Shown here piece after piece: positions 1-61,622 of a stretch of DNA of 61,622 nucleotides. Source of the stretch: Chloroflexota bacterium. Lineage in GTDB: Bacteria > Chloroflexota > UBA11872. Position numbers and translations under genes: made by a program. The notes beneath the pieces are model-generated. The model had not been told where the DNA came from. It did not search any database and was given only the letters and a program-made list of their open reading frames with translations. The first letter of the stretch is position 1. Every line of letters starts with the position of its first letter. The stretch is taken from contig JAPOXD010000015.1 in the NCBI GenBank assembly GCA_026707285.1, positions 1 to 61,622 on the forward strand, read 5' to 3'.

Positions 1-7
1 TAAATGT

Positions 8-46
8 GTAAACGATGTCTCCGAACACCCGTAAACCATCTATCCG
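8..46. repeat. Paired direct repeats resembling an IS481-type transposon end
   Basis: Two 16-bp direct repeats, GTAAACGATGTCTCCG (8-23) and GTAAACCATCTATCCG (31-46), lie 23 bp apart and match at 13 of 16 positions. A further TAAACA follows at 50-55. The stretch is AT-richer than its surroundings. From memory, such spaced repeats resemble transposase-binding sites at the ends of IS481-family elements. The transposase would lie upstream of the window, so this is an inference. Confidence 0.45.
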
Positions 47-57
47 GTCTAAACAAT

Positions 58-80
58 GGGAGAGGGTTAGGGTGAGGGTG
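58..80. repeat. Half copy of the GGGAGAGGG/TAGGGTGAGGG intergenic repeat
   Basis: GGGAGAGGG followed by TTAGGGTGAGGGTG matches the right half of the hairpin repeats at 17397-17432 and 23290-23325. The left arm CCCTCTCCC is absent here, so no hairpin forms. It sits directly after the IS-like repeats and just before nudC. Confidence 0.6.
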
Positions 81-103
81 AAAGAGCGGGTCGATTTCGC
101 CGG

Positions 104-1039
104 ATGCATGCCGACAGAAGCAAGATGACTCACCACCCACACACCTTCAGCGGCAACCGACTCGACCGCGCCGAGCGCGAGCGGCGCGACCCCGCCTGGA
201 TCGCGCGGCGCGAGCGCGATCCGGCCAGCGTCTTCCTGCCGCTGCGCCGCCTGGACGTCCTGGTGCGGGAAACCACCGCCACCCGCTTGGACTGGCGCCC
301 GGGCCGCTGGCTGGCCGAGATGCGGGTGGACGGGCCGCGCTATCTGCTGGGGATCGCCGGTGGTGTGGCCCACTTCGCGGTGGATGTTTCGGACCATCCC
401 GACGGCCTCGACCAGGACCGCGAGCAGCGGTTCGCCGAGCTGCGCGAGGCCGCAGGGCTGCTCCCGGCGGCCGAGGCCGGCATCGCCGCGCAGGCCAGGG
501 CCAACGTGGACTGGCACGCGCGTCACCGGTATTGCGGCGCGTGCGGCCACCCCACCGCGCCGCAGCGCGGCGGTCAGTCGCGCCGCTGCGAAAACTGCGG
601 CGCGGAGCACTTCCCCCGCACCGACCCGGTGGTGATCGTCGTGGTCGCCGACGGCGACCGCTGCCTGCTGGGGCAATCCCACGGCCGGCTATCGAGCCAA
701 CGCATGTTCTCGGCGCTGGCCGGGTTCATGGACCAGGGCGAGTCCATCGAAGAAGCCGTGCGGCGCGAGGTGGCCGAAGAAGCCGGGATCGAGGTGGGCG
801 CCGTGCGCTACCACTCATCGCAGCCCTGGCCGTTTCCGTCGTCTCTGATGATCGGCTGCCACGCCGACGCGCGCACCGTCGACCTCCGCCCCGACGACGT
901 GGAAATGCAGGCCGTGCGCTGGTTCGACCGGGCCCAGGTTCTCCGCGCCCTCGCCGGCGCCGACCCCGACCTGCGCGTCCCCGGCAAGTTCGCCATCGCC
1001 CACCACCTCATCCGCGCCTGGGCGGAGGGCCGTGCCTGA
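104..1039 (+). CDS. nudC: NAD(+) diphosphatase, NUDIX family (NudC)
   Basis: Cytosolic hydrolase of NAD(H) to NMN(H) and AMP; family members can also remove NAD caps from RNA. The 311-residue protein has the NudC order: a divergent N-terminal domain, a four-cysteine zinc ribbon (CGACGH and CENCGAEH, about residues 143-165), then the NUDIX domain. The NUDIX box starts at GFMDQGESIEEAV and contains REVAEEAG. The NudC-specific SQPWPFPSS motif follows it and separates this from generic NUDIX enzymes. The start at 104 has a GA-rich stretch upstream; ATG 125 is an alternative. It looks monocistronic. Family assignment is firm; the physiological substrate is not shown by sequence. Confidence 0.9.
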   Translation: MHADRSKMTHHPHTFSGNRLDRAERERRDPAWIARRERDPASVFLPLRRLDVLVRETTATRLDWRPGRWLAEMRVDGPRYLLGIAGGVAHFAVDVSDHPDGLDQDREQRFAELREAAGLLPAAEAGIAAQARANVDWHARHRYCGACGHPTAPQRGGQSRRCENCGAEHFPRTDPVVIVVVADGDRCLLGQSHGRLSSQRMFSALAGFMDQGESIEEAVRREVAEEAGIEVGAVRYHSSQPWPFPSSLMIGCHADARTVDLRPDDVEMQAVRWFDRAQVLRALAGADPDLRVPGKFAIAHHLIRAWAEGRA

Positions 1040-1175
1040 CCGTCGCCCACCGCCAAACAGTCTCCCGCCGAGCCTCGGACGTCGGCACGGAATGGGATGG
1101 CTCGTCGGGAGCCAACAGACGAGCCCGCCGGACTCACGCGCACACAGATTACTAAGTCAAAATGGTCAATAAGAC

Positions 1176-1181
1176 TATAAT
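1176..1181 (+). promoter_or_regulatory. -10 box (TATAAT) for the VapBC-type operon
   Basis: A perfect consensus TATAAT stands out in otherwise GC-rich DNA, 26 nt before the antitoxin ATG. A GGGAGG ribosome-binding site (1196-1201) lies 6 nt before that ATG. No good -35 is visible at 17 bp. Confidence 0.55.
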
Positions 1182-1207
1182 TCGGAATCACCTCCGGGAG
1201 GCTAGAC

Positions 1208-1510
1208 ATGACCACACGCGTCAGCGTGGCGAAGGCGAAAGCGGAGCTTTCGGCCCTTATGGCGACGGTGGCCTATCAGGGGCAGCACGTCATCATCGAG
1301 CGACGCGGCAGGCCCATGGCGGCGCTGGTGAGCGTGGACGACCTCGAACGGATCGGCCGCGAGCGGGCGGCCTCGGCTCGGCCGCGCGGGGCGTTGGCGC
1401 TGATCGGCGCCTGGAGCGACGTGGACGATCGCGAGATCGAGGCGATGGTCGCGGACATCTACGCCGCGCGAGAGCAGGACACCGGGCGGCAGGTGGAGGT
1501 CGGCGACTGA
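1208..1510 (+). CDS. Type II antitoxin, Phd/YefM family
   Basis: A 100-residue protein whose N-terminus (VSVAKAKAELSALM, then HVIIERRGRPMAALVSVDDL) fits the Phd/YefM DNA-binding fold. The C-terminal tail is charged and variable, as expected for the toxin-neutralising segment. The start is fixed by a GGGAGG site 6 nt upstream. Its TGA overlaps the ATG of the downstream PIN-domain toxin by one base, so the two are translationally coupled. It probably represses its own promoter at 1176. Antitoxins of this family pair with either RelE/Doc or VapC toxins; here the partner is VapC-type. Confidence 0.85.
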   Translation: MTTRVSVAKAKAELSALMATVAYQGQHVIIERRGRPMAALVSVDDLERIGRERAASARPRGALALIGAWSDVDDREIEAMVADIYAAREQDTGRQVEVGD

Positions 1511-1914
1511 TGTATCTGTTGGACACCGACGTCCTGAGCAACCTGCTCAAGCGTGCGCCCTCGTTGGCATTGATCACCAAGCTGGCCGCCGTTCCAGCCG
1601 AGTGGCAGTTCACCTCCACCATCACGCTTGGCGAACTGCTCTACGGCGCGCGGCGACGCGGTCCGCTAGCGGACCATCTCCTCGCGCAAATCGAGTCCCG
1701 GCTCCTGCCCGAGTTGCCGGTGGTTCCGTTCGACGCGGCAGCCGCCCGGCGCTACGGGGAGATTAGGAGCGAGTTGGAGCAGCGGGGAACACCCGTGGGT
1801 GACGCCGACTTGCGCATCGCCGCCATCGCCCTGGCGCGTGGGCTGACGGTGGTCACGGGAAACGAGCGGCACTTCCGGCGGGTGCCGGACTTATCCGTCG
1901 AGAACTGGCTCTAG
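1510..1914 (+). CDS. VapC-type PIN-domain ribonuclease toxin
   Basis: A 134-residue PIN domain. MYLLDTDVLSNLLK supplies the first acidic residue, TLGELLYGARR the conserved Glu, and VGDADLRIAAIALARGLTVVTGN the later acidic pair and the TxN motif. These residues bind the catalytic metal in VapC endoribonucleases, which typically cut tRNA or rRNA. The ATG at 1510 overlaps the antitoxin stop, so the longer frame upstream of it is not coding. The target RNA cannot be inferred. Confidence 0.87.
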   Translation: MYLLDTDVLSNLLKRAPSLALITKLAAVPAEWQFTSTITLGELLYGARRRGPLADHLLAQIESRLLPELPVVPFDAAAARRYGEIRSELEQRGTPVGDADLRIAAIALARGLTVVTGNERHFRRVPDLSVENWL

Positions 1915-1977
1915 ACCGAGCCGTCTCTCAAGAGTCTGGCGTCAGGCGCCGATACCTAAGCACCGTTACGATCAAAC

Positions 1978-2005
1978 TCGACACACACGCCCCACTGCGT
2001 ACTAT
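1978..2005 (+). promoter_or_regulatory. Promoter of the peptide ABC importer operon
   Basis: TCGACA (1978-1983, 5/6 to consensus) and TACTAT (2000-2005) are separated by 16 bp. Transcription would start near 2012, about 32 nt before ATG 2044. The GGCGGAG site at 2030-2036 then lies inside the leader. This arrangement argues against the in-frame TTG at 2005, which overlaps the -10. Confidence 0.5.
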
Positions 2006-2043
2006 TGGCCCACGATCCCAAACTCCAACGGCGGAGTAGTCAT

Positions 2044-4119
2044 ATGGGCGGCATCCTGCGCGGACGGCTGATTCTCCTGGTCCTGATTCTCGGCGTCGCC
2101 GCGGCGGCGTTCGCCTGCGGCGATACCGACGAGCCGCCGCCCGTCGAAACGATCGTCACCGTCACGGTCGAAGTCCCGGTCGAGGTCGAAAAGGTCGTCG
2201 AAGTCGAGAAGATCGTGGAAGTCGAGCGCATCGTCGAGGCCACCCCGACCCCGGCGCCGACCGAGGCCCCGGCCCCCACCGGTCCCGCCATCTACAAGAT
2301 GGGGCTGTTCGAGGACCCGATCTCGCGCAACGTATGGAACTACCTCGGCGGGCCTGCCGGGTCAGTCTGGACCGGTTACGTGATCGGCGGCTACGCCACC
2401 CAGCTCTACGGCTATTCGCCGCAGCGCTTCGACTGGGTCCCGGTGGCCGCAGACGGATTCCCGACGCCGCTGGCCCAGGAAACCATCGACGGAATCGAGT
2501 ATTGGACGACCGAGGTCTCGCTCAAGCAGGGCGTGACCTGGAGCGACGGCGAGGAATTGACGGCGGACGACTTCGTATTCACGGTCAACACCGTCATGGC
2601 CATGCAACTCGGCGGCAACTGGGCCCAACTGGTGGACTCCGCGTTCGTCGACCGGGCGGAAGCGCTCGACAGCCACCGGCTGAAGATCTATTTCAAGTCG
2701 ACCGACGCCGACGGGAATCCGCAGACGCCCGGCCTCAGCGTGTGGCAGTTCGGCCTGGCGTTCATGCCGATTCTCCCGGAGCACTACTGGGCGCCCGTGG
2801 TCGAGCAGGCCAAGCAAGCCGGCACCATGCCCCAGCAGATCGAGGCCCTGTTCGCGCACGTGCCCGATGGCGAGCCCACCGCCGGCGGTCTGGCCTTTCG
2901 CCAGTGGGAACCCGGCGCATTCTTCGAGAACGAGACCGTTCCGAGTCACTTCCAGATGGGCGCCGTCGTCACTGAGTTCGCCAACGGCGCCTACCGGGAG
3001 ACCAACGAACGGCTCGGCTACACCGAAGTGGCCTACGGCGACGCCACCGGCGACACCGTGCTGGAGCTCGAGGTCGGTCCGCATTTCGAGACCGAGATCT
3101 TCAGCATCTACGGCAACCAGGACTCGGCGATCCTCGCCCTGACCACGGGCGATATCGACTTCCTCTTCAACCCGCTGGGCTTGGAGAAGGGCTTCCTCGA
3201 CCGTGTCCGACAGGCGCCCGACCTGGAGGTCGTGACCAATCTCGACAACGGCGTCTTCTACCTGGGATTCAACACCCGCAAAGGCCCCATGGCCTTCAGG
3301 GAATTCCGGCAAGCCGTCGCGACCATGATCGACAAGGAATTCGTATCGCAGTCGATCCTCCAGGACGCGGCGATCCCCATGTACGCCATGGTTCCCGAGG
3401 GCAACGCCTTCTGGCACAACGACGCGACGTCCAAGATCGGCCAGGGGCTGAGCCTGGGCGAGCGGATCGCGCAGGCGGTCGAGTTGCTGAAGAGCGCCGG
3501 GTTCACCTACGAGCAGGAGCCGGAGGTCGGCGAGGACGGCGAGTTCGTGTCCTCACCCGGCCGTGGCCTGCGAATGCCCGACGGCTCGGAGATCCCACAG
3601 CTCGACTTGATCGCCCCCAGCGCCGGCTATGACCCCCTGCGGTCCACCTTCGCCATCTGGATCGAGCGCTGGCTCAACGACCTGGGCATTCCGGTTCGAG
3701 CGCAACTGGTCGGGTTCAACGTTCTCGTCGACCGGCTGTTCAGCGAGACCGTGGCCGAAGACCTCGACATGTGGATCCTGGGCTGGGGCTTCAGCATCTT
3801 CCCCAACTACCTGGAGAACATCTTCCACAGCCGCCACGCACCCGAGAACGAGGAGGGCGGCTACAACTGGGGCGGCTACGGCAACCCCGAATACGATGCC
3901 CTGGCCTTTGCCCTGCTGTCCGAGACCACCATCGAGGGCGCGCGGGAGTTGGTCTACCAGATGCAGGCGCTCCTCGCCGAAGACCTGCCGTACGTGACGC
4001 TCTTCACGACGCCGAAGGTGGACGTGTTTCGACCTTCGCGGGTGGAGTACCCCTACACCGAGGTGCTCGGCGGCATGGCGCAGCAACAGGGACTGCAACA
4101 CGTCGTGCTGATCAAGTAG
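2044..4119 (+). CDS. Peptide ABC transporter substrate-binding lipoprotein (family 5)
   Basis: Extracellular binding component of a dipeptide/oligopeptide importer. From ATG 2044 (GGCGGAG site 7 nt upstream) the protein has 691 residues: a signal peptide ending in the lipobox AFAC, a Val/Glu/Lys-rich linker, a Pro/Thr stretch, then an SBP_bac_5 domain. The domain shows the typical early motif VTWSDGEELTADDFVFTVNT and the late AEDLPYVTLF. It is longer than usual (about 550) because of the linker and extra loops. The linker style is frequent in Chloroflexota binding proteins. It heads the operon with two permeases and two ATPases. The ligand is unknown; family-5 proteins also bind sugars, nickel and opines. 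Confidence 0.92.
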   Translation: MGGILRGRLILLVLILGVAAAAFACGDTDEPPPVETIVTVTVEVPVEVEKVVEVEKIVEVERIVEATPTPAPTEAPAPTGPAIYKMGLFEDPISRNVWNYLGGPAGSVWTGYVIGGYATQLYGYSPQRFDWVPVAADGFPTPLAQETIDGIEYWTTEVSLKQGVTWSDGEELTADDFVFTVNTVMAMQLGGNWAQLVDSAFVDRAEALDSHRLKIYFKSTDADGNPQTPGLSVWQFGLAFMPILPEHYWAPVVEQAKQAGTMPQQIEALFAHVPDGEPTAGGLAFRQWEPGAFFENETVPSHFQMGAVVTEFANGAYRETNERLGYTEVAYGDATGDTVLELEVGPHFETEIFSIYGNQDSAILALTTGDIDFLFNPLGLEKGFLDRVRQAPDLEVVTNLDNGVFYLGFNTRKGPMAFREFRQAVATMIDKEFVSQSILQDAAIPMYAMVPEGNAFWHNDATSKIGQGLSLGERIAQAVELLKSAGFTYEQEPEVGEDGEFVSSPGRGLRMPDGSEIPQLDLIAPSAGYDPLRSTFAIWIERWLNDLGIPVRAQLVGFNVLVDRLFSETVAEDLDMWILGWGFSIFPNYLENIFHSRHAPENEEGGYNWGGYGNPEYDALAFALLSETTIEGARELVYQMQALLAEDLPYVTLFTTPKVDVFRPSRVEYPYTEVLGGMAQQQGLQHVVLIK

Positions 4120-4202
4120 CCGCTTGACCGCGCACACGAGGCGGGCTGCATGGGCGTAGTCGCGGTGTCGGCGGCCGAATCGCGTTTGGACAGGTGACGT
4201 AG

Positions 4203-5354
4203 GTGGCCGCCTACCTCCTGCGCCGCACCGTTCAAATCCTGCTCACACTGTTCGTCTTTCTGACCATCGTGTTCTTTCTGGTGAGCGCCCAGCCCGGCGA
4301 CATCACCCGCCTGTACTCGATGGACCCCAGCCTCCCGCCGGAGACCCGCGCGAACCTCCAAGAGCTATTTGGCGTCAACGAGCCGCTCTGGAAGCAGTAC
4401 CTGGTCCATCTCAAGAACACGTTCACCGGCAACTTCGGCGTTTCGTTCAGCCTCTATCCGAGAACCGTTGGCGACGTGATCCTGGAACGCCTGCCGCGCA
4501 CGCTGGTGCTGTTCGCGACCGCAACCGTGATTTCCTTTTACCTCGGGTTCGCGCTGGGCAAGATCATCGCCTGGCGCCGCGGCGGATGGGTCGAATACAC
4601 CTCGACCCTTGGCGGAGTCTCGCTGTACACGGTGTTCACGCCCTGGTTCGGCCTGATGATGATCTGGCTGTTCGCCTTCAAGGCCGGCTGGCTGCCGATC
4701 GGCAAGTTCCTGGACCCGGTGGTGTGGCGTGATGCGCCGACCGACTCGAACACGATCTTCAATCTGATGCTGGCCACCGCCGCGATCCTGACGGTGGTTG
4801 TGTTTGCGGTGGCTGTGGCGACCAAGAAGAAGCGCCTCGCGAAGGCGCCGCTCATTCAGGCGGGCGCCGTTACCGCGGCTGCCGCGGCGGTGATCGGCGT
4901 GTGGCTGGCGTCGGGCGTCGGATATCTGGCCTTGGACCTCGTCAAGCACATGATCCTGCCCATCGCCACGCTCACGCTGATCAGCTTTGCCGGAACCATG
5001 CTCCTGACCCGCAACAGCATGCTGGAGGTGATTCGCGAGGACCACGTGATGGTGGCCCGGGCCAAGGGATTGCCCGAAAAGGTGGTGCGTGACAAGCACG
5101 TCGCCCGCAACGCCCTGCTCCCCGTGGTGACCAGCTTCGTCTTCAGCCTGGCGTTCGCCATCGACGGCGGCGTCATCATCGAGTCCATCTTCTCCTGGCC
5201 CGGCATGGGACAGACGCTCGTGTCGGCCACGGTGAGCGAAGACCTGCCGCTCGCCGTGGGCGCCTTCGTCTTCGTCGGCATCTTCGTGCTCGTGGCGCAC
5301 CTGGCGGCCGATGTGCTCTACGCCTACCTCGATCCTCGAGTCAGGTACCGATGA
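4203..5354 (+). CDS. Dipeptide ABC transporter permease, DppB type
   Basis: Inner-membrane permease of the importer, 383 residues. The N-terminal MAAYLLRRTVQILLTLFVFL is the usual DppB/OppB first helix, followed by an extracellular loop and a BPD_transp_1 core. The EAA-type loop is readable as VMVARAKGLPEKVVRDKHVARNALLP. The start is GTG 4203. An inserted segment with two extra hydrophobic stretches (about residues 185-240) makes it longer than the 310-340 residues typical of the family. Its TGA overlaps the ATG of the next permease in ATGA, indicating coupling. Confidence 0.92.
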   Translation: MAAYLLRRTVQILLTLFVFLTIVFFLVSAQPGDITRLYSMDPSLPPETRANLQELFGVNEPLWKQYLVHLKNTFTGNFGVSFSLYPRTVGDVILERLPRTLVLFATATVISFYLGFALGKIIAWRRGGWVEYTSTLGGVSLYTVFTPWFGLMMIWLFAFKAGWLPIGKFLDPVVWRDAPTDSNTIFNLMLATAAILTVVVFAVAVATKKKRLAKAPLIQAGAVTAAAAAVIGVWLASGVGYLALDLVKHMILPIATLTLISFAGTMLLTRNSMLEVIREDHVMVARAKGLPEKVVRDKHVARNALLPVVTSFVFSLAFAIDGGVIIESIFSWPGMGQTLVSATVSEDLPLAVGAFVFVGIFVLVAHLAADVLYAYLDPRVRYR

Positions 5355-6298
5355 CCGTCGAAGCCACGCCCGCCGCCGCGCCGTCGCTGTGGAAGATGCG
5401 CCTGACCCTGGCGGGCCGCAGCCTCAAGCAGAACTGGTCGCTGTTCCTCGGCACGCGCATCGGCATCCTGGGCCTGGCGATCATCGTCTTCTACCTGCTG
5501 CTGGCCGCGGCGCATCCAATCTTGATGAATACGATCTGGGACGAGCGCACCTACGACCCGATCGTGGGCTACGCCTTCGACGAGCCCGTCCAACCCGCGC
5601 CGCCGAGCCTGAGCCATCCGCTCGGCACCGACCCGCTGGGCCGCGACATCCTCAGCCAACTCATGTTCAGCACCCGGTCCGAGTTCCTGTTGGGATTGCT
5701 CGCGGCGCTCATGACCGTGTGCATCGGCACGATGGTCGGCGCCATCGCCGCCTACTACGGCGGCTGGGTCGACACGCTGCTGATGCGGCTGGCCGACATC
5801 ATGATCATGATGCCGGCGATCAGCATTCTCATTGTGCTGAGCGCCCTGTTCGAAGTCGGGCACCTGGAGTTGGCCGTGCTGATCGGCCTGCTCGCGGGAT
5901 TCGGCGGCACCGGCGTCGTGCTCAAGTCCCAGGCCCTTTCCGTCGTCGTCAAGCCCTACATCGAGGCCGCCAGGGCCGCGGGCGGCGGAACGCTGCACAT
6001 CCTGCTCGTCCACATCGTCCCCAACCTGCTGCCGCTCTCGTTCCTCTACATGATGTTCACCGTCACCAGCGCCATCTTTTCGGAGGCCGTCCTGAGCTTC
6101 CTGGGCCTGCTGGACGTGCGCATGAGCTGGGGCCTGATGATCCACACCACCGAGTCCGCCGGCTATCTGCTGCAGGTCGGCGAGTACTGGTGGCTCATTT
6201 TCCCCGCCAGTCTGTCCATCACCCTCTTGTGCTCGTCGTTCTACCTGCTCGGCCGCTCGTTGGACGAGGTCGTCAACCCGCGGCTGCGACGGCTATGA
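5351..6298 (+). CDS. Dipeptide ABC transporter permease, DppC type
   Basis: Second permease subunit, 315 residues. The N-terminal OppC_N helix carries LGTRIGILGLAIIVFYLLLA, and the family signature HPLGTDPLGRDILSQL follows. The coupling loop is YIEAARAAGGGTLHILLVHIVPN. Starts in the ATGA overlap with the DppB gene and itself ends in an ATGA overlap with the molybdoenzyme gene. It heterodimerises with the DppB-type subunit and docks to the two ATPases encoded further down. Confidence 0.93.
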   Translation: MTVEATPAAAPSLWKMRLTLAGRSLKQNWSLFLGTRIGILGLAIIVFYLLLAAAHPILMNTIWDERTYDPIVGYAFDEPVQPAPPSLSHPLGTDPLGRDILSQLMFSTRSEFLLGLLAALMTVCIGTMVGAIAAYYGGWVDTLLMRLADIMIMMPAISILIVLSALFEVGHLELAVLIGLLAGFGGTGVVLKSQALSVVVKPYIEAARAAGGGTLHILLVHIVPNLLPLSFLYMMFTVTSAIFSEAVLSFLGLLDVRMSWGLMIHTTESAGYLLQVGEYWWLIFPASLSITLLCSSFYLLGRSLDEVVNPRLRRL

Positions 6299-7509
6299 GC
6301 GGCCCCGCGGGCATTGGCCGGCGACGCTTCCTCCAGGCGCTTGCCGTCACAGGCGCGAGCGCCGTGCTCGCAGCATGCGGCGATTCGCGGGACCAGGAAA
6401 CTCCGCCGGCCGCCGAGCCAGTCACGGATGGGGCGGCGACGCCACAGCCCTCGGCGTGGTTCAAAGACACGACGCCGTTCATCGTCCACGACGACGGCAA
6501 GAGCCTTGAAGCCCGCCTGGAGAACATGGATGGACTGATCACGCCCAACCGCTTCTTCTTCGTCCGCAACAATTCCGTAAGTCTCGAGGTGGACCCGGAT
6601 ACGTGGCGACTCTCGATCGAGGGCGACGCCGTTTCCAACCCCCGCACGTTCACCTACGACGACATCCGCGAGTTCCCAAGCCGCACCCTCGTCTGCTACC
6701 TGGAATGCGCCGGCAATCACCGCGCCATGTTCGGCCTGGTACAGGGACGGCAGTCCTCGGGCACCCAGTGGATGACCGGGGGCGTGAGCAACGGCGAATG
6801 GGTCGGCGTCCCCCTGCGCGACGTGCTCACAGAGGCCGGAATCACCGACGACGCCGTGAGCGTGCTGCTCATCGGCCTTGACTCCGAGTCGCCGGAAGAG
6901 GGCTTTCGCCGCTCGCTTCCGGTGGCCAAGGCCCTGCACCCGGACACGCTGCTGGCCTATTCGCTCAACGGCGAGGACCTGCCGCGGGACCACGGCTATC
7001 CCCTGCGCGCGCTGGTGCCCGGCTGGGTCGGCAGCAGCAACGTCAAATGGCTGGGCCGCATTGTGGTCTCGAAGGAGCGCCTCTGGACCCGCAACAACAC
7101 CACGTCCTACGTGCTCATCGGCGACGACTATGCGCCGGAAGGCCAGGCCCTAGGCAAGGTCGCCACGACCCAGGTCATCAAGAGCGCGCTGGCGCTGCCT
7201 TGGCCGGCGAACCTGCCCGCTCAACGGCACCAAATCCACGGCTACGCCCACTCACCCGACCGTCCGATCCGTCGCGTCGAGTGGAGCCTCGATTCCGGCG
7301 CCACATGGCATGAAGCCGCGGTCCTCGAGCCGCAGGCGCAGTACTCATGGGCGCGCTTTGCCTTCGAGTGGGACGCACAGCCGGGCGAGCACACCGTCAT
7401 GACCCGCGCCACCGACGTCGCGGGCAACACCCAGCCGGACCAGATCCCCTTCAACGAGAAGGGCTACCTCTTCAATCAGCCGGTGCCTCATCCGGTCAGC
7501 GTCACGTAG
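6295..7509 (+). CDS. Sulfite-oxidase-family molybdopterin oxidoreductase, Tat-exported lipoprotein
   Basis: A 404-residue predicted molybdoenzyme acting outside the cytoplasm. The N-terminus has a twin-arginine motif (RRRFLQALAVTG) and a lipobox (VLAAC). The oxidoreductase domain contains LVCYLECAGNHR, whose second Cys (about residue 138) is the expected molybdenum ligand. GYPLRALVPGWVG and SNVKWL are further SUOX-family motifs. A Mo-co dimerisation domain with RRVEWSLDSGATW follows. There is no haem domain. The natural substrate need not be sulfite. The gene overlaps the DppC gene (ATGA) and is followed 9 nt later by the first ATPase, so it is co-transcribed with the importer. Start ATG 6295 chosen for that overlap and the Tat signal. 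Confidence 0.88.
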   Translation: MSGPAGIGRRRFLQALAVTGASAVLAACGDSRDQETPPAAEPVTDGAATPQPSAWFKDTTPFIVHDDGKSLEARLENMDGLITPNRFFFVRNNSVSLEVDPDTWRLSIEGDAVSNPRTFTYDDIREFPSRTLVCYLECAGNHRAMFGLVQGRQSSGTQWMTGGVSNGEWVGVPLRDVLTEAGITDDAVSVLLIGLDSESPEEGFRRSLPVAKALHPDTLLAYSLNGEDLPRDHGYPLRALVPGWVGSSNVKWLGRIVVSKERLWTRNNTTSYVLIGDDYAPEGQALGKVATTQVIKSALALPWPANLPAQRHQIHGYAHSPDRPIRRVEWSLDSGATWHEAAVLEPQAQYSWARFAFEWDAQPGEHTVMTRATDVAGNTQPDQIPFNEKGYLFNQPVPHPVSVT

Positions 7510-7518
7510 CGAACCATC

Positions 7519-8535
7519 ATGGAGACCCACCCGCAGCCGTCGGCCACTGAGCCTACGACAAACGTCGCCACCCCAGACCCGGTCCTCGCCGTCGAGGACC
7601 TCACCATGTACTACGCGACACGGGCCGGCGACGTGCGCGCCGTGGACGGGATTTCGTTTGCCGTCCAGCGCGGCGAATCGGTCGGGCTGGTGGGCGAGTC
7701 CGGCTGCGGCAAATCCTCCATTGCCATGGCCCTGCTCAAGCTCCTGCCCGAGAACGCCCGCCTCATCCGGGGCAAGATCCTGCTCAACGGCGCCGACCTC
7801 GCGCCACTCTCCGACGACGAGATGCGGCCGCACCGCTGGAACCACATCGCCATGGTGTTTCAGGCGGCGATGAACGCGCTCAACCCCGTCTACCGGGTCG
7901 GCGATCAGATCATCGAGGCCCTGGACGCGCACATCCGGTCGACCCCCGAAATCTCGATGGAGCGCGTGCGCGAGCTGTTCGACCTGGTGAGCCTCGACCC
8001 GAGCTTCATTCCGCGCTATCCACACGAGTACAGCGGCGGCATGAAGCAACGCGCCGGCATCGCCATGGCCCTGGCCTGCGAGCCGGACCTCCTGATCGCC
8101 GACGAGCCGACCACGGCGCTCGACGTCATCGTGCAGGACCGCATTCTCAAGGAGCTGCGGAAGGTCCAAGAGGCTCTGAACATGAGCCTGATCTACATCT
8201 CGCACGACATGGCGGTCATCGCCGAAGTCAGCCACGCGGTGGGCGTCATGTATGCGGGCCGGATCGTGGAGTGGGGCGAGACGGTAGATGTGTTTCACCG
8301 CCCCATCCATCCCTACACGCAAACGCTGATGTCGGCCTTTCCCAGCGTCACCGGTCCCAAGCACAAGCTGGGAATGCTGACCGGCGAGCCGCCCAACCTG
8401 CTCACGCCGCCGCCGGGCTGCCGCTTTCACCCGCGGTGTCCCTACGCCACCGACGTCTGTCGCTCGGAAGAGCCGCCCACGGTGCGCTCTGGGTCCCACT
8501 GGGCCGACTGCTGGCACCCCCTGGACGGCCACTGA
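7519..8535 (+). CDS. Oligopeptide ABC transporter ATP-binding protein, DppD/OppD type
   Basis: Cytoplasmic ATPase of 338 residues. Walker A is GESGCGKSS, the Q-loop region is [20 protein letters not shown], the signature is [15 protein letters not shown], Walker B is [12 protein letters not shown], and the switch histidine is in YISHDMAV. The C-terminal oligo_HPY region has the Cys-rich [14 protein letters not shown], which in some homologues binds an Fe-S cluster. Its TGA shares one base with the ATG of the next ATPase gene. It pairs with that protein to power the DppBC permeases. Confidence 0.94.
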
Positions 8536-9554
8536 TGGCCACCGCCGCGCCCGCTTCGGCCGTAGGGACCAAACCCCTGGTCACGGTCGAGGACCTCCGG
8601 AAGCGCTTTCCGGTCTCCACCGGCCTCTTCGAGCGCAGCCACAGCTTCGTCCACGCCGTCGACGGCGTCTCATTCGATCTGGCGCGCGGCGAAAGCTTCG
8701 GCCTCGTCGGCGAGTCCGGCTGCGGCAAGACGACCACGGGCCGGTTGTTGGTGCGCCTCGCCGAGCCAAGCGACGGGCGGGTGCTCTTCGACGAAAGCGG
8801 CGCCGCGCCAACCGACATCACCCACCTGGCCGGCGCGGACCTCAAGGCCTTTCGTCGCCGAGCGCAAATGATCTTTCAGGACCCCTACGAGTCGCTCAAC
8901 CCGCGCCGCACGATCTTCGACACCGTCGCCGAGCCGCTCAAGGTCCAAAACGCGTGCGGGCCGCATGAGTGCCTCGAACGCGTCTCCCGCATGCTGGAGA
9001 TGGTCGGGCTCACGCCGCCAGAGGCCTACCTGTTCCGCTACCCCCACGAGCTGTCCGGCGGGCAGCGGCAGCGCGCCGCCATTGCCCGGGCGCTGGTCAT
9101 CGAGCCGATCTTCGTCGTCGCCGACGAACCCACCTCGATGCTCGACGTCTCGATCCGAACCGGCGTCATGCAACTCATGCAGAGCCTCGCCGACCGCCTG
9201 GGCATCAGCTACCTCTACATCACCCACGACCTGGCCGTGGCGCGCTATATGTGCTCCCGCATCGCCGTCATGTATCTCGGCAAGATCGTCGAGATGGGCG
9301 ACACCGAGGCCGTGCTCCAGCAACCCAAACATCCCTACACCCAGGCGCTGCTATCCGCCGTGCCGATCCCCGACCCCACCGTCACCCGGGCGCCGGTCAG
9401 AATCGCCGGCGGCGTCTCGACGCCGGTCGACCCGCTCCCCCGCTGCCGCTTCTACGACCGCTGCCCCATCGCCGACGACTTCTGCCGCGACAACGACCAC
9501 CCGCCGCTCGAAGACAAAGGCTCGGGGCAGTTGGCGGCTTGCTATAAGGCGTAG
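8535..9554 (+). CDS. Oligopeptide ABC transporter ATP-binding protein, DppF/OppF type
   Basis: Second ATPase, 339 residues from ATG 8535. Walker A GESGCGKTTTGRLL, Q-loop IFQDPYESLNPRRTI, signature LSGGQRQRAAIARAL, Walker B VVADEPTSMLD, and ITHDLAVARYMC. The C-terminal oligo_HPY domain again has clustered cysteines (CRFYDRCPIADDFC). The extended frame upstream of 8535 lies inside the previous gene and is not coding. It is the last gene of the importer operon; an intergenic repeat follows at 9620. Confidence 0.94.
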   Translation: MATAAPASAVGTKPLVTVEDLRKRFPVSTGLFERSHSFVHAVDGVSFDLARGESFGLVGESGCGKTTTGRLLVRLAEPSDGRVLFDESGAAPTDITHLAGADLKAFRRRAQMIFQDPYESLNPRRTIFDTVAEPLKVQNACGPHECLERVSRMLEMVGLTPPEAYLFRYPHELSGGQRQRAAIARALVIEPIFVVADEPTSMLDVSIRTGVMQLMQSLADRLGISYLYITHDLAVARYMCSRIAVMYLGKIVEMGDTEAVLQQPKHPYTQALLSAVPIPDPTVTRAPVRIAGGVSTPVDPLPRCRFYDRCPIADDFCRDNDHPPLEDKGSGQLAACYKA

Positions 9555-9619
9555 TGCTCGTTTCGAGCGGTCGTTCGCGATCAGTTTGCCGACCCGCCAC
9601 CGGCATTCCAAGCACCCCC

Positions 9620-9650
9620 TGTCACTCCGAGCGCAGCGAGGAATTTAAGG
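9620..9650. repeat. Intergenic repeat, GTCATTCCGAGCGCAGCGAGG family
   Basis: TGTCACTCCGAGCGCAGCGA followed by GGAATT matches the repeat half-elements at 57742 and 60137 with one change (CACT for CATT). The interior CTCCGAGCGCAGCGAGGA can fold as an imperfect hairpin. It marks the end of the importer operon. Confidence 0.65.
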
Positions 9651-9718
9651 GGCGGGCGGTCAGGCACGGCCGCGGCCGACGGGTTGCCGGTCCGTCCACC
9701 GTCTGACACCATCCACCC

Positions 9719-10075
9719 ATGGGAACGTTCACCATTCCGATCGGCGTCGGTGACCAGGAGCGCGAGCGCTGGACGACGCTTGACGCGCTGGTGGACACGG
9801 GCGCATCGATAACCTCCGTCCCGGCGTCGGTGCTGCGAGACCTGGGCGTGGCGCCGCTGACTCAACAGAGCTTTCAGTTCGGGCAGGGCGAGGTTCGACT
9901 CATGGACGTTGGCCAGACATGGGTGCGGATCGAGGGGCGTGAAGTCGTCACTCTCGTGCTGTTCAACGAAGAGGGCACGCTGCCCTTGCTAGGCGCGCTC
10001 GCCCTCGAGGGAGTATTCATGGGCGTTGATCCGGTCGCCAAGCGGCTCGTGCCCGTCGAAGGGCTGATGGTCTAG
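9719..10075 (+). CDS. Retropepsin-like aspartic protease domain protein
   Basis: A 118-residue single-domain protein. LDALVDTGASITSVPASVL carries the DTGAS motif, where the Asp is the catalytic residue of clan AA proteases, and LPLLGALALEGVF matches the hydrophobic-hydrophobic-Gly flap partner. Monomers of this size act as dimers in retroviral and related bacterial families. There is no signal peptide or membrane segment, so it is probably cytosolic. It lies 35 bp upstream of an antitoxin-like gene on the same strand. Function beyond the fold is unknown; proteolysis has been shown for only a few bacterial relatives. Confidence 0.75.
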   Translation: MGTFTIPIGVGDQERERWTTLDALVDTGASITSVPASVLRDLGVAPLTQQSFQFGQGEVRLMDVGQTWVRIEGREVVTLVLFNEEGTLPLLGALALEGVFMGVDPVAKRLVPVEGLMV

Positions 10076-10110
10076 CGGCCACCCGCCTGGCGCTGGAGTG
10101 GAAGTGATCT

Positions 10111-10398
10111 ATGGCTGAGACGTTCACTCGATGGGATGTGGCCGATCATCTGCAAACCAAGGAGGACGCCCGGCTCTACCTCGAAGCCTGCGCCGAGGAG
10201 GATCCAGGCGACGGCAGCCTTATCCGAGCCGCGCTCAACGACATCGCGCGCGCCCAGAACATGAGCCGCCTGGCCCGGGAAATCGGAATGACGCGCGAGG
10301 GGCTCTATAAGGCACTGTCAGCGAGCGGCAATCCGTCCTTCGCCACCGTCATGCGCATCACCCGCGCCTTGGGCATGCAGCTGCGGATTACCGTTTAG
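10111..10398 (+). CDS. Addiction-module antidote protein, HigA-like (COG3636 type)
   Basis: A 95-residue helix-turn-helix protein. The N-terminal segment WDVADHLQTKEDARLYLEAC and the HTH region MSRLAREIGMTREGLYKALS are typical of the antidote family whose toxin partner is a HigB/RelE-like protein. The gene order in that family is toxin then antitoxin. Here the upstream gene encodes a retropepsin-like protein and no RelE-fold toxin is visible nearby. It is therefore either an orphan antitoxin or part of an unusual pair. Confidence 0.8.
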   Translation: MAETFTRWDVADHLQTKEDARLYLEACAEEDPGDGSLIRAALNDIARAQNMSRLAREIGMTREGLYKALSASGNPSFATVMRITRALGMQLRITV

Positions 10399-10466
10399 CA
10401 GTCCGGTCTGCCGACGCCTGCGACGTCAACCTCGTTGACTACCACTAGAAGGACGCCTACAGGCCC

Positions 10467-10751
10467 ATGAAGAATCCGCCGCATCCAGGTCTGTCGGTGC
10501 GGTTCGACTGCCTTGAGCCCCTCGACCTGAGCGTCACCGAGGCGGCACGACGCCTGCGTGTCAGCCGCAAGCAGCTGTCGGATATCGTGAATGGTCGCTC
10601 GGGAATCTCGCCCGAGATGGCGATCCGCCTGGACAAGGCATTCGGTGGTGGCGCCGCCACCTGGTACCAGCTACAGGCCGCCTACGACTTGGCGCAGGCC
10701 TTGAAGCGGTCGGACGAGATCCAGGTCGAACCCATTCTCGCCGAGGCATAG
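10467..10751 (+). CDS. HigA-family antitoxin, XRE-type, orphan
   Basis: A 94-residue protein that matches the HigA family: PPHPG near the N-terminus, [20 protein letters not shown] as the [23 protein letters not shown], and the family ending [13 protein letters not shown]. HigA normally follows a HigB toxin. Here it is preceded by another antitoxin-like gene (68 bp upstream) and followed by a very small membrane peptide frame. A role as a repressor without toxin is possible. Confidence 0.82.
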
Positions 10752-10832
10752 GCCGGGCCGGCTCGTCGTGGCATGTACTCGTCCCCATCGAGCCCAAGGG
10801 GAGTTCAGACGACCGCGGAAGGAGGCGATCGA

Positions 10833-10946
10833 ATGAGCGCGTGGATTAAGCGCAACCCGGTCTCGACTGCGGTGCTGGTGCTCGCCGTGCTGCTGGGCGC
10901 CATGTGCTCCGCCGCCGACGGTCGCACGCCCATGGTCCCGGTTTAA
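10833..10946 (+). CDS. Small hydrophobic peptide, 37 residues, function unknown
   Basis: A short frame with a strong ribosome-binding site: AAGGAGG (10819-10825) 7 nt before ATG 10833. The peptide begins MSAWIKRNPVST, then a hydrophobic stretch AVLVLAVLLGAM, then a short polar tail ending TPMVPV. It has the shape of a single-pass membrane peptide or a bare signal sequence. It sits between an orphan HigA gene and a Phd/VapC pair. Candidates are a type I-like toxin peptide, a secreted peptide or a gene remnant. No homologue is recognised. The ribosome-binding site is the main evidence that it is translated. Confidence 0.4.
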   Translation: MSAWIKRNPVSTAVLVLAVLLGAMCSAADGRTPMVPV

Positions 10947-10962
10947 GGAGACGCCCTAGATA

Positions 10963-10988
10963 GTCATATTCCTGCTTTAGAATATGAC
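10963..10988. promoter_or_regulatory. Perfect 9-bp inverted repeat: likely antitoxin operator over the promoter
   Basis: GTCATATTC (10963-10971) and GAATATGAC (10980-10988) are perfect inverted arms with an 8-bp spacer. They surround the candidate -10 TAGAAT (10978-10983). The AT-rich arms contrast with the neighbourhood. Type II antitoxins usually bind such palindromes to repress their own operon. The right arm reaches within two bases of ATG 10990. Confidence 0.65.
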
Positions 10989-10989
10989 C

Positions 10990-11238
10990 ATGATTCGAGT
11001 CAACATCGCCGACGCGAAGGCGCATCTTTCCCGATATCTGGGCCGGGTCGAGCAAGGCGAAACCATCCTGCTCTGCCGTCGCAATATTCCCGTCGCCGAG
11101 ATACGGCCGCTGCCCAAGCCGCCGCGCAAGCCCCGCCCCGTCGGGATCGACCGCGGCATGAAGATTCCGCCCAGCTTCTTCGAGCCGCTCCCGCAGGATC
11201 TGCTTGACGCCTTTCACGGCGACGCCGATCCCGAGTGA
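10990..11238 (+). CDS. Type II antitoxin, Phd/YefM family
   Basis: An 82-residue protein starting MIRVNIADAKAHLSRYLG, then GETILLCRRNIPVAEIRP, which is the Phd/YefM N-terminal DNA-binding fold. The C-terminal half is Pro/Arg-rich and ends acidic, as for a toxin-wrapping tail. Start choice: ATG 10984 would sit inside the palindromic operator. ATG 10990 fits the family N-terminus and lies 6 nt after the TAGAAT -10, suggesting a leaderless mRNA with no Shine-Dalgarno site. The TGA overlaps the GTG start of the toxin gene. Confidence 0.83.
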   Translation: MIRVNIADAKAHLSRYLGRVEQGETILLCRRNIPVAEIRPLPKPPRKPRPVGIDRGMKIPPSFFEPLPQDLLDAFHGDADPE

Positions 11239-11621
11239 AGCTGCTGCTCGACACCTGCACCTTCCTCTGGCTGGCGACGGACGCCTCGGAATTGAGTCGG
11301 GCGGCCCGAGCAAGCTGCCGCGATCCGGCGAACGAGGTCTACCTGAGCGCTCTCTCAGCTTGGGAGATCGCCATCAAGCATCGGCTCGGCCGCCTACCGC
11401 TCCCGGAGCCGCCGCGGCGCTACGTCGCCAGCCGCCGCCGCTGGCTACAACTTGAGCCGCTGCCGTTCGACGAATCTTGTGCGGTGCACGACGTGCTGCT
11501 GTCGCCGCTTAACCCGGACCCATTTGACCGCGGTCTCGTGTCGCAGGCCATCTTGAACCACATGACCATCGTGACGCCCGACCCGGCGATAGCCCAGTAC
11601 CCGGCGCCCGTCCTCTGGTAG
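11235..11621 (+). CDS. VapC-type PIN-domain toxin
   Basis: A 128-residue PIN domain of the COG3744 type. MKLLLDTCTFLWLATD supplies the first Asp, LSAWEIAIKHRLGRL the conserved Glu, and NPDPFDRGLVSQAILNHMTIVTPD the later Asp residues and the ITxD end. The GTG at 11235 overlaps the antitoxin stop (GTGA), so translation is coupled. It is predicted to be a metal-dependent RNase. It closes the accessory gene cluster before the tRNA-Ser genes. Confidence 0.86.
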   Translation: MKLLLDTCTFLWLATDASELSRAARASCRDPANEVYLSALSAWEIAIKHRLGRLPLPEPPRRYVASRRRWLQLEPLPFDESCAVHDVLLSPLNPDPFDRGLVSQAILNHMTIVTPDPAIAQYPAPVLW

Positions 11622-11734
11622 CCGGTGTCGAGCACGTATTGGTCACGGACCGAGTCATAGTCCCGGAACACGCCGGCCGCCCAAGACACCGCCGCGCGGC
11701 GTGTTTCCGCCCTAGGCCGCAGCGAAACCGCCGG

Positions 11735-11827
11735 CGGAGGAGGTGGGATTCGAACCCACGACCGAGGGGAGCACCCCCGGTAACCGCTTAGCAGGCGGCC
11801 GCACTAGACCAACTATGCGACTCCTCC
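11735..11827 (-). tRNA. tRNA-Ser (anticodon GCT)
   Basis: On the minus strand the 7-bp acceptor GGAGGAG pairs with CTCCTCC. The anticodon loop reads GCT within CCGCCTGCTAAGCGG, a long variable arm (about 20 nt) follows, and GGTTCGAATCC forms the T loop. The discriminator is G and the 3' CCA is not encoded. The 93-nt length and long arm are class II, as expected for serine. Confidence 0.95.
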
Positions 11828-11858
11828 AAGTTCGGACCGGACCGGATCGGGCGTCGGG

Positions 11859-11946
11859 CGGAGGGGGTGGGATTCGAACCCACGAGGCGGGCAAGCCGCC
11901 TAGTGGTTTTCAAGACCACCTCCTTAAGCCACTCGGACACCCCTCC
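11859..11946 (-). tRNA. tRNA-Ser (anticodon TGA)
   Basis: Acceptor GGAGGGG pairs with CCCCTCC. The anticodon stem-loop GTGGTCTTGAAAACCAC gives TGA, a long variable arm (GGCGGCTTGCCCGCC) follows, and the T loop is GGTTCGAATCC. It is an 88-nt class II tRNA with G discriminator and no encoded CCA. It lies upstream of the tRNA-Ser(GCT) gene on the same strand, 31 bp apart, probably in one transcript. Confidence 0.95.
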
Positions 11947-11957
11947 AGCTTTACTGA

Positions 11958-11963
11958 AGTATA
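11958..11963 (-). promoter_or_regulatory. -10 box (TATACT) for the tRNA-Ser pair
   Basis: On the minus strand TATACT lies 11 nt before the first base of tRNA-Ser(TGA), which fits a short 5' leader. No strong -35 is seen. Confidence 0.45.
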
Positions 11964-12068
11964 GCCCGGCCCGATCGGCGAAGGCCCGCGCGCCGCCTGG
12001 CTATGCTGGCGTCGCGCTAATGGCGGCGCACGCGTGGCCACACCGGCGCGAGGTGAGGAGAGAGCGGC

Positions 12069-12485
12069 GTGTGCGGCAAGGCTTCCGTGCCCTGCGGCTG
12101 CGAAGGTTCGCCGGACGGGGCGCTGCGGCGCGGGGCGGCGCTGTTCAATCAGCGCGCCTTCTATGCCCAGCACGAGGTCTTGGAAGACGCCTGGCGGGCC
12201 GAAACGGGAACGGTGCGCGACCTGTACCGCGGGATCTTGCAAGTCGGCGTCGGGTGCTACCACCTCTCGCGCGGGAACTATCGCGGCGCCTGCAATCTCC
12301 TGCGGTACGGCTTGGCGCGTCTGGAGCGGTTCGAACCGGCATGCCTTGGGGTGGACGTGTCGGCGCTGCGGAGGGATGCCTCGCGGGCGCTGGCGGCGCT
12401 CGAAGCGCTGGGTCCGGAGCGCCTGGACAAGTTCGACGATCGCTTGCTCCCGCGGGTGGCCTTCGTCGCGCCGGAGTCTGCCTAG
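12069..12485 (+). CDS. DUF309 family protein
   Basis: A 138-residue all-alpha protein. The family core is clear: LFNQRAFYAQHEVLEDAWR, then RDLYRGILQVGVGCYHLSRG and NLLRYGLARLERF. DUF309 proteins are small cytosolic proteins of unknown function; the conserved HE...E..W pattern suggests a ligand or metal pocket. The N-terminal CGK..CGC cysteines are an extra. Start GTG 12069 has GAGGAG about 8 nt upstream. It is divergent from the tRNA genes and has no obvious operon partner. Confidence 0.82.
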   Translation: MCGKASVPCGCEGSPDGALRRGAALFNQRAFYAQHEVLEDAWRAETGTVRDLYRGILQVGVGCYHLSRGNYRGACNLLRYGLARLERFEPACLGVDVSALRRDASRALAALEALGPERLDKFDDRLLPRVAFVAPESA

Positions 12486-12639
12486 TGACGGACGACTCCG
12501 CGGCTTTGCCGTCCGCACCGCGTCGATCAACCACGGCGCGTACGATGGCGGACCGTAGGCGTCGCGCCGAGATCAAAAGAGGTTCCAGACCGCCGGCGGC
12601 GCTGAGTCGGAAGCCTCGAATAAAACGCAGGGGGAACAA

Positions 12640-13407
12640 ATGGCGGGGGCAATGGCCATCACCGGCGCCGGACGCGGCATCGGTCGAGCGATCGCGTTGC
12701 GCATGGCCCGCGAGGGCTGGGCCGTCGCGGTGTCCGATATCAATGGCGACAGCGCCGCCGCGGTAGCGGCCGAGATCGAGCAGACCGGCGTGCGCGCCCG
12801 CGGCGACGCGCTGGACGTCACCGACCCGGACGCGGTGGCGGCCTGGGTGAACGAGGTGGACGCCGACCTGGGCGGGCTCACCGGCGCGGTGGCAAACGCC
12901 GGCATCATCACCATCCGGCCGCTGCTGGAGGTTGCGCCCGAGGAATGGCGCCGGGTGATGGCCGTCAACCTGGACGGCGCGTTCTTCTTCTGTCAGGCCG
13001 CCGGACGGGTGATGGCGCCGCGCGGAAAGGGCAGCATCGTCATCATCTCCTCGGCCTCGTCCCGCCGCCCATCGCTCTGGCTGGGGCCGTACAGCACCAG
13101 CAAGACCGCGCTGCACGGGCTCACGCGCAACCTGGCCCTGGAGCTGAGCGAGCACCAGGTGCGCGTCAACGCCATCAGCCCCGGCCTCGTGGATACCGAC
13201 ATGTGGGAGAAGATCGACCGCGAGCGCGGCGGGCGCCAGGGTCGGAAAGCCGGCGAGGTGTTCGCCGAGATGATCAAGATGGTCCCCTTGGGCCGCGCGC
13301 AGGTGCCCGAGGACGTGGCCACCATCGCCGCCTTCCTGCTCTCCGAGGAAACCGAGTACATCACCGGGCAAAACATCAGCTACGACGGCGGCTTCCAGAT
13401 GCCCTGA
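12640..13407 (+). CDS. Short-chain dehydrogenase/reductase (SDR), FabG-like
   Basis: A 255-residue classical SDR. The cofactor motif is ITGAGRGIGRAIA, the structural motif is VANAGII, and the catalytic residues are in IISSASSRRPS (Ser) and YSTSK (Tyr and Lys). Asp after the second strand (VSDINGD) suggests NAD(H) preference. The C-terminal ITGQNISYDGGFQMP is typical. The substrate is unknown: 3-oxoacyl-ACP, sugar or acyloin reductases all share these motifs. An AGGGGGAA site precedes ATG 12640. It is a single-gene unit as far as can be seen. Confidence 0.88.
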   Translation: MAGAMAITGAGRGIGRAIALRMAREGWAVAVSDINGDSAAAVAAEIEQTGVRARGDALDVTDPDAVAAWVNEVDADLGGLTGAVANAGIITIRPLLEVAPEEWRRVMAVNLDGAFFFCQAAGRVMAPRGKGSIVIISSASSRRPSLWLGPYSTSKTALHGLTRNLALELSEHQVRVNAISPGLVDTDMWEKIDRERGGRQGRKAGEVFAEMIKMVPLGRAQVPEDVATIAAFLLSEETEYITGQNISYDGGFQMP

Positions 13408-13551
13408 GTCGGGTGCGCGCAGACGGCGATCGCTCGGACATGGCTCCTCGCGCGGTACCGCGACCCAGGCGCCGCCGTCCGACAGCCGCAGCGCGGTGCT
13501 CGGCGCGGCGTCAAACTCACCAGAAGATTCCCCGGAAACAGAAGGTGCCGT

Positions 13552-13560
13552 TGCTATACT
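13552..13560 (+). promoter_or_regulatory. Extended -10 promoter (TGCTATACT) for the S1 gene
   Basis: TGC TATACT forms an extended -10 box 49 nt before the TTG start at 13610. No -35 is visible, as is common for extended -10 promoters. The rest of the 202-bp gap after the SDR gene shows no gene. Confidence 0.55.
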
Positions 13561-13609
13561 CGGGTCCCAGACGACTTTTCTTCGATTCCGAAGTAATAGA
13601 GGTGCTCGC

Positions 13610-14782
13610 TTGACCACAACCGACGACGCGCCGGCCGCCGGCGCCGTCGCGGAGACCATGCCGCCGGACGAAATGCCGGCGCTTGAGTCCATGGAAGCCC
13701 TGCTGGAAGAGGCAACCGCGCAGTTGCCGAGCATCGGCCGCGGCGATGTCCTCGAGGGGGTCGTCGTCGGCATCGAGCCCGACGAGATCCTGGTGGACAT
13801 CGGCCTCAAGGCCGAGGGCTTCGTGCCCGAGCGTGAGCAGTGGGACAACCGGCTCGAGGAGCCCCGTCCGACCTATTCGCTTGGTGAAACGGTGCTCGTC
13901 TACGTGGTGCAGCCGGAGGGCGACGGGCGCGCCATGCTCTCCTTCCGCCGCGCCGAGCAGGAGAAGGTCTGGCGCGCCACCGAGGAGCTCTTCGAAAAGG
14001 GCGAAATCATCGACGCGACCATTCTCGAATACAACAAGGGCGGCGTGCTGGTGGACGTGGGGCCGCGCGGCTTCGTGCCGCTGTCGCAGCTCACCAGCTT
14101 GCGGCGCGGTGCCAGCGACGAGACCGAAGACGAGTTGGCCGCGCGGCTGGCGGAGCTTGTGGGCCGCAAGATCAACGTCAAGATCATCGAGCTCGACCGT
14201 CGCCGCAATCGCCTGATCCTCTCCGAGCGCGTCGCCGAGCGCGAGGTCCGCTCGCGCCGCCGCGAGGTGCTGTTGGACGAGTTACAGGTCGGGCAGGTGC
14301 GGCAGGGCATCGTGAGCAACATCTGCAGCTTTGGCGCCTTCGTCGACCTGGGCGGCGCGGACGGTCTGGCTCACATCTCCGAGCTCTCCTGGAGCCGGGT
14401 CGAAAGCCCCGAGGAGATTCTGAAGCCGGGCCAGGAGATCGAGGTCTACGTGCTGTCCCTCGACCGCGAGGACAAGAAGATCGCCCTCAGCCTGCGCCGC
14501 GCGACCAAGGACCCGTGGCAGTCGCTGGAGTCCAAGTACGGCGTCAACGAAATCGTCGAGGGCGAGGTGACCAAGCTGGCGCCGTTTGGGGCCTTCGTGC
14601 GGCTCACCGACGGCATCGAAGGGCTGGCCCACGCCTCCGATCTCGGCGACGCGGCGCTGGATTCGATGCGCGAGGGCGACTTCGGCAAGTTCCAGATCCT
14701 GAGCATCGACGCCGGCCGGCGGCGAATCCGGTTGTCTCCCTTACCCACCGAGGTCGCCGATAGTGCGACAATGGAGGCGTAG
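13610..14782 (+). CDS. rpsA: 30S ribosomal protein S1, four S1 domains
   Basis: A 390-residue RNA-binding protein with four S1 OB-fold repeats, at about residues 44-112, 130-207, 225-293 and 310-375. Repeats 3 and 4 are best conserved (ICSFGAFVDLGGADGLAHIS and LAPFGAFVRLTDGIEGLAHA). Four-domain S1 proteins are usual outside the Proteobacteria, where six are found. It aids mRNA binding to the ribosome. Start: TTG 13610 with AGAGGTG upstream; the longer frame from 13496 covers the promoter and is rejected. The N-terminal 40 residues are acidic and probably disordered. Confidence 0.88.
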   Translation: MTTTDDAPAAGAVAETMPPDEMPALESMEALLEEATAQLPSIGRGDVLEGVVVGIEPDEILVDIGLKAEGFVPEREQWDNRLEEPRPTYSLGETVLVYVVQPEGDGRAMLSFRRAEQEKVWRATEELFEKGEIIDATILEYNKGGVLVDVGPRGFVPLSQLTSLRRGASDETEDELAARLAELVGRKINVKIIELDRRRNRLILSERVAEREVRSRRREVLLDELQVGQVRQGIVSNICSFGAFVDLGGADGLAHISELSWSRVESPEEILKPGQEIEVYVLSLDREDKKIALSLRRATKDPWQSLESKYGVNEIVEGEVTKLAPFGAFVRLTDGIEGLAHASDLGDAALDSMREGDFGKFQILSIDAGRRRIRLSPLPTEVADSATMEA

Positions 14783-14827
14783 GCCACCGCCCACGGCTGA
14801 TACCGGGGCCGCTGCAGGGGATGTCAG

Positions 14828-17287
<2,460 letters not shown>

Positions 17288-17396
17288 TCGGGCCGTGCGC
17301 CGCAACGGCGCGTTACCGCCTGTCAAACCGTCCCGCAGGAGCCCCGTGAAACCCTTGCGCAGCCTCTCCAATGGGGATTGGGGGGCAGGTCCGGTC

Positions 17397-17432
17397 CCCT
17401 CTCCCTTGATGGGAGAGGGCTAGGGTGAGGGT
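17397..17432. repeat. Hairpin repeat CCCTCTCCC-N5-GGGAGAGGG plus TAGGGTGAGGGT
   Basis: A perfect 9-bp stem (17397-17405 and 17411-17419) is followed by TAGGGTGAGGGT. The preceding GGCAGGTCCGGT is also shared with the copy at 23290. It fills most of the clpC-radA gap. It could act as a transcription terminator structure but lacks a T-tract. Confidence 0.75.
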
Positions 17433-17482
17433 CATTCGGAACTTGCACGCGCGGTGTCAACCAATACCGCCAAGGCCCCCCG

Positions 17483-18817
17483 ATGGCTAAGCCCCGCGCC
17501 AGCTTCATCTGCGAGGACTGCGGCGCGCGCCACCAGCAGTGGAGCGGCCAGTGCGGCGCCTGCGGCGCCTGGAACAGCATCATCGAGCACCGCCCGCCGC
17601 GCGCGGCGGCGTCTTCGGCCTCGGTCGCCGCCGTGCCGCTTGGCGCCGTCGAGGACGATGCCGCGGTGCGGCGCTCCACCGGCCTGAGCGAGTTTGATCG
17701 CGTGCTCGGCGGTGGCCTGGTTGACGGCGCGCTGATTCTCATCGGCGGCGACCCCGGCATCGGCAAGTCCACCCTCGTGCTGCGCGCCGCCGCCGCATTG
17801 GGGACCGACCGCCGCCCCGTGCTCTACGTCGCGGCGGAGGAGTCGCCCCAGCAGGTCCGCATGCGCGCGCGGCGTATGGGCTTGGAGTCCAGCGCCATTC
17901 ATGTGTATCCCGACACCGAGGTCGGCGGCGCTCTGGCCGAGGCCGAGCGGCTGCGCGCCGGACTCGTCGTCGTCGACTCGATTCAAACGGTGCGCGTCGA
18001 GGGCCTGGCCGCGGCCCCCGGCAGTGTCAGCCAGGTGCGCGAGGCCACGGTCCAGATCATGCAGTTCGCCAGGGCGTCCCAAACGCCCGTGATGCTGGTG
18101 GGACACGTCACCAAGGAAGGCACGGTGGCGGGGCCGCGCACCCTGGAACACATCGTGGACACGGTGCTCTACCTCGAGGGCGACGACTTCCACGCCCAGC
18201 GCCTGCTGCGATCGGTGAAGAACCGCTTCGGCCCGACGTTCGAGGTGGCGGTGTTCGAAATGCGCGGCGACGGCCTGCACGAGGTGCCCAATCCCTCCGC
18301 GCTCTTCCTGGCCGAGCGCGACGCCCGCGCGCCGGGCTCGGCGGTGGCCGTGCCGCTGGAAGGCACCCGACCGCTGGTGGTCGAGATCCAGGCGCTGACG
18401 GCGCCGACCGCCTACGCGCTGCCCAAGCGCCTCGCGACGGGATTCGACCTCAACCGCCTGCACATGTTGCTGGCGGTGCTGGGCCGCCGCGCCGGCGTCA
18501 AGCTTGGCCAGCACGACGTCTACGTCAACGTCGTCGGCGGCTTGCGGCTGCGTGAGCCCGCGGTTGACCTGGCCGTGGCGGTGGCCATCGCGTCCAGCGC
18601 GCGCGACCAGGCGCCCGGGCCGCAGGTCGCGGCGATCGGGGAGCTGGGGCTTTCCGGCGAGCTGCGTTCGGTGCCCTCGGCCGCGGTGCGCGTGCGCGAG
18701 GCCGAGCGGCTGGGCTTCACTCGCTGCCTGGTGCCGACCGCCAGCGCCCGCAACGGCGCGACCGAAGGGCTTGGGGCCGCGAATCTGGCGGAGGCCCTGG
18801 CCCTCGCATTGCCATGA
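17483..18817 (+). CDS. radA: DNA repair protein RadA (Sms)
   Basis: A 444-residue ATPase for branch migration in recombination. The N-terminal zinc finger has CEDCG and CGACG, the RecA-like core has Walker A GGDPGIGKSTL, and the RadA-specific motif KNRFG is present. The Lon-like C-terminal domain includes VYVNVVGGLRLREPAVDLAV. Length is normal. It is the first gene of a compact run with ispD (ATGA overlap), an Fpr-like gene and ispF. Confidence 0.94.
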   Translation: MAKPRASFICEDCGARHQQWSGQCGACGAWNSIIEHRPPRAAASSASVAAVPLGAVEDDAAVRRSTGLSEFDRVLGGGLVDGALILIGGDPGIGKSTLVLRAAAALGTDRRPVLYVAAEESPQQVRMRARRMGLESSAIHVYPDTEVGGALAEAERLRAGLVVVDSIQTVRVEGLAAAPGSVSQVREATVQIMQFARASQTPVMLVGHVTKEGTVAGPRTLEHIVDTVLYLEGDDFHAQRLLRSVKNRFGPTFEVAVFEMRGDGLHEVPNPSALFLAERDARAPGSAVAVPLEGTRPLVVEIQALTAPTAYALPKRLATGFDLNRLHMLLAVLGRRAGVKLGQHDVYVNVVGGLRLREPAVDLAVAVAIASSARDQAPGPQVAAIGELGLSGELRSVPSAAVRVREAERLGFTRCLVPTASARNGATEGLGAANLAEALALALP

Positions 18818-19548
18818 CCGCGGGCCTCGTGGACGCCGTGGTGCTGGCCGCGGGCGGCGCAACCCGCATGGGCGGCGAGGACAAGCTGTTGACGCCCCTG
18901 GGCGACGCGCCCTTGATCGTCTGGAGCCTGCGCGCCTTCGAGCAGGCGCCCGAAGTCCGCCATGTGGTGGTGACCGCCAGCCCGGCCAACCGCGACCAAA
19001 TCGCCGATGTCATTCACGCGGCGCGCCTGACCAAGGTGACGCGCGTGATTCTGGGCGGCACGTCCCGCGCCGGGTCGGTCCTTTGCGGACTTGAAGCGCT
19101 CGCCGACGGTGGCGCGGCGTTCGCCGCCATTCACGACGGCGCCCGCCCGTTCGTGACCCCCGGCATCATCGCGCGCGGCGTCCAGGCGGCGCACGCGCAC
19201 GGCGCGGCGGTGGCCGCCGTGCCGTCCGTCGACACCGTCAAGCTCGTCACGCCCGCGGGCCGGGTCAGCCGCACGCTGCCACGCGAGCAGGTGTGGCTGG
19301 CCCAGACGCCCCAGATCGGCCCGCTGGACGCCTTGCTCGAGGCCCACCGGCGCAATCGGGACCGTTTGGCCGACTTCACCGACGACGTGGCCCTGCTGGA
19401 GCACGAGGGCGTGCCGGTGCACGTCTTCGAGTCCGACGCCGGCAACGTCAAGATCACTCGCCCGGCAGACTTGCAGGCGGCACGAGTCCGGGTCGCGTCG
19501 ATGCCCGGCTATCCTGACGCCATGACCGAACCTGACACTCAACAGTGA
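18814..19548 (+). CDS. ispD: 2-C-methyl-D-erythritol 4-phosphate cytidylyltransferase
   Basis: Third enzyme of the MEP isoprenoid pathway: MEP + CTP to CDP-ME. The 244-residue protein has the nucleotide-binding LAAGGATRMGGEDK at the N-terminus (the family AAGxGxRMG with catalytic Arg and Lys), IHDGARPFVTP in the middle, and LAQTPQI. The last 25 residues extend past the family end. It overlaps radA at ATGA and its own stop shares one base with the next gene. Confidence 0.93.
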   Translation: MTAGLVDAVVLAAGGATRMGGEDKLLTPLGDAPLIVWSLRAFEQAPEVRHVVVTASPANRDQIADVIHAARLTKVTRVILGGTSRAGSVLCGLEALADGGAAFAAIHDGARPFVTPGIIARGVQAAHAHGAAVAAVPSVDTVKLVTPAGRVSRTLPREQVWLAQTPQIGPLDALLEAHRRNRDRLADFTDDVALLEHEGVPVHVFESDAGNVKITRPADLQAARVRVASMPGYPDAMTEPDTQQ

Positions 19549-20465
19549 TGGCTGACGCCAAGCAAGCCCCGGCCCCCGCCCCACGCCGGCGACGCCGCGA
19601 CATTCGCGAGCGCATGGAAAGCGCGCGGCTGGCGTCCTGGGAGCTGCTCGAAGACCCCGATATCGCCATCTTCACCATCGAGCGCCCCGACGGCGAGCCG
19701 TTCGCCGAATTCGAGCCCGGCCAATACACCCAGCTCGCCTTTTGGGACCAGCCCGCGGACGACCCCCGCCCGCGTCAGTTCTCCATCGCGTCGACGCCTT
19801 CCGACCGCACGTCGCTCGAGTTCTACGTCATCCTGGTGCGCGACGCGGACGAGGACGGCAGCAACCGACAGGGCGTCTTCACCGGCGCGCTCTGGCGTCA
19901 TGCGCCCGGCGACGAGGTGCTCTACATGCCGCGCCCGGCCGGACGCTTCGTGCCCTCGCGGACCTCGCAGCACGACCTGGTGTGCGCCGCCACCGGCACG
20001 GGGCTGGCGCCGTTCGTCTCGATGGCCCGCGTGTTCCGGCAGGACTTTCAGCGCGACGGCCGCTTGCCGCGGCGCCTCACGGTGCTGCACGGCGTGTCCT
20101 ACGCCAGCCAGCTCGGCTACCGCGCCGAGCTGGAGGAGCTGGCCTCCCATGCGGGGTTCGAGTTGCTCTACGTACCCGTCGTCAGCCGGCCCACCCAAGA
20201 CCCCGGATACGAGGAGCCCATGGGCCGCGGACGGCTGAACGACGTCTTGCGCATGATCTGCGGCGAGCCCGCCATCGGCCGCGTGGAGCCTTGGCTGCCC
20301 ACCGAGGTCCACGACGAGGTGCGTGCGCGGCTCTCGGTCGCCGGCAGCGCGGCTTATCTGTGCGGCAATCCGGGCATGATCAGCGACGTGAAAGAGGTGC
20401 TCGCCGCCGAGGGCTTTCCCACTACGGGCCGCGAGTCGCAGGTCATCACGGAGGACTACTGGTAG
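19548..20465 (+). CDS. FAD/NAD(P)-binding ferredoxin reductase-like protein (Fpr type)
   Basis: A 305-residue flavin reductase. The FAD domain has PRQFSIASTP (a variant of RxYS), the NAD(P) domain has CAATGTGLAPFVSM, and YLCGNPGMISDV gives the conserved CGxPxM. It ends in DYW; the C-terminal aromatic residue stacks on FAD in bacterial ferredoxin-NADP reductases. An Arg-rich N-terminal tail is unusual. It sits between ispD and ispF with one-base overlap, so it may supply electrons to the Fe-S enzymes IspG/IspH; that is an inference. ATG 19548 is preferred over GTG 19545. Confidence 0.82.
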   Translation: MADAKQAPAPAPRRRRRDIRERMESARLASWELLEDPDIAIFTIERPDGEPFAEFEPGQYTQLAFWDQPADDPRPRQFSIASTPSDRTSLEFYVILVRDADEDGSNRQGVFTGALWRHAPGDEVLYMPRPAGRFVPSRTSQHDLVCAATGTGLAPFVSMARVFRQDFQRDGRLPRRLTVLHGVSYASQLGYRAELEELASHAGFELLYVPVVSRPTQDPGYEEPMGRGRLNDVLRMICGEPAIGRVEPWLPTEVHDEVRARLSVAGSAAYLCGNPGMISDVKEVLAAEGFPTTGRESQVITEDYW

Positions 20466-20503
20466 ACGGCGCGGAGGCGTCAGAGCCCCTGCCCGAGCTG
20501 CGC

Positions 20504-20977
20504 GTGGGCCACGGCTACGACATCCATCGGCTCGCCGCCGGCCGTCGATTGATGATCGGCGGCGTACAGGTGCCGTCGGAGCAGGGGGCGGTGGGTCACT
20601 CCGACGCCGACGTGCTGCTGCATGCCGTCGTGGATGCCATCCTGGGCGCGCTCAAGGCCGGCGACATCGGCCGCCACTATCCCGACACCGACCCCGCCTG
20701 GCGCGGCGCCGACAGCACCCGGTTCGCGCGCGAGACCGCAGCCCGAGCGCGCGAGACCGGGTGGGAGCCCGTGAACGTCGACGCCACGGTCTTGCTGGAG
20801 CGGCCCAAGCTGGCCGAGCACGTGCCCGCCATCGAGCAGCGCGTGGCCCAGTGCCTCGACCTCGGCGTTGACCGCGTAAATGTCAAGGCTGCAACCAACG
20901 AGGGCCTGGACGCCGTGGGCGAGGGTCGGGCCATCGCCTGCCACGCGGTGGTCCTGCTGGCGCGGCGCCATCGGTAG
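20504..20977 (+). CDS. ispF: 2-C-methyl-D-erythritol 2,4-cyclodiphosphate synthase
   Basis: Fifth MEP-pathway enzyme, forming MEcPP and CMP from CDP-ME 2-phosphate. The zinc ligands are in GHGYDIHRL and in GHSDADVLLHAVVDA (Asp and His). GDIGRHYPDTD and KAATNEGLDAVGEG are family signatures. From GTG 20504 the length is 157 residues, the usual size. No ATG or TTG lies upstream in frame, so this GTG is the best start. It has no good ribosome-binding site and may depend on coupling to the reductase gene that ends 38 bp before. Confidence 0.9.
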   Translation: MGHGYDIHRLAAGRRLMIGGVQVPSEQGAVGHSDADVLLHAVVDAILGALKAGDIGRHYPDTDPAWRGADSTRFARETAARARETGWEPVNVDATVLLERPKLAEHVPAIEQRVAQCLDLGVDRVNVKAATNEGLDAVGEGRAIACHAVVLLARRHR

Positions 20978-21010
20978 AATTCGCCGCCGCATCGCCCACG
21001 GTCAGTCACG

Positions 21011-22414
21011 GTGACGCTTCACATTTCGGACACCCGCACGGGAGAGAAGCGCCCCTTCACGCCGCTCGACGAGACGGTGCGCATCTACGTCTGCGGCATG
21101 ACGCCCAAGGCACCGCCCCACGTCGGCCACGGCTTCATGTTCGTCCACATGGACGTGGTACGCCGTTACCTGGAGTACCGCGGCTACAAGGTGCGGCACC
21201 TCCAAAACTTCACCGATATAGACGACAAGATCATCGACCGCGCGCGGGCCGCCGGGCAGGACCCGCTCGAATATGCCGAGGAGCAGACCCGGGCCTACTT
21301 CGACGTGCTCGACCGTCTGCGCGTGCGCCACGCCCACGAGTACCCCACCGTCACCGGCTCGATGCCGGAAATCGTGGCGGCGGTGCAACATCTCATCGAC
21401 CGCGGCGTCGCCTATGCCACCTCGCAGGGCGTCTACTTCTCCGTGCCGGACTTCCCGGCCTACGGCACGCTGTCTAAACGCACGGACGAACTCGGCGTCG
21501 AGGCCGGCGCACGCGTGGAGGTGGACCCGGAGAAGCGCGATCCGCGGGATTTCGCGCTGTGGAAGCTCGCCCCGGACGACGAGATTGGCTGGGACAGCCC
21601 CTGGGGTCGCGGGCGCCCCGGCTGGCACATCGAGTGCTCCACCATGATCCAGACCGCGTTCGGCAACCAGATCGACATTCACGGCGGCGGCGCCGACCTG
21701 ATTTTTCCGCATCACGAAAACGAGATCGCGCAATCCGAAGCGGGCAGCGGGCAATCGCCGTTCGTGCGTCACTGGCTGCACACGGGGCTGCTCCAGACCG
21801 ACGGCGAAAAGATGGCCCATTCCGCCGACAACTACACGACCCTGGCGGACGTGCTGGAGGTCGTCGAGCCGGACGTGCTGCGGCTGTTCTTCCTCTCGGT
21901 GCACTACCGCACGGCGATGGGCTTCTCGATGGAGGCCCTGCAGCCGTCCGCGGCCGCCTACGAACGGCTGCGCGGCATCCTGCGCGCGCGCGGCGGCGAT
22001 CCCTCCGGCGACGGGGAGACGCTGGCCGCCGCCCGGTGCACGGCCCAGCGCGAGTTCGAGGCCGCCATGGACGACGACTTCAACGCCCCACGCGCCATCG
22101 GCGCGCTGTTCGAGCTTGGCCGGTCCATCAACCGCGCCGCGCCGAGCGCGACGCCGGCCGCCGTGGCAGAGGCCCAGGACCGCCTGCGGGCTCTGCTGGG
22201 CGTGCTGGGCGTCGAGGTATCGGAAGGCGCGGCCGACGCCGCGGACGCCGCGCCGTACATTGAGTTGCTGGTCGAGATTCGCGGCATGGCGCGGGAGGCG
22301 CGGCAATGGGAGCTCGCCGATCGCATCCGCGACCGCCTGGCGGATCTCGACGTCGTCCTGGAAGACGGCCCCGACGGCACGATCTGGCGCCGCAAGGCGC
22401 CGACCGACCCGTAG
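21011..22414 (+). CDS. cysS: Cysteinyl-tRNA synthetase, with altered KMSKS motif
   Basis: A 467-residue class I synthetase charging tRNA-Cys. Zinc and substrate residues are present: VCGMTP near the N-terminus, PHVGHG as the HIGH motif, WHIECSTM, and HGGGADLIFPHHENEIAQSE. The KMSKS loop reads KMAHSADN, so the second lysine is missing. The anticodon-binding C-terminal domain is present. The start is GTG 21011. TAGAAT at 20975-20980 may be its -10. Overall identity to the family is clear; the KMSKS change is notable. Confidence 0.9.
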   Translation: MTLHISDTRTGEKRPFTPLDETVRIYVCGMTPKAPPHVGHGFMFVHMDVVRRYLEYRGYKVRHLQNFTDIDDKIIDRARAAGQDPLEYAEEQTRAYFDVLDRLRVRHAHEYPTVTGSMPEIVAAVQHLIDRGVAYATSQGVYFSVPDFPAYGTLSKRTDELGVEAGARVEVDPEKRDPRDFALWKLAPDDEIGWDSPWGRGRPGWHIECSTMIQTAFGNQIDIHGGGADLIFPHHENEIAQSEAGSGQSPFVRHWLHTGLLQTDGEKMAHSADNYTTLADVLEVVEPDVLRLFFLSVHYRTAMGFSMEALQPSAAAYERLRGILRARGGDPSGDGETLAAARCTAQREFEAAMDDDFNAPRAIGALFELGRSINRAAPSATPAAVAEAQDRLRALLGVLGVEVSEGAADAADAAPYIELLVEIRGMAREARQWELADRIRDRLADLDVVLEDGPDGTIWRRKAPTDP

Positions 22415-23142
22415 CCGGAGCCATCTGGGGCCGTCACCCCGTCCGCGAAGCCCTCACCGCCGGCTACCAACTGACCCGCCTGATGGTCGCCCGCGGCGCC
22501 GCCGAGTCCACGGCTCCCCTGCGCGAAATGGCAGGCAATGCCGGCGTGCCGGTGGCTTTCGTTGACACGGCCGAGTTGGACGCCCAGTCCTTCGGCGGCA
22601 ATCACCAGGGCGTCGTCGCCGCCATGGAGTCAACTCCGAACCCCAGCCTGAGCGACCTGCTGCAACCCCACCCGGGACGCACCCAACCGCCGCTGATCCT
22701 GGCCGCCGACCAGGTCGAGGATGTTGGCAACTTAGGCTCGCTGGTCCGCACGCTCGAAGCCTGCGGCGGCGCCGGCGTGATCGTGCCGCAACGTCGCAGC
22801 GCGTCGCTCACCGGCGGACTCGCCCGCGCCTCCGCCGGAGCGAGCCTGCGCACGACCGTGGTCAACGTGACCAACCTCGCGCGGGCGCTCAAATCCCTCC
22901 AGTCGGACGGCGTGCGCGTCATCGGCCTCGACGCCGACGCCGAGACGCCGTTCGACGACCTGGCGTTCGACGCGCCATGCTGCATCGTCGTGGGCAACGA
23001 GGCGCGTGGGATGCGGCCAAGCGTGCGGGAAGCGTGCGACGCCATCGTACGAGTGCCCCTGCGCAGCGGCATCGGCTCGCTCAACGTCGCCGCCGCCGGC
23101 GCCATCGTCCTGCACCACATCGCCCGCCAACGAACAGGGTGA
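22306..23142 (+). CDS. TrmH/SpoU-family RNA 2'-O-methyltransferase (RlmB-like)
   Basis: A SPOUT methyltransferase predicted to modify 23S rRNA G2251 or a similar site. The substrate-binding N-domain begins at IWGRHPVREALTAG. The SpoU motifs are LAADQVEDVGNLGSLVRTLE, CCIVVGNEARGM, and LRSGIGSLNVAAAGAIV. The start is uncertain: the only ATG upstream of the domain is 22306, which overlaps cysS by 109 bp, and its first 36 residues are Arg/Pro-rich and look non-coding. CTG 22384 is an alternative. The domain itself begins at about 22423. Confidence 0.85.
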   Translation: MGARRSHPRPPGGSRRRPGRRPRRHDLAPQGADRPVAGAIWGRHPVREALTAGYQLTRLMVARGAAESTAPLREMAGNAGVPVAFVDTAELDAQSFGGNHQGVVAAMESTPNPSLSDLLQPHPGRTQPPLILAADQVEDVGNLGSLVRTLEACGGAGVIVPQRRSASLTGGLARASAGASLRTTVVNVTNLARALKSLQSDGVRVIGLDADAETPFDDLAFDAPCCIVVGNEARGMRPSVREACDAIVRVPLRSGIGSLNVAAAGAIVLHHIARQRTG

Positions 23143-23210
23143 CCCGTGCGCAATCGTCACGCCCGCGTCCGATCCGCTCTCCCCCTGAGAGACCTCTGCG
23201 CATCCCCTCC

Positions 23211-23236
23211 GTCATTCCGGCGAAAGCCGGAATCCA
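23211..23236. repeat. Intergenic palindromic repeat GTCATTCCGGCGAAAGCCGG
   Basis: ATTCCGGC-GAAA-GCCGGAAT forms a perfect stem with a GNRA tetraloop and is followed by CCA. A variant with GGCG in place of the loop occurs at 40286. Such elements are widespread in intergenic spaces of many bacteria. Confidence 0.75.
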
Positions 23237-23289
23237 GTGCGGTCGAAACCGGAAGCGAGCCGGATGCCTGGCGTCGGGCAGGTCCGGTT

Positions 23290-23325
23290 CCCTCTCCCTT
23301 CGAGGGAGAGGGTTAGGGTGAGGGT
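23290..23325. repeat. Hairpin repeat CCCTCTCCC-N5-GGGAGAGGG plus TTAGGGTGAGGGT
   Basis: A 9-bp perfect stem (23290-23298 and 23304-23312) and the TTAGGGTGAGGGT tail, as at 17397. The preceding GCAGGTCCGGT is shared with that copy. It ends 19 bp before folB. Confidence 0.75.
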
Positions 23326-23343
23326 CTACGAAGGCGGAAATCC

Positions 23344-23715
23344 ATGAGCGCCGACGTCATTAGCCTCGAGGGCATGATCTTCTTCGCCTATCACGGCGCC
23401 CGCGCCGAGGAGCGCACCCTGGGTCAACGGTTCGTGGTGGACATGGACGTCCACGCCGACCTGCGCGCCGCCGGGCAATCCGACGGCGTGAGCGACACCG
23501 TGAACTACAGCGAGCTTTACGCCGTCGCCCAGGACGTGTTGCACGGCCCGCCGCGCAATCTGCTGGAATCCCTCGGCGAAACCATCGCCGCGCGCGTCCT
23601 GGCCGAGTTTCCGCGCGTCACCCGCGTGCGCGTGCGCATCGCCAAGCCCAGCGTCGCCATCGCCGGCTCCATTCTCGCCGAAGCCGCCGTCACCATCGAC
23701 CGCGCGCGGGAGTAG
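23344..23715 (+). CDS. folB: Dihydroneopterin aldolase
   Basis: Folate-pathway enzyme producing 6-hydroxymethyl-dihydropterin. The 123-residue protein starts VISLEGMIFFAYHGARAEER (pterin-binding Tyr-His-Gly and Glu), has VNYSELYAVAQDVL and NLLESLGETIAARVL, and carries the catalytic Lys in RVRIAKPSVAIAGSI. Size is normal. Its last 126 bp have a second copy at 25355-25480, beyond the LRR gene. Confidence 0.93.
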   Translation: MSADVISLEGMIFFAYHGARAEERTLGQRFVVDMDVHADLRAAGQSDGVSDTVNYSELYAVAQDVLHGPPRNLLESLGETIAARVLAEFPRVTRVRVRIAKPSVAIAGSILAEAAVTIDRARE

Positions 23716-23729
23716 ACGGCGTCACGCCG
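23713..23729. terminator. Tight palindrome at the folB stop (terminator-like, no T-tract)
   Basis: GACGGCGT-C-ACGCCGTC is a perfect 8-bp inverted repeat with a one-base centre, overlapping the last bases of folB. It lacks a following T-run, so termination is unproven. The second folB 3' copy at 25480 does not have it. Confidence 0.3.
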
Positions 23730-23848
23730 TCGCCGACACGAAGTCGTCCTTAAAGGCCCGTGCACAGGGAACGATTCTGCCGGACCGCGCGTAGTATCCA
23801 GTAGGAGTGTCAGGCAGCCGAGGCTATGCGCCCCCGGGAGGCAGACCC

Positions 23849-25312
23849 TTGAGCGTCCGGCGTTCGACGTGGCGCACGTTCGTGGTCTTGCTGGTTGCCT
23901 TCGCTCTCCTGCTCGCACTCGGAGCGGCCACGTGCGACGCGCCGATCGACGCGCCTGCGACCACGGACCCAGCCCCGACGACAGCGACCAGCGACCCATC
24001 CCCAACAGCCGCCCCGGTACGTGCCCAGCCCAGGGCCGCACTTCCGCCCGCCTCGCCAGCACCGACTCGAAGAGCTGTCACGCCCGTCGCGCCCACGCCC
24101 ACCGCCGCGCCCTCATCCGCCGTCGCGATCGATCGGGCCGCGCTCGTCGCGTTCTACCACGCGACCGGGGGCCCGACGTGGGAGTTCAACGCCAACTGGC
24201 TGAGCGACGCGCCGCTCGGCCAGTGGCACGGCGTTGTGACCGACGCGAGCGGCCAGGTCATCGAGTTGAGGCTCTTCAACAACGGGGTGCGGGGGGAGCT
24301 CCCGCCGGAAGTGGGCAACCTTGCCAAGCTGCGCGTGCTCGAACTCCGAGCCAATCAGCTCCATGGCGAGATCACCGCCGCACTGAGCAACCTGATCCTG
24401 TTGCAGGAGCTCTGGCTCGACAACAACCAGCTGCAGGGTGAGATCCCGCCCGAGCTGGGCAACTTTGACAACCTGCGCGTGCTCCAACTTCAAGGAAACC
24501 GGCTGAGTGGCGAAATCCCCGCCGCGCTGGGAAACCTCCTCCAGTTGGAAGAGCTGTGGCTCGACTTCAACCAGTTGCAGGGCAAGATCCCGCCCCAGAT
24601 GGGCAACCTTGCCAACCTCCGCCAACTGGTCCTGAGCGCCAATCAACTTCACGGACCGATTCCCCCGGACCTCGGCCGTCTTGGCCGGCTACAGGCGTTG
24701 AGTCTTGCGAGGAACAAGTTGAGCGGAGCAATTCCCCCGGAGTTGGGCAACCTCTCCCAGCTGCGGTCGTTGACGCTCGCGAGCAACCAGTTGCAGGGAA
24801 CGATCCCGCCCGAACTGGGAAATCTCTCCCAACTGCAAGCGCTGTGGCTCGACCACAACCAGCTGCACGGCATGTTTCCAGCCACGCTGCTGGGCCTCAC
24901 AAACCTGCGGGAATTGGACCTCAGCAACAACCGGTTCGGCGGCGAGATTCCAGCCGAGCTGAGCCGCCTCGCCAACCTCGACAGGCTGGATCTGGCCTAC
25001 AACCAGTTCAGCGGAATGATCCCACCCGAGGTAGGCAACCTTGGCAACCTCTACTGGCTGAGCTTGGCCGGCAATCGGCTCAGCGGGGTCATCCCGGCCG
25101 CTCTGGGCGAACTCGCCAAGCTGCGCTCGCTGGATCTCAGCAACAATCAGCTCGCCGGCGAGTTTCCAACCGCGCTGACCCGACTCGCCAACCTAGGCTG
25201 GTTGAGCCTCGCCCGTGGCAACCAACTCGAGGGCTGCATCCCCAAGGCGTTGCAAAGCGTCGAGACCAATGATCTCCACGAACTCGGCCTGCCGTTCTGC
25301 GAGGCCGGTTGA
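23849..25312 (+). CDS. Leucine-rich repeat protein, plant-type repeats, exported
   Basis: A 487-residue surface or secreted protein. A hydrophobic signal segment (TFVVLLVAFALLLALGAATC) is followed by a Thr/Pro-rich linker of about 90 residues. Next comes an N-terminal cap (LVAFYHATGGPTWEFNANWL) and 14 tandem 24-residue repeats of the plant-specific type with the IPPELGNL pattern. A C-terminal cap ends LGLPFCEAG. The cap-repeat-cap design is known in bacterial LRR proteins, including those of host-associated lineages, and suggests protein binding. Start: TTG 23849 has GGGAGG 7 nt upstream; GTG 23807 is the alternative, with TAGTAT 9 nt before it. The gene is flanked by two copies of the folB 3' end. 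Confidence 0.88.
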   Translation: MSVRRSTWRTFVVLLVAFALLLALGAATCDAPIDAPATTDPAPTTATSDPSPTAAPVRAQPRAALPPASPAPTRRAVTPVAPTPTAAPSSAVAIDRAALVAFYHATGGPTWEFNANWLSDAPLGQWHGVVTDASGQVIELRLFNNGVRGELPPEVGNLAKLRVLELRANQLHGEITAALSNLILLQELWLDNNQLQGEIPPELGNFDNLRVLQLQGNRLSGEIPAALGNLLQLEELWLDFNQLQGKIPPQMGNLANLRQLVLSANQLHGPIPPDLGRLGRLQALSLARNKLSGAIPPELGNLSQLRSLTLASNQLQGTIPPELGNLSQLQALWLDHNQLHGMFPATLLGLTNLRELDLSNNRFGGEIPAELSRLANLDRLDLAYNQFSGMIPPEVGNLGNLYWLSLAGNRLSGVIPAALGELAKLRSLDLSNNQLAGEFPTALTRLANLGWLSLARGNQLEGCIPKALQSVETNDLHELGLPFCEAG

Positions 25313-25351
25313 CTCCGCCTTAACATAGGGAGGCGTGCCATTGCGCTGCTC

Positions 25352-25480
25352 ATGGCGCGTGCCCTGGCCGAGTTCCCCCGCGTCACCCGCGTGCGCGTGC
25401 GCATCGCCAAGCCAAGCGTCGCCATCGCCGGCTCCATCCTCGCCGAAGCCGCCGTCACCATCGACCGCGCGCGGGAGTAA
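25352..25480 (+). pseudogene. Duplicated 3' end of folB (42-codon fragment)
   Basis: From 25355 to 25480 the DNA matches folB 23590-23715 at 119 of 126 positions. Five of the seven changes are synonymous codon differences, one is Val to Ala, and one changes the stop from TAG to TAA. The frame is open from ATG 25352 and encodes only the C-terminal strand with the IAKPSVAIAGS motif, too little for activity. The synonymous pattern suggests that both copies were once under coding selection, so this may be a different folB allele and not a recent copy. Confidence 0.85.
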
Positions 25481-25510
25481 GCCACGAAGGGTTAGGGCGC
25501 CGAGCCTCCT

Positions 25511-25562
25511 CGCTCCTCCCCCGGCGCTCGTCGAACTCGCGCACCATCACGTTGCCCAGCCC
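25511..25562 (-). pseudogene. Duplicated 3' end of the family-1 solute-binding protein gene
   Basis: This stretch matches 26644-26693, inside the 3' end of the solute-binding protein gene, over about 50 bp with one small indel and few mismatches. The minus-strand translation LGNVMVREFDERR corresponds to LGNVMLREFDERR in the intact protein. It lies 30 bp from the folB fragment, facing it. The methyltransferase gene lies between the fragment and the intact gene. The remaining bases of the 287-bp gap (25313-25599) hold no gene. Confidence 0.75.
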
Positions 25563-25599
25563 CTACGCGGCGGCGCGTTGGGCCGCCCGCCCGAAACGA

Positions 25600-26475
25600 C
25601 TATCCCTGCTGCCTGGTCAGCACCGCCAGCGAGTAGTCGCTGCCCTGGTAATCGCCGCGGGACGGCATGGCAATGATCTCGAGCGACCACTGCCCCGGCC
25701 GTTCCGCCAGGAACTCGGCCACGGCCTTGCGCGTGCCGTGAAGCCGGTAGGTGACCAGCGCGTACTCGTTGCCTGCGCCGAAGCGCGCCACGTGCTTGCT
25801 CATCCTCGGCCACGCGATCTCGCATACACGCCGCAGGCGCTGGGCGAAGGCGGTGATCAGTCGCGAGGGGATCCGCACCACGGTCGAGCCGAGGTGATAG
25901 TCGTCAACCACGATCGCCCCGTTCTCATCCATCAGCGACTCGAGCTGCGTCAGCTCGCGCTTCACGTCCGCATAGGCGTGGCTGCCGTCCAGGAACGCCA
26001 AGTTGATCGGGCCCTGATCCCATTTCTTCAGGACATCGGCCGACCGCCCGGTGATTGGCGTAATCCCGCCGCCCTCCTGGAACCACTTCGCCCAGATCTC
26101 GGCCCGAGTGACCGTGGCGCCCGCCAACGGGTCATCGGCCTCGTGCTTTACCGCGTGCCAATTGAGTGATTCCTGGTGATCGATGATGTCCACCGTATGC
26201 ACATGCCCAGCGATTCCCGCATCTTCCATAGCTCGCGCCATCGTCATCGCCGAGAACCCGCGCGCCGTGCCAATATCCAGGACGACAACCGGACGGCTGG
26301 CATTCGCATAACGTTGAACTAACTTATAGAGAAGCAGGCCATGTTCTCCGCCGTCTCCACCTCTGAGAACTTTGGCCGCGTGCGCATACCATTCGGCGGA
26401 AAGATCCGCCGAATCCACTTCATCGAGCTTCTGCTCGAGCGGCGTAACCGTGGCGCCCGTCTGGACAATTGTCAC
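25600..26475 (-). CDS. Class I SAM-dependent methyltransferase (Methyltransf_24 type)
   Basis: A 291-residue protein with a Rossmann methyltransferase domain. VVVLDIGTARGFSAMTMARA is motif I (SAM binding), HVHTVDIID carries the acidic residue after strand 2, and INLAFLDGSHAYADVKREL with AIVVDDYHLG are the usual later motifs of the family often found in glycan or small-molecule biosynthesis. There is no signal peptide. The C-terminal 80 residues are unrelated to anything recognised. It lies downstream of the solute-binding protein gene on the same strand, with a 146-bp gap, and is flanked by duplicates of that gene's end. The substrate is unknown. Confidence 0.8.
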   Translation of the reverse strand: MTIVQTGATVTPLEQKLDEVDSADLSAEWYAHAAKVLRGGDGGEHGLLLYKLVQRYANASRPVVVLDIGTARGFSAMTMARAMEDAGIAGHVHTVDIIDHQESLNWHAVKHEADDPLAGATVTRAEIWAKWFQEGGGITPITGRSADVLKKWDQGPINLAFLDGSHAYADVKRELTQLESLMDENGAIVVDDYHLGSTVVRIPSRLITAFAQRLRRVCEIAWPRMSKHVARFGAGNEYALVTYRLHGTRKAVAEFLAERPGQWSLEIIAMPSRGDYQGSDYSLAVLTRQQG

Positions 26476-26621
26476 TCGCGCACCTCATGTCGAGAGGCCG
26501 TCAACTGATGGCATGCCTCGCTGTCGCGCCATCATACGTGGCGTCTGCCGGACGGCTGTTGGCGGCGTGACTCGCCGCGCTCACGGGTTCTGTTCCGCGG
26601 CGCCGCCGATCGCGCGTCGGC

Positions 26622-28184
26622 CTAAGGAGCCCTGCCGCTGCGCCGCTCCTGCTCCCGGCGCTCGTCGAACTCGCGCAACATCACGTTGCCCAGCGAGGGG
26701 GGCCGGCGGTAGCCCGAAACATCCTTCGCCACCGACCACTCATGCGCCTCCAGCTGGCGGGTGATGAGCTGGTCGGCCTGCTCGAGATACGCCTCGACCT
26801 CGACGACGCCGCGGCGTACGGCTTCGATCGGGACTCCGGTCAACACGTGCCACGCCTTCGATCCAGGATTCGAGGGCGTCTGCAAGTCGTGCGCAACGGC
26901 GCCGCTCCAGGCGGTGCGGTCCGCGGGCAGGCGGTTGGGGTCGCGAAAGGCCGGCTCGCGCAGCACCGAGCGGCGAAACGGGACGGCGGCGCCGGTGCGC
27001 GCCAGCGCCCGCTGAGCCTCGGGCTCCAGGAAGAACTGGGCCAGCCGCCAGGCCGGCTCGAGCTCTTCGCTGGCGCTGTTGACGCCAACGCAAATCTCCA
27101 CCCCTTCCGTCACCGGGAATCCGTCCGTCCACGCGGGCAGCGGCGCCACGCCCCACGGGATCATCGGCCGCACTAACGGTGAGAAGTCGCTGGCATCGAC
27201 ATACAGCGCCACCTGCCCGCCGTTGAACGGCGTCCCAAAGCGCTCCTCGATGCCAAGCTCAATCTGTGATTGGCTCCGCCAGCGCGCCATGCGCTCCAAC
27301 GTGCGCGCGTGCACGGCCGACTGCATCGTGGATCGAGTCTGATCGGGAGCAAAGAACGCGTCCGCCCCGCCAAGCCCTGCCGCACTGGCCATCGCGGCGC
27401 GCGTCACCCATGGCACGGCGGCGAGGCCATAGCGATCCACGCGGTCGTCATCCGCCACCGTGAGGCGTCGCGCCGCGAACTCGAACTCGGCGATCGACCA
27501 GGAATCGTCCCAGCTCGACGGCGGCTCGACCCCAGCCGACGCCAGGTGGGCCTCGTTGTAGAACACGCCGAGGTAGGCCGCGCCGATGCTGAGGGCGGCT
27601 ATCTCCCCGCCCGGTCCGGTCCGCGCCTCAATCGCAGCCGGCGCAAGGTCGTCCAGTACCACCTCGCGCGCCACGAACTCGTCCAGTGGCGCCAGATAGC
27701 CGCCAGCCGTCAGGTCGAACACGTCGTCCGCCGCAAGCCGGACCACGTCCGCGTCGATGCCGTCGACCAGCCCAGCGCGCATGCCCTCCCCCGCCAGGGC
27801 GTTGTCCAGGCGCACGTCGAGTTCGACCTCGGGTTGGGCCTGCTCGAAGGCCGCCAGCGCCTGGCGCAGCGCGTCCAGCTCGGCGGGCGTGCCCCAGCCG
27901 GCGAATCGGATCGTCGTGCCGGCCGGAAGCGGCGTGGCTTCGGCCGCGGCGAGGGTCGTAGGCGCGGACGGCGTCGGGCTCGGAGTCGGCGTATACCGCG
28001 GCACGCTGACCACTTCGACCGGGAGCGGAGTCAGCGGCGGCAGTTCCGTGTCCGCGGGACCCAAGTCGCATCCCGTGATCCCAGCCGCCACGGCTAGCGG
28101 CAAGGCGCGCAAGATGGCGCGCCGCGAACAGCGGGCGGCGGTGCGCGGGCGTCGAGGGCCCGGTGATAGGGATGGGTTGGCCAC
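26622..28184 (-). CDS. Extracellular solute-binding lipoprotein, family 1 (sugar type)
   Basis: A 520-residue periplasmic or surface binding protein. The N-terminus has a twin-arginine-like SRRAILRAL and a lipobox AGITGC, then a Pro/Thr-rich linker. The SBP_bac_1 fold follows: TIRFAGWGTPAELDALRQAL, VLRLDN-type second lobe, LSIGAAYLGVFYNEAHL and WRLAQFFLEPEAQRALA. No permease or ATPase gene is near, so it must use components encoded elsewhere. The start is GTG 28184. This start and its leader are duplicated exactly in the tandem repeat just upstream. Confidence 0.86.
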   Translation of the reverse strand: MANPSLSPGPRRPRTAARCSRRAILRALPLAVAAGITGCDLGPADTELPPLTPLPVEVVSVPRYTPTPSPTPSAPTTLAAAEATPLPAGTTIRFAGWGTPAELDALRQALAAFEQAQPEVELDVRLDNALAGEGMRAGLVDGIDADVVRLAADDVFDLTAGGYLAPLDEFVAREVVLDDLAPAAIEARTGPGGEIAALSIGAAYLGVFYNEAHLASAGVEPPSSWDDSWSIAEFEFAARRLTVADDDRVDRYGLAAVPWVTRAAMASAAGLGGADAFFAPDQTRSTMQSAVHARTLERMARWRSQSQIELGIEERFGTPFNGGQVALYVDASDFSPLVRPMIPWGVAPLPAWTDGFPVTEGVEICVGVNSASEELEPAWRLAQFFLEPEAQRALARTGAAVPFRRSVLREPAFRDPNRLPADRTAWSGAVAHDLQTPSNPGSKAWHVLTGVPIEAVRRGVVEVEAYLEQADQLITRQLEAHEWSVAKDVSGYRRPPSLGNVMLREFDERREQERRSGRAP

Positions 28185-28330
28185 GTGCTGGAAGCCTTGG
28201 GGCCGCCCGACAGGCGAAGGCGCGCCGCGAACAGCGGGCGGCGGTGCGCGGGCGTCGAGGGCCCGGTGATAGGGATGGGTTGGCCACGTGCTGGAAGCCT
28301 TGGGGCCGCCCGACAGGCGAAGGCGCGCCG
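28116..28330. repeat. Perfect 103-bp tandem duplication over the solute-binding protein start
   Basis: Copies at 28116-28218 and 28219-28321 are identical, and a third copy begins but breaks off after about 9 bp (28322-28330). The unit contains the GTG start and the first 23 codons of the minus-strand solute-binding protein gene. The outer copy thus carries a second GTG at 28287 that reads out of frame, because 103 is not a multiple of three. The rest of the 28331-28590 gap holds promoter-like sequence only. Confidence 0.92.
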
Positions 28331-28382
28331 CTGCTTGAGATCAGGGACCGCCCGACGTGCGCCAGACCTAGCGCCCTCAGGC

Positions 28383-28391
28383 AGGATAGCA
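28383..28391 (-). promoter_or_regulatory. Extended -10 (TGCTATCCT) for the solute-binding protein gene
   Basis: On the minus strand TGCTATCCT fits an extended -10 about 200 nt before GTG 28184. A transcript from here would run through both tandem copies, meeting the out-of-frame GTG 28287 first. Confidence 0.35.
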
Positions 28392-28590
28392 GCGGTCCCC
28401 GGCAGCCCAGCCCCCGAAACACGCTCACCTCACGCTGCGCGGCGCCCACTGGTCTTCCCAGCGCACAGGCAACTCCCCGCGTGACGCAACCGCAGGGCGT
28501 AGCTGACGTGACGCCGGCGGTCAGATGCTCGCACTGCGCTACCCTGCGGCCGCGGCCCATGACCGCCGGACGGCGGCTTCACCAGAGGCG

Positions 28591-29682
28591 ATGAACATGT
28601 ATCGCGCCGGCATCGTGGGGCTTGGCGTCGGCAGGCGGCACGCCGGCGCATATACCGGCAGCAGCGCGACCGATCTCGTCGCCATTGCCGACCTCGACGC
28701 CGCGCTCTTGGACGAGGTCGGCCGCACCTTTGACGTGCCGCATCGCTACACCAGCCTCGAGGCCATGCTGGAGCACGAGACACTCGACATCGTCAGCGTC
28801 GCCACCCCCTGCCAGTTCCACGCGCCCATGGTCATCACCGCCGCCGAGGCCCGCCCCAAGGCCATCATCTGCGAGAAGCCCATGGCGCCCGACATGGGCG
28901 GCGTCGAGGCCATGATCGCGGCCTGCGAGGAGCACGGCGTCAAGCTCGTCATCAGCCACATGCGCCGGCAGCTCCCCCAGTTCGCCCATGCGCGCCGTCT
29001 CATCGCCGAGGGCGCCATCGGGCGGCCCCTCGCCTGCACGGTGAGCGCGCAAGAGGGCGGTCTGCTGAACCAGGGCTCCCACGTCGTCGACCTCGTTCGC
29101 TTCATGCTGGGCGACCCGGCGGTCGAATGGGCCGTGGGCCAGGTGCAGCGCGAAACCGACCGCTACGAGCGCGCCCTCCCCGTCGAGGATCTCTGCGGAG
29201 GCGTCATCGCGTTCGAGGGCGGCACGCGATTAGTGCTTGACGTGGACATCGGCGCCAATCCCACCATCGGCAATTGGGGCTTCGTGCTGGCGGGCGATGA
29301 AGGCGTGCTCCGCATCTCCACCCACTCGGCGCATGGCCGCGAGGCATTCGACCTGCATCTGACGTCGTCCGCCCACGGCGAGATGGACCTTGCCTCGACG
29401 GAGTTCCCGGAGGTCGATCCCTGGATCACCCAGGTCGACAAGCTGGCCACCTGGATCGACGGCGGCCCGGAGCACGTGCAGTCCATCGCGCGCACTCTGC
29501 CGTCGCACCAAGCCCTCATGGCCATCTACGAGTCCGCGCGCACCCGCTCGCGTGTCACGCTGCCGCTGTCGACCCGCCGCTCACCGCTCGAGGCCATGAT
29601 CGAGGACGGCCAGTTGCAGGTTCGCTTTCCGGGCGCCTACGACATCCGCCATGCCGGGGTCTATCCCCCGGTGGAGGCCTGA
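28591..29682 (+). CDS. Gfo/Idh/MocA family oxidoreductase
   Basis: A 363-residue NAD(P)-dependent sugar or polyol dehydrogenase-like protein. The N-terminal dinucleotide motif is GIVGLGVGRRHAGAY, followed by the family EKP motif in IICEKPMAPDMGG, whose Lys is catalytic. GSHVVDLVRFMLGD supplies the conserved His and Asp. The C-terminal beta-sheet domain ends LPVRYPG-like (LQVRFPGAYDIRH). ATG 28591 is chosen over the longer frame because the Rossmann fold begins 4 residues later. It is followed 3 bp later by a paralogue. The substrate is unknown. Confidence 0.87.
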   Translation: MNMYRAGIVGLGVGRRHAGAYTGSSATDLVAIADLDAALLDEVGRTFDVPHRYTSLEAMLEHETLDIVSVATPCQFHAPMVITAAEARPKAIICEKPMAPDMGGVEAMIAACEEHGVKLVISHMRRQLPQFAHARRLIAEGAIGRPLACTVSAQEGGLLNQGSHVVDLVRFMLGDPAVEWAVGQVQRETDRYERALPVEDLCGGVIAFEGGTRLVLDVDIGANPTIGNWGFVLAGDEGVLRISTHSAHGREAFDLHLTSSAHGEMDLASTEFPEVDPWITQVDKLATWIDGGPEHVQSIARTLPSHQALMAIYESARTRSRVTLPLSTRRSPLEAMIEDGQLQVRFPGAYDIRHAGVYPPVEA

Positions 29683-29685
29683 GCC

Positions 29686-30792
29686 GTGTCCGCCGCAGCT
29701 GACCAGGACCGACCCCTGCGCGCCGCCGTCGTCGGCGCCCGCATCGGCCGCACGCACGCCGCGGGCTATGCCGCCAGCGAGCGCGCCGAGCTGGTGGCGA
29801 TCTGCGACGCCATCGAGTCCCGCTGCCACGCGCTGGCCGACGCGCACGACGTGGAGGCCCGCTACACCGACTTCGAGACCATGCTGCGCGAGCAACAGCC
29901 CGACCTGCTCAGCATCGCCACCCCGCAGGCCAGCCACGCGCCGCTGACCATCCTCGCCGCCAGCCGCTACAAGCCCACGGCCATCCTGTGCGAGAAGGCC
30001 ATGGCCGGCAATCTGGGCGAGGCGCGCGCCATGCTGGAGACCTGCGACAGGAACGGCGTGAAGCTCGCCATCGGGCACCAGGGGCGCTGGCTGCGGGCCT
30101 TCGAGCAGGCACGCGACGCGGTGGCGGCCGGCGACATCGGCGCCCCAGTCTTCGCCCGCGTGGGCTGCACCGTCGGCGGCATCACCAATCACCTCACCCA
30201 CGCCCTCGACCGCATGCTCTTCATGCTGGGAGAGCCCGACATCGAATGGGTGCTGGGCAACGTCCAGCGCGAGACGGACCGCTGGGAACGCGGCTGGCCC
30301 AGCGAGGAAATGGCCGCCGCGGTCGTCGGCCTGGCCGGCGGCATGCGCCTGGGTCTGGAAAGCGAGACGCCGGACGCGCCGGGCCTTGAGGCCCACACTC
30401 ACCTCATCGTCGGCACCGACGGCCTGGTGATCGTCTCCCAGGACGGCCGCGGCGCCGACTACGCCGTGCGCATCGTGGGCCGCGACGGCCGCACCCGCGA
30501 CATCCCCGGCGGCGGTGGCTACTACGACGACGCCCGCCTGCGCGAAACCGACGCCCTCGCAGCCTGGGCCGCGGGCGAGGTCGACGAGCATCGCGGCGAC
30601 GCCCACCTGGCCATCAAGACCCAGGAGGCCCTCATGGCCATCTACGAGTCGGCCCGCGTCCGCGGCCTCGTGCGCCTGCCGCTCAAGACCATGGCCTCGC
30701 CGCTCATCCAGATGATCGAGTCCGGCGACCTACCCGTGCGCTACCCCGGCCACTACGACATCCGCCACCACACGGCGGGGTACCGGAGCTAG
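29686..30792 (+). CDS. Gfo/Idh/MocA family oxidoreductase, paralogue with EKA for EKP
   Basis: A 368-residue protein that aligns along its length with the preceding gene: AAVVGARIGRTHAAGY at the N-terminus, AILCEKAMAGNLGEA in place of the EKP motif, and THALDRMLFMLGE for the catalytic His/Asp. Both end with a RYPGHYDIRH-type sequence. The catalytic Lys is kept, but the Pro next to it is Ala. The start is GTG 29686, 3 bp after the first paralogue's stop, so the two are co-translated. They may act on related steps of one sugar pathway. Confidence 0.85.
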   Translation: MSAAADQDRPLRAAVVGARIGRTHAAGYAASERAELVAICDAIESRCHALADAHDVEARYTDFETMLREQQPDLLSIATPQASHAPLTILAASRYKPTAILCEKAMAGNLGEARAMLETCDRNGVKLAIGHQGRWLRAFEQARDAVAAGDIGAPVFARVGCTVGGITNHLTHALDRMLFMLGEPDIEWVLGNVQRETDRWERGWPSEEMAAAVVGLAGGMRLGLESETPDAPGLEAHTHLIVGTDGLVIVSQDGRGADYAVRIVGRDGRTRDIPGGGGYYDDARLRETDALAAWAAGEVDEHRGDAHLAIKTQEALMAIYESARVRGLVRLPLKTMASPLIQMIESGDLPVRYPGHYDIRHHTAGYRS

Positions 30793-30824
30793 CTCGCGGC
30801 TCGGAATTCGAACTCGTGCGTGCC
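30789..30824 (-). pseudogene. Echo of the rhamnosidase 3' end
   Basis: On the minus strand this encodes GTHEFEFRAAS followed by TAG. The intact rhamnosidase ends GTHAFELRAAG (31563-31595) plus five residues. Eight of 11 residues and about 25 of 33 bases agree. The LppM-like gene lies between the two. The match is short, but adjacency, frame and strand agree with the folB and solute-binding protein cases. Confidence 0.5.
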
Positions 30825-30834
30825 GGAGTGCGGC

Positions 30835-31551
30835 CTACGCCCGTCTTCGGGCGCGCACGGCCGACCGCGCGGCCAGGGCGGCCAGCACCACGACGGCCGC
30901 TGCCGCCCCGCCCACGATGACCACGACGACCGGCCCCACGCCCGACGTCTGGCTGCGGGCGCTGAGCGTGCGCGGCTCCGTGTCCAGGAAGTCGAGTTCC
31001 CACACCAGCACGCCGTCCTCGATCCGGTCGGCGTTGTGCTCCGTAATCTCACCGGGCAACGAGACGAGCACCCGGAATTCGGCGGTATTGACGATCGCGG
31101 CCGTCATGCCGGCGGCGAAGTCTCCGTTCCCGTCGGCCAAGTCCTCGCCCAGAGGCGGGACGTCCATCGTGAACCGCCAGCCGTCTCCCTCGCGCACGAA
31201 CCCGAAGTCCGCGGCATCGGTCAGGTCGTCCGCACTGCCCAGAGACTCCGCGGCCTGCTCCATGTCGGCAACAGGCACGCGCATGCGCTGCCCGACGAAT
31301 CCGTCCTCGCGGTACTCATCAACGACCGCGCCCGGCGGCAGATCGTCAACGTCCCCGAGCATGTCTTCCGGGGATTCGTCAGCAGCCGCGAGCAAGGATT
31401 CGTCGACCGCCACCACCATGTCGACCACTCCGGAGCCGTCCTCCTCCACGGTGAAGCTCAACTCGACGCGAATGCAGCCCGTGAGGACGAAGGCGCACAG
31501 CGCCGTCAGCAGCGCGACCGGGAGCCGTCGCCCGACGCGCCGTGCGGTCAT
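30835..31551 (-). CDS. LppM/DUF3153-like lipoprotein with C-terminal membrane anchor
   Basis: A 238-residue envelope protein. The N-terminus is a lipoprotein signal ending VLTGC, immediately followed by IRVELSFTVEEDGSGVVDMV, which is the start of the LppM-type domain. A middle region of mixed strands and acidic loops leads to a C-terminal transmembrane helix (VVVVIVGGAAAAVVVLAAL) and a basic tail. The function of this family in these bacteria is unknown; in mycobacteria LppM affects surface lipids. Its ATG overlaps the rhamnosidase stop (ATGA). Confidence 0.75.
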   Translation of the reverse strand: MTARRVGRRLPVALLTALCAFVLTGCIRVELSFTVEEDGSGVVDMVVAVDESLLAAADESPEDMLGDVDDLPPGAVVDEYREDGFVGQRMRVPVADMEQAAESLGSADDLTDAADFGFVREGDGWRFTMDVPPLGEDLADGNGDFAAGMTAAIVNTAEFRVLVSLPGEITEHNADRIEDGVLVWELDFLDTEPRTLSARSQTSGVGPVVVVIVGGAAAAVVVLAALAARSAVRARRRA

Positions 31552-34145
31552 GCCGGCATGTTCCCCGCCGCCCGCAACTCGAACGCGTGCGTCCCCGTGC
31601 GCACGGTCGTTCGCACCTCGGCGTCGGTGACTACAAAGCCGGCGGCGGCCACGGCCTCGGCGTTGTCCAGCGGCGTCTCGGACTCCCGATAAACCAGCGT
31701 CTCGCGTCGATCGGCGGCGCGCTCGAGCACGACTTCGGCTTCAATCCCTCGCGGCACGTCAACCTCGAGCGCCTGCCCATCCGCCGTACGCTGCCAGCGC
31801 ACCCCAATGTCGCCGTGCGGCGTCGGAAACGCGCCTTCCACTCGCGGCAGTGAGCCCGGACGCGGGGCGATGCGACAGGTCTCGAATCCCGGCCCCGTCG
31901 GCGTGACCCCCAGCACCCGCGTCGAGAGCACGTAGCCCACCAGGATGCCGCCGGTATGCGCCAGGCTTCGCGTCGACATGGGCCGCACGAGGTTCTCGTC
32001 GTGGCGCTGCGCGTAGTCGGAGTCCTCGACGATGCGGTGGCCGCCGGTAAACGGGTCCCACAGCTCCCAGATCATCGGGTTGTCGGTGGACTCCAGCATC
32101 GGGCGATACCGCCGCTTGATGAGCTCCAGTCCCTCGTCGATCAGCCCGGCGCCCAGGATCGCGTCAGCCACGTAGCCGAAGAACAGCGGCGTGGCCTGCA
32201 CCAGGTCGTCGTACTGCTCCACGATCGCGCGCGCCACCGCCTCGACGCGCTCCGGCGGCGCGACGCCGTAGAGGATGGCGTAGGCATTCGAAATGTCGCT
32301 GTAGACCCCGTCCGGCCCCGTGGCCCGGTCGCTGTCGTGGAACAGCCCGCGATCCTCGTCCCAGAACCGGCGGCGCAGCGTCTCGCGCACGTCGGCGGCG
32401 ATGCGCCGCCAGCGCTCGGCGTCGCGTGGCACGCCCACCCGATCGGCCAGCCAGGCCGCGTCCTCCAGCCCGCCCACGTAGAGCGCGTTGGTGATGAAGC
32501 TGGCCCCGCGCAGGTCGTTGGCCGTCCAGTCCAGCGTGTTCTGCAGCGGCACGTTGCGCAGCAGGCCGTCGGCGTCGCGGTGCGGCTCGTACCAGTCGAT
32601 CTGGGGCGGCACGCTGCGGTACAGCTCCTCAAGCACCCAGCGCCGCCCGGTGTGCAGGTAGTGCTCCCGCACGCGCATGCTCCACTGGAACAGGAAGTTG
32701 GCCACCACGTAGCGCTGCGGGTTCTCGGGCGGATAGACCATCTGCAGCATCCCGTCGCCGCGATTGCTCAACGGCACCAGCCGCATGAAGCGGTCGGTGA
32801 GCGTCAGATCGCCATAAGCGGCAAAGCACATGTGCATCACGTGGCTGCCGTCGCCGGTGTTGAAGATCGCCCGCTCGCGGAACCCCTCGTGCACCAGCGT
32901 GTCCTCGAAGTTGAGGTAGGCCGTGTCGGCGCAGGCAGTCCACAGCGTGCCGAGGAGTTCATCGCCGCACTCGAAGGCGCCGCGCCGCTCCGCCGGATAG
33001 ACGTATTCGTCCACCGAGACCGACTCGATGTGCACCGGGGCGTAGGTGCTGCGCACGCACAGGTGCAAATAGCGGAACTGCTTGTATTCCGCGGGCTCCC
33101 ACACCTGCCGTCCCTCGCGCGCCAGGTAGCGGTCGCCGTAGGGCGCGCCGGGCGGAATGCGGTTGTCGATGATCTGCTGGCCGTAGGTCATGTCGACGAT
33201 GGCCCCTTCGGGTGCCGTCAGCCGCACGCGCGGAAACCCGAAGAGCTGGCGCCCGAAGTCGAGCACGATGAACGGCGACCGGATGCCGTGTCCGCGGGCG
33301 AACACGCCCTGCATCTCGGTCACGCCGCCCGGCCCCGTCAGGGCGTCGGCGTTCTCGATCACCGCGTGCTCCAGCGGAAAGTGCACTTCCTGCACCAGGC
33401 GCTCCGGCAGGTCTCTGACGCCCCCGCGGCTCTCCTCGATCACCTCGCCGGTGGCCGCCGCCCGCGCGGGATACACCTCTCGCTCGTCCAGCAGCGCCGT
33501 TTCCCGGGCCTCCAGCAGCACCCAGTCGTAGTCGCGGGCCGGGACTTCCCACGCCGCGTCCCAGTCGCCGTCGTCGAACTCCGGCTGAATCCAGTCGGGC
33601 GGGTCGGCGGCCGCGTCAAAGACTTCCGGCGGGCCCACCAGCGAGTGGATGACTTTGATCGTCCGGTCCCAGGCCTTTGCCGGACGCACGCGCCAGGAAG
33701 TGTCGGTGCCTATCGTCGAGGTTGCGCCGTCCTCGTTTTCGGTTTCGAGCTGCGCCCACAGGCCCGCGCGCTCGCCCACGCCATAGGCGTTTCCGCTCCA
33801 GCTTGCCCAGCCGTCGCCCTGGCGAGGCGTGGCGTAGTGATAGGCCCGCACGGCGATGGTGTTGGCGCCCGACCGCAGGTGCGCCGCGACATCGTGGATG
33901 TCATAGCTCTTGCGCCGGGGGTCGCTGCGCGCCGGCCCGCGAGCGACGAATGTCCCGTTCACCCAAAGCGCGTAGCGGTCCGAGGCGGTGATGCGCAGCC
34001 GCGCTGTCGCGGGCGCCTCCGCGAGATCGAACGAGCGCCGCGCATAGAGGAAGAAATGGAAGGGCTTACGCTCGCCCTCGACCCAGATCCAGCGCCCGGT
34101 CCACTGCCGCACCGAGCGCAACTCCGGCGGCGTCGCTGGATGCAT
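31548..34145 (-). CDS. Alpha-L-rhamnosidase-like glycoside hydrolase (GH78 type)
   Basis: An 865-residue multi-domain enzyme predicted to release L-rhamnose from glycans. An N-terminal carbohydrate-binding/jelly-roll part contains RLRITASDRYALWVNGTFVA. A six-hairpin (alpha/alpha)6 barrel follows with FEDTLVHEGFRERAIFNTGD, where GH78 has its catalytic acids, and NTLDWTAND. The C-terminal beta-sandwich has WQRTADGQALEVDVPRG. There is no signal peptide, so it may act in the cytosol on imported oligosaccharides. ATG 34145 has GAGGGG upstream and is preferred to 34202. It is co-transcribed with the LppM-like gene. Confidence 0.83.
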   Translation of the reverse strand: MHPATPPELRSVRQWTGRWIWVEGERKPFHFFLYARRSFDLAEAPATARLRITASDRYALWVNGTFVARGPARSDPRRKSYDIHDVAAHLRSGANTIAVRAYHYATPRQGDGWASWSGNAYGVGERAGLWAQLETENEDGATSTIGTDTSWRVRPAKAWDRTIKVIHSLVGPPEVFDAAADPPDWIQPEFDDGDWDAAWEVPARDYDWVLLEARETALLDEREVYPARAAATGEVIEESRGGVRDLPERLVQEVHFPLEHAVIENADALTGPGGVTEMQGVFARGHGIRSPFIVLDFGRQLFGFPRVRLTAPEGAIVDMTYGQQIIDNRIPPGAPYGDRYLAREGRQVWEPAEYKQFRYLHLCVRSTYAPVHIESVSVDEYVYPAERRGAFECGDELLGTLWTACADTAYLNFEDTLVHEGFRERAIFNTGDGSHVMHMCFAAYGDLTLTDRFMRLVPLSNRGDGMLQMVYPPENPQRYVVANFLFQWSMRVREHYLHTGRRWVLEELYRSVPPQIDWYEPHRDADGLLRNVPLQNTLDWTANDLRGASFITNALYVGGLEDAAWLADRVGVPRDAERWRRIAADVRETLRRRFWDEDRGLFHDSDRATGPDGVYSDISNAYAILYGVAPPERVEAVARAIVEQYDDLVQATPLFFGYVADAILGAGLIDEGLELIKRRYRPMLESTDNPMIWELWDPFTGGHRIVEDSDYAQRHDENLVRPMSTRSLAHTGGILVGYVLSTRVLGVTPTGPGFETCRIAPRPGSLPRVEGAFPTPHGDIGVRWQRTADGQALEVDVPRGIEAEVVLERAADRRETLVYRESETPLDNAEAVAAAGFVVTDAEVRTTVRTGTHAFELRAAGNMPA

Positions 34146-34210
34146 CGCTACCCCTCGCCCGCCACGCTGTCGCGACCGAGTATGCGCAGGCGCCATCCCC
34201 AAGTCGAGCC

Positions 34211-35734
34211 TCAGCCCCCGCTCTTCGACGGCTCCGCCGGCAGCACCTCGTAGATCACGCCCCAGCGCGGCTCCACGGTATAGGCCGCCTCGTATTCCGG
34301 CGTCGAGCGCTGAATATAGAGGCGCCGACCACTCGCCAGGATGTCGGCCGCCTGATCGAAGCCCATCGTGTAGTAGTCCGCCGTTCGGATGCGAATCCCT
34401 CGGTGGCCCTCGCGGAATGCGGCGTAGCGGGCATACCAGGACGAGGTCCAGTTCGTCAGATAGATGCTGTCGGGCGCCATCTGCCGCATGATGCCGATCA
34501 TGGCCTGCTCCGCCGCGTTCTCACGCAGCTGCACGATGTTGTCGCGCGCCTCACCGGTGAATTGCTGCTGCACCCGCAGACCGGCGGCAAGCACCACCAC
34601 TCCAGCGGCCAGCACGGCATAACGCGCCCATGACGGCGCGAAACGTCGCACCGTCGGTTCAGCCCGTCGCAGCAGCCAGCCGACGGCCACCGCCAGACAC
34701 ACCGCCAGCAGGGCATAGATCACCGCGAAGTACCGGGCGCTGTCAAAGAACGGGTATGAGGCCAAGATGAACCAGATCGTCGTCAGGCCGGTCCAAGCGA
34801 TCCAGCCGGCCAAGCGCGCGCGCTGGCGGGCCAGCACCGCCCACCCCACCGCCGCCAGCGCCAGCCACCCCCAGCCAAGCTCGCGCAGCATGTCGTTCGC
34901 AAGCAGGGGCCATCTGTCGATAAAGGTCAAGCCCCCGGCGCCGATGGGTTTGGCGATGGTCCCGACGCCACCCACCAGCGAGAGCGGCTGGTCGAACACC
35001 AACCGCACCAGTCCCTCGACGGTGAGGAGTTCACGGTGTTCGGGTGACGCCGTGGGCATGGGAACAAACAACCCCCGCACCACGTAGATCCAGGGGAGCA
35101 GCCCGGCGACAACGGCGCCCGCCACCGCCGCCAGCGTCCGCGGACGGGCGATGCCCGGAAACCGTCGACTGGCCACGAATACGGCCGTGGCCGGCAGCAT
35201 GAAAACGCTGATGCCGTGATTGGTCAGCGAGAGTCCCGTCGCAAACCCCACCGCGGCCAAGCGCCAGACCGACGGCTGATCGTCGTACGCCACGAGCGCC
35301 CCGATCAGGAGCACGACGATCAGCGTCTGCAGGCTCATCGTCCCGGTCTGCGTCGCCTGCGCCCAGACGCTGTAGCCCGTCGTGAACACAGCCGTAGCCA
35401 GGAAGCCGGCGAGGCGGGAACGCGTGAGCACGGCCGTCACCACGAAGAGCCCCACCCCCGCCGCGATGGCATAGCTCGCGTTGACGAGATTCGCCACGTG
35501 GGCCGGCTCGGCAAACCCCGCGACGCGCGTCACCAGGTGAACGCTGCCGGTCAGCAGCGGATAGCCCGGCGCGTGCGGGATCCCGCCCAGGTAGCCGAAC
35601 GTCTGAAACTGCCCCCAGTCGCCCCCGGCCACCCTGGTGACAGCGCTCAGGAGATAGAGCGTCGTTAGCGTCCCGCCTACGAGGACCGTGGGAACAAACA
35701 GGGGCGATCGCAGCACGCGGCGAAACACGGGCAC
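34211..35734 (-). CDS. DUF2723 integral membrane protein (glycosyltransferase-like)
   Basis: A 507-residue membrane protein with about ten transmembrane segments. The first loop has the family pattern GGDWGQFQTFGYLGGIPHAP followed by GYPLL, which fits DUF2723, distant relatives of GT-C glycosyltransferases such as protein O-mannosyltransferases. The Asp in GGDWGQF is in the position of the GT-C catalytic acid. A soluble C-terminal part follows the last helix. The start is GTG 35734. It lies upstream of the rhamnosidase gene on the same strand, so they may form one operon concerned with glycans. Confidence 0.8.
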   Translation of the reverse strand: MPVFRRVLRSPLFVPTVLVGGTLTTLYLLSAVTRVAGGDWGQFQTFGYLGGIPHAPGYPLLTGSVHLVTRVAGFAEPAHVANLVNASYAIAAGVGLFVVTAVLTRSRLAGFLATAVFTTGYSVWAQATQTGTMSLQTLIVVLLIGALVAYDDQPSVWRLAAVGFATGLSLTNHGISVFMLPATAVFVASRRFPGIARPRTLAAVAGAVVAGLLPWIYVVRGLFVPMPTASPEHRELLTVEGLVRLVFDQPLSLVGGVGTIAKPIGAGGLTFIDRWPLLANDMLRELGWGWLALAAVGWAVLARQRARLAGWIAWTGLTTIWFILASYPFFDSARYFAVIYALLAVCLAVAVGWLLRRAEPTVRRFAPSWARYAVLAAGVVVLAAGLRVQQQFTGEARDNIVQLRENAAEQAMIGIMRQMAPDSIYLTNWTSSWYARYAAFREGHRGIRIRTADYYTMGFDQAADILASGRRLYIQRSTPEYEAAYTVEPRWGVIYEVLPAEPSKSGG

Positions 35735-35833
35735 TTCGAGAGGGCGGCGAGCGCTCGGAGAATGCCATACGGGGGAGCGCCGTCCGCCCGGGCGTCAGCC
35801 GCCTAGTGCGGCGCCCGAGTCGCGGCCTGTCGG

Positions 35834-35842
35834 TGCTAGCAT
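35834..35842 (+). promoter_or_regulatory. Extended -10 (TGCTAGCAT) before the sugar dehydrogenase gene
   Basis: TGC TAGCAT ends 8 nt before ATG 35851, so transcription would begin at or next to the start codon. This suggests a leaderless mRNA. Confidence 0.4.
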
Positions 35843-35850
35843 CCGGCCCG

Positions 35851-37593
35851 ATGCCCCGGGTCGCCTCCGAGTCGCAACCGATGCCGGGCGCCTGGCTCAA
35901 GCGCGCCGGCCAGGCGCTCGTCGGCGCCGTGCTGCTTGCCGCGTCGGCGCTCGTCGCCCTGCCGACCGCGCGCGCGGTCGACGTGCCCGCGCACCTTCGC
36001 GTCGAGTCCGTAGTGGCCGATGCCAACTTTCCGGTCGCGCTGGCCTGGACCCCCGACGGCCGCCTCCTCTACACCGAAAAGTCCGGGGCCCTGCGCGTGG
36101 TGGAAAACGGACAGCTGCGCGACGAGCCGTTCGCCGTCTTCGACGTCGACGACCTCTTCGAGCGCGGCCTACTCGGCGTCGCCGTCGATCCGGTTTTCGC
36201 CGCCAACGGCTACGTCTACGTCTACTACACGCGCGCCGACACTGCCGGGCATCGCGTCGTGCGGCTGCGCGAGGTCGACGGACGCGGCGTCGAACCCACC
36301 ATCCTGCTGGACGAGCCCAACCCCACCGGCGCCGCGTTCCACAACGGCGGCAACCTACATTTCGGCCCGGACGGCTATCTGTACGTCACGCTCGGCGAGA
36401 ACCACGACTCCGGCCTGTCGCAGCGGCTCGACACGCCCCTGGGCAAGATCCTGCGCATCGACAAGGCCGATGGGCGGGCGCCCCCGGACAATCCCTTCTA
36501 TGACGACGGCGACCCGGCGTCGGGCAATGACGATCGCATCTGGGCGCTGGGACTGCGCAACAGCTTCGACTTCACGTTCCATCCGGACACCGGCGAGATG
36601 TTCGCCACGGAAAACGGTCCCCACTGCGACGACGAGGTCAACCGCATCGAGCGGGGGAGCAACCTCGGCTGGCGGCCCGAGTTCGTCTGCGACGACCCCC
36701 ACGTCGGGTTCACGGCCCCGCTGTGGCGCCTCAGCGACACCATCGCGCCCACGGGCATCGCCTTCCATCGCGGCAGTCTGTTCATGTGCGCGTGGAATAC
36801 CGGCGAGCTCATGCGCTTCGAGGCCACCGACCCCACCTTCCGCGAGCTGACCGCGGTCGAATCTTGGGACGGCGTCCCCTGTCAGGTCGACGTCGCGCCA
36901 GGTCCCGACGGCGCGCTCTACGTGACCGACGCCGGCTCGATCAGCCGTGTCGTCGCCGTCGCCGACTTTGCCGTGGACGGCGGGCGCTTCTACACCCAGG
37001 CCGGCAGCGGGCGGGGCGGGTTCGCCATCGTCGACGACGCCGACGCCGCGTTTTGGACCGCGTATCAAGACTTTGGCGGCGTCGAGGCGCTGGGCTATCC
37101 CGCCTCTCACCGGTTCGAACTCAACGGCTTCCTCTACCAGGCCACGCAGGCGAGCCTCTTGCAGCGCCATCCGGTGACAGGCGAGGTGCGGCTGGCCAAC
37201 GTGTTCGACATGCTCAGCGCCGCGGGATTCGACGCCTGGCTCGACGCCTTCCGGCAGATTCCGCTCAGCCGAGAATGGGAGGGGGACCGGGGGCTGGCCT
37301 GGCCCGACATCGTGGCGCGACATCTGGCGATCCTCGAGCCGTATCCGCCGCTCCTGGCGCGATTCCGCGCCGTGCCGGACTGGATCAATCGCTACGGCCT
37401 GCCCATGGGCGTACATGAGCTGGACTCGGTCGTGGTGGTGCGCGGCCAGCGCGCCGCGTTCCAGCTGTGGAAGGTGGACGTGCCGTGGGCTGCCCCGGGT
37501 ACCGTCACCATCGTGCTCGCCGGCGACCTGGCCAAGGAAGTCGGGCTCGTGCCCGCCGAGGCCCAGGCGCCCCAACCGGCGCCGTTTGGGTGA
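35851..37593 (+). CDS. PQQ-dependent sugar dehydrogenase (GSDH family), exported
   Basis: A 580-residue secreted beta-propeller. After a signal peptide (GQALVGAVLLAASALVALPT) the GSDH/Hhip-type six-bladed propeller covers about residues 45-385, with LAWTPDGRLLYTEKSGALRV, GLLGVAVDPVFAANGYVYVY, HNGGNLHFGPDGYLYVTLGE (with the catalytic-site His) and ATENGPHCDDEVNRI. The C-terminal 190 residues form a separate domain with repeats of the FGG..ALGYPAS type found in surface proteins. Substrates of this family are aldose sugars. ATG 35851 or 35881 is the start; the latter is nearest the signal peptide. Confidence 0.85.
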   Translation: MPRVASESQPMPGAWLKRAGQALVGAVLLAASALVALPTARAVDVPAHLRVESVVADANFPVALAWTPDGRLLYTEKSGALRVVENGQLRDEPFAVFDVDDLFERGLLGVAVDPVFAANGYVYVYYTRADTAGHRVVRLREVDGRGVEPTILLDEPNPTGAAFHNGGNLHFGPDGYLYVTLGENHDSGLSQRLDTPLGKILRIDKADGRAPPDNPFYDDGDPASGNDDRIWALGLRNSFDFTFHPDTGEMFATENGPHCDDEVNRIERGSNLGWRPEFVCDDPHVGFTAPLWRLSDTIAPTGIAFHRGSLFMCAWNTGELMRFEATDPTFRELTAVESWDGVPCQVDVAPGPDGALYVTDAGSISRVVAVADFAVDGGRFYTQAGSGRGGFAIVDDADAAFWTAYQDFGGVEALGYPASHRFELNGFLYQATQASLLQRHPVTGEVRLANVFDMLSAAGFDAWLDAFRQIPLSREWEGDRGLAWPDIVARHLAILEPYPPLLARFRAVPDWINRYGLPMGVHELDSVVVVRGQRAAFQLWKVDVPWAAPGTVTIVLAGDLAKEVGLVPAEAQAPQPAPFG

Positions 37594-37603
37594 TAATCGA
37601 GTG

Positions 37604-37615
37604 ACGGGTACCCGT
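37604..37615. other. 12-bp perfect palindrome before the small hypothetical gene
   Basis: ACGGGTACCCGT lies between the sugar dehydrogenase stop and the GGAGG site of the next gene. It could be an operator or chance. Confidence 0.2.
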
Positions 37616-37625
37616 GGAGGTTGCG

Positions 37626-38000
37626 ATGTCGCGTGAAGCGATCGCCGCGAAGCTCGACCTGGCCCTTGCCGAGCTTCGCGCCGGAACGTTGCAGGAGTCC
37701 ACGCTCGCCGCCATTCGGGACGAGGTGGCGACTGCCGACGGGGCGCGACAGGACCTGCTCTACCTGCAAGCCTCAGGCACCGACTTAAATTCCGAGGTGA
37801 TCGGCATGCGCATCGTCCTCGACGGCATGGTGTCCGACGGCCCGGACGATCCCGACGACTGGCCCTATCAGACCGTCCTGGGAGCCGTCCGCGACGGCTG
37901 GCGCATCATCGACTTTCCCAACCTCGCCCTCTTGCTCGACGAGTCGCGCACCTACGCGTACGGGGCCGAGTTCATCCTCGAAAAGATTCGGAGCGCCTGA
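37626..38000 (+). CDS. Conserved-looking hypothetical protein, 124 residues
   Basis: Not recognised. The protein is soluble, starts MSREAIAAKLDLALAELRAG, and is predicted mostly helical at the N-terminus with a mixed C-terminus (WPYQTVLGAVRDGWRIIDFP). ATG 37626 has GGAGG 5 nt upstream. Its TGA shares one base with the ATG of the PhyH gene, so the two are translated together. A helper or substrate-related role for the oxygenase is possible but unsupported. Confidence 0.75.
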   Translation: MSREAIAAKLDLALAELRAGTLQESTLAAIRDEVATADGARQDLLYLQASGTDLNSEVIGMRIVLDGMVSDGPDDPDDWPYQTVLGAVRDGWRIIDFPNLALLLDESRTYAYGAEFILEKIRSA

Positions 38001-38836
38001 TGGACACCTCGCACATTCAGCCGACCTTGACCGACTCCGAGGTCCTCGACTTCTGCAAGAACGGCTATCTCCTGCTCGACGGCGTGGTGCCGGACGAGAT
38101 CAACCGCCGCGCCGTGGAGTTCCTCGACAACGACACCTACTTCGAGCCCACGGCCATCCTGGCCGAGGACTGGTTCATGGAAAACGTGATTCTCAACCCG
38201 GCGGCCGCGGGGGCCATCCGCTGTCTGCTGGGGGCGGGATTCACCACGCCCGTGCTCATGAGCAACCACCGCGTCCACATGCCCCGGGAGGCGCAACACT
38301 GGCACCGTGACGGCCAGTCACGCTACGGCCCCTCGCTGCACTACCTCCAGGTCTTCTACTACCCCGAGGCCTGCACGCCCGAGATGGGACCGACCGAAGT
38401 GATCCCCGGCTCTCACTATCTGTTCCAGCACGCCAGCTTCATGGGGCACTACGGCGGCATGCGGCACAGCGTCAAGACCGCCGCCTCCGCCGGCTCGATC
38501 TTCCTCACCGTCTACTCGATCTGGCACCGCCGGTCCGCGTCCACCGCGCAGGGCGTCCGCAATCTCCTCAAATACAACTACTGGCGCACCGCGCCCCCGG
38601 CCCGCGACTGGATCGTCGAGCCCGACTTCGACTTCCAGCTGGCCGACTACACCTTCCCGATCACGACCCCTCGCCAGCAGTTCCAGGAATGCCTGGACGC
38701 GGCGGAAATGTTCTTCTGGCTCTGCGGCAAAGCGGACGACTACCGCACCATGGGCGGCCAGGGCTGGCCCCTCCCCGGCAACCGCAACGCCCCGTCAGCA
38801 GGCTTCCCCGGCGACCCCACCGCCGTCACCTATTGA
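38000..38836 (+). CDS. Phytanoyl-CoA dioxygenase (PhyH) family protein
   Basis: A 278-residue Fe(II)/2-oxoglutarate oxygenase. The metal-binding HxD is in HWHRDGQSRYG, and the distal His is in SIWHRRSAS. The 2-oxoglutarate-binding Arg is probably the one nearby. MGPTEVIPGSHYLF is the usual PhyH segment. The enzyme hydroxylates an unactivated carbon of an unknown small molecule; the family is greatly expanded in marine and soil bacteria. The one-base overlap with the gene before it marks an operon. Confidence 0.88.
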   Translation: MDTSHIQPTLTDSEVLDFCKNGYLLLDGVVPDEINRRAVEFLDNDTYFEPTAILAEDWFMENVILNPAAAGAIRCLLGAGFTTPVLMSNHRVHMPREAQHWHRDGQSRYGPSLHYLQVFYYPEACTPEMGPTEVIPGSHYLFQHASFMGHYGGMRHSVKTAASAGSIFLTVYSIWHRRSASTAQGVRNLLKYNYWRTAPPARDWIVEPDFDFQLADYTFPITTPRQQFQECLDAAEMFFWLCGKADDYRTMGGQGWPLPGNRNAPSAGFPGDPTAVTY

Positions 38837-38857
38837 GGTGACCCGAGCCGTTAGCCG

Positions 38858-40234
38858 CTAGCCGCCGACCAGCCCGTCCGCCTCCAGGTCGCGCACGCTG
38901 GCGTCGAAGGCCTCGATCGTCCGGTCGATGTCGTCGTCGGTGTGCGCCGTCGACAGCAGGCCCCCGCTGGTCATGATGTGCACCCCGTGGCTGTGCAGCG
39001 CGCGTCGCAGCGCGGCGCCATCGTCGCCGGACATGCCGCTGCGCGAGGGCGTCCCGTTCATGGCCACGTGAAAGTAGGACGACTCGCCGTAGGCGATGGC
39101 GCCCAGGTCGTGCCGGTCAAACACGTCCTGAATTCCCCGCCGCAGCCGGTCGGTTTGAGCGTCGATCTGCGCGTGCACGGCCCCGTCGGCGATGTGCCGC
39201 AGCACGGCCACGCCGGTGGCGGCGGAGAGCGGGTTGCCGTTAAAGGTGCCCGGATGCGCCATGCGCTGGCCGCGGTCCCAGCGCGGATCGCCGCGCATCT
39301 CCAGCCGCTGCAGGATGTCGGCGCGACCGCCCACGCAGCCGCCCGGCAGCCCCCCGGCCAGGACCTTCGCCATCGTCGTCAGGTCCGGCGTCACGTCATG
39401 CAGCGCCTGATAGCCGCCCGGCGAAAGCCGAAACCCCGTGACGACCTCGTCCAGGATGAACACCGTGCCGTGCGCGCGGCACAGCGCCGGCAGGGCCTTG
39501 ACGAACGCCGGGTCGAGGGGCACCGCGCCCCAGCCCGCGCCCGTGGGCTCCACGATCAATCCCGCCACGTCGCCCTTGGACAGCTCCTCTCGGACGCGGT
39601 CCAGGTCGGTTGGAATGCCCGTCACCGTGTCCTGCACGGCCTGGGGAATGCCCGCCGACATCGGCACGTCGAGGGGATCGGATTGCGCCACGTGCGCAAA
39701 GTCGTGCCAGCCGTGGAAGTGGTAGTGGAACTTCACGATGCGCTCGCGCCCGGTGTGCGCCCGCGCCAGCCGCATGGCCATCAGCGTGGCCTCCGTGCCC
39801 GAGCCGGTGAAGCGCACGCGCTCCACGCTGGGCATCAATTCGCAGATCAGCTCGGCCCACGCGGTTTCGATCTCGTGGCTGGCGCCGTAGTGCGTGCCGC
39901 GGCTCAGCTGGGCAATGGCGGCCTGGGTGGGGATGGGATGCGCGTGGCCCAGGATCAGCGCGCCGTGCCCCATGGTGTAGTCGATGTACTCGTTCCCGTC
40001 GACGTCCCATTTCCGCGAGCCCTCGGCGCGCTCGACCATCACCGGGAACGGCGAATGCACGCGCACGTCGTGGGTCACGCCGCCGGCGATCACCCGGCGA
40101 GCGCGGGCATAAAGCTCCCGCGATCCCGGATTGCCGTCCACGAACACCTGATCGATGCGGCCGCCCGTCGCCTGCGTCGCCACGACTGCCCCCTCGCTAA
40201 CCACCGCCACAGACTGCTGTAGGCGTGCCAGCAT
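38858..40234 (-). CDS. Class III aminotransferase, glutamate-1-semialdehyde aminomutase-like
   Basis: A 458-residue PLP enzyme. The fold-type I motifs are present: GGVTHDVRVHSPFPVMVERAE, YIDYTMGHGALILGHAHP, RFTGSGTEATLMAMRLARA, FILDEVVTGFRLSPGGYQAL, and the PLP Lys in TTMAKVLAGGLPGG. These fit the GSA-aminomutase group, though true HemL is more conserved and this could be a catabolic aminotransferase. ATG 40234 is the start; the longer frame to 40375 translates the palindromic repeat at 40286 and is rejected. Confidence 0.85.
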   Translation of the reverse strand: MLARLQQSVAVVSEGAVVATQATGGRIDQVFVDGNPGSRELYARARRVIAGGVTHDVRVHSPFPVMVERAEGSRKWDVDGNEYIDYTMGHGALILGHAHPIPTQAAIAQLSRGTHYGASHEIETAWAELICELMPSVERVRFTGSGTEATLMAMRLARAHTGRERIVKFHYHFHGWHDFAHVAQSDPLDVPMSAGIPQAVQDTVTGIPTDLDRVREELSKGDVAGLIVEPTGAGWGAVPLDPAFVKALPALCRAHGTVFILDEVVTGFRLSPGGYQALHDVTPDLTTMAKVLAGGLPGGCVGGRADILQRLEMRGDPRWDRGQRMAHPGTFNGNPLSAATGVAVLRHIADGAVHAQIDAQTDRLRRGIQDVFDRHDLGAIAYGESSYFHVAMNGTPSRSGMSGDDGAALRRALHSHGVHIMTSGGLLSTAHTDDDIDRTIEAFDASVRDLEADGLVGG

Positions 40235-40285
40235 GGGCGCGCCGCGTGCTGGTGTCAACGCGCGAGTGCGGGCCGCGTCAAGTCC

Positions 40286-40312
40286 GTCATTCCCGCGGCG
40301 GCGGGAATCCAC
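40286..40312. repeat. Intergenic palindromic repeat GTCATTCCCGC-GGCG-GCGGG
   Basis: ATTCCCGC-GGC-GGCGGGAAT is followed by CCA, matching the family seen at 23211. It lies in the 245-bp gap between the divergent aminotransferase and holA genes. Confidence 0.7.
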
Positions 40313-40479
40313 CGTTGGACCACTCTCGGACGACCCGAGCGCAACGGCGGTCCGCCCGCAGGAACGGATCGCCATGCCACGGTCCGCCGCGAAGCCAACC
40401 CAACCACACGAACATCGCTCGCGGCACGGTCCGACCGCGCCGTACTCTTGAGCGGTGAGGCAGCCGGGAGGCCGCGCGA

Positions 40480-41463
40480 ATGCTCTTCGTCTTCCTCGGC
40501 GCGCATGAGCCCCGCATCCACGACGAGGCGCGCATCGCGCTCGGCCTCAGCGACACCGACGACGACCTCTCGCTCACCCGCCTCGACGGCGCCGAAACGT
40601 CGCTCGTGGACATGGCCCAGGCCTGCGGCGCCATCGATATGTTCGGCGGCCGCCGCAAGGTGCTGCTGACCAACGCCCAGGCGCTGGTTTCGAGCGACAA
40701 GAAGGTCCTGCCCTGGCTGGCCGAGTTTGCCGGCGCCGGCTCGGCCGCGCCGTGCGATCTCGCGGCGCTGGTCTATCTCGACTTGGGAGACCGCCGCAGC
40801 CGTTCGCGGGTTAACGCGTTCTCCAAGCTCGAAGACGCCGGCGCCCAGGTTCGGCAGGTGCGGCCGTTGGACGAGCGCCGGGCGGCGCAGTTTGCGCGGC
40901 GACTGGCGCAGCGCCAGGGCGTGCGGCTCGATGACGCCGCCGCCGAGCGACTGGTCGAAATCGTCACCCCCGACGCCGGCCTGCTGGCCCGCGAGGTCGA
41001 CAAGCTCGCCGCCTATGCCGGCTTCACCGGCACGCTGAACGTGGACGACGTCGACGCGGCCTCGGCCACGATTGGCGAGCACCGGCGCTGGGACTACATC
41101 AACGCCGTCTCCGCGCAGCAGCCGCGCCGCGCGCTGGGCGTGCTCCACGATCTGCTGGGGCTGCGAGCGCCCAAGCAGATGATCCTGGCCGACATCGGCA
41201 CCGCCATGCGGCGGCTGGCCACGGCCAAGGCCGTCAACGCCGCGGGGGGCGACACCAGGGAAGTTGGGCGCCGCGCGGGCGTGCCGCCGTTTCGGGCGCG
41301 TGAACTCCACGCGCAGGCTCGTCGCACCTCGCCCCGGCTATTGGAGCGCATGTACGGCGAAGTGGTGCGCACGGATCGCGCGCTCAAATCCACCGGCAGC
41401 GAGGAAGACGCGCTGCTCGAAATCCTGACCGCCCGCCTGGCGACCCCGCCGGGTCGGCGCTAG
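40480..41463 (+). CDS. holA: DNA polymerase III subunit delta
   Basis: A 327-residue clamp-loader subunit that opens the sliding clamp. It has the AAA+-like N-domain MLFVFLGAHEPRIHDEARIA, DMFGGRRKVLLTNAQAL, then FAREVDKLAAYAG-type middle (LLAREVDKLAAYAGFTG) and the C-terminal collar with LKSTGSEEDALLEILTARLA. There is no nucleotide-binding motif, as usual for delta. GGGAGG lies about 8 nt before ATG 40480, and TACTCT at 40443-40448 could be a -10. Its stop overlaps the convergent rpsT stop within CTAG. Confidence 0.88.
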   Translation: MLFVFLGAHEPRIHDEARIALGLSDTDDDLSLTRLDGAETSLVDMAQACGAIDMFGGRRKVLLTNAQALVSSDKKVLPWLAEFAGAGSAAPCDLAALVYLDLGDRRSRSRVNAFSKLEDAGAQVRQVRPLDERRAAQFARRLAQRQGVRLDDAAAERLVEIVTPDAGLLAREVDKLAAYAGFTGTLNVDDVDAASATIGEHRRWDYINAVSAQQPRRALGVLHDLLGLRAPKQMILADIGTAMRRLATAKAVNAAGGDTREVGRRAGVPPFRARELHAQARRTSPRLLERMYGEVVRTDRALKSTGSEEDALLEILTARLATPPGRR

Positions 41464-41747
41464 GCGGCTTCCTCCGCCGCGCGTTGGCGCTTCACCAGCC
41501 GTCCGAGTCGCCGCGCCGCCGCGTTCCGCGGAATGATCCCCCGCCGCGCCGCGCTGTCCAGCGCCGCCTGCGCGGCCCGCACGGCCTCCCCGGCCGCCGC
41601 GTCGCCCTCGTCGATGGCCGTGCGCGCGCGCCGGACCAGCCGCCGCACCGTCGAGCGCACGCTGGCGTTACGGGCGCGCTTGAATTGCTCGCGCCGCACG
41701 TTCTTCGCGCGCGCGTGTTGACGTTTAAGTTCTTTGGGTGAGGGCAT
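41460..41747 (-). CDS. rpsT: 30S ribosomal protein S20
   Basis: A 95-residue, basic, all-helical protein binding 16S rRNA. The family pattern is clear: MPSPKELKRQHARAKNVRR, RNASVRSTVRRLVRRARTAI and the middle RGIIPRNAAARRLGRL, where S20 has KGIIHKNTAARRKSRL. Size is normal. Its promoter is divergent to the YchF-like gene, and the 5' leader has a stable hairpin. Confidence 0.9.
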   Translation of the reverse strand: MPSPKELKRQHARAKNVRREQFKRARNASVRSTVRRLVRRARTAIDEGDAAAGEAVRAAQAALDSAARRGIIPRNAAARRLGRLVKRQRAAEEAA

Positions 41748-41774
41748 CGCCCAACCTGGCGAGAGAAAAGACGA

Positions 41775-41806
41775 GGCAGGCTGCGGTCGCCTGCCGCCCT
41801 AATATA
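41775..41806 (-). promoter_or_regulatory. rpsT promoter and leader hairpin, overlapping a divergent -10
   Basis: TATATT (minus strand, 41806-41801) is the -10 for rpsT. On the plus strand TAATAT (41800-41805) can serve the YchF-like gene, so the two -10 boxes overlap. The rpsT leader starts with GGCAGGC-N7-GCCTGCC (41795-41789 and 41781-41775), a perfect 7-bp stem near the 5' end, possibly used for autoregulation. Confidence 0.45.
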
Positions 41807-41850
41807 CCAACGGAACCGGCCCTCCGGCCGCGTCGGTTGGGAGAAACACC

Positions 41851-42903
41851 GTGCAGCCAACCGTCGCACTCATCGGCCGCCCTGACAGCGGCATCGACCA
41901 GGTCTTCGACGCCGCTGTCGGATCGCAGGTCGTCGAGTCCCGCGACCGGATGTCGCGCCGCATCGGCGCCCTGGGGCTGCCCGACTGCCGATTGACGCGC
42001 TTGGCCGAAGTCATGGGTTCCCAGTCCGTGGTTCAGGCCCAGTTCACCCTGTGGCATTTCCCCGGACACGGGCTGGGGCTCGGAGCGGATATCAGTCCCG
42101 CCTGGCTCGGTGAGCTGCGCACCGCCGACGTCCTCGGGTTCGTCGTTCGACCTGAATCGGGAGTCGACGTGGAGACCGCCCTGCGCAGCAGCACCGACGA
42201 CCTGGCGGCCGAGCTTGCGCTGTGGGATCTCGAAGTCCTCGAAGGAGCAGCCGCGCGCGCCCACGAACGGGCCACCAAAGGCCCGCGCCTCGAGCGGCGC
42301 GAGGCGCAACATTCCTTCGAGCTACTGAACCGCACGCGCGAGCAGCTTGCCGCCACCGCAGTGCTTGATCTTGAGGCCCTAACGCCCGACGACCAACGCG
42401 CGCTGCGCGGCTTTGGGCTGTTCGCCGCCAAACCCCGCGCGGTAATTGCCAACGTTGCCGACTTCGACGCGCCCGCCGCGGCCCGGGTGACCGCCAACCT
42501 CTCCGCCTTCGCCATCGTCGCCGGTGACACCGAGGCCGAAATCTGGTCGCTGGAGCCCGACGACGCCCAGGCTTTCCGGGAAGATCTGGGCGTTCCCGGC
42601 ACCGCCGCCGACCGCGTCGGCGCCGCCGTCATGCAGGCCGCCGGGCTGCACGTCTTCTATACCGCCAACCGCGCTGCCGCCACGGCCTGGCTATTGCCGG
42701 TGGGCGGCACGGCGTTGGAGGCCGCGGCCACCATTCACAGCGACTTTGCCCAGCGCTTCATCGGTGCCGACGTCGCGCCGTGCGACCAGGTCATTGCCGC
42801 CGACGGTCTCGCGCAGCTACGCGCCGCCGGCCGGCTCCAGCGCGTCGGGCGCGACCACGTGCTCGCCGACCGCGACGTCCTCCAGATCCACTTCAGCCGC
42901 TGA
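41851..42903 (+). CDS. YchF/OLA1-like protein with degenerate nucleotide-binding site
   Basis: A 350-residue homologue of the Obg-related ATPase YchF. The C-terminal DUF933/TGS-like domain is well kept: GLHVFYTANRAAATAWLLPV, ALEAAATIHSDFAQRFIGAD and VGRDHVLADRDVLQIHF. The N-terminal G domain is not. Its P-loop reads GRPDSGIDQVF, lacking the GKS/T; the G3 region is WHFPGHG, not DxxG; and the NMSE-type motif is NVAD. It therefore should not bind nucleotide normally. Start GTG 41851 has GGGAGA upstream. It overlaps the convergent pyrD gene by 87 bp. Confidence 0.82.
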   Translation: MQPTVALIGRPDSGIDQVFDAAVGSQVVESRDRMSRRIGALGLPDCRLTRLAEVMGSQSVVQAQFTLWHFPGHGLGLGADISPAWLGELRTADVLGFVVRPESGVDVETALRSSTDDLAAELALWDLEVLEGAAARAHERATKGPRLERREAQHSFELLNRTREQLAATAVLDLEALTPDDQRALRGFGLFAAKPRAVIANVADFDAPAAARVTANLSAFAIVAGDTEAEIWSLEPDDAQAFREDLGVPGTAADRVGAAVMQAAGLHVFYTANRAAATAWLLPVGGTALEAAATIHSDFAQRFIGADVAPCDQVIAADGLAQLRAAGRLQRVGRDHVLADRDVLQIHFSR

Positions 42904-43860
42904 CGCCTCGGTCGCCGGCTGCGCGGTTCCCACGATCTCTTGCAGCAAGTCCAAGCCGTGATCGCGGGCGTATGCCGCCAGGCCGTCGGTGATGGTCTCC
43001 GCCGTGCGCGGATCGCGGAACGTCGCCGTGCCCACCTGCACCGCCGCCGCCCCGGCCAGCAGGAATTGCAGCGCGTCCTCCGTCGAGGCGATTCCCCCGA
43101 TCCCCACGATCGGCACATCGACCACCTGCCGCGCCTCATAGACGAAGCGCAACGCCACCGGGCGAATCGCCGGTCCCGAGACGCCTCCGCTGCCGGCGCC
43201 CAGGAACGCCCGCCGTCGCTCCACGTCGACCACCAGTCCCACGATCGTATTGATGAGCGAAACGGCGTGCGCCCCCGCGTCCTCCACCGCCCGCGCGATA
43301 GGCCGGATGTCGCCGGCATTGGGCGACAGCTTCGCGATCACTGGCAACTCCGTGCCGGCGAGCACCGCCGCCACCGTCGCCGCCGCGGCCTCGGGCGTCG
43401 CCGAGAAGTCCAGCCCGCCAGCCACGTTGGGGCACGACAGGTTCGCCTCGATGGCGCAGACGTTCGGCAGGCCGTCGAACGCTCCCGCCAGAGCGGTCCA
43501 GCTTGTCGAGTCGTGCGCCGACACGCTCACGACGACCGGACACGGCAGCTCGGGCCAGATGGGCGCCTTCTCGCGCAGCACGCCCGCGACGCCCGGATTC
43601 GGCAGGCCGATGGAGTTGAGCATGCCGGCGGGCGTCTCCACCGTGCGCGGCGTCGGGTTGCCCTCGCGGGCCTCCGGCGTGACCGTCTTCGTCACTATCG
43701 CGCCGAGCCGGCTCAGGTCGACCAGGTCGCGGTACTCGTCCCCGAATCCGAAGGTGCCCGAGGCCGTCAGCACCGGGGAGCGCAACACCAGACCGTCGCG
43801 ATGGGACGGCGCGAGATTCACCGTCAGCGCGGGCGCGATCCCAGCCAGGGCCTTCCACAC
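42817..43860 (-). CDS. pyrD: Dihydroorotate dehydrogenase, class 1
   Basis: Fourth step of pyrimidine synthesis. FMN-binding TIM barrel of 347 residues from GTG 43860: LVLRSPVLTASGTFGFGDEY, TVETPAGMLNSIGLPNPG, ANLSCPNVAGG with the class-1 catalytic Cys, IAKLSPNAGDI, SGPAIRPVALRFV and IVGIGGIASTEDALQFLLAG. The Cys (not Ser) fits class 1B, which uses a PyrK partner not seen here. A 40-residue C-terminal extension runs into the end of the YchF-like gene. GTG 43821 is an alternative start. The frame further upstream is antisense to XdhC and not coding. Confidence 0.9.
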   Translation of the reverse strand: MWKALAGIAPALTVNLAPSHRDGLVLRSPVLTASGTFGFGDEYRDLVDLSRLGAIVTKTVTPEAREGNPTPRTVETPAGMLNSIGLPNPGVAGVLREKAPIWPELPCPVVVSVSAHDSTSWTALAGAFDGLPNVCAIEANLSCPNVAGGLDFSATPEAAAATVAAVLAGTELPVIAKLSPNAGDIRPIARAVEDAGAHAVSLINTIVGLVVDVERRRAFLGAGSGGVSGPAIRPVALRFVYEARQVVDVPIVGIGGIASTEDALQFLLAGAAAVQVGTATFRDPRTAETITDGLAAYARDHGLDLLQEIVGTAQPATEASAAEVDLEDVAVGEHVVAPDALEPAGGA

Positions 43861-44007
43861 CGAATCAGTCGACCACGCGACGCTAGCACACGCGTGATGA
43901 CCACATCCCGTGGCCCGCGCTGCGTGCAGCGTGGGATCGGCCGCGGTTGATTCTCCCAGGCTGCGCGCTGCCTGGGCCACCGGCAAGCCCCCGAGGTTGT
44001 CCTCGGC

Positions 44008-44013
44008 TAGACT
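44008..44013 (+). promoter_or_regulatory. -10 (TAGACT) for the xdhC-like operon, leaderless arrangement
   Basis: TAGACT ends 8 nt before ATG 44022. The transcript would start at or near the start codon. No Shine-Dalgarno site is present. Confidence 0.4.
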
Positions 44014-44021
44014 TGCAGGCC

Positions 44022-44351
44022 ATGGAGCCGTTCTTTCGCCACATCCTCGAACGCACCGGCCGCGGCGAGCGCGTCGTCGCCGCGCTGGTCGTCGGCAGCC
44101 GCGGCTCGACTCCGCAGCGCATCGGCGCGCGCATGCTGTTCTTCCAGGATGGATCGAGCTGGGGCACCGTCGGCGGCGGCTGCGTCGAGTCCGACGTGCG
44201 GGCCAACGCCCGGCGCACCCTGGCCGACGGCCGCGCGCGGAACATCGAAATCGATCTCGTCGACGACGTGCGCGGTGAAGGCGACGTGTGCGGCGGCACG
44301 CTCGACGTGCTGATCGAGCCATGGGAGGCCTCTGCCGCGGCGGCGGCATGA
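44022..44351 (+). CDS. XdhC/CoxI-family protein, N-terminal domain only
   Basis: A 109-residue molybdoenzyme maturation-type domain. ERVVAALVVGSRGSTPQRIG, MLFFQDGSSWGTVGGGCVES and GEGDVCGGTLDVLIEPW match the XdhC_CoxI domain, including the GGCxE and CGG motifs. In full-length XdhC this domain precedes a Rossmann domain. Here the Rossmann part is on the next gene, which overlaps at ATGA. XdhC proteins insert or sulfurate the molybdenum cofactor of xanthine- and CO-dehydrogenase-type enzymes; no such enzyme gene is in the window. ATG 44022 is chosen because upstream codons are not family-like. Confidence 0.85.
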   Translation: MEPFFRHILERTGRGERVVAALVVGSRGSTPQRIGARMLFFQDGSSWGTVGGGCVESDVRANARRTLADGRARNIEIDLVDDVRGEGDVCGGTLDVLIEPWEASAAAAA

Positions 44352-45166
44352 TCACGGACGCGGCAGCGGCGGCGCTCAGCGCCATCGCCTCGCGCACACC
44401 CCAGGTCTTTGTCTACGTCGCCGGCGTGCGCGGCGTGCCGGGCGTCGAGCTCGGCCTCACGTTGCGCTACGAGACCGACGACCGCCTCTTCGGCACACTC
44501 GGCTCACCGGCGCTCGATGGGGCCGTCGCCCGCGACGCGGCTGACGCCCTCCGGACCGGCGAGCCCATCACCCACACCTACGCCGCTGACGGCAGCCCGG
44601 CCTCGCGCCGCGCCGCGGCCTACGTCAAGGTGTTCTTCGACCCCATCGTCCCCACGCCGCGGCTCGTCATCGCCGGCGCCGGGCACATTGCCCAACCGCT
44701 GGCCCTATGCGCGGATCTGCTGGAGTTCGAGACCTGGGTCGTGGACGATCGCGCCGACTACGCCAACCGCGAGCGCTTTCCCACCGCCGACCGCGTCGTG
44801 GTGGACCCGATGCACGAGTTCTTCTCCGAGTTGCGCGTCGATCCGGCCACCTACGTCGTGCTCGTGACCCGTGCGCATCGCTACGACGAGGAGTCGCTGC
44901 GCCAGCTGCTGGACACGCCCGCGCCCTACATCGGCATGATCGGCAGCCGCCGCCGCGTGCACATCGTGCACCAGACGTTGCTGGCGGAGGGGATATCGCC
45001 CGACAAGTTCCGGCGCGTCTACGCCCCGATCGGCCTGGACATCGGCAGCCGCACGCCCGCCGAGATCGCCCTGGCCATCATGGCCGAGATCGTGAACCTG
45101 CGCCGCGGCGGCCGCGCCTCGCACCTCTCGCTCGAAATGTTCCGCACCGAAGGCGACACCGCTTAG
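44348..45166 (+). CDS. XdhC family protein with C-terminal Rossmann domain
   Basis: A 272-residue partner of the preceding protein. Its N-terminal part resembles a diverged XdhC_CoxI domain (VYVAGVRGVPGVELGLTLRY; FGTLGSPALDGAVARDA), and its C-terminal XdhC_C Rossmann domain has LVIAGAGHIAQPLALCADLL, VVLVTRAHRYDEESLRQLL, YIGMIGSRRR and APIGLDIGSRTPAEIALAIM. It starts in an ATGA overlap with the first gene. The pair probably forms one maturation complex for a molybdenum hydroxylase encoded elsewhere. Confidence 0.86.
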   Translation: MITDAAAAALSAIASRTPQVFVYVAGVRGVPGVELGLTLRYETDDRLFGTLGSPALDGAVARDAADALRTGEPITHTYAADGSPASRRAAAYVKVFFDPIVPTPRLVIAGAGHIAQPLALCADLLEFETWVVDDRADYANRERFPTADRVVVDPMHEFFSELRVDPATYVVLVTRAHRYDEESLRQLLDTPAPYIGMIGSRRRVHIVHQTLLAEGISPDKFRRVYAPIGLDIGSRTPAEIALAIMAEIVNLRRGGRASHLSLEMFRTEGDTA

Positions 45167-45204
45167 AGCAATCTCCCAACCCCGGACCGACGGCGCCCCC
45201 TTCG

Positions 45205-45210
45205 TACACT
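45205..45210 (+). promoter_or_regulatory. -10 (TACACT) for polA, leaderless arrangement
   Basis: TACACT ends 7 nt before ATG 45218, placing the transcription start at the ATG. No ribosome-binding site lies between. Confidence 0.4.
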
Positions 45211-45217
45211 GCCGCCC

Positions 45218-47905
45218 ATGGCGACCGAGCAACGCCCGCGCCTGATCGTTCTCGACGTAGCGTCCCTGCTGCACCGGGCCTATCACGCGGTGCCCAAGCA
45301 CTTCGCCACCGCCGCCGGCGAGCCCACCAACGCCGTCTTCGGCTTCACGACCATCCTCTTGCGCATCGTCGACCTGCTCGCGCCCACGCACGCCGCCGCA
45401 GCCTTCGATCTCCCCGGCAAGACCTTTCGCGACGACATGTTCGAGGAATACAAAGCCGGGCGAACCGAGACAGACGAAGCCCTGTTGGTGCAGTTTCCAC
45501 GCGTCCGCGAACTGATCGATGCGTTTGGCATCCCGGCGTACGACCTCGAGGGCTACGAGGCCGACGACGTGCTTGGCACGCTGGCGGTGCAGGCCGAGCG
45601 CGCCGGGTTCGACGTGTTCCTCGTCACCGGCGACCGCGACGCCTATCAGCTCGTGACCCCCCACGTGCGGGTGCTCAGCAGCAACCCGCGCACTGGTGAG
45701 CCCGTCATCTACGACGCAGCGGCCATCCGGGAGCGCTGGGGCGTCGCGCCGGACCAGGTCGTGGACTTCAAGGGCCTGGTGGGCGACTCCTCCGACAATA
45801 TCCCCGGCGTCACCGGCATCGGCGAGAAGACGGCCTCGAAGCTCCTCCAGCAGTTTCGGGACATCGACCAGATCTACGCACACCTCGACGACGTGGCGCC
45901 GGCCGCCCGGCGACGGCTCGAAGACCAGCGCGATCGGGCCGAGCTCTCCCGCGAGCTGGCGCGCATCGTCACCGATCTGCCGGTCGAATTCGATCCCGAT
46001 CGCACGCGGCTGTGGCAGGCGGACGCCGAGGCAACGACGGCGCTCATGCTGGAGCTCCAGTTCCGCACCCTGATGGACCGCCTGCCGTTCGGCCTCGCGG
46101 AGCCGGCGGCGGACGACGGCGCCCCGGCGACTGCCGAAATCACGCCGCGGATCATCGACACTTCCGCAGCAGCCGACGAGCTCGGCGAACGACTGCTCAC
46201 CGTCGAGCGGGCGGGCGTGTTCCCGCTGCTGCGCGATACCCGCACCGGTCCCGAGTTGTGCGGCCTGGGCGTCACCGGGGACGGCGCCTCCGCCTACGTG
46301 CCCTGCGACCCCAACGACGCCAGCCTGCTCGACCCGCTCCGCGAGTGGCTGGCCTCCGCCGACCACGACAAGGTCGTGTTCGACTCCAAGCTGCTGCGCC
46401 GCGGTCTCGCGGGCTGCGCGCTCGATCTCGGCGGGGTGCAACTCGACCTGCTGCTGGCGGCCTACCTGGTTGACGCCGACGCCACGCCGCAAACCATCGA
46501 CGATCTGGCCTTCCGCCGCCTGGGCGAGACCCTGGCGCCGCCGATGGTCGACGCCCCGCCGCCGAACTCGTTCGCGACGCTATCGCCCGGAGAGATCGCG
46601 CAGCCCCTGGCCGTGCGCGCCGACGCCTGCCTGCGCCTCGCGCCCGGCTTGGAGCAGGACCTTGACACCAACGACCTGACGCACATCCTGCAGGATGTCG
46701 AGATGCCGCTGGCCGCCGTGCTGGCCGACATCGAGAGCCGGGGCGTGGCCATCGACGTCGACGCCCTGCGGGAACTTTCGCAGGCCATGCAGGGCGAGAT
46801 CGAGACCCTGGCCGCGGCCATCCACGCCGACGCCGGCGGACCCTTCAACATCAATTCGCCCAAGCAGCTCGGCCCCGTGCTCTTCGAGAAGCTGGGCCTG
46901 CCGGCGGGCCGCAGGACGAAGTCGGGCTACTCCACCGCCAGCGGCGTGCTCGAGGACCTCATTGACGCGCACCCGGTGGTCCAGCGGGTGCTCGACTATC
47001 GCGCCGTCTCCAAGCTCAAGTCCACCTACGCCGACGCCCTCGCCAACCTTGTCGTTCACGAGACCGGACGCATCCACACCAGCTTCAACCAGGCGGTGGC
47101 CGCCACGGGTCGGCTCTCATCTGCCAACCCGAACCTGCAGAACATCCCCATCCGCACCGCGCGCGGACGCGAGATCCGGCGGGCCTTCGTCTCGGGCGCC
47201 GACGATCTGGCCCTGCTGGCCATCGACTACTCGCAAATCGAGTTGCGGGTGCTGGCCCACGCGAGCGAGGACGAGGCCATGTGCGCGGCGTTTCAGGAAG
47301 GGCAGGACATTCACGCCGCGACCGCCGCGCGCCTCTACGGCGTGGGCATCGCTGACGTGACCTCGGACATGCGCCGCCTGGCCAAGACCACAAACTTCGG
47401 CATCGTCTACGGCATCAGCGCCCCGGGGTTGGCGCAGCGCACGGAGATGACCTTCGAGGAGGCGCAGGCGTTCATCGACACCTATTTCGCCACCTATCCC
47501 GGCGTCAAGGCCTACATGGACCGCACCGTCGCCGAAGCCCACGAGCGCGGCTACGTCCAGACGATGCTCGGACGCCGCCGCTATCTGCCGGGTCTCAAGG
47601 CCCGCGTCTTTCACCAGCGGGCGGCCACCGAGCGCGTCGCCATCAACATGCCCATCCAGGGCGCTGCCGCCGACATCATCAAGATCGCCATGATCCAACT
47701 GGACCAGGAGTTGCGGCGCCACGCCCTCGCGGCCCGCATGCTGCTGCAGGTCCACGACGAGCTGGTGCTGGAGGTGCCGCGGGACGAGCTCGACGACGTG
47801 GTCCGGCTGGCGACCGAGAGCATGACCCAGGCCTATCCGCTGCGCGTACCCGTGGTCGTCGACGCGCGCGTGGGCGCCAACTGGCGCGACATGGAGGAGC
47901 TGTAG
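45218..47905 (+). CDS. polA: DNA polymerase I
   Basis: An 895-residue repair and Okazaki-maturation polymerase. The 5'-nuclease domain (residues 1-290) contains YEADDVLGTLA and GDSSDNIPGVTGIGEKTA. The middle 3'-5' exonuclease-like domain (310-480) lacks the DxE motif and other metal ligands, so proofreading is probably absent, as in Taq polymerase. The polymerase domain has ATGRLSSANPNLQNIPIR, LLAIDYSQIELRVLAHAS (motif A), the RRLAKTTNFGIVYGIS O-helix and LQVHDELVLEVP (motif C). Length is normal. Confidence 0.95.
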   Translation: MATEQRPRLIVLDVASLLHRAYHAVPKHFATAAGEPTNAVFGFTTILLRIVDLLAPTHAAAAFDLPGKTFRDDMFEEYKAGRTETDEALLVQFPRVRELIDAFGIPAYDLEGYEADDVLGTLAVQAERAGFDVFLVTGDRDAYQLVTPHVRVLSSNPRTGEPVIYDAAAIRERWGVAPDQVVDFKGLVGDSSDNIPGVTGIGEKTASKLLQQFRDIDQIYAHLDDVAPAARRRLEDQRDRAELSRELARIVTDLPVEFDPDRTRLWQADAEATTALMLELQFRTLMDRLPFGLAEPAADDGAPATAEITPRIIDTSAAADELGERLLTVERAGVFPLLRDTRTGPELCGLGVTGDGASAYVPCDPNDASLLDPLREWLASADHDKVVFDSKLLRRGLAGCALDLGGVQLDLLLAAYLVDADATPQTIDDLAFRRLGETLAPPMVDAPPPNSFATLSPGEIAQPLAVRADACLRLAPGLEQDLDTNDLTHILQDVEMPLAAVLADIESRGVAIDVDALRELSQAMQGEIETLAAAIHADAGGPFNINSPKQLGPVLFEKLGLPAGRRTKSGYSTASGVLEDLIDAHPVVQRVLDYRAVSKLKSTYADALANLVVHETGRIHTSFNQAVAATGRLSSANPNLQNIPIRTARGREIRRAFVSGADDLALLAIDYSQIELRVLAHASEDEAMCAAFQEGQDIHAATAARLYGVGIADVTSDMRRLAKTTNFGIVYGISAPGLAQRTEMTFEEAQAFIDTYFATYPGVKAYMDRTVAEAHERGYVQTMLGRRRYLPGLKARVFHQRAATERVAINMPIQGAAADIIKIAMIQLDQELRRHALAARMLLQVHDELVLEVPRDELDDVVRLATESMTQAYPLRVPVVVDARVGANWRDMEEL

Positions 47906-48065
47906 CCCAGGCGCCGCGAGCCGTTCCCACGAGGTGTCGAGCCGCCGTGCGATACTGGGGTGTGGGATTGACGCCTCGCTGCCAGCGGCTGCTCATGGAC
48001 GACCATGAGTCCCACCACCGGTCACCGCGGCGTTCCCGAGTTGGTATATCCGCACCAGTTCCTTC

Positions 48066-49016
48066 GTGAAAGTCACGCTCGTCTACGGATTCCTCGGCGC
48101 CGGCAAGACCACGTTGCTGCGCCGGTTGATCCCGCGTCTCCAGCCCCTGGGCCGCATCGCCGTGCTCGTCAACGAGTTCGGCCGGGAGGGCATCGACCAG
48201 CACGTGCTGCGTTCCGCCGACGTCAGGGTCCGAGAGCTCACCGGCGGCTGCATCTGCTGCGAGGTCCGCGGCGACCTGCTTGCGGCGCTCGTCCAGATCA
48301 GCCGCGAGGTGGCGCCGGAGCGGCTGGTCGTCGAGCCCACCGGCCTCGCCGCGCCCTACATGCTGGGCCAGGTGTTTACCCAGGCCGAGGTGCGGGAGAT
48401 CGCCGTGGTCGACTCGGTGGTCACGGTCGTCGACGCCGCCAGACATGAAGTCGCCCACCAGGCCTTTGGTGATTTCTATGTGGACCAGATGCGCGTGGCC
48501 GACGTACTCGCCATCAACAAGGCCGACATCGCGACGCCGGAGCAGATCGAGACCGCGCGCGATGCCGCCCGCCAGCTCAATCCCGACGCCGCCCTGGCCG
48601 TCACCAGCTATGCGGACATCGACCTCGATCTGGTCCTCGCCGCCATCGCCGCGCCGCGCCCTGCCCCCGCTGAGGCCAACGGCGACCGCGGCCACGGAGA
48701 GCAACCCGAGCTCTCCACGCTCGGGCTCGAGCGCGCCACCCTCCAGCCCGAGTCGCTCGCGCGCGACCACCTCGACCGCTGGCTTGCCGCTCTCGCCCGC
48801 GGCGATTTCGGTGACGTGGTTCGCGCCAAGGGCATCGTGCGCGTGGACAACGCCACGGTGCTCGTCGACGTTGTAATGGGGGGCGTGGAAGTCCGGACGT
48901 TCAGGCCGACGCCGGCACGCTTCGAAATCATCGGCCGCAATCTCGATCCTCGATCCATGGAGAAGTCTCTCGCCAATGGCAACACGCACATCCCGAGCCC
49001 GTCGCTCGCGCAGTAG
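48066..49016 (+). CDS. CobW/COG0523 family GTPase
   Basis: A 316-residue metal-handling GTPase. Walker A is GFLGAGKTTLL, the metal-binding CxCC motif is GGCICC, Walker B-like EPTG is in LVVEPTGLAAP, and the base-recognition motif is INKAD. The C-terminal CobW_C domain is present but short. Family members load zinc, cobalt or other metals into target proteins; the metal here cannot be told. The start is GTG 48066, and its 3' end overlaps the next gene by 41 bp. The 160-bp gap upstream holds nothing recognised. Confidence 0.87.
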   Translation: MKVTLVYGFLGAGKTTLLRRLIPRLQPLGRIAVLVNEFGREGIDQHVLRSADVRVRELTGGCICCEVRGDLLAALVQISREVAPERLVVEPTGLAAPYMLGQVFTQAEVREIAVVDSVVTVVDAARHEVAHQAFGDFYVDQMRVADVLAINKADIATPEQIETARDAARQLNPDAALAVTSYADIDLDLVLAAIAAPRPAPAEANGDRGHGEQPELSTLGLERATLQPESLARDHLDRWLAALARGDFGDVVRAKGIVRVDNATVLVDVVMGGVEVRTFRPTPARFEIIGRNLDPRSMEKSLANGNTHIPSPSLAQ

Positions 49017-49560
49017 CAAGACCGCCAATTCACCGCCCGCCGAGGGCGAGGCCGCCGCGGCCGAGGCGAAAGCCGACGAGTCCGCCGACGAGTCCGCCGA
49101 CAAGGCCAACGGCAAGTTGCCGTCGCACCTCACGCACCATCGCCGCATCGCCCGCAACCTCAACGGTCTGCTCGAAAACTACGGCGAGTTGCGGCGCCAG
49201 GTCGTCCAGATCGAGCGCACCTACAAGCGCGGCGACAAGGATCTCGACGCCCGCATCTTTCAGCTCACCACGCGGCTCGACGCGCTGGAGAAGAAGCTGA
49301 ACGACTTCGACCAAGAGATGATCGGCGTCACCTTTGAATCGAATTTGAAAATCCGCGGCAACAGCGACGCCATCGAAGCCCTCTGGGACGCGCTGGAGTC
49401 CGGCGGCGGCCCGAAGGCCGTCGCCCGGCGGCGGCGCGAGGCCGCGGAACGCGAAGAGGCGCGTCAGGAAGGCATCGAAAAGCAGCTCCAGGAAATGCTC
49501 GACCAGAAACGCCAAACCAAGCCGACGACCCGACGACGAAAGGTCACGAAAGCAACATGA
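48976..49560 (+). CDS. Coiled-coil hypothetical protein
   Basis: A 194-residue protein without recognised domain. The N-terminus is basic then Ala/Glu/Ser-rich with a near-repeat DESADESADKA. The middle (about residues 55-115) is a long helix suited to a coiled coil (NGLLENYGELRRQVVQIERT and RIFQLTTRLDALEKKLNDFD). The C-terminus is Arg/Lys/Gln-rich. It overlaps the cobW-like gene by 41 bp and the NYN gene by ATGA, so it belongs to the same operon. A scaffold for the NYN protein is a possible role. Confidence 0.7.
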   Translation: MATRTSRARRSRSSKTANSPPAEGEAAAAEAKADESADESADKANGKLPSHLTHHRRIARNLNGLLENYGELRRQVVQIERTYKRGDKDLDARIFQLTTRLDALEKKLNDFDQEMIGVTFESNLKIRGNSDAIEALWDALESGGGPKAVARRRREAAEREEARQEGIEKQLQEMLDQKRQTKPTTRRRKVTKAT

Positions 49561-50315
49561 AACGACTGTCACCCATCCCTGAAGACTTCGCGCCCGATCC
49601 CGATTCCGCGGGCAACCCGGAAGACGACTTGCGCTCCCTGATGGACGAGCTCAAGGACGCCGTGTCGGCGCCGCGTGCCGCCGAGCGCGACCTGGCCGCC
49701 GCGGCCAGGGCCCTGTCCCGGGCCGCTGGCGCACTACACACCACATCCAACGGCGCATCGGACTACGGCCCCAAGCTGCGCCTGGGCGTGTTTCTGGACA
49801 CGGCCAACCTGACGGATCGGGGCTCGGACGATCCCATTCGCGTGGACTTCGCCAAGCTCCTGGCCCACGTCAGCGACGGCCGGCGAACCGTCCACGCCCG
49901 CGCCTATTGCCCCATCTACGCCGACTTCAACGGGCGGCTCGAGCATCAGCGCTCGGTCGCGCCCGTCTGGGACATGGGCTACGACATCGTCACCAAGCCC
50001 ATCAAGGTGTTTGCCGACGGCACCCGCAAGGCCGACCTCGACCTGGTCCTGGTCGTCGACGTGATCCGCCGCTTGCCGACCATGGACGTCGTGGCGCTCA
50101 TGTCCGGCGACGGTGACTACGTGCCGATGGTCGAATATCTGCGCGAGCACGGCGTGCGCGTCGAGGTGTATTCGTTCGCCGATGCCATTGCCGAAGAGCT
50201 GCGCCTGGCGGCCAATGCCTGGCACGACATCAGCTCCCTGACCTCGGTGCACGTGGGCGCCCCGGCCCCCAAGCGGAGCCGCAGCCGCGCCGGCGCGGCG
50301 GCCTCCAGCGCCTGA
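49557..50315 (+). CDS. NYN-domain protein (LabA/DUF88-like putative RNase)
   Basis: A 252-residue protein. After an acidic N-terminal 70 residues, the NYN (PIN-like) domain runs from LRLGVFLDTANLTDRG to about residue 225. Candidate metal-binding acids are Asp in FLDTANL, Asp in KADLDLVLVVD, and the SGDGDYVPMVEYL pair. LabA-like proteins are proposed RNases or regulators. A basic tail follows. Overlaps the coiled-coil gene by ATGA. A second, diverged NYN gene lies two genes downstream. Confidence 0.85.
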   Translation: MKRLSPIPEDFAPDPDSAGNPEDDLRSLMDELKDAVSAPRAAERDLAAAARALSRAAGALHTTSNGASDYGPKLRLGVFLDTANLTDRGSDDPIRVDFAKLLAHVSDGRRTVHARAYCPIYADFNGRLEHQRSVAPVWDMGYDIVTKPIKVFADGTRKADLDLVLVVDVIRRLPTMDVVALMSGDGDYVPMVEYLREHGVRVEVYSFADAIAEELRLAANAWHDISSLTSVHVGAPAPKRSRSRAGAAASSA

Positions 50316-50344
50316 CCGGTCATGACACGCCCACCGGTCCCGAC

Positions 50345-50530
50345 ATGAGCGGCCGCCGCCGGCGCCGACGCCGGTCGCGTCGAGAATCGTCGGGTGCGTG
50401 GCGCCGTCCCTGGCGCCGCATGCGCCGCTGGTTCACCGTGGCCCGCATCTGGGCCGTCATCTCGGTGATCGCCGTGATCCTGCTGGTCGCCTCGCTCATC
50501 ATCACGCCGGGTCTCACCGCTGGGAACTAG
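50345..50530 (+). CDS. Arg-rich single-pass membrane peptide, 61 residues
   Basis: The N-terminal 33 residues carry about 18 arginines (MSGRRRRRRRSRRESS and RRPWRRMRRWFTVARI). They are followed by one hydrophobic helix (WAVISVIAVILLVASLIIT) and only seven residues after it. The positive-inside rule gives N-in/C-out (type II) topology. No homologue is recognised. It lies between the NYN gene and an M50 protease gene, whose frame opens within its last codons. Site-2 proteases cut type II helices with short outer tails, so it is a candidate substrate. The composition could also reflect chance in GC-rich DNA. Confidence 0.5.
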   Translation: MSGRRRRRRRSRRESSGAWRRPWRRMRRWFTVARIWAVISVIAVILLVASLIITPGLTAGN

Positions 50531-51758
50531 CCCACCGTCGCCCCCGGGCGAGGTTTCGCCGCGGCGGAGACGCGGGGCGCGCGCCGGCCGCTCGCGCGGC
50601 TGGACCATCCTCCGCATCGGCGGCACCGCCATCACGCTCGACCCCAGCTGGCTCATCATCTTCGTCATCATCGCCTGGATGACCTCGGAGTCCGTGATTC
50701 CGGTGCGGCTCTTCGAGTCCGCCGCCCAGGCGGGCCTGGCGCCGCCACCCCCGGGATCGCAGGCGAGCTATTGGGCCGGCGGGCTGCTGGCCAGCGTCGT
50801 CTTCTTCGGCTCCATCGTGGCCCACGAGGCGGCCCACGCCCTGATGGCCGTGCGCCGCGGCATCGCCGTGCCCCGCATCCGGCTCTTCGTGTTCGGCGGC
50901 GTCGCCGAGATCTCCCAGGAGCCCCGCGCCGCCGGCCAGGAGTTCGCCATCGCCATCGTCGGCCCGCTCACCAGCGCCGCCATCGGCGGCGTGTTCCTGG
51001 CCCTGGCCCAGGTGCTGCCGCCGGCCACCGTGCCGCGTGTGACGGCGCAGTGGCTCGGCGAGATCAACCTCTTTCTGGCCGCCTTCAACCTGCTGCCGGG
51101 CTTTCCGCTGGACGGCGGACGCGTGCTGCGGGCAATCGTTTGGGGCATCACGCAGAACGTGCACACGGCCACGCGCGTCGCCAGCCTCGCCGGTGCCGGT
51201 TTCGGCATCCTGCTCATCCTGTTCGGCGTCGTGCAGTTCATCGCCTTCCGCGGCCTCGGCGTGCAGGCGCTGTGGGCCGCCTTTATCGGCTGGTTTCTGT
51301 GGTCGGCCGCGCGCTCGGCGCTGCGCGAGGGCGATATCCGACGACGGCTCAGCTCCATGGTGGTGCGCGACGTCACGCGGGCCTTCACCCAAGCGCCGTT
51401 CCCCCACGACGCGGTCATCGCCGAGGTTGAGTCACGCATCAGCGCCGAGAACAGTCCCCCGGTCTGGCCCGTGGCCGACGCCGCCGGCGACGTCTACGCC
51501 ATGGTCGCCACGCGCGACATCGCCGCCGTGCCCCCCTTCCTGCGGGAGACCACGCGCGTGGGCGATGTCGCGCGGGAGATCGACCCCGCCGACGTACTGG
51601 AGCCGGACACCCCGCTCGACGGCGTGCTCCAGGACGCCCAGCGTCGCCAGCGCGGCTACTACGTGGTCAACGCCGGGGGCCGGGTCGCCGGATGGGTGTA
51701 CGTCGGCGACCTGCTCCGCGCCGGACGACCGCGCCGCGCCGGACGCCGGGGGACCTAG
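50520..51758 (+). CDS. Site-2-protease family M50 metalloprotease with CBS domains (Rip3-like)
   Basis: An intramembrane zinc protease. The active-site motifs are HEAAHAL (HExxH) and NLLPGFPLDGGRVLRA (third ligand Asp). The C-terminal 120 residues resemble two CBS domains, as in Rip3/S2P of mycobacteria and cyanobacteria. The first transmembrane segment (TLDPSWLIIFVIIAWM) lies upstream of ATG 50679, and the preceding WTILRIGG is also family-like. Yet no ATG, GTG or TTG precedes it in frame. CTG 50520 overlaps the stop of the peptide gene and is the best candidate; the start is therefore uncertain. The N-terminal 25 residues are Pro/Arg-rich. Confidence 0.84.
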   Translation: MGTSPPSPPGEVSPRRRRGARAGRSRGWTILRIGGTAITLDPSWLIIFVIIAWMTSESVIPVRLFESAAQAGLAPPPPGSQASYWAGGLLASVVFFGSIVAHEAAHALMAVRRGIAVPRIRLFVFGGVAEISQEPRAAGQEFAIAIVGPLTSAAIGGVFLALAQVLPPATVPRVTAQWLGEINLFLAAFNLLPGFPLDGGRVLRAIVWGITQNVHTATRVASLAGAGFGILLILFGVVQFIAFRGLGVQALWAAFIGWFLWSAARSALREGDIRRRLSSMVVRDVTRAFTQAPFPHDAVIAEVESRISAENSPPVWPVADAAGDVYAMVATRDIAAVPPFLRETTRVGDVAREIDPADVLEPDTPLDGVLQDAQRRQRGYYVVNAGGRVAGWVYVGDLLRAGRPRRAGRRGT

Positions 51759-51788
51759 TCGGCCCGAAGGCCGTCTGCCGCGGTCCAC

Positions 51789-51794
51789 TATCAT
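51789..51794 (+). promoter_or_regulatory. Candidate -10 (TATCAT) before the second NYN gene
   Basis: TATCAT lies 31 nt before GTG 51826, and GGGAG (51818-51822) is inside the leader. Confidence 0.3.
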
Positions 51795-51825
51795 CTAGGC
51801 AGACCTGAATCGGCGCTGGGAGTAC

Positions 51826-52611
51826 GTGGTGGCCGCAGCGAACAAGTCCGCCGTCCTGATTGATCTAGCCTCGTTGCAGGCCCTCGCGGCGAACGGCGGC
51901 GGGACGATCGACTTCCAGCAACTGCGCGACCGGCTCACGGGCGACGCCACCCTGGTGCGCGCCACGGCCTACGGCACCGAGCACGAGGGCGAACCCAGCC
52001 CGCACCTGGACCTCGGCGGCCTGTCACGGTCCGGCTACAAGCTCGTGACCAAGCGGCTGCGGCGCCGCGACGACGGCACGCTCTACGCCAGCGTGCACGT
52101 CGAGATGACCGTCGACGCGCTGGACCTTACGCCCTACATCGACCGCCTCACGCTGGTGACCACCGACCCGGACTTCGTGCCCCTCATCGAAGCGGTGCAG
52201 CGCCGGGGGGTGCGGGTGCAGGTCGTCGCCAGTGGAGCGGGGCGCAGCCAGCCGCTGGCCGCCGCGGCCGACGAGACGCTGGAGCTGGACGACCTGCTGT
52301 CCGACGTGGTGCGCCGCGAACGCCCGCGCCGGGATCGCCGGCGTCCCACGCCGCCGCGCGCCGCCCCCGGTGAAACGGCGCGGGCGCGAGTGCCCGATCG
52401 ACCCGATGAGGAGCCCCGGCCGCGCCGCGCGGCGCCCCCGCCGCCACCTCCGCCGCCCGAGTCGCCTCCCCCGCCTCCACCCACCGCCGCGCCTGAACCC
52501 GCGGCGGCAAAGCCGGCAGCGGACCCTCCCAAGCGACGAGAACGCCTCACCGCTCTGCCCGGCGAGCGGTTGAGCGGGCGAGCGGGGCCTCGACCCGACG
52601 CCCCGGACTAG
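51826..52611 (+). CDS. NYN-domain protein with Pro-rich tail
   Basis: A 261-residue protein. The first 150 residues form a NYN-like fold: AVLIDLASLQALA, VHVEMTVDALDLTPYIDRLT and LVTTDPDFVPLIEAVQRRGV, with the last carrying the DxDF acids. The C-terminal 100 residues are Arg/Pro/Ala-rich with poly-Pro runs, probably disordered. It is more diverged than the NYN gene at 49557; the N-terminal acid is kept. GTG 51826 or GTG 51829 is the start; GGGAG is better spaced for the latter. It may be co-transcribed with the sugar isomerase 12 bp downstream. Confidence 0.78.
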   Translation: MVAAANKSAVLIDLASLQALAANGGGTIDFQQLRDRLTGDATLVRATAYGTEHEGEPSPHLDLGGLSRSGYKLVTKRLRRRDDGTLYASVHVEMTVDALDLTPYIDRLTLVTTDPDFVPLIEAVQRRGVRVQVVASGAGRSQPLAAAADETLELDDLLSDVVRRERPRRDRRRPTPPRAAPGETARARVPDRPDEEPRPRRAAPPPPPPPPESPPPPPPTAAPEPAAAKPAADPPKRRERLTALPGERLSGRAGPRPDAPD

Positions 52612-52623
52612 CCCCGCGGCGCC

Positions 52624-53484
52624 GTGCGCGTAGGCATCGCAGCCACCATGTGGGGTGATGCGCCGTTTCGCACCGTCGCTGAGGAAGCCCGCGACGCCGG
52701 ATATGCCGGGCTCGAAGGCGGCGTGACCGACCTGGTTGGCGACGCCCCGCTCGCTCGCCGCATCGTCTCCGACGACGGGCTGCCGCTCATCGGCGGGCGC
52801 TTCGCGGCCAACTGGTTCGCCCCCGAGTACCACGACGTTGAGCTGGATCAGCTCCGGCGCGTGGCCGAGTTCCTGGCCGACCTCGACGCCTCCTATGTCG
52901 TCGCGGCGGCACACGCGGTGCCCGAACGCTGGGCGGCCGCGGGCCGCGGCGATCCCGCCGAGGAGCTGCAGCCGGACCAGTGGGGCCATCTCGCCGAGTG
53001 CCTCGCGCGCGCCGCCGACATCTGCGCCCAGGAGTTCGAACTCCAGGTTGTCTTTCGCAACCAGCTCGGCTCGCACGTGGAAACCAGCGCGGAGCTCGAT
53101 CGCCTGCTATCGCTCACCGACCCCACGTCGCTGATGCTCGCCGTCGATGTCGGCTACCTGTTCTATCTGGGCTCCGACCCGCGCGCCTTCATCCGCGACC
53201 GCATCGAGCGGGTAGCCTACGTCATCCTCAAAGACGTGGACGCCGATCTCCGCGACCGCCACTTGGCGCTGGGCGGCACGCTGCCCGCCTTCGTCCACCA
53301 GGGCGGCTTCCCGGAGCTTGGCGGCGGCCACGTCGACCTGGAAGGCATCCTGGAGATTCTCGGGAACAGCGACTATGACGGATGGCTCGTGGTGGATCAG
53401 GACCTCACGCTGCGCGATCCCGCCGCGAGCGCCCAAATCAGCCGGGAATGTCTCGTGCACCTGGGGCTCGAGCTCGAATCATGA
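52624..53484 (+). CDS. Sugar phosphate isomerase/epimerase (TIM barrel, IolE-like)
   Basis: A 286-residue AP-endonuclease-2-fold protein. The N-terminus VGIAATMWGDAPFRTVAEEA and YAGLEGG, the middle VFRNQLGSHVETSAELDRLL, LAVDVGYLFYLGSDP and VILKDVD, and the C-terminus DGWLVVDQDL match the fold; these regions supply the metal-binding Glu/Asp/His residues (Glu in GLEGG, His in GSHVE, Asp in AVDVG). The substrate is a sugar or inositol derivative, unknown here. The start is GTG 52624. It ends in an ATGA overlap with the glycosidase-like gene. Confidence 0.82.
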   Translation: MRVGIAATMWGDAPFRTVAEEARDAGYAGLEGGVTDLVGDAPLARRIVSDDGLPLIGGRFAANWFAPEYHDVELDQLRRVAEFLADLDASYVVAAAHAVPERWAAAGRGDPAEELQPDQWGHLAECLARAADICAQEFELQVVFRNQLGSHVETSAELDRLLSLTDPTSLMLAVDVGYLFYLGSDPRAFIRDRIERVAYVILKDVDADLRDRHLALGGTLPAFVHQGGFPELGGGHVDLEGILEILGNSDYDGWLVVDQDLTLRDPAASAQISRECLVHLGLELES

Positions 53485-54638
53485 CGCGCGCGCTTGACCG
53501 CCGTTCGGTCGTGCGCGGCGCCGCCGGCTTGATGGGCGCCGCCCTGCTGGCCGCGTGCGGCGCGGAGCCGGTGCGCCGCACGGCCCCAAGGCCCCTGCCG
53601 CTGGCCAATGTCGAGCCCTGGGGCGCCAACGTCTTCCTGGATAAAGAAAACGAAGCCTGGAAACGCCGCCACAGCCTGGAGCTGTTGCGCGACGCCGGCG
53701 TCCGCTGGATCTTTCAGCGCATCGGCTGGGACGCGGTCGAGTCCGTTGGCCAGGGACTGTTTGTCAATCCCCAGCGGCGCGAGAGCAGTTGGGATCGGTT
53801 CGACGACATTGTCGACCGCGCCCTGGAGCAGGGCATTTCGGTCGTGGCCCGCATCGACCGCTCACCGCCGTGGGCCCGGCCCGGCCGCGACAGTCCCACC
53901 GCGCCGCCCGAGGACCTTGCCGATTTCGAAACCTTCCTGCGCGCCCTCGCCGAGCACTACCAAGACCGCATCCAGCACTACCAGATCTGGCATGAGCCCA
54001 ACCTGGCCGCCAACTGGGGCGGCGCGGCGCCGGATCCCGCGGGCTACGCCGAGCTGCTGCGCGTGGCCCATGACGCCCTGAAGTCGGCCGACGATCGCCT
54101 CGTCGTCGCCGCCGCGCAGCTGGCCCCCACGCTCGAAAACAACCCGCGCGCCATCAGCGACCTTGCCTTTCTGCGGCAGACCTACGACCACGGCGCCGCG
54201 GAGACCCTGGACATCCAGGCGGCGGCGGCCTTTGGCATGCAGTACTCCCCAAACACGCCGGCGGACCCGCGCGTGCTCAACTTCCGCCGCGTCGAGTTGC
54301 TTCGCAATCTCATGGTGGAATACGGCCGCAGCGACGCTCCCGTCTGGCTCAGCGCCTACGGCTGGAACGCCGCACCGCCCGACCTCGAGGCCTCGCAACC
54401 CGTCTGGCGGCGCGTCGAGGAGGCGCAGCAGGCCGCCTGGACCGTCGACGGCGTGCGCTACGGCCTGAGTGAATGGCCCTGGATCGGCGTCTTCGGCATC
54501 TGGTTCTTCCGCCAGTCCTTCGCCGCCCTGGGACCCGACGACGCTTCCTACTACTTCCGCATGGTCGACCCGGACTTCACGCCGCGCCCGGTCTACCGCG
54601 CCGTCCAGGAAGCGGCCACCGGCCACACGGACCTCTAG
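53481..54638 (+). CDS. Glycosidase-like TIM barrel lipoprotein lacking the nucleophile Glu
   Basis: A 385-residue exported protein with a twin-arginine-like DRRSVVRGAAG and a lipobox LLAAC. The barrel resembles clan GH-A hydrolases (GH39/GH5): WIFQRIGWDAVE, VVARIDRSPPWARPG and QIWHEPNLAANWGG, where Glu172 takes the acid/base position (the preceding Asn is His). The strand that should hold the nucleophile reads VWLSAYGWN, with Ala292 where the paralogue at 54664 has Glu. It is probably a binding protein or a pseudoenzyme. Start ATG 53481 overlaps the isomerase stop. Confidence 0.8.
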   Translation: MTRALDRRSVVRGAAGLMGAALLAACGAEPVRRTAPRPLPLANVEPWGANVFLDKENEAWKRRHSLELLRDAGVRWIFQRIGWDAVESVGQGLFVNPQRRESSWDRFDDIVDRALEQGISVVARIDRSPPWARPGRDSPTAPPEDLADFETFLRALAEHYQDRIQHYQIWHEPNLAANWGGAAPDPAGYAELLRVAHDALKSADDRLVVAAAQLAPTLENNPRAISDLAFLRQTYDHGAAETLDIQAAAAFGMQYSPNTPADPRVLNFRRVELLRNLMVEYGRSDAPVWLSAYGWNAAPPDLEASQPVWRRVEEAQQAAWTVDGVRYGLSEWPWIGVFGIWFFRQSFAALGPDDASYYFRMVDPDFTPRPVYRAVQEAATGHTDL

Positions 54639-54663
54639 CGCCGACGCCGATGCCGGGTCACTG

Positions 54664-57600
54664 ATGCGGCGCGCGCGCATGTGGCGAGCCGCCATCGCCG
54701 CCGTCGGCCTCGGGCTGCTCGGCGTGGTTACGGCCGCTCTTCTGGGCTGGGCCATCCTCACCGAGCGCGGCGTGACCTTCGGCCTCGCCGACCTGCCCGA
54801 GCTGCGCCATGCGGACGCGCCGGCAATCGGCGCCAACACCTTCCTGCATCGCGAAGCGGACCCGGCGAAGGTCGAGCGCGAGCTGGAGCTCCTGGCCCGC
54901 GCCGGCATCGGCCTCATCCGGCAGGAGATCCAGTGGGTCGAAATCGAGCCGCACGCCAAGGGTGTTTACATCGACAACCACGGCGAGGACTCCTGGGCCA
55001 AGTTCGACCGCATCGTCGATCTGGCCCAGCGCTTCGACATCGAGGTGCTCGCCCGGCTCGACCGCCCTCCGCCGTGGGCCACGCCCGGCTTCAACCCGCA
55101 AGACCACCCGTCAATCCAGATGCCGCCAGCGGACTTCACCGATTTCGCCGACGTTGCCGCCGCGGTCGCCGCACGCTACCGCGGCAAGGTGACGTACTTC
55201 CAAATCTGGAATGAGCCCAACCTATTCGGCGAGTGGGGCGGTCGGCCGCCGGACCCCGCCGACTACCTCGACATGCTGCGCGAGGTCGGCGCCGCCGTGC
55301 GGGCCGCCAACCCCGACGCCGTCATCGTCCTGGCCGGCCTGGCGCCCACCATCGAAACCGGGCCCGACAACCTCAGCGACCTGCTGTTCCTGGAGCGGCT
55401 CTATCAGCTGGGCGCCAAGGGGTCGTTCGACGTGGCGTCCAGCATGTCCTACGGCCTGTTCACCGGTCCGCGCGATCCGCGCATCGAGGCGCCGCGGACA
55501 AACTTCCCTCGCGCCGTGCTCTGGCGCGAGATCATGGAAGCCCACGGCGACGCCGGCACGCCGATCTGGGCCTCCGAATACGGCTGGATGTCGCTGCCTC
55601 CCGGCTGGCAAGGCGATCAGGGCATCTGGGGCAATCACCCGGCGGCGGACCAGGCGGCCTGGACCGTGGACGGCATCCGGCGGGCGCGTGAGCAGTGGCC
55701 CTGGCTGCCCACCATCACCATCTGGGCCTCGCGCTGGCCACACGACACCCACCCCAACGACCCCACGCCGTTCTTCGGGCTGCTCACCAAGGACTTGCAA
55801 CCGCGTGACCACCTGCTGGCCCTGGAACAGGCGTACGCCGCTGCCCCAAGCGCCGGCATCGGCCTGCATCAGGAAACGCACGCCGCCTTCAGCTTCAATG
55901 GGCCGTGGCCTCGGGTGCCCAGCGATTGGGCGTCGCTCGGATTCCACCGCCAGACCGGGCAGCCCGACGCTCGGCTGGAGCTGCGATTCGAGGGCGACTC
56001 CGTCGGCCTGCTCACTCGGCGCGGCCCCGACATGGGACAGGTGCGCGTGCGCATCGACGGCCACAGCGCCCTCGCCGACGCCCTCCCGCGCAACGCCGCC
56101 GGCGAGGCGATCATGAACCTCTACGCCCCCGAGGTGGAGCGGCTGGCGCGCATTCCCATCGCCCGCGGGCTGGCCCAAGGCCCGCACGTGCTCGAACTGA
56201 CGGTAATGGCCGAGCGCGACCGGCAAGCGTCGGGCGGGCTGGTCATCGTCGACGGCGCGCTGGTGGGGAACTCACGGCCGCTCTGGCCCTACGCCGCCGT
56301 CGCCGTCACCTGGGCGCTGGCGCTGGCCGCGCTGGTCTGGGCGATTGGCGGTCGCGCCACGCGCGTCGCCGCGCGCATGCCACGAATCGAGATCCTGGAC
56401 CGGCGCCTGCCGCTGGGGCTGCACGTCGGCGAGGTGGCCGCCGTTGCCCTGGCCGTGGTGTTCGCCCTGCTGCCCGACGGCACGCCGGCGTCGGCCTGGA
56501 CTTTGGCTCGGCTGGTGCTGGCGGCGGCGCTGGGCGCGCTGGCGCTGGCGCGCCCGCGCCACGTGGCCATTGCCGCCGTCGCCGCAATCCCCTTCGTCGG
56601 CGTGATCGCGCGCACCGGAATCTACGACCGTCCGGTCGGCGAGACGCTCATCGTGATTCTGGTCATCGCCTGGGCCGCGCGCGCGCTGGCGCAGCGCCGG
56701 TGGCCGCCGGTGCGCGGCTGGTGGCTCTGGCTCCCGATCCTCGTCATCGCCGCCGGCGTCGCCACCACGCTCGCCGCGGACTTCCCGCGGGTCGCCTGGC
56801 GCGACCTGCGCACCGTCATCGTCGAGCCGGCGCTGCTGTTTCTTGTCCTGCTCAGCGTGATGCGCGACCGCGCCGACGCGCAGCGGCTCGGCGTGGCGCT
56901 GGTGCTCGGGGCCGTGGTTTCGGCGGTCGTGGCGCTGGCGCTCATCCCAACCGGCGCCGTCGTCACCGACGCCGGACCGCCGCGGCTGCGCGGACTGTTC
57001 GGTTCGCCCAACAATCTCGCGCTCATTCTGGAGCGCGCCCTGCCCGTGACGGTTGGACTGGCGCTCGCCGCCGCGTCACGGCCGCGGGTTCGCACCGCCG
57101 CCTGGGCAGCCGCGGCGCTGGTGCTGGCGGTGCTGGTGCTCACCTTCAGCCGCGGCGCTTGGATCGGCGCGCTGGCCGGCCTCGCGTTCGCCCTCTACCC
57201 CGTGTGGCGCCGCGCTCCGCGCCTTGCCCGCATCGCCGCACCGCTCGTTGCGGTAGGTCTGATAGTGGCGGTCGTCATCACCACCGGCGACCACCTCGCG
57301 CGACTCCTGCGCCCCTCCGACGCCGCCACCGCCGCCCGGCCCCTGCTCTGGGACTCCGCCTGGCGCATGATCGCCGACAACCCCGTCCTGGGCGTCGGCC
57401 CGGACAACTTCCTCTACCACTACCCGGACTACATCCGCCCCGAAGCCTGGGCCGAGCCCAACATCTCGCACGCGCACAACATCGCCCTCGACACCTGGCT
57501 CACGCTGGGCATCCCCGGTCTCGTGATCCTGGTCGGCGTGCTGGCCGCCCACGCCCGCACCTGGCGCGCCGCGCTGCGCCGCAACGCCGGCGACAGCCGG

Positions 57601-57801
57601 GCGCTCGTCTACGGCCTCGGCGGCGCCATGCTGGCGACGCTGGCCCACGGCATCGTGGACAGCAGCCTCTACCTCCCCGAGCTCGCCGCCACCTTCTGGG
57701 TCGTCGTTGCGCTCACCGTCATCCTGGCCGCGCCACGCGCCGTCATTCCGAGCGCAGCGAGGAATCTAGAGCCCTCGTCTCCCACGCCTCAGACCACTTA
57801 G
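54664..57801 (+). CDS. Glycosidase / O-antigen ligase fusion protein
   Basis: A 1045-residue membrane protein. A signal-anchor helix (AAIAAVGLGLLGVVTAALLG) precedes a clan GH-A-like barrel with QIWNEPNLFGEWGG (Glu184, acid/base) and PIWASEYGWMSLPPGW (Glu305, nucleophile). A beta-rich linker (about 420-530) follows. The C-terminal half has about a dozen helices and Wzy_C/O-antigen-ligase motifs: RGLFGSPNNLALIL, FSRGAWIGALAGL and SHAHNIALDTWLTLGIPGL. The barrel would face outward. The last 18 residues (VIPSAARNLEPS) are encoded by an intergenic repeat. It may trim and transfer a surface glycan. ATG 54664 is chosen; ATG 54679 is also possible. Confidence 0.85.
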   Translation: MRRARMWRAAIAAVGLGLLGVVTAALLGWAILTERGVTFGLADLPELRHADAPAIGANTFLHREADPAKVERELELLARAGIGLIRQEIQWVEIEPHAKGVYIDNHGEDSWAKFDRIVDLAQRFDIEVLARLDRPPPWATPGFNPQDHPSIQMPPADFTDFADVAAAVAARYRGKVTYFQIWNEPNLFGEWGGRPPDPADYLDMLREVGAAVRAANPDAVIVLAGLAPTIETGPDNLSDLLFLERLYQLGAKGSFDVASSMSYGLFTGPRDPRIEAPRTNFPRAVLWREIMEAHGDAGTPIWASEYGWMSLPPGWQGDQGIWGNHPAADQAAWTVDGIRRAREQWPWLPTITIWASRWPHDTHPNDPTPFFGLLTKDLQPRDHLLALEQAYAAAPSAGIGLHQETHAAFSFNGPWPRVPSDWASLGFHRQTGQPDARLELRFEGDSVGLLTRRGPDMGQVRVRIDGHSALADALPRNAAGEAIMNLYAPEVERLARIPIARGLAQGPHVLELTVMAERDRQASGGLVIVDGALVGNSRPLWPYAAVAVTWALALAALVWAIGGRATRVAARMPRIEILDRRLPLGLHVGEVAAVALAVVFALLPDGTPASAWTLARLVLAAALGALALARPRHVAIAAVAAIPFVGVIARTGIYDRPVGETLIVILVIAWAARALAQRRWPPVRGWWLWLPILVIAAGVATTLAADFPRVAWRDLRTVIVEPALLFLVLLSVMRDRADAQRLGVALVLGAVVSAVVALALIPTGAVVTDAGPPRLRGLFGSPNNLALILERALPVTVGLALAAASRPRVRTAAWAAAALVLAVLVLTFSRGAWIGALAGLAFALYPVWRRAPRLARIAAPLVAVGLIVAVVITTGDHLARLLRPSDAATAARPLLWDSAWRMIADNPVLGVGPDNFLYHYPDYIRPEAWAEPNISHAHNIALDTWLTLGIPGLVILVGVLAAHARTWRAALRRNAGDSRALVYGLGGAMLATLAHGIVDSSLYLPELAATFWVVVALTVILAAPRAVIPSAARNLEPSSPTPQTT
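57742..57775. repeat. Repeat GTCATTCCGAGCGCAGCGAGG inside the 3' end of the ligase fusion
   Basis: GTCATTCCGAGCGCAGCGAG followed by GAATCTAGAG is the left half of the element complete at 60137-60228. It is read as VIPSAARNLE at the protein C-terminus. Confidence 0.8.
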
Positions 57802-57822
57802 CTTCCGGCCGTAGGCAGCCCC

Positions 57823-58737
57823 TCAGCCCGTGACGGCTGCCTCCCGCTCCTTGCCTCGATACGGCGCAGCGTCAAACCCGACGAACTCCACATCTGCGTA
57901 GTCCGCGAAGCGCCGCGCCATCACCGCCAGGGCCTCGGGGTTGTCGTCGATCAGCACGAACCGCCGGCCCAGCTCCAGGGCCGCCTCGCCCACCGTCCCG
58001 CTGCCGGCGAAGAAGTCCATCACCGTGCCGCCCGGCGGGCACGAGGCCTGGATGATGCGCCGCGCGATGCCCACCGGCTTCTGCGTCGGATAGCCGGTGC
58101 GCTCTTTGCCGTTCGTGGGCACGATGGTGTGCCACCAGGTATCCGTGGGCAGCTTGCCGCGGGCCGCCTTTTCCGGACCGACCAACCCCGGCGCCATGTA
58201 GGGGATCCGCTCCACCTCGTCCGTGTCGAAGTAGTACCGCTCCGGGTCCTTGGCGTAGACAAGGATGTTGTCGTGCTTCGGCGGCCATTTCTTCTTGGTG
58301 CGGCCGCCGTAGTCGTAGGCCCAGATGATCTCGTTGAGAAAGCCCTCGCGCCCGAAGATGCCGTCCAGCAGCACTTTGGCGTAGTGCACCTCGCGGTAGT
58401 CGAGATGCAGATAGAGCGAGCCGGTCGGTGCCAGCACGCGATGCGCCTCTAGCAGCCGCGGCTCGAGAAAGCCCAGGTAGTCGTCGAACGCGTCGTCGAA
58501 GGCTCGCGTCCCGAGCCGCTCGGTGCGGTAACGCTTGCCCTGGAAGCCCGTCCGGTCGCCTTCCGGGTCGCGCACGGTTCGCAGTTGCGTGCGCGACTGG
58601 GCGCGGCCCGTGTTGAACGGCGGATCGACGTAGATCTGGTCGATGCCGCCTGACGGCATGTCCCGCAGGATCGGCAGGTTGTCGCCGAAATACACGCGAT
58701 GACTGGTGTTCGCGCCGCGCGGGGGCCGCATGCTCAC
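57823..58737 (-). CDS. DNA methyltransferase, beta-class adenine-N6 or cytosine-N4, orphan
   Basis: A 304-residue site-specific DNA methyltransferase. Motif IV is IYVDPPFNTG near the N-terminus and motif I is VMDFFAGSGTVGEAALELG near the C-terminus; this order is the beta class (CcrM/YhdJ group). NEIIWAYDYGG and YPTQKPVGIARRII are typical. There is no restriction gene next to it. GTG 58737 overlaps the mnmE stop (GTGA), so it is translated with mnmE; ATG 58731 is the alternative. The recognition site cannot be read from the sequence. Confidence 0.9.
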   Translation of the reverse strand: MSMRPPRGANTSHRVYFGDNLPILRDMPSGGIDQIYVDPPFNTGRAQSRTQLRTVRDPEGDRTGFQGKRYRTERLGTRAFDDAFDDYLGFLEPRLLEAHRVLAPTGSLYLHLDYREVHYAKVLLDGIFGREGFLNEIIWAYDYGGRTKKKWPPKHDNILVYAKDPERYYFDTDEVERIPYMAPGLVGPEKAARGKLPTDTWWHTIVPTNGKERTGYPTQKPVGIARRIIQASCPPGGTVMDFFAGSGTVGEAALELGRRFVLIDDNPEALAVMARRFADYADVEFVGFDAAPYRGKEREAAVTG

Positions 58738-60119
58738 TTGCCGATGCAGAACTTAGCGAAGATGGTATCCAACAGGTCCTCCGTCGCCGATTCGCCGGTG
58801 ACCTCGCCCAGCGCCTGCACCGCGCCGCGCAGGCCGATGGCGATGAAATCCGCGGGCAACCCGCCGGCCACCGCCTCGCGCGCACTTGCCAGCTCCTCCC
58901 GCGCGCGCTCCAGCGCCTGCTTGTGGCGCAGGCTGGCCACCGTTCCGAGGTCGGGATTGGGCGAGCCGTCGCCGATGAGCGTGCGCAACGCCGCGCGCAC
59001 CCCGGCCACGTCGCCGTTGATGGCGCTGGTGCGGCACGCCGGCGCGTCGATGAGCCTGGCGGCCTCATCGGTGCTGATCGCGGGCGGCAGGTCGGTCTTG
59101 TTGACGATCACGATGGCCTGCTTGCCCGCTGCCGCCACCTGCCGCGCCGCGTCACGGTCGGCATCCACGAGGGCGCGGGATCCGTCCAGCACCAGGGCCG
59201 CCACGTCCGCGGCGGCCAGCGCCGCCCCGCTCCGGTCCACGCCGATGCGCTCCACCGGATCGTCGGTCGGTCGCAAGCCTGCCGTGTCGCTGAGCCGCAC
59301 CGGAATGCCGTCCAGGTTGAAGGACTCCTCCACCACATCGCGCGTGGTGCCCGGGACCTCCGTCACGATGGCGCGCTCCGTGGCGAGCAGCGCGTTCATC
59401 AGCGACGACTTGCCCACATTCGGGCTGCCGACGAGCACCACGCGGAACCCGTGCCGCTGCAGCAGGCCGCGATCGGCGCCGGCCAGGATCTCCTCCAGCG
59501 TCCCGTCGATTCGCTCGAGCGTGCGCCGCATGTCGTCGCGCGGGACTGCCGGCACGTCCTCTTCGGCAAAGTCGATCTCGGCTTCCAACCGCGCCATCAG
59601 GTCCAGACAGGCCCGCCGCAACTCCTGCACGGAGCTGGAAAGGCGACCGCCGAGCTGATCCGCCGCGGCGGCCAGCGCCTCGGCAGTCGGCGCCGCCACC
59701 AGGTCGGCCACGGCCTCCGCTTGCGCCAGGTCCAGGCGACCGTTCAGAAACGCCCGCAGGGTGAACTCGCCCGGATCGGCGGGACGGGCCCCGGCCCGGA
59801 CCACGGCGTCGAGCACGCGGGTCGTCACCAGCACCCCGCCGTGGCCTTGAAGCTCGATCACGTCCTCGCCGGTATAAGAGTTCGGCCCCGGCATGAAGAG
59901 CAGCAAGCCGTCGTCGATCACCGCGTGCGGTGGGGCCGGATCGATCACGTCCACGCGATGCGCATAGCGCGGGCGCGGACGCTCAATCCTTTTGCGAAAC
60001 CGCACGACCCGCTCGGCCACCTCGCGGGCCCCCGGTCCGCTGGCGCGCACGACGCCGATGCCGCCCGGCCCCGGCGCCGTGGCAATGGCGGCAATGGTGT
60101 CGGTCAGCGCGCGAGTCAC
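58734..60119 (-). CDS. mnmE: tRNA uridine-5-carboxymethylaminomethyl modification GTPase MnmE
   Basis: A 461-residue GTPase that works with MnmG on the wobble uridine. N-terminal tetrahydrofolate-binding domain (IGVVRASGPGAREVAERVV), a helical domain split by the G domain: GSPNVGKSSLMNALL (G1), TTRD (G2), DTAGLR (G3), NKTD (G4). The C-terminal FCIGK carries the conserved Cys. Length is normal. It is co-transcribed with the methyltransferase gene. Confidence 0.94.
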   Translation of the reverse strand: MTRALTDTIAAIATAPGPGGIGVVRASGPGAREVAERVVRFRKRIERPRPRYAHRVDVIDPAPPHAVIDDGLLLFMPGPNSYTGEDVIELQGHGGVLVTTRVLDAVVRAGARPADPGEFTLRAFLNGRLDLAQAEAVADLVAAPTAEALAAAADQLGGRLSSSVQELRRACLDLMARLEAEIDFAEEDVPAVPRDDMRRTLERIDGTLEEILAGADRGLLQRHGFRVVLVGSPNVGKSSLMNALLATERAIVTEVPGTTRDVVEESFNLDGIPVRLSDTAGLRPTDDPVERIGVDRSGAALAAADVAALVLDGSRALVDADRDAARQVAAAGKQAIVIVNKTDLPPAISTDEAARLIDAPACRTSAINGDVAGVRAALRTLIGDGSPNPDLGTVASLRHKQALERAREELASAREAVAGGLPADFIAIGLRGAVQALGEVTGESATEDLLDTIFAKFCIGK

Positions 60120-60136
60120 CGCGAGCCGCAGCTACC

Positions 60137-60228
60137 TGTCATTCCGAGCCGCAGGCGAGGAATCTCAGATGCCCCACCCCGGCCGCCAGTCCAAGAACTC
60201 TAGGTTTCTCACTTCGTTCGAAATGACA
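60137..60228. repeat. Complete 92-bp intergenic element with inverted ends
   Basis: TGTCATTCCGAG at the left end and GAAATGACA at the right end are inverted (8 of 9 bases). The left part contains GAGCCGCAGGCGAGGAATC and the right part CACTTCGTTCG. Half copies occur at 9620 and 57742. It has the size and shape of a MITE-like or REP-like element. Confidence 0.7.
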
Positions 60229-60285
60229 AGCCTTGTTCAACATGACCGGAGGCGCTAATCCTGACCGGCAACTCCCAGCCCCGCC

Positions 60286-61622
60286 TCAGGCCAGCACAGC
60301 CGACGGCTCCGCCGCGGCCAACGCGCGGGCGTACTCCCGTTGCAGCATCCGCTTGCTCACGTGGATGCCGATGTGGTCCCAGGGCAGCGGCTCGGCGGGA
60401 TCGCGGTGGCGATAGATCATCTCGTCCAGGTCCACCCCGGCGTCAGCGACGCCGGCGAACCACGCCTCCGCCTTGAAGTGCTCCATCCAGCCGTCGAAGC
60501 GGCAGCCGCGGTCCCAGGCGCGGCGAATCACGCGCCCCACGCGCCGGTCGCCCAGCGCCAGCAGCGCCTCGACCTGGCTCTCCTCGGTGTCGTGCCACAT
60601 CAGGTGCACGTTGCGGTCGCGCACGATCTCGAAGCAGGCCTGCTGCTTGGCACGGATCGCCTCCGGGCGGTCCTGTGGATGCCATTGGAACGGCGTGAAC
60701 GGCTTGGGAATGAAGGTCGACACCGTGACGTTGACCTTCGCCTTGGGCCCGTGATGCCGCCGTCCCACGGCCATCACCCGGTTGGCTAGGTGCGCGATCG
60801 CCCGCGCGTCGTCCAGCGTCTCCGTGGGCTGTCCGATCATGAAGTACAGCTTGATCGTGCGGAACCCCTGCCCGAACGCCATGTCGCAGGTGTCCAGCAG
60901 GTCCTCGTCCGAGATTTCCTTGTTGATGACCTGGCGCATGCGCGGCGTCGCCGCCTCCGGCGCGAAGGTCAGACTGCCGCCCCGCTTGCCGCCGCGTTGG
61001 AGCGCCCGCGCGATGTCGACGTTGAAGCTCTCCACGCGAGTCGACGGAATGCTCACCTGCAGGTAGTCGGGCGTCGCGTCCTGCACCTCGCCGATCAGAT
61101 CGTCGAGGCCGTCGTAGTCCACCGCGTTCAGCGACAGCAGCGAAACGTCGCTCTGGCCCGTCGCCGCCAGGCATTGGTCGATGGCCGCCGCCACGCCCTC
61201 CGCCGATCGCCGGCGCACCGGTCGGTAGATGTAGCCGGCCTGACAGAAGCGGCAGGCGCGCGCGCAGCCGCGGTCAAGCTCGACGGCCACGCGGTCGTGC
61301 ACCACTTCCGTGAGCGGCACGACCGGTTGAGACGGCGCGGGCACGGCGTCCAGATCCACGAACTGCCGCTCGATTTGCGCCGGCGCGCCGGGGTGCAGCC
61401 GGTCGTAGTCGATGAATCGCTGGCCGTCAAAGCGCGGCCGGTAGAGCGACGGCACGTAGATGCCCGGAATCTCCGTGGCGCAGTGGACCAGGAACGCGCG
61501 GCGCCAGTCCGGGCGCTCACGGTCGACCTCGGCCAGGGCGTCGAGCAGGCGCGGCAGCAGCTCCTCGCCCTCGCCGATCGCGATCAGGTCGAAAAAGTCC
61601 GCCATCGGCTCGGGGTTCATCA
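60286..61622 (-). CDS. Radical SAM protein, TIGR03960-like, truncated by the window edge
   Basis: At least 444 residues of a radical SAM enzyme; the 5' end lies beyond 61622. The [4Fe-4S] motif is CARACRFCQAG, followed by YIYRPVRRRSAEGV. LTFAPEAATPRMRQVINKEI and IKLYFMIGQPTETLDD are typical of the TIGR03960 group, which normally also has an N-terminal B12-binding-like domain; that would be in the missing part. Its downstream partner is commonly a TIGR03936 protein, not seen here. The function is not established; related proteins act on RNA or small molecules. Confidence 0.86.
   Translation of the reverse strand, partial: MNPEPMADFFDLIAIGEGEELLPRLLDALAEVDRERPDWRRAFLVHCATEIPGIYVPSLYRPRFDGQRFIDYDRLHPGAPAQIERQFVDLDAVPAPSQPVVPLTEVVHDRVAVELDRGCARACRFCQAGYIYRPVRRRSAEGVAAAIDQCLAATGQSDVSLLSLNAVDYDGLDDLIGEVQDATPDYLQVSIPSTRVESFNVDIARALQRGGKRGGSLTFAPEAATPRMRQVINKEISDEDLLDTCDMAFGQGFRTIKLYFMIGQPTETLDDARAIAHLANRVMAVGRRHHGPKAKVNVTVSTFIPKPFTPFQWHPQDRPEAIRAKQQACFEIVRDRNVHLMWHDTEESQVEALLALGDRRVGRVIRRAWDRGCRFDGWMEHFKAEAWFAGVADAGVDLDEMIYRHRDPAEPLPWDHIGIHVSKRMLQREYARALAAAEPSAVLA

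Follow-up and report, generated by a model that had tools for sequence, protein, structure and literature searches.

Displaced gene ends suggest repeated exchange and stacking of LRR genes between folB and a convergent SBP gene in a putatively sponge-associated Chloroflexota genus

The best reading of the sequences analyzed here is that LRR genes located between folB and a convergent gene for an extracellular solute-binding protein (SBP) may have been repeatedly exchanged and stacked in a putatively sponge-associated genus of Chloroflexota. The window, the whole stretch of 61,622 nucleotides that was analyzed (contig JAPOXD010000015.1 of assembly GCA_026707285.1), contains an extra folB 3' end beyond an LRR gene. 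This extra end is most likely the leftover of an end-to-end join and would need no special insertion site. On balance, we lean toward an explanation in which entire locus alleles (folB-LRR-SBP) of sibling-lineage origin became linked end to end, with the older folB end left behind.

The folB gene of the window, which encodes dihydroneopterin aldolase, is an intact working gene (23344 to 23715, + strand) with a match to the Pfam FolB profile (E = 2e-33) and 93 to 96% amino acid identity to folB in five genus-mates. A search against the whole 3.2-Mb genome found that its 3' end (23590 to 23715, + strand) recurs on the same strand at 25355 to 25480, with 95% identity over 125 nt (E about 1e-52), and these two copies are the only places in the genome with the folB tail. 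The displaced copy is referred to below as a scar, as are similar neighbor-gene ends in relatives. Seven mismatches separate the two tails: five synonymous codons, one exchange of stop for stop, and one non-synonymous change (from working gene to scar, CGC>CGT, GTC>GCC [V>A], TTT>TTC, CCG>CCC, CCC>CCA, ATT>ATC, and TAG>TAA). A re-check of the sequence confirmed the coordinates, strand, and mismatch count of the repeat given in an earlier sequence-only reading, as well as the LRR open reading frame (ORF) between the copies (23807 to 25312, + strand). An in-frame ATG at 25352 and the stop codon of the scar open a 42-amino-acid ORF (25352 to 25480) with a FolB-like ending, whose translation is hypothetical. 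A dispersed repeat family is present upstream of folB at 23142 to 23343, where the contigs of two relatives (G001 and G003) stop, within 90 bp upstream of the gene.

The spacer between folB and the LRR gene (23716 to 23806, + strand) is 77 to 81% conserved with V-type units of a related species (G002), in which the LRR gene of the window, also V-type, has its ortholog. The predicted LRR protein has 501 amino acids, an N-terminal hydrophobic segment, and about 13 repeats. Between this gene and the scar is a short stretch of spacer and SBP gene 3' end (25315 to 25354, - strand) that is an 80% match to positions 3155 to 3194 of the G003 locus (E = 1e-5). The 40 to 43 bp just before the folB tail copy correspond to a G003-like LRR-end/SBP-end region, in which the SBP stop would be at 25325, 13 bp past the LRR stop at 25312, as at most boundaries between LRR genes and SBP in the genus. 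A second SBP 3' end follows the scar (25493 to 25560, - strand). The repeat within the window pairs 25511 to 25560 with 26644 to 26694, at the 3' end of the SBP gene that faces folB (94% over the best 51 nt), and queries from relatives extend the former to 25493 to 25560, with 86 to 88% identity to the SBP ends of G001 and G005. Next is a methyltransferase gene (Methyltransf_24; 25600 to 26475, - strand), whose sole occurrence among 41 genomes of the class is in the window: it was absent from the 40 other genomes, and neither the class nor viral contigs yielded a source for it. The intact SBP gene faces folB at 26622 to 28184 (- strand). Because SBP-end repeats are on both sides of the folB copy, the order in the window is folB, LRR gene, SBP-end piece, folB end, SBP end, methyltransferase gene, and SBP gene. 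The two SBP-end pieces and the unique methyltransferase gene behind them were not part of the sequence-only reading. A 116-nt tandem repeat (99% identity) is located at the SBP gene 5' end (28113 to 28331). A sigma-70 promoter scan of 23100 to 26800 yielded no candidates.

The same locus was compared in the six genomes of the genus (G000, which is the window genome, and G001 to G005), which represent one genome per species and are all draft assemblies. We presume that two of the genomes, whose public records are titled as MAGs of Chloroflexota, come from sponges, an assumption that is our reading of the isolate name RHO3 and not a tool result. All six genomes have one or more LRR genes between folB and SBP. 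In a sister genus (g2), folB is present in thirteen genomes, with neither an LRR gene nor SBP behind it. The suggestion that the LRR gene had arrived as a single insertion into an empty site is not borne out, because all relatives in the genus already carry LRR genes there. Nor did the six genomes include an LRR-free relative in which folB is joined directly to the sequence from 25480 onward.

Scars derived from folB or SBP ends are present between LRR units in four of the six genomes, and those from folB are found in G000, G002, G003, and G005; G001 and G004 have a single LRR gene and no scar. The layout in G003 is LRR, SBP end, folB end, LRR. Between its units, G002 carries a folB end of 88 nt and an SBP end. 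G005 has a folB end (34 nt) plus an SBP end, and its first unit lacks the usual LRR 3' end and SBP end. The head-to-tail join of flanks, SBP end and then folB end, occurs in both G000 and G003. In G003 the junction is on a 7-nt sequence, CCCAGCG, that is common to both genes; no microhomology is evident at the junction in the window. In intact loci the LRR stop is about 13 bp before the SBP stop. The scars of G003, G005, and the window preserve this distance, and those of G002 nearly do, so the scarred LRR genes once directly adjoined SBP. The folB tail scars are 126, 88, 70, and 34 nt long, with breakpoints at codon 83 and at about codons 95, 102, and 113 in the four species. This inconstant crossover position, and the fact that both flanking genes leave scars, contradict the idea that the folB tail is a fixed insertion site. 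In G002 the B-type LRR unit consists of two overlapping ORFs (12978 to 16340 and 16241 to 19756 of the joined locus L055/L066) that are probably one frameshifted gene.

These scars are not a general property of LRR loci. None of 20 other LRR loci, six in the window genome and 14 in G002 to G005, had a comparable tail scar. It is the locus that is special, not LRR genes as such. Furthermore, folB was the only gene with an end duplicated in this way in 737 kb that was scanned (615 ORFs, 23% of the genome). The possibility that the folB tail is a dispersed repeat was rejected, as the other gene-end repeats in that scan were intergenic repeat families or were not end duplications. A weak repeat (73%) just behind an LRR gene of G003 (locus L135, 8895 to 9007 and 10028 to 10140) was likewise rejected as a gene-end scar; it looks like an old duplicate of the start of a neighboring methyltransferase-like coding region.

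Orthology of the LRR units between species crosses positions in the arrays. The V-type gene is behind the working folB in G000 and behind the scar in G002 (leader, 85%; 90% DNA identity over 1.6 kb that includes the upstream folB tail). Similarly, the A-type gene is behind the working folB in G003 and behind the scar in G005 (88%), and the B-type leader is behind the working folB in G004 and behind the scar in G003 (87% over 447 nt). Three adjacent substitutions, CGAAGG, are common to the G003 scar and the working folB of G004, both of which precede that B-type leader. The other working genes and the scars of G000 and G005 have CGCGCG at this site, except for CGCGCA in the working gene of G005, and the G002 scar has CGAACG.

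The substitutions in the scars also bear on their age. The scar in the window lacks TTT, CCG, and ATT, three changes that are private to the working folB of G000. Using the genus consensus as a stand-in for the ancestor, scar changes in codons 83 to 120, pooled over three species, were 9 synonymous versus 3 non-synonymous (P = 0.0017 against 30% synonymous expected). The working folB genes in the same comparison had 17 synonymous versus 2 non-synonymous changes. The scar changes are mostly synonymous; therefore, the tails seem to have been the ends of working genes for most of their history, and both this bias and the missing private changes support the sequence-only reading on this point. Such short scars (34 to 126 nt) yield small counts, and a working gene shares one of the scar changes. 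As an alternative, constraint at the DNA level might act on the folB end: codons 98 to 118 (23635 to 23697) contain 1 synonymous-variable codon over six species, which places this segment among the lowest in seven genes. Of 1712 windows, 31 are equally low in synonymous variation, mostly within or close to the cysS/rlmB overlap, and the evidence for such constraint is suggestive but not decisive.

Most simply, the distal tail would be the resident end, and the working end would have come with an incoming allele. The earlier proposal that the distal copy may be the ancestral end thus stands as far as an older, displaced end is concerned; the direction of the replacement is what we infer. A whole allele, consisting of folB end, LRR gene, and SBP end, would arrive from a sibling lineage, use homology at folB to pair on one side, and join on the other side via short or no homology, beside the resident allele. 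The recipient would retain a complete folB bearing the incoming end, and the resident folB end would be displaced downstream as a scar with the incoming SBP-end piece in front of it. With spacers as short as about 90 bp and 13 bp, a segment that includes a whole LRR gene must have its ends within the neighbors, which is why their tails would be carried along. The window would then represent folB, the V-type LRR gene, the incoming SBP-end piece, the old folB end, a position between 25480 and 25493 from which the expected resident LRR gene would have been lost, the SBP end, the methyltransferase gene, and SBP. The methyltransferase gene could reflect a seeming mirror event anchored on SBP, with the displaced SBP end on its far side. 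Two alleles joined end to end would explain why an SBP-end piece precedes the folB end, why the anchor gene is intact, and why the breakpoints vary. Among the genomes compared, one per species, no strain pair shows the states before and after such a join, and similar patterns could also result from an ancient duplication that later underwent gene conversion. Overall, the interpretation in the sequence-only reading was partly supported.

The main rival explanation, which we consider possible but appreciably less probable, is that an ancient tandem duplication of the segment from folB end through LRR to SBP end took place in the genus ancestor via a microhomology junction and was followed by divergence, partial gene conversion, and loss, with no need for transfer. 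The scar order of SBP end and then folB end fits a head-to-tail copy, as does the CCCAGCG shared by both sides of the G003 junction. However, leaders within one array are unrelated or just 72 to 83% identical, versus 85 to 88% for orthologs across species. The array units are heterogeneous rather than recent duplicates, and units of one array do not resemble each other more than they resemble units of other species. Neutral decay of the scars would also be expected, yet their changes are mostly synonymous, and the junction positions vary between species.

Another explanation, which we regard as improbable, is that the tails are standing recombination sites, at which recombination between the folB end and a scar removes or exchanges the LRR unit adjoining folB and restores a whole folB each time. 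For example, the B-type LRR gene, which follows the scar in G003, is directly preceded in G004 by a folB with the scar-type end (CGAAGG). However, with one genome per species G004 is equally well explained by allele stacking, under which it would have kept the state from before stacking; the reverse history, in which a unit was lost by tail-to-tail recombination, may also apply. A broader proposal combines the two: the repeated folB and SBP ends could serve as standing crossover sites with which a population keeps switching the putatively secreted LRR gene behind folB, by allele stacking plus tail-to-tail recombination and without a dedicated recombinase. We consider this proposal unlikely.

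A mobile element that integrates site-specifically at the 3' end of folB, with an attachment site that regenerates this end, would explain a complete host gene end beside the cargo and a second end beyond it, but is very improbable: the tail lengths vary, SBP ends are duplicated too, the only ORFs seen between folB and SBP are the LRR and methyltransferase genes, with no integrase or recombinase, and searches of phage records and viral contigs returned no match. Least credible of all is an assembly or binning chimera of two strains. It would suit a draft metagenome-type assembly with a tail copy as divergent as the folB of another species, but comparable scars recur in three more independent genomes, of which two consist of rather few contigs.

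LRR proteins of sponge-symbiont Chloroflexi have been discussed as possible mediators of host contact (PMC6306507), a function that is putative here. If the ends of the neighboring genes preserve a record of replacements at this locus, they would provide a readable history of LRR gene gain and swap without mobile elements, and a duplicated gene end need not signal an attachment site.

The layout of the locus resembles the model of sequential displacement described for Vibrio cholerae, in which type VI secretion system (T6SS) effector-immunity arrays grow by successive insertion of modules and the old 3' end is shifted downstream (Kirchberger et al. 2017, PMC5361080). Homology-facilitated illegitimate recombination was proposed for those arrays in the same study (PMC5361080). 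The features in common are a new module beside a conserved gene, heterogeneous arrays, the lack of an integrase, and a displaced anchor-gene 3' end beyond the new module, represented here by the folB ends in four genomes. Microhomology-mediated tandem duplication or amplification also joins the end of one flank to the end of the other, but here the array copies are not near-identical and the scars bear synonymous changes of their own. Integrative elements with attachment sites in gene 3' ends similarly restore a gene end beside the cargo and duplicate it distally; the present locus differs in its variable junctions, the involvement of both flanking genes, and the lack of an integrase. Integron cassette arrays are comparable in that units are seemingly added at one end, but no integrase or attC-like site was seen at this locus, and the scars are pieces of neighboring genes. 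What differs from the Vibrio T6SS arrays is that the cargo consists of LRR genes without an immunity partner and that the displaced ends belong to two unrelated, non-module neighbors, folB and SBP.

Follow-up and report, generated by a model that had tools for sequence, protein, structure and literature searches.

A conserved small membrane protein, predicted to be type II, and its variable gene neighbors in uncultured Chloroflexota

The DNA analyzed here (hereafter the window) is a single contig of 61,622 nt from the 3.2-Mb genome of an uncultured member of the Chloroflexota, and its named relatives are Chloroflexi/Chloroflexota MAGs. On the + strand, polA and the genes for a CobW-type GTPase, a coiled-coil protein, a first NYN protein (NYN1), a 61-aa open reading frame (ORF), a site-2 protease (S2P), a second NYN protein (NYN2), and an IolE-like TIM barrel are followed by glycosyl-hydrolase/O-antigen-ligase genes (Table 1). 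Intergenic spacing is short or negative from cobW to the S2P gene, and 67 nt precede NYN2. Two NYN genes around an Arg-rich peptide and an S2P homolog, the set from which the original prediction drew a module of intramembrane proteolysis and RNA regulation, are present as claimed, and both NYN proteins match PF01936 (E ~1e-22). Elsewhere in the window, two neighboring tRNA-Ser genes (GCT and TGA anticodons; 11733–11947) and an N6/N4 DNA methylase gene beside mnmE (57823–58752) lie on the − strand; the methylase gene was absent from those g2 contigs that were examined. No plasmid copies were found, PADLOC returned only generic LabA/NYN matches, and no paper was found that combined NYN proteins with a site-2 protease.

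Table 1 Features of the locus, in window coordinates
Feature	Position	Strand	Remarks
Coiled-coil protein, 194 aa	48976–49560	+	4-nt overlap with NYN1; tied to NYN1 and polA in the sister family too
NYN1, NYN/LabA-like, 252 aa	49557–50315	+	Every NYN active-site residue present (DxxN, KxDxD, SGDGD)
Small Arg-rich single-pass membrane protein, 61 aa	50345–50530	+	Predicted N-in/C-out; order-wide conservation
S2P (M50) with C-terminal CBS region	50520–51758	+	412 aa from CTG 50520 (start inferred)
Promoter-like element GTCCACTATCAT	51783–51794	+	Conserved, ahead of NYN2; accompanies NYN2 also where unlinked (G006)
NYN2, NYN-fold, 260 aa	51829–52611	+	GTG start; substitutions at the active-site Asp (2QIP D92) and at the N of DxxN
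IolE-like TIM-barrel sugar isomerase/epimerase	52624–53484	+	Immediately 3' of the peptide gene in G019
Glycoside-hydrolase-like protein	53493–54638	+	Lipoprotein/Tat-like start; sister-family homolog matches PF00150
Glycosyl hydrolase (PF00150) + O-antigen ligase (PF04932) fusion	54661–57801	+	Domain matches

Gene order in this part of the window is conserved above background: synteny with the g2 contigs examined covered a block from ~44.3 to 57.8 kb, against almost none over the first 44 kb. The coil-NYN1-peptide-S2P row was kept in 19/19 genomes of the window's family, with NYN2 next in 18/19, and the conserved block also takes in polA and others beyond the four genes singled out by the original prediction. 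These 19 S2P-bearing genomes form one clade in a PolA tree, in which the long branch of one sister-family genome (G019) makes its placement uncertain. Peptide and S2P genes were never separated within the family, their stop and start codons overlapping or nearly so. In the rearranged genome G006, the peptide, S2P, and NYN1 genes were still together, while polA and NYN2 had moved away and NYN2-TIM lay ~1.09 Mb from peptide-S2P. Two genomes (G002 and G004; loci L007 and L010) carry a tandem second S2P, ~44% identical, between S2P and NYN2 and without a peptide of its own.

The 61-aa ORF is a genuine gene, since each of the 19 family genomes has a homolog upstream of S2P, its pN/pS is low, and a scan for its architecture hit nothing else. 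Purifying selection on this frame, which the original prediction had named as a test, was evident in each of two genera (pN/pS 0.21–0.22) and was stronger in the helix half (0.08–0.14). The architecture scan, which covered both strands of 20 neighbor loci of ~20 kb each (~0.8 Mb of strand), asked for short ORFs in which a basic N-side is combined with a single strong helix and a short tail; all four hits were copies of the peptide. The product has a net charge of +15, followed by one strong helix (residues 35–53, mean hydropathy 3.06) and an 8-residue tail, so that hydropathy and charge bear out the proposed Arg-rich, N-in, single-helix form with a short outer tail (predicted type II). The sequence of the Arg-rich half is variable, with its strong basicity retained. 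An equivalent was found in 23/24 genomes of the uncultured Chloroflexota order, G021 being the sole genome without one. The G019 homolog, which is short and divergent, was missed by a first profile search; a profile built without it recovered it from 8,058 ORFs at an E-value of 5.6e-7, with nothing unrelated below 0.05. Outside the order, the weak matches (E above 1e-4) that were inspected proved to be fragments of longer unrelated proteins, and no peptide-like ORF was seen next to ten more distant NYN2 relatives.

The M50 motifs of the S2P are intact in 19/19 genomes (HEAAH or HEVAH, and PLDG; HEAAH and PLDG in the window protein). As for the CBS domains of the proposed M50-CBS protease, all 16 members scanned matched M50 and CBS (PF00571 at E ≤ 0.01), but the window protein's own CBS match, at 20.4 bits, falls under the Pfam cut-off of 24. 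In its frame no ATG, GTG, or TTG precedes the first transmembrane segment (TM1), and a start at the likely CTG makes the gene overlap that of the peptide by 11 nt. The same holds more widely: in 17/19 family genomes no consistent ATG, GTG, or TTG was found between the preceding stop and TM1, and a CTG stands at the peptide stop in 17/17, 7–8 nt past GGAGG in the g2 copies; near this site G006 has GTG and G016 has TTG. The CTG is the simplest start on these grounds, and the S2P most likely initiates there (50520 in the window), making this a lineage-wide candidate for CTG initiation in which ordinary gene callers would set the wrong start. A frameshift fusion of peptide and S2P was ruled out, as the two frames are offset by +1 in part of the species and by 0 in the rest.

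The two NYN proteins, both put forward as putative RNases, differ at the active site, which in VPA0982 (PDB 2QIP) comprises D14, D92, and D115 (PMC11346440). NYN1 has the aspartate in 11/11 sequences at each position and thus bears out the assignment as regards NYN/LabA-type residues. NYN2 has G, H, or A at the D92 position in 15/15, with D14 kept in 15/15 and D115 in 14/15, and the N of DxxN is replaced by S or A. It is therefore probably impaired and not an obvious RNase, judging from these residues; some activity is possible, because an acidic residue two positions past the D92 site is kept. Its fold is nevertheless that of a NYN domain: besides the PF01936 match, the AlphaFold model matches both VPA0982 (E 1.5e-11; TM 0.83 by target to 2QIP) and the MARF1 NYN. 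A conserved LxxExLSG motif at the NYN2 C-terminus (52535–52580) ends a disordered Pro/Ala-rich linker and is kept in both families.

Ahead of NYN2, the exact pattern GTC[CA]A[CT]TATCAT was present in 18/19 family genomes, G006 included; in the nineteenth (G009), TATCAT occurs in the locus and the full pattern is absent. TATCAT occurs once in the window. A sigma-70 scan gave no site and left this element unreported. The element looks like a promoter, and NYN2 is probably its own transcription unit.

Conserved co-occurrence of these neighbors, expected by the original prediction, was found within the family, but the set breaks up in the sister family. Two genomes there (G020 and G023) have the order peptide, Na/Ca exchanger (PF01699), NYN2, TIM, GH, and G022 has peptide, NYN2, TIM, GH. 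In G019, the peptide gene lies between a gene whose translated sequence suggests an NhaA-like protein and the sugar-isomerase (TIM) gene, and no NYN-domain match was found anywhere in that genome, so NYN2 was dropped as a constant partner of the peptide. G021 has neither the peptide nor a clear TIM ortholog. At loci L095, L151, and L169, transporters are found either between the peptide gene and TIM/NYN2 or just upstream. An adjacent S2P-CBS was absent from 4/4 peptide loci (G019, G020, G022, and G023), and the S2P query gave no match in G019, G020, G021, or G023; in G022 it found a single divergent copy at another site in the genome. The neighbors of NYN1 in this family are polA and the coiled-coil gene, at a locus separate from that of the peptide. 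Outside the order, no NYN gene was seen beside an S2P match when contig coordinates were compared by eye in genomes having both gene types.

This variability bears on whether the ORF might be a mere leader coupling translation to the downstream gene. The stop/start overlap and the CTG start of the S2P would suit such a role, which we nonetheless regard as extremely improbable: the helix is constrained at the amino-acid level, the ORF precedes different genes, and in G020 the coupling is loose, with a gap of ~70 nt to the listed exchanger start.

A relation to the adjacent S2P can be envisaged in two ways. The peptide could be its substrate, either destroyed or cut to release the tail, the few outer residues making a site-1 cut unnecessary. 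The two genes are adjacent and coupled in 19/19 genomes, the S2P motifs are intact, and E. coli RseP cleaves small membrane proteins, HokB among them, including small type II proteins with short outer tails (PMC10470546). The peptide resembles these RseP substrates in being small and single-pass, with a predicted N-in/C-out topology and a short outer tail; the likeness lies in predicted architecture, and the window S2P belongs to a different subgroup (CBS, no PDZ). We consider this role rather unlikely, as the peptide is retained in the four sister-family genomes in which the S2P clade is absent or is elsewhere and divergent, the tandem second S2P has no peptide to cut, and RseP-type M50 genes in sister-family genomes would make an adjacent S2P dispensable. 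Alternatively, the peptide might act as helper or inhibitor of the protease, as in BofA/SpoIVFB, where the BofA transmembrane segment fills the SpoIVFB active-site cleft (PMC9042235). The window S2P shares with SpoIVFB (S2P group III, CBS) the HEXXH and PxDG motifs, a C-terminal CBS region, and an adjacent small membrane protein, and coupling is tight in the family. However, the peptide is not bound to the S2P order-wide, the linkage being lost in the sister family, no BofA similarity was seen in Pfam/NCBIfam, and no pro-sigma substrate was identified for the window S2P; such a role appears very unlikely.

The peptide could instead serve as a membrane anchor that tethers NYN2 as an RNA-binding protein. 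Peptide and NYN2 are both present in 22 genomes, with their genes next to each other in G022, and NYN2 has its conserved C-terminal motif at the end of the disordered linker. We give this little credence, given the peptide of G019, the distance between the two genes in G006, and the promoter-like element belonging to NYN2.

The proposed row of NYN, peptide, S2P, and NYN is therefore conserved within one family only, the putative substrate and the protease not being kept together in four sister-family genomes. As the peptide is kept without an adjacent S2P-CBS, and even without any NYN protein, these genes are probably not a dedicated protease-and-RNase switch, and no result backed the idea that the peptide is released to regulate RNA. 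Cleavage by the S2P within the family is possible, with a good precedent in RseP but without a conserved link; we keep this option in view of G006, where rearrangement did not part the peptide gene from those of S2P and NYN1. That the S2P-CBS was recruited in one family to cut a pre-existing polybasic protein, whose freed Arg-rich tail acts on RNA with the intact NYN1, seems highly improbable.

The reading that we prefer, with a probability of about 0.6 as a whole, is that of an envelope-polysaccharide locus whose 5' end carries the gene of a small, conserved membrane protein of type II and into which varied genes have been inserted, with no dedicated S2P/NYN switch. The peptide would be an unannotated, order-specific protein with one helix, N-in, a polybasic cytosolic tail, and few outer residues, heading genes for envelope carbohydrates (an IolE-like TIM barrel, glycosyl hydrolases, and an O-antigen ligase). 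Lineage-specific genes would have been placed between it and these genes: S2P-CBS in the window's family, the Na/Ca exchanger in another genus, and a degenerate NYN in most; NYN1 would derive from a different locus, polA-coil-NYN1. Anchored in the membrane, the peptide may use its cationic tail at the inner face to bind lipid head groups, RNA, or an acidic partner, and in the family the translationally coupled S2P may also turn it over in an RseP-like manner. We count in favor of this reading the order-wide presence of the peptide and the selection on it, its changing contexts in the sister family, the separate polA locus of NYN1 there, the unlinked NYN2 of G006 with its own element, the degraded NYN2 active site, and the fact that the sole genome without the peptide also lacks a clear TIM ortholog; we count against it that S2P and peptide are inseparable in the family, including G006, and that the G019 homolog is short and divergent. 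The gene neighborhood is what points to an envelope-carbohydrate role, which the peptide possibly has.

These results add an unannotated, conserved family of small membrane proteins to the uncultured Chloroflexota, and the way in which its neighbors differ between lineages is a warning against inferring function from the gene order of one genome.
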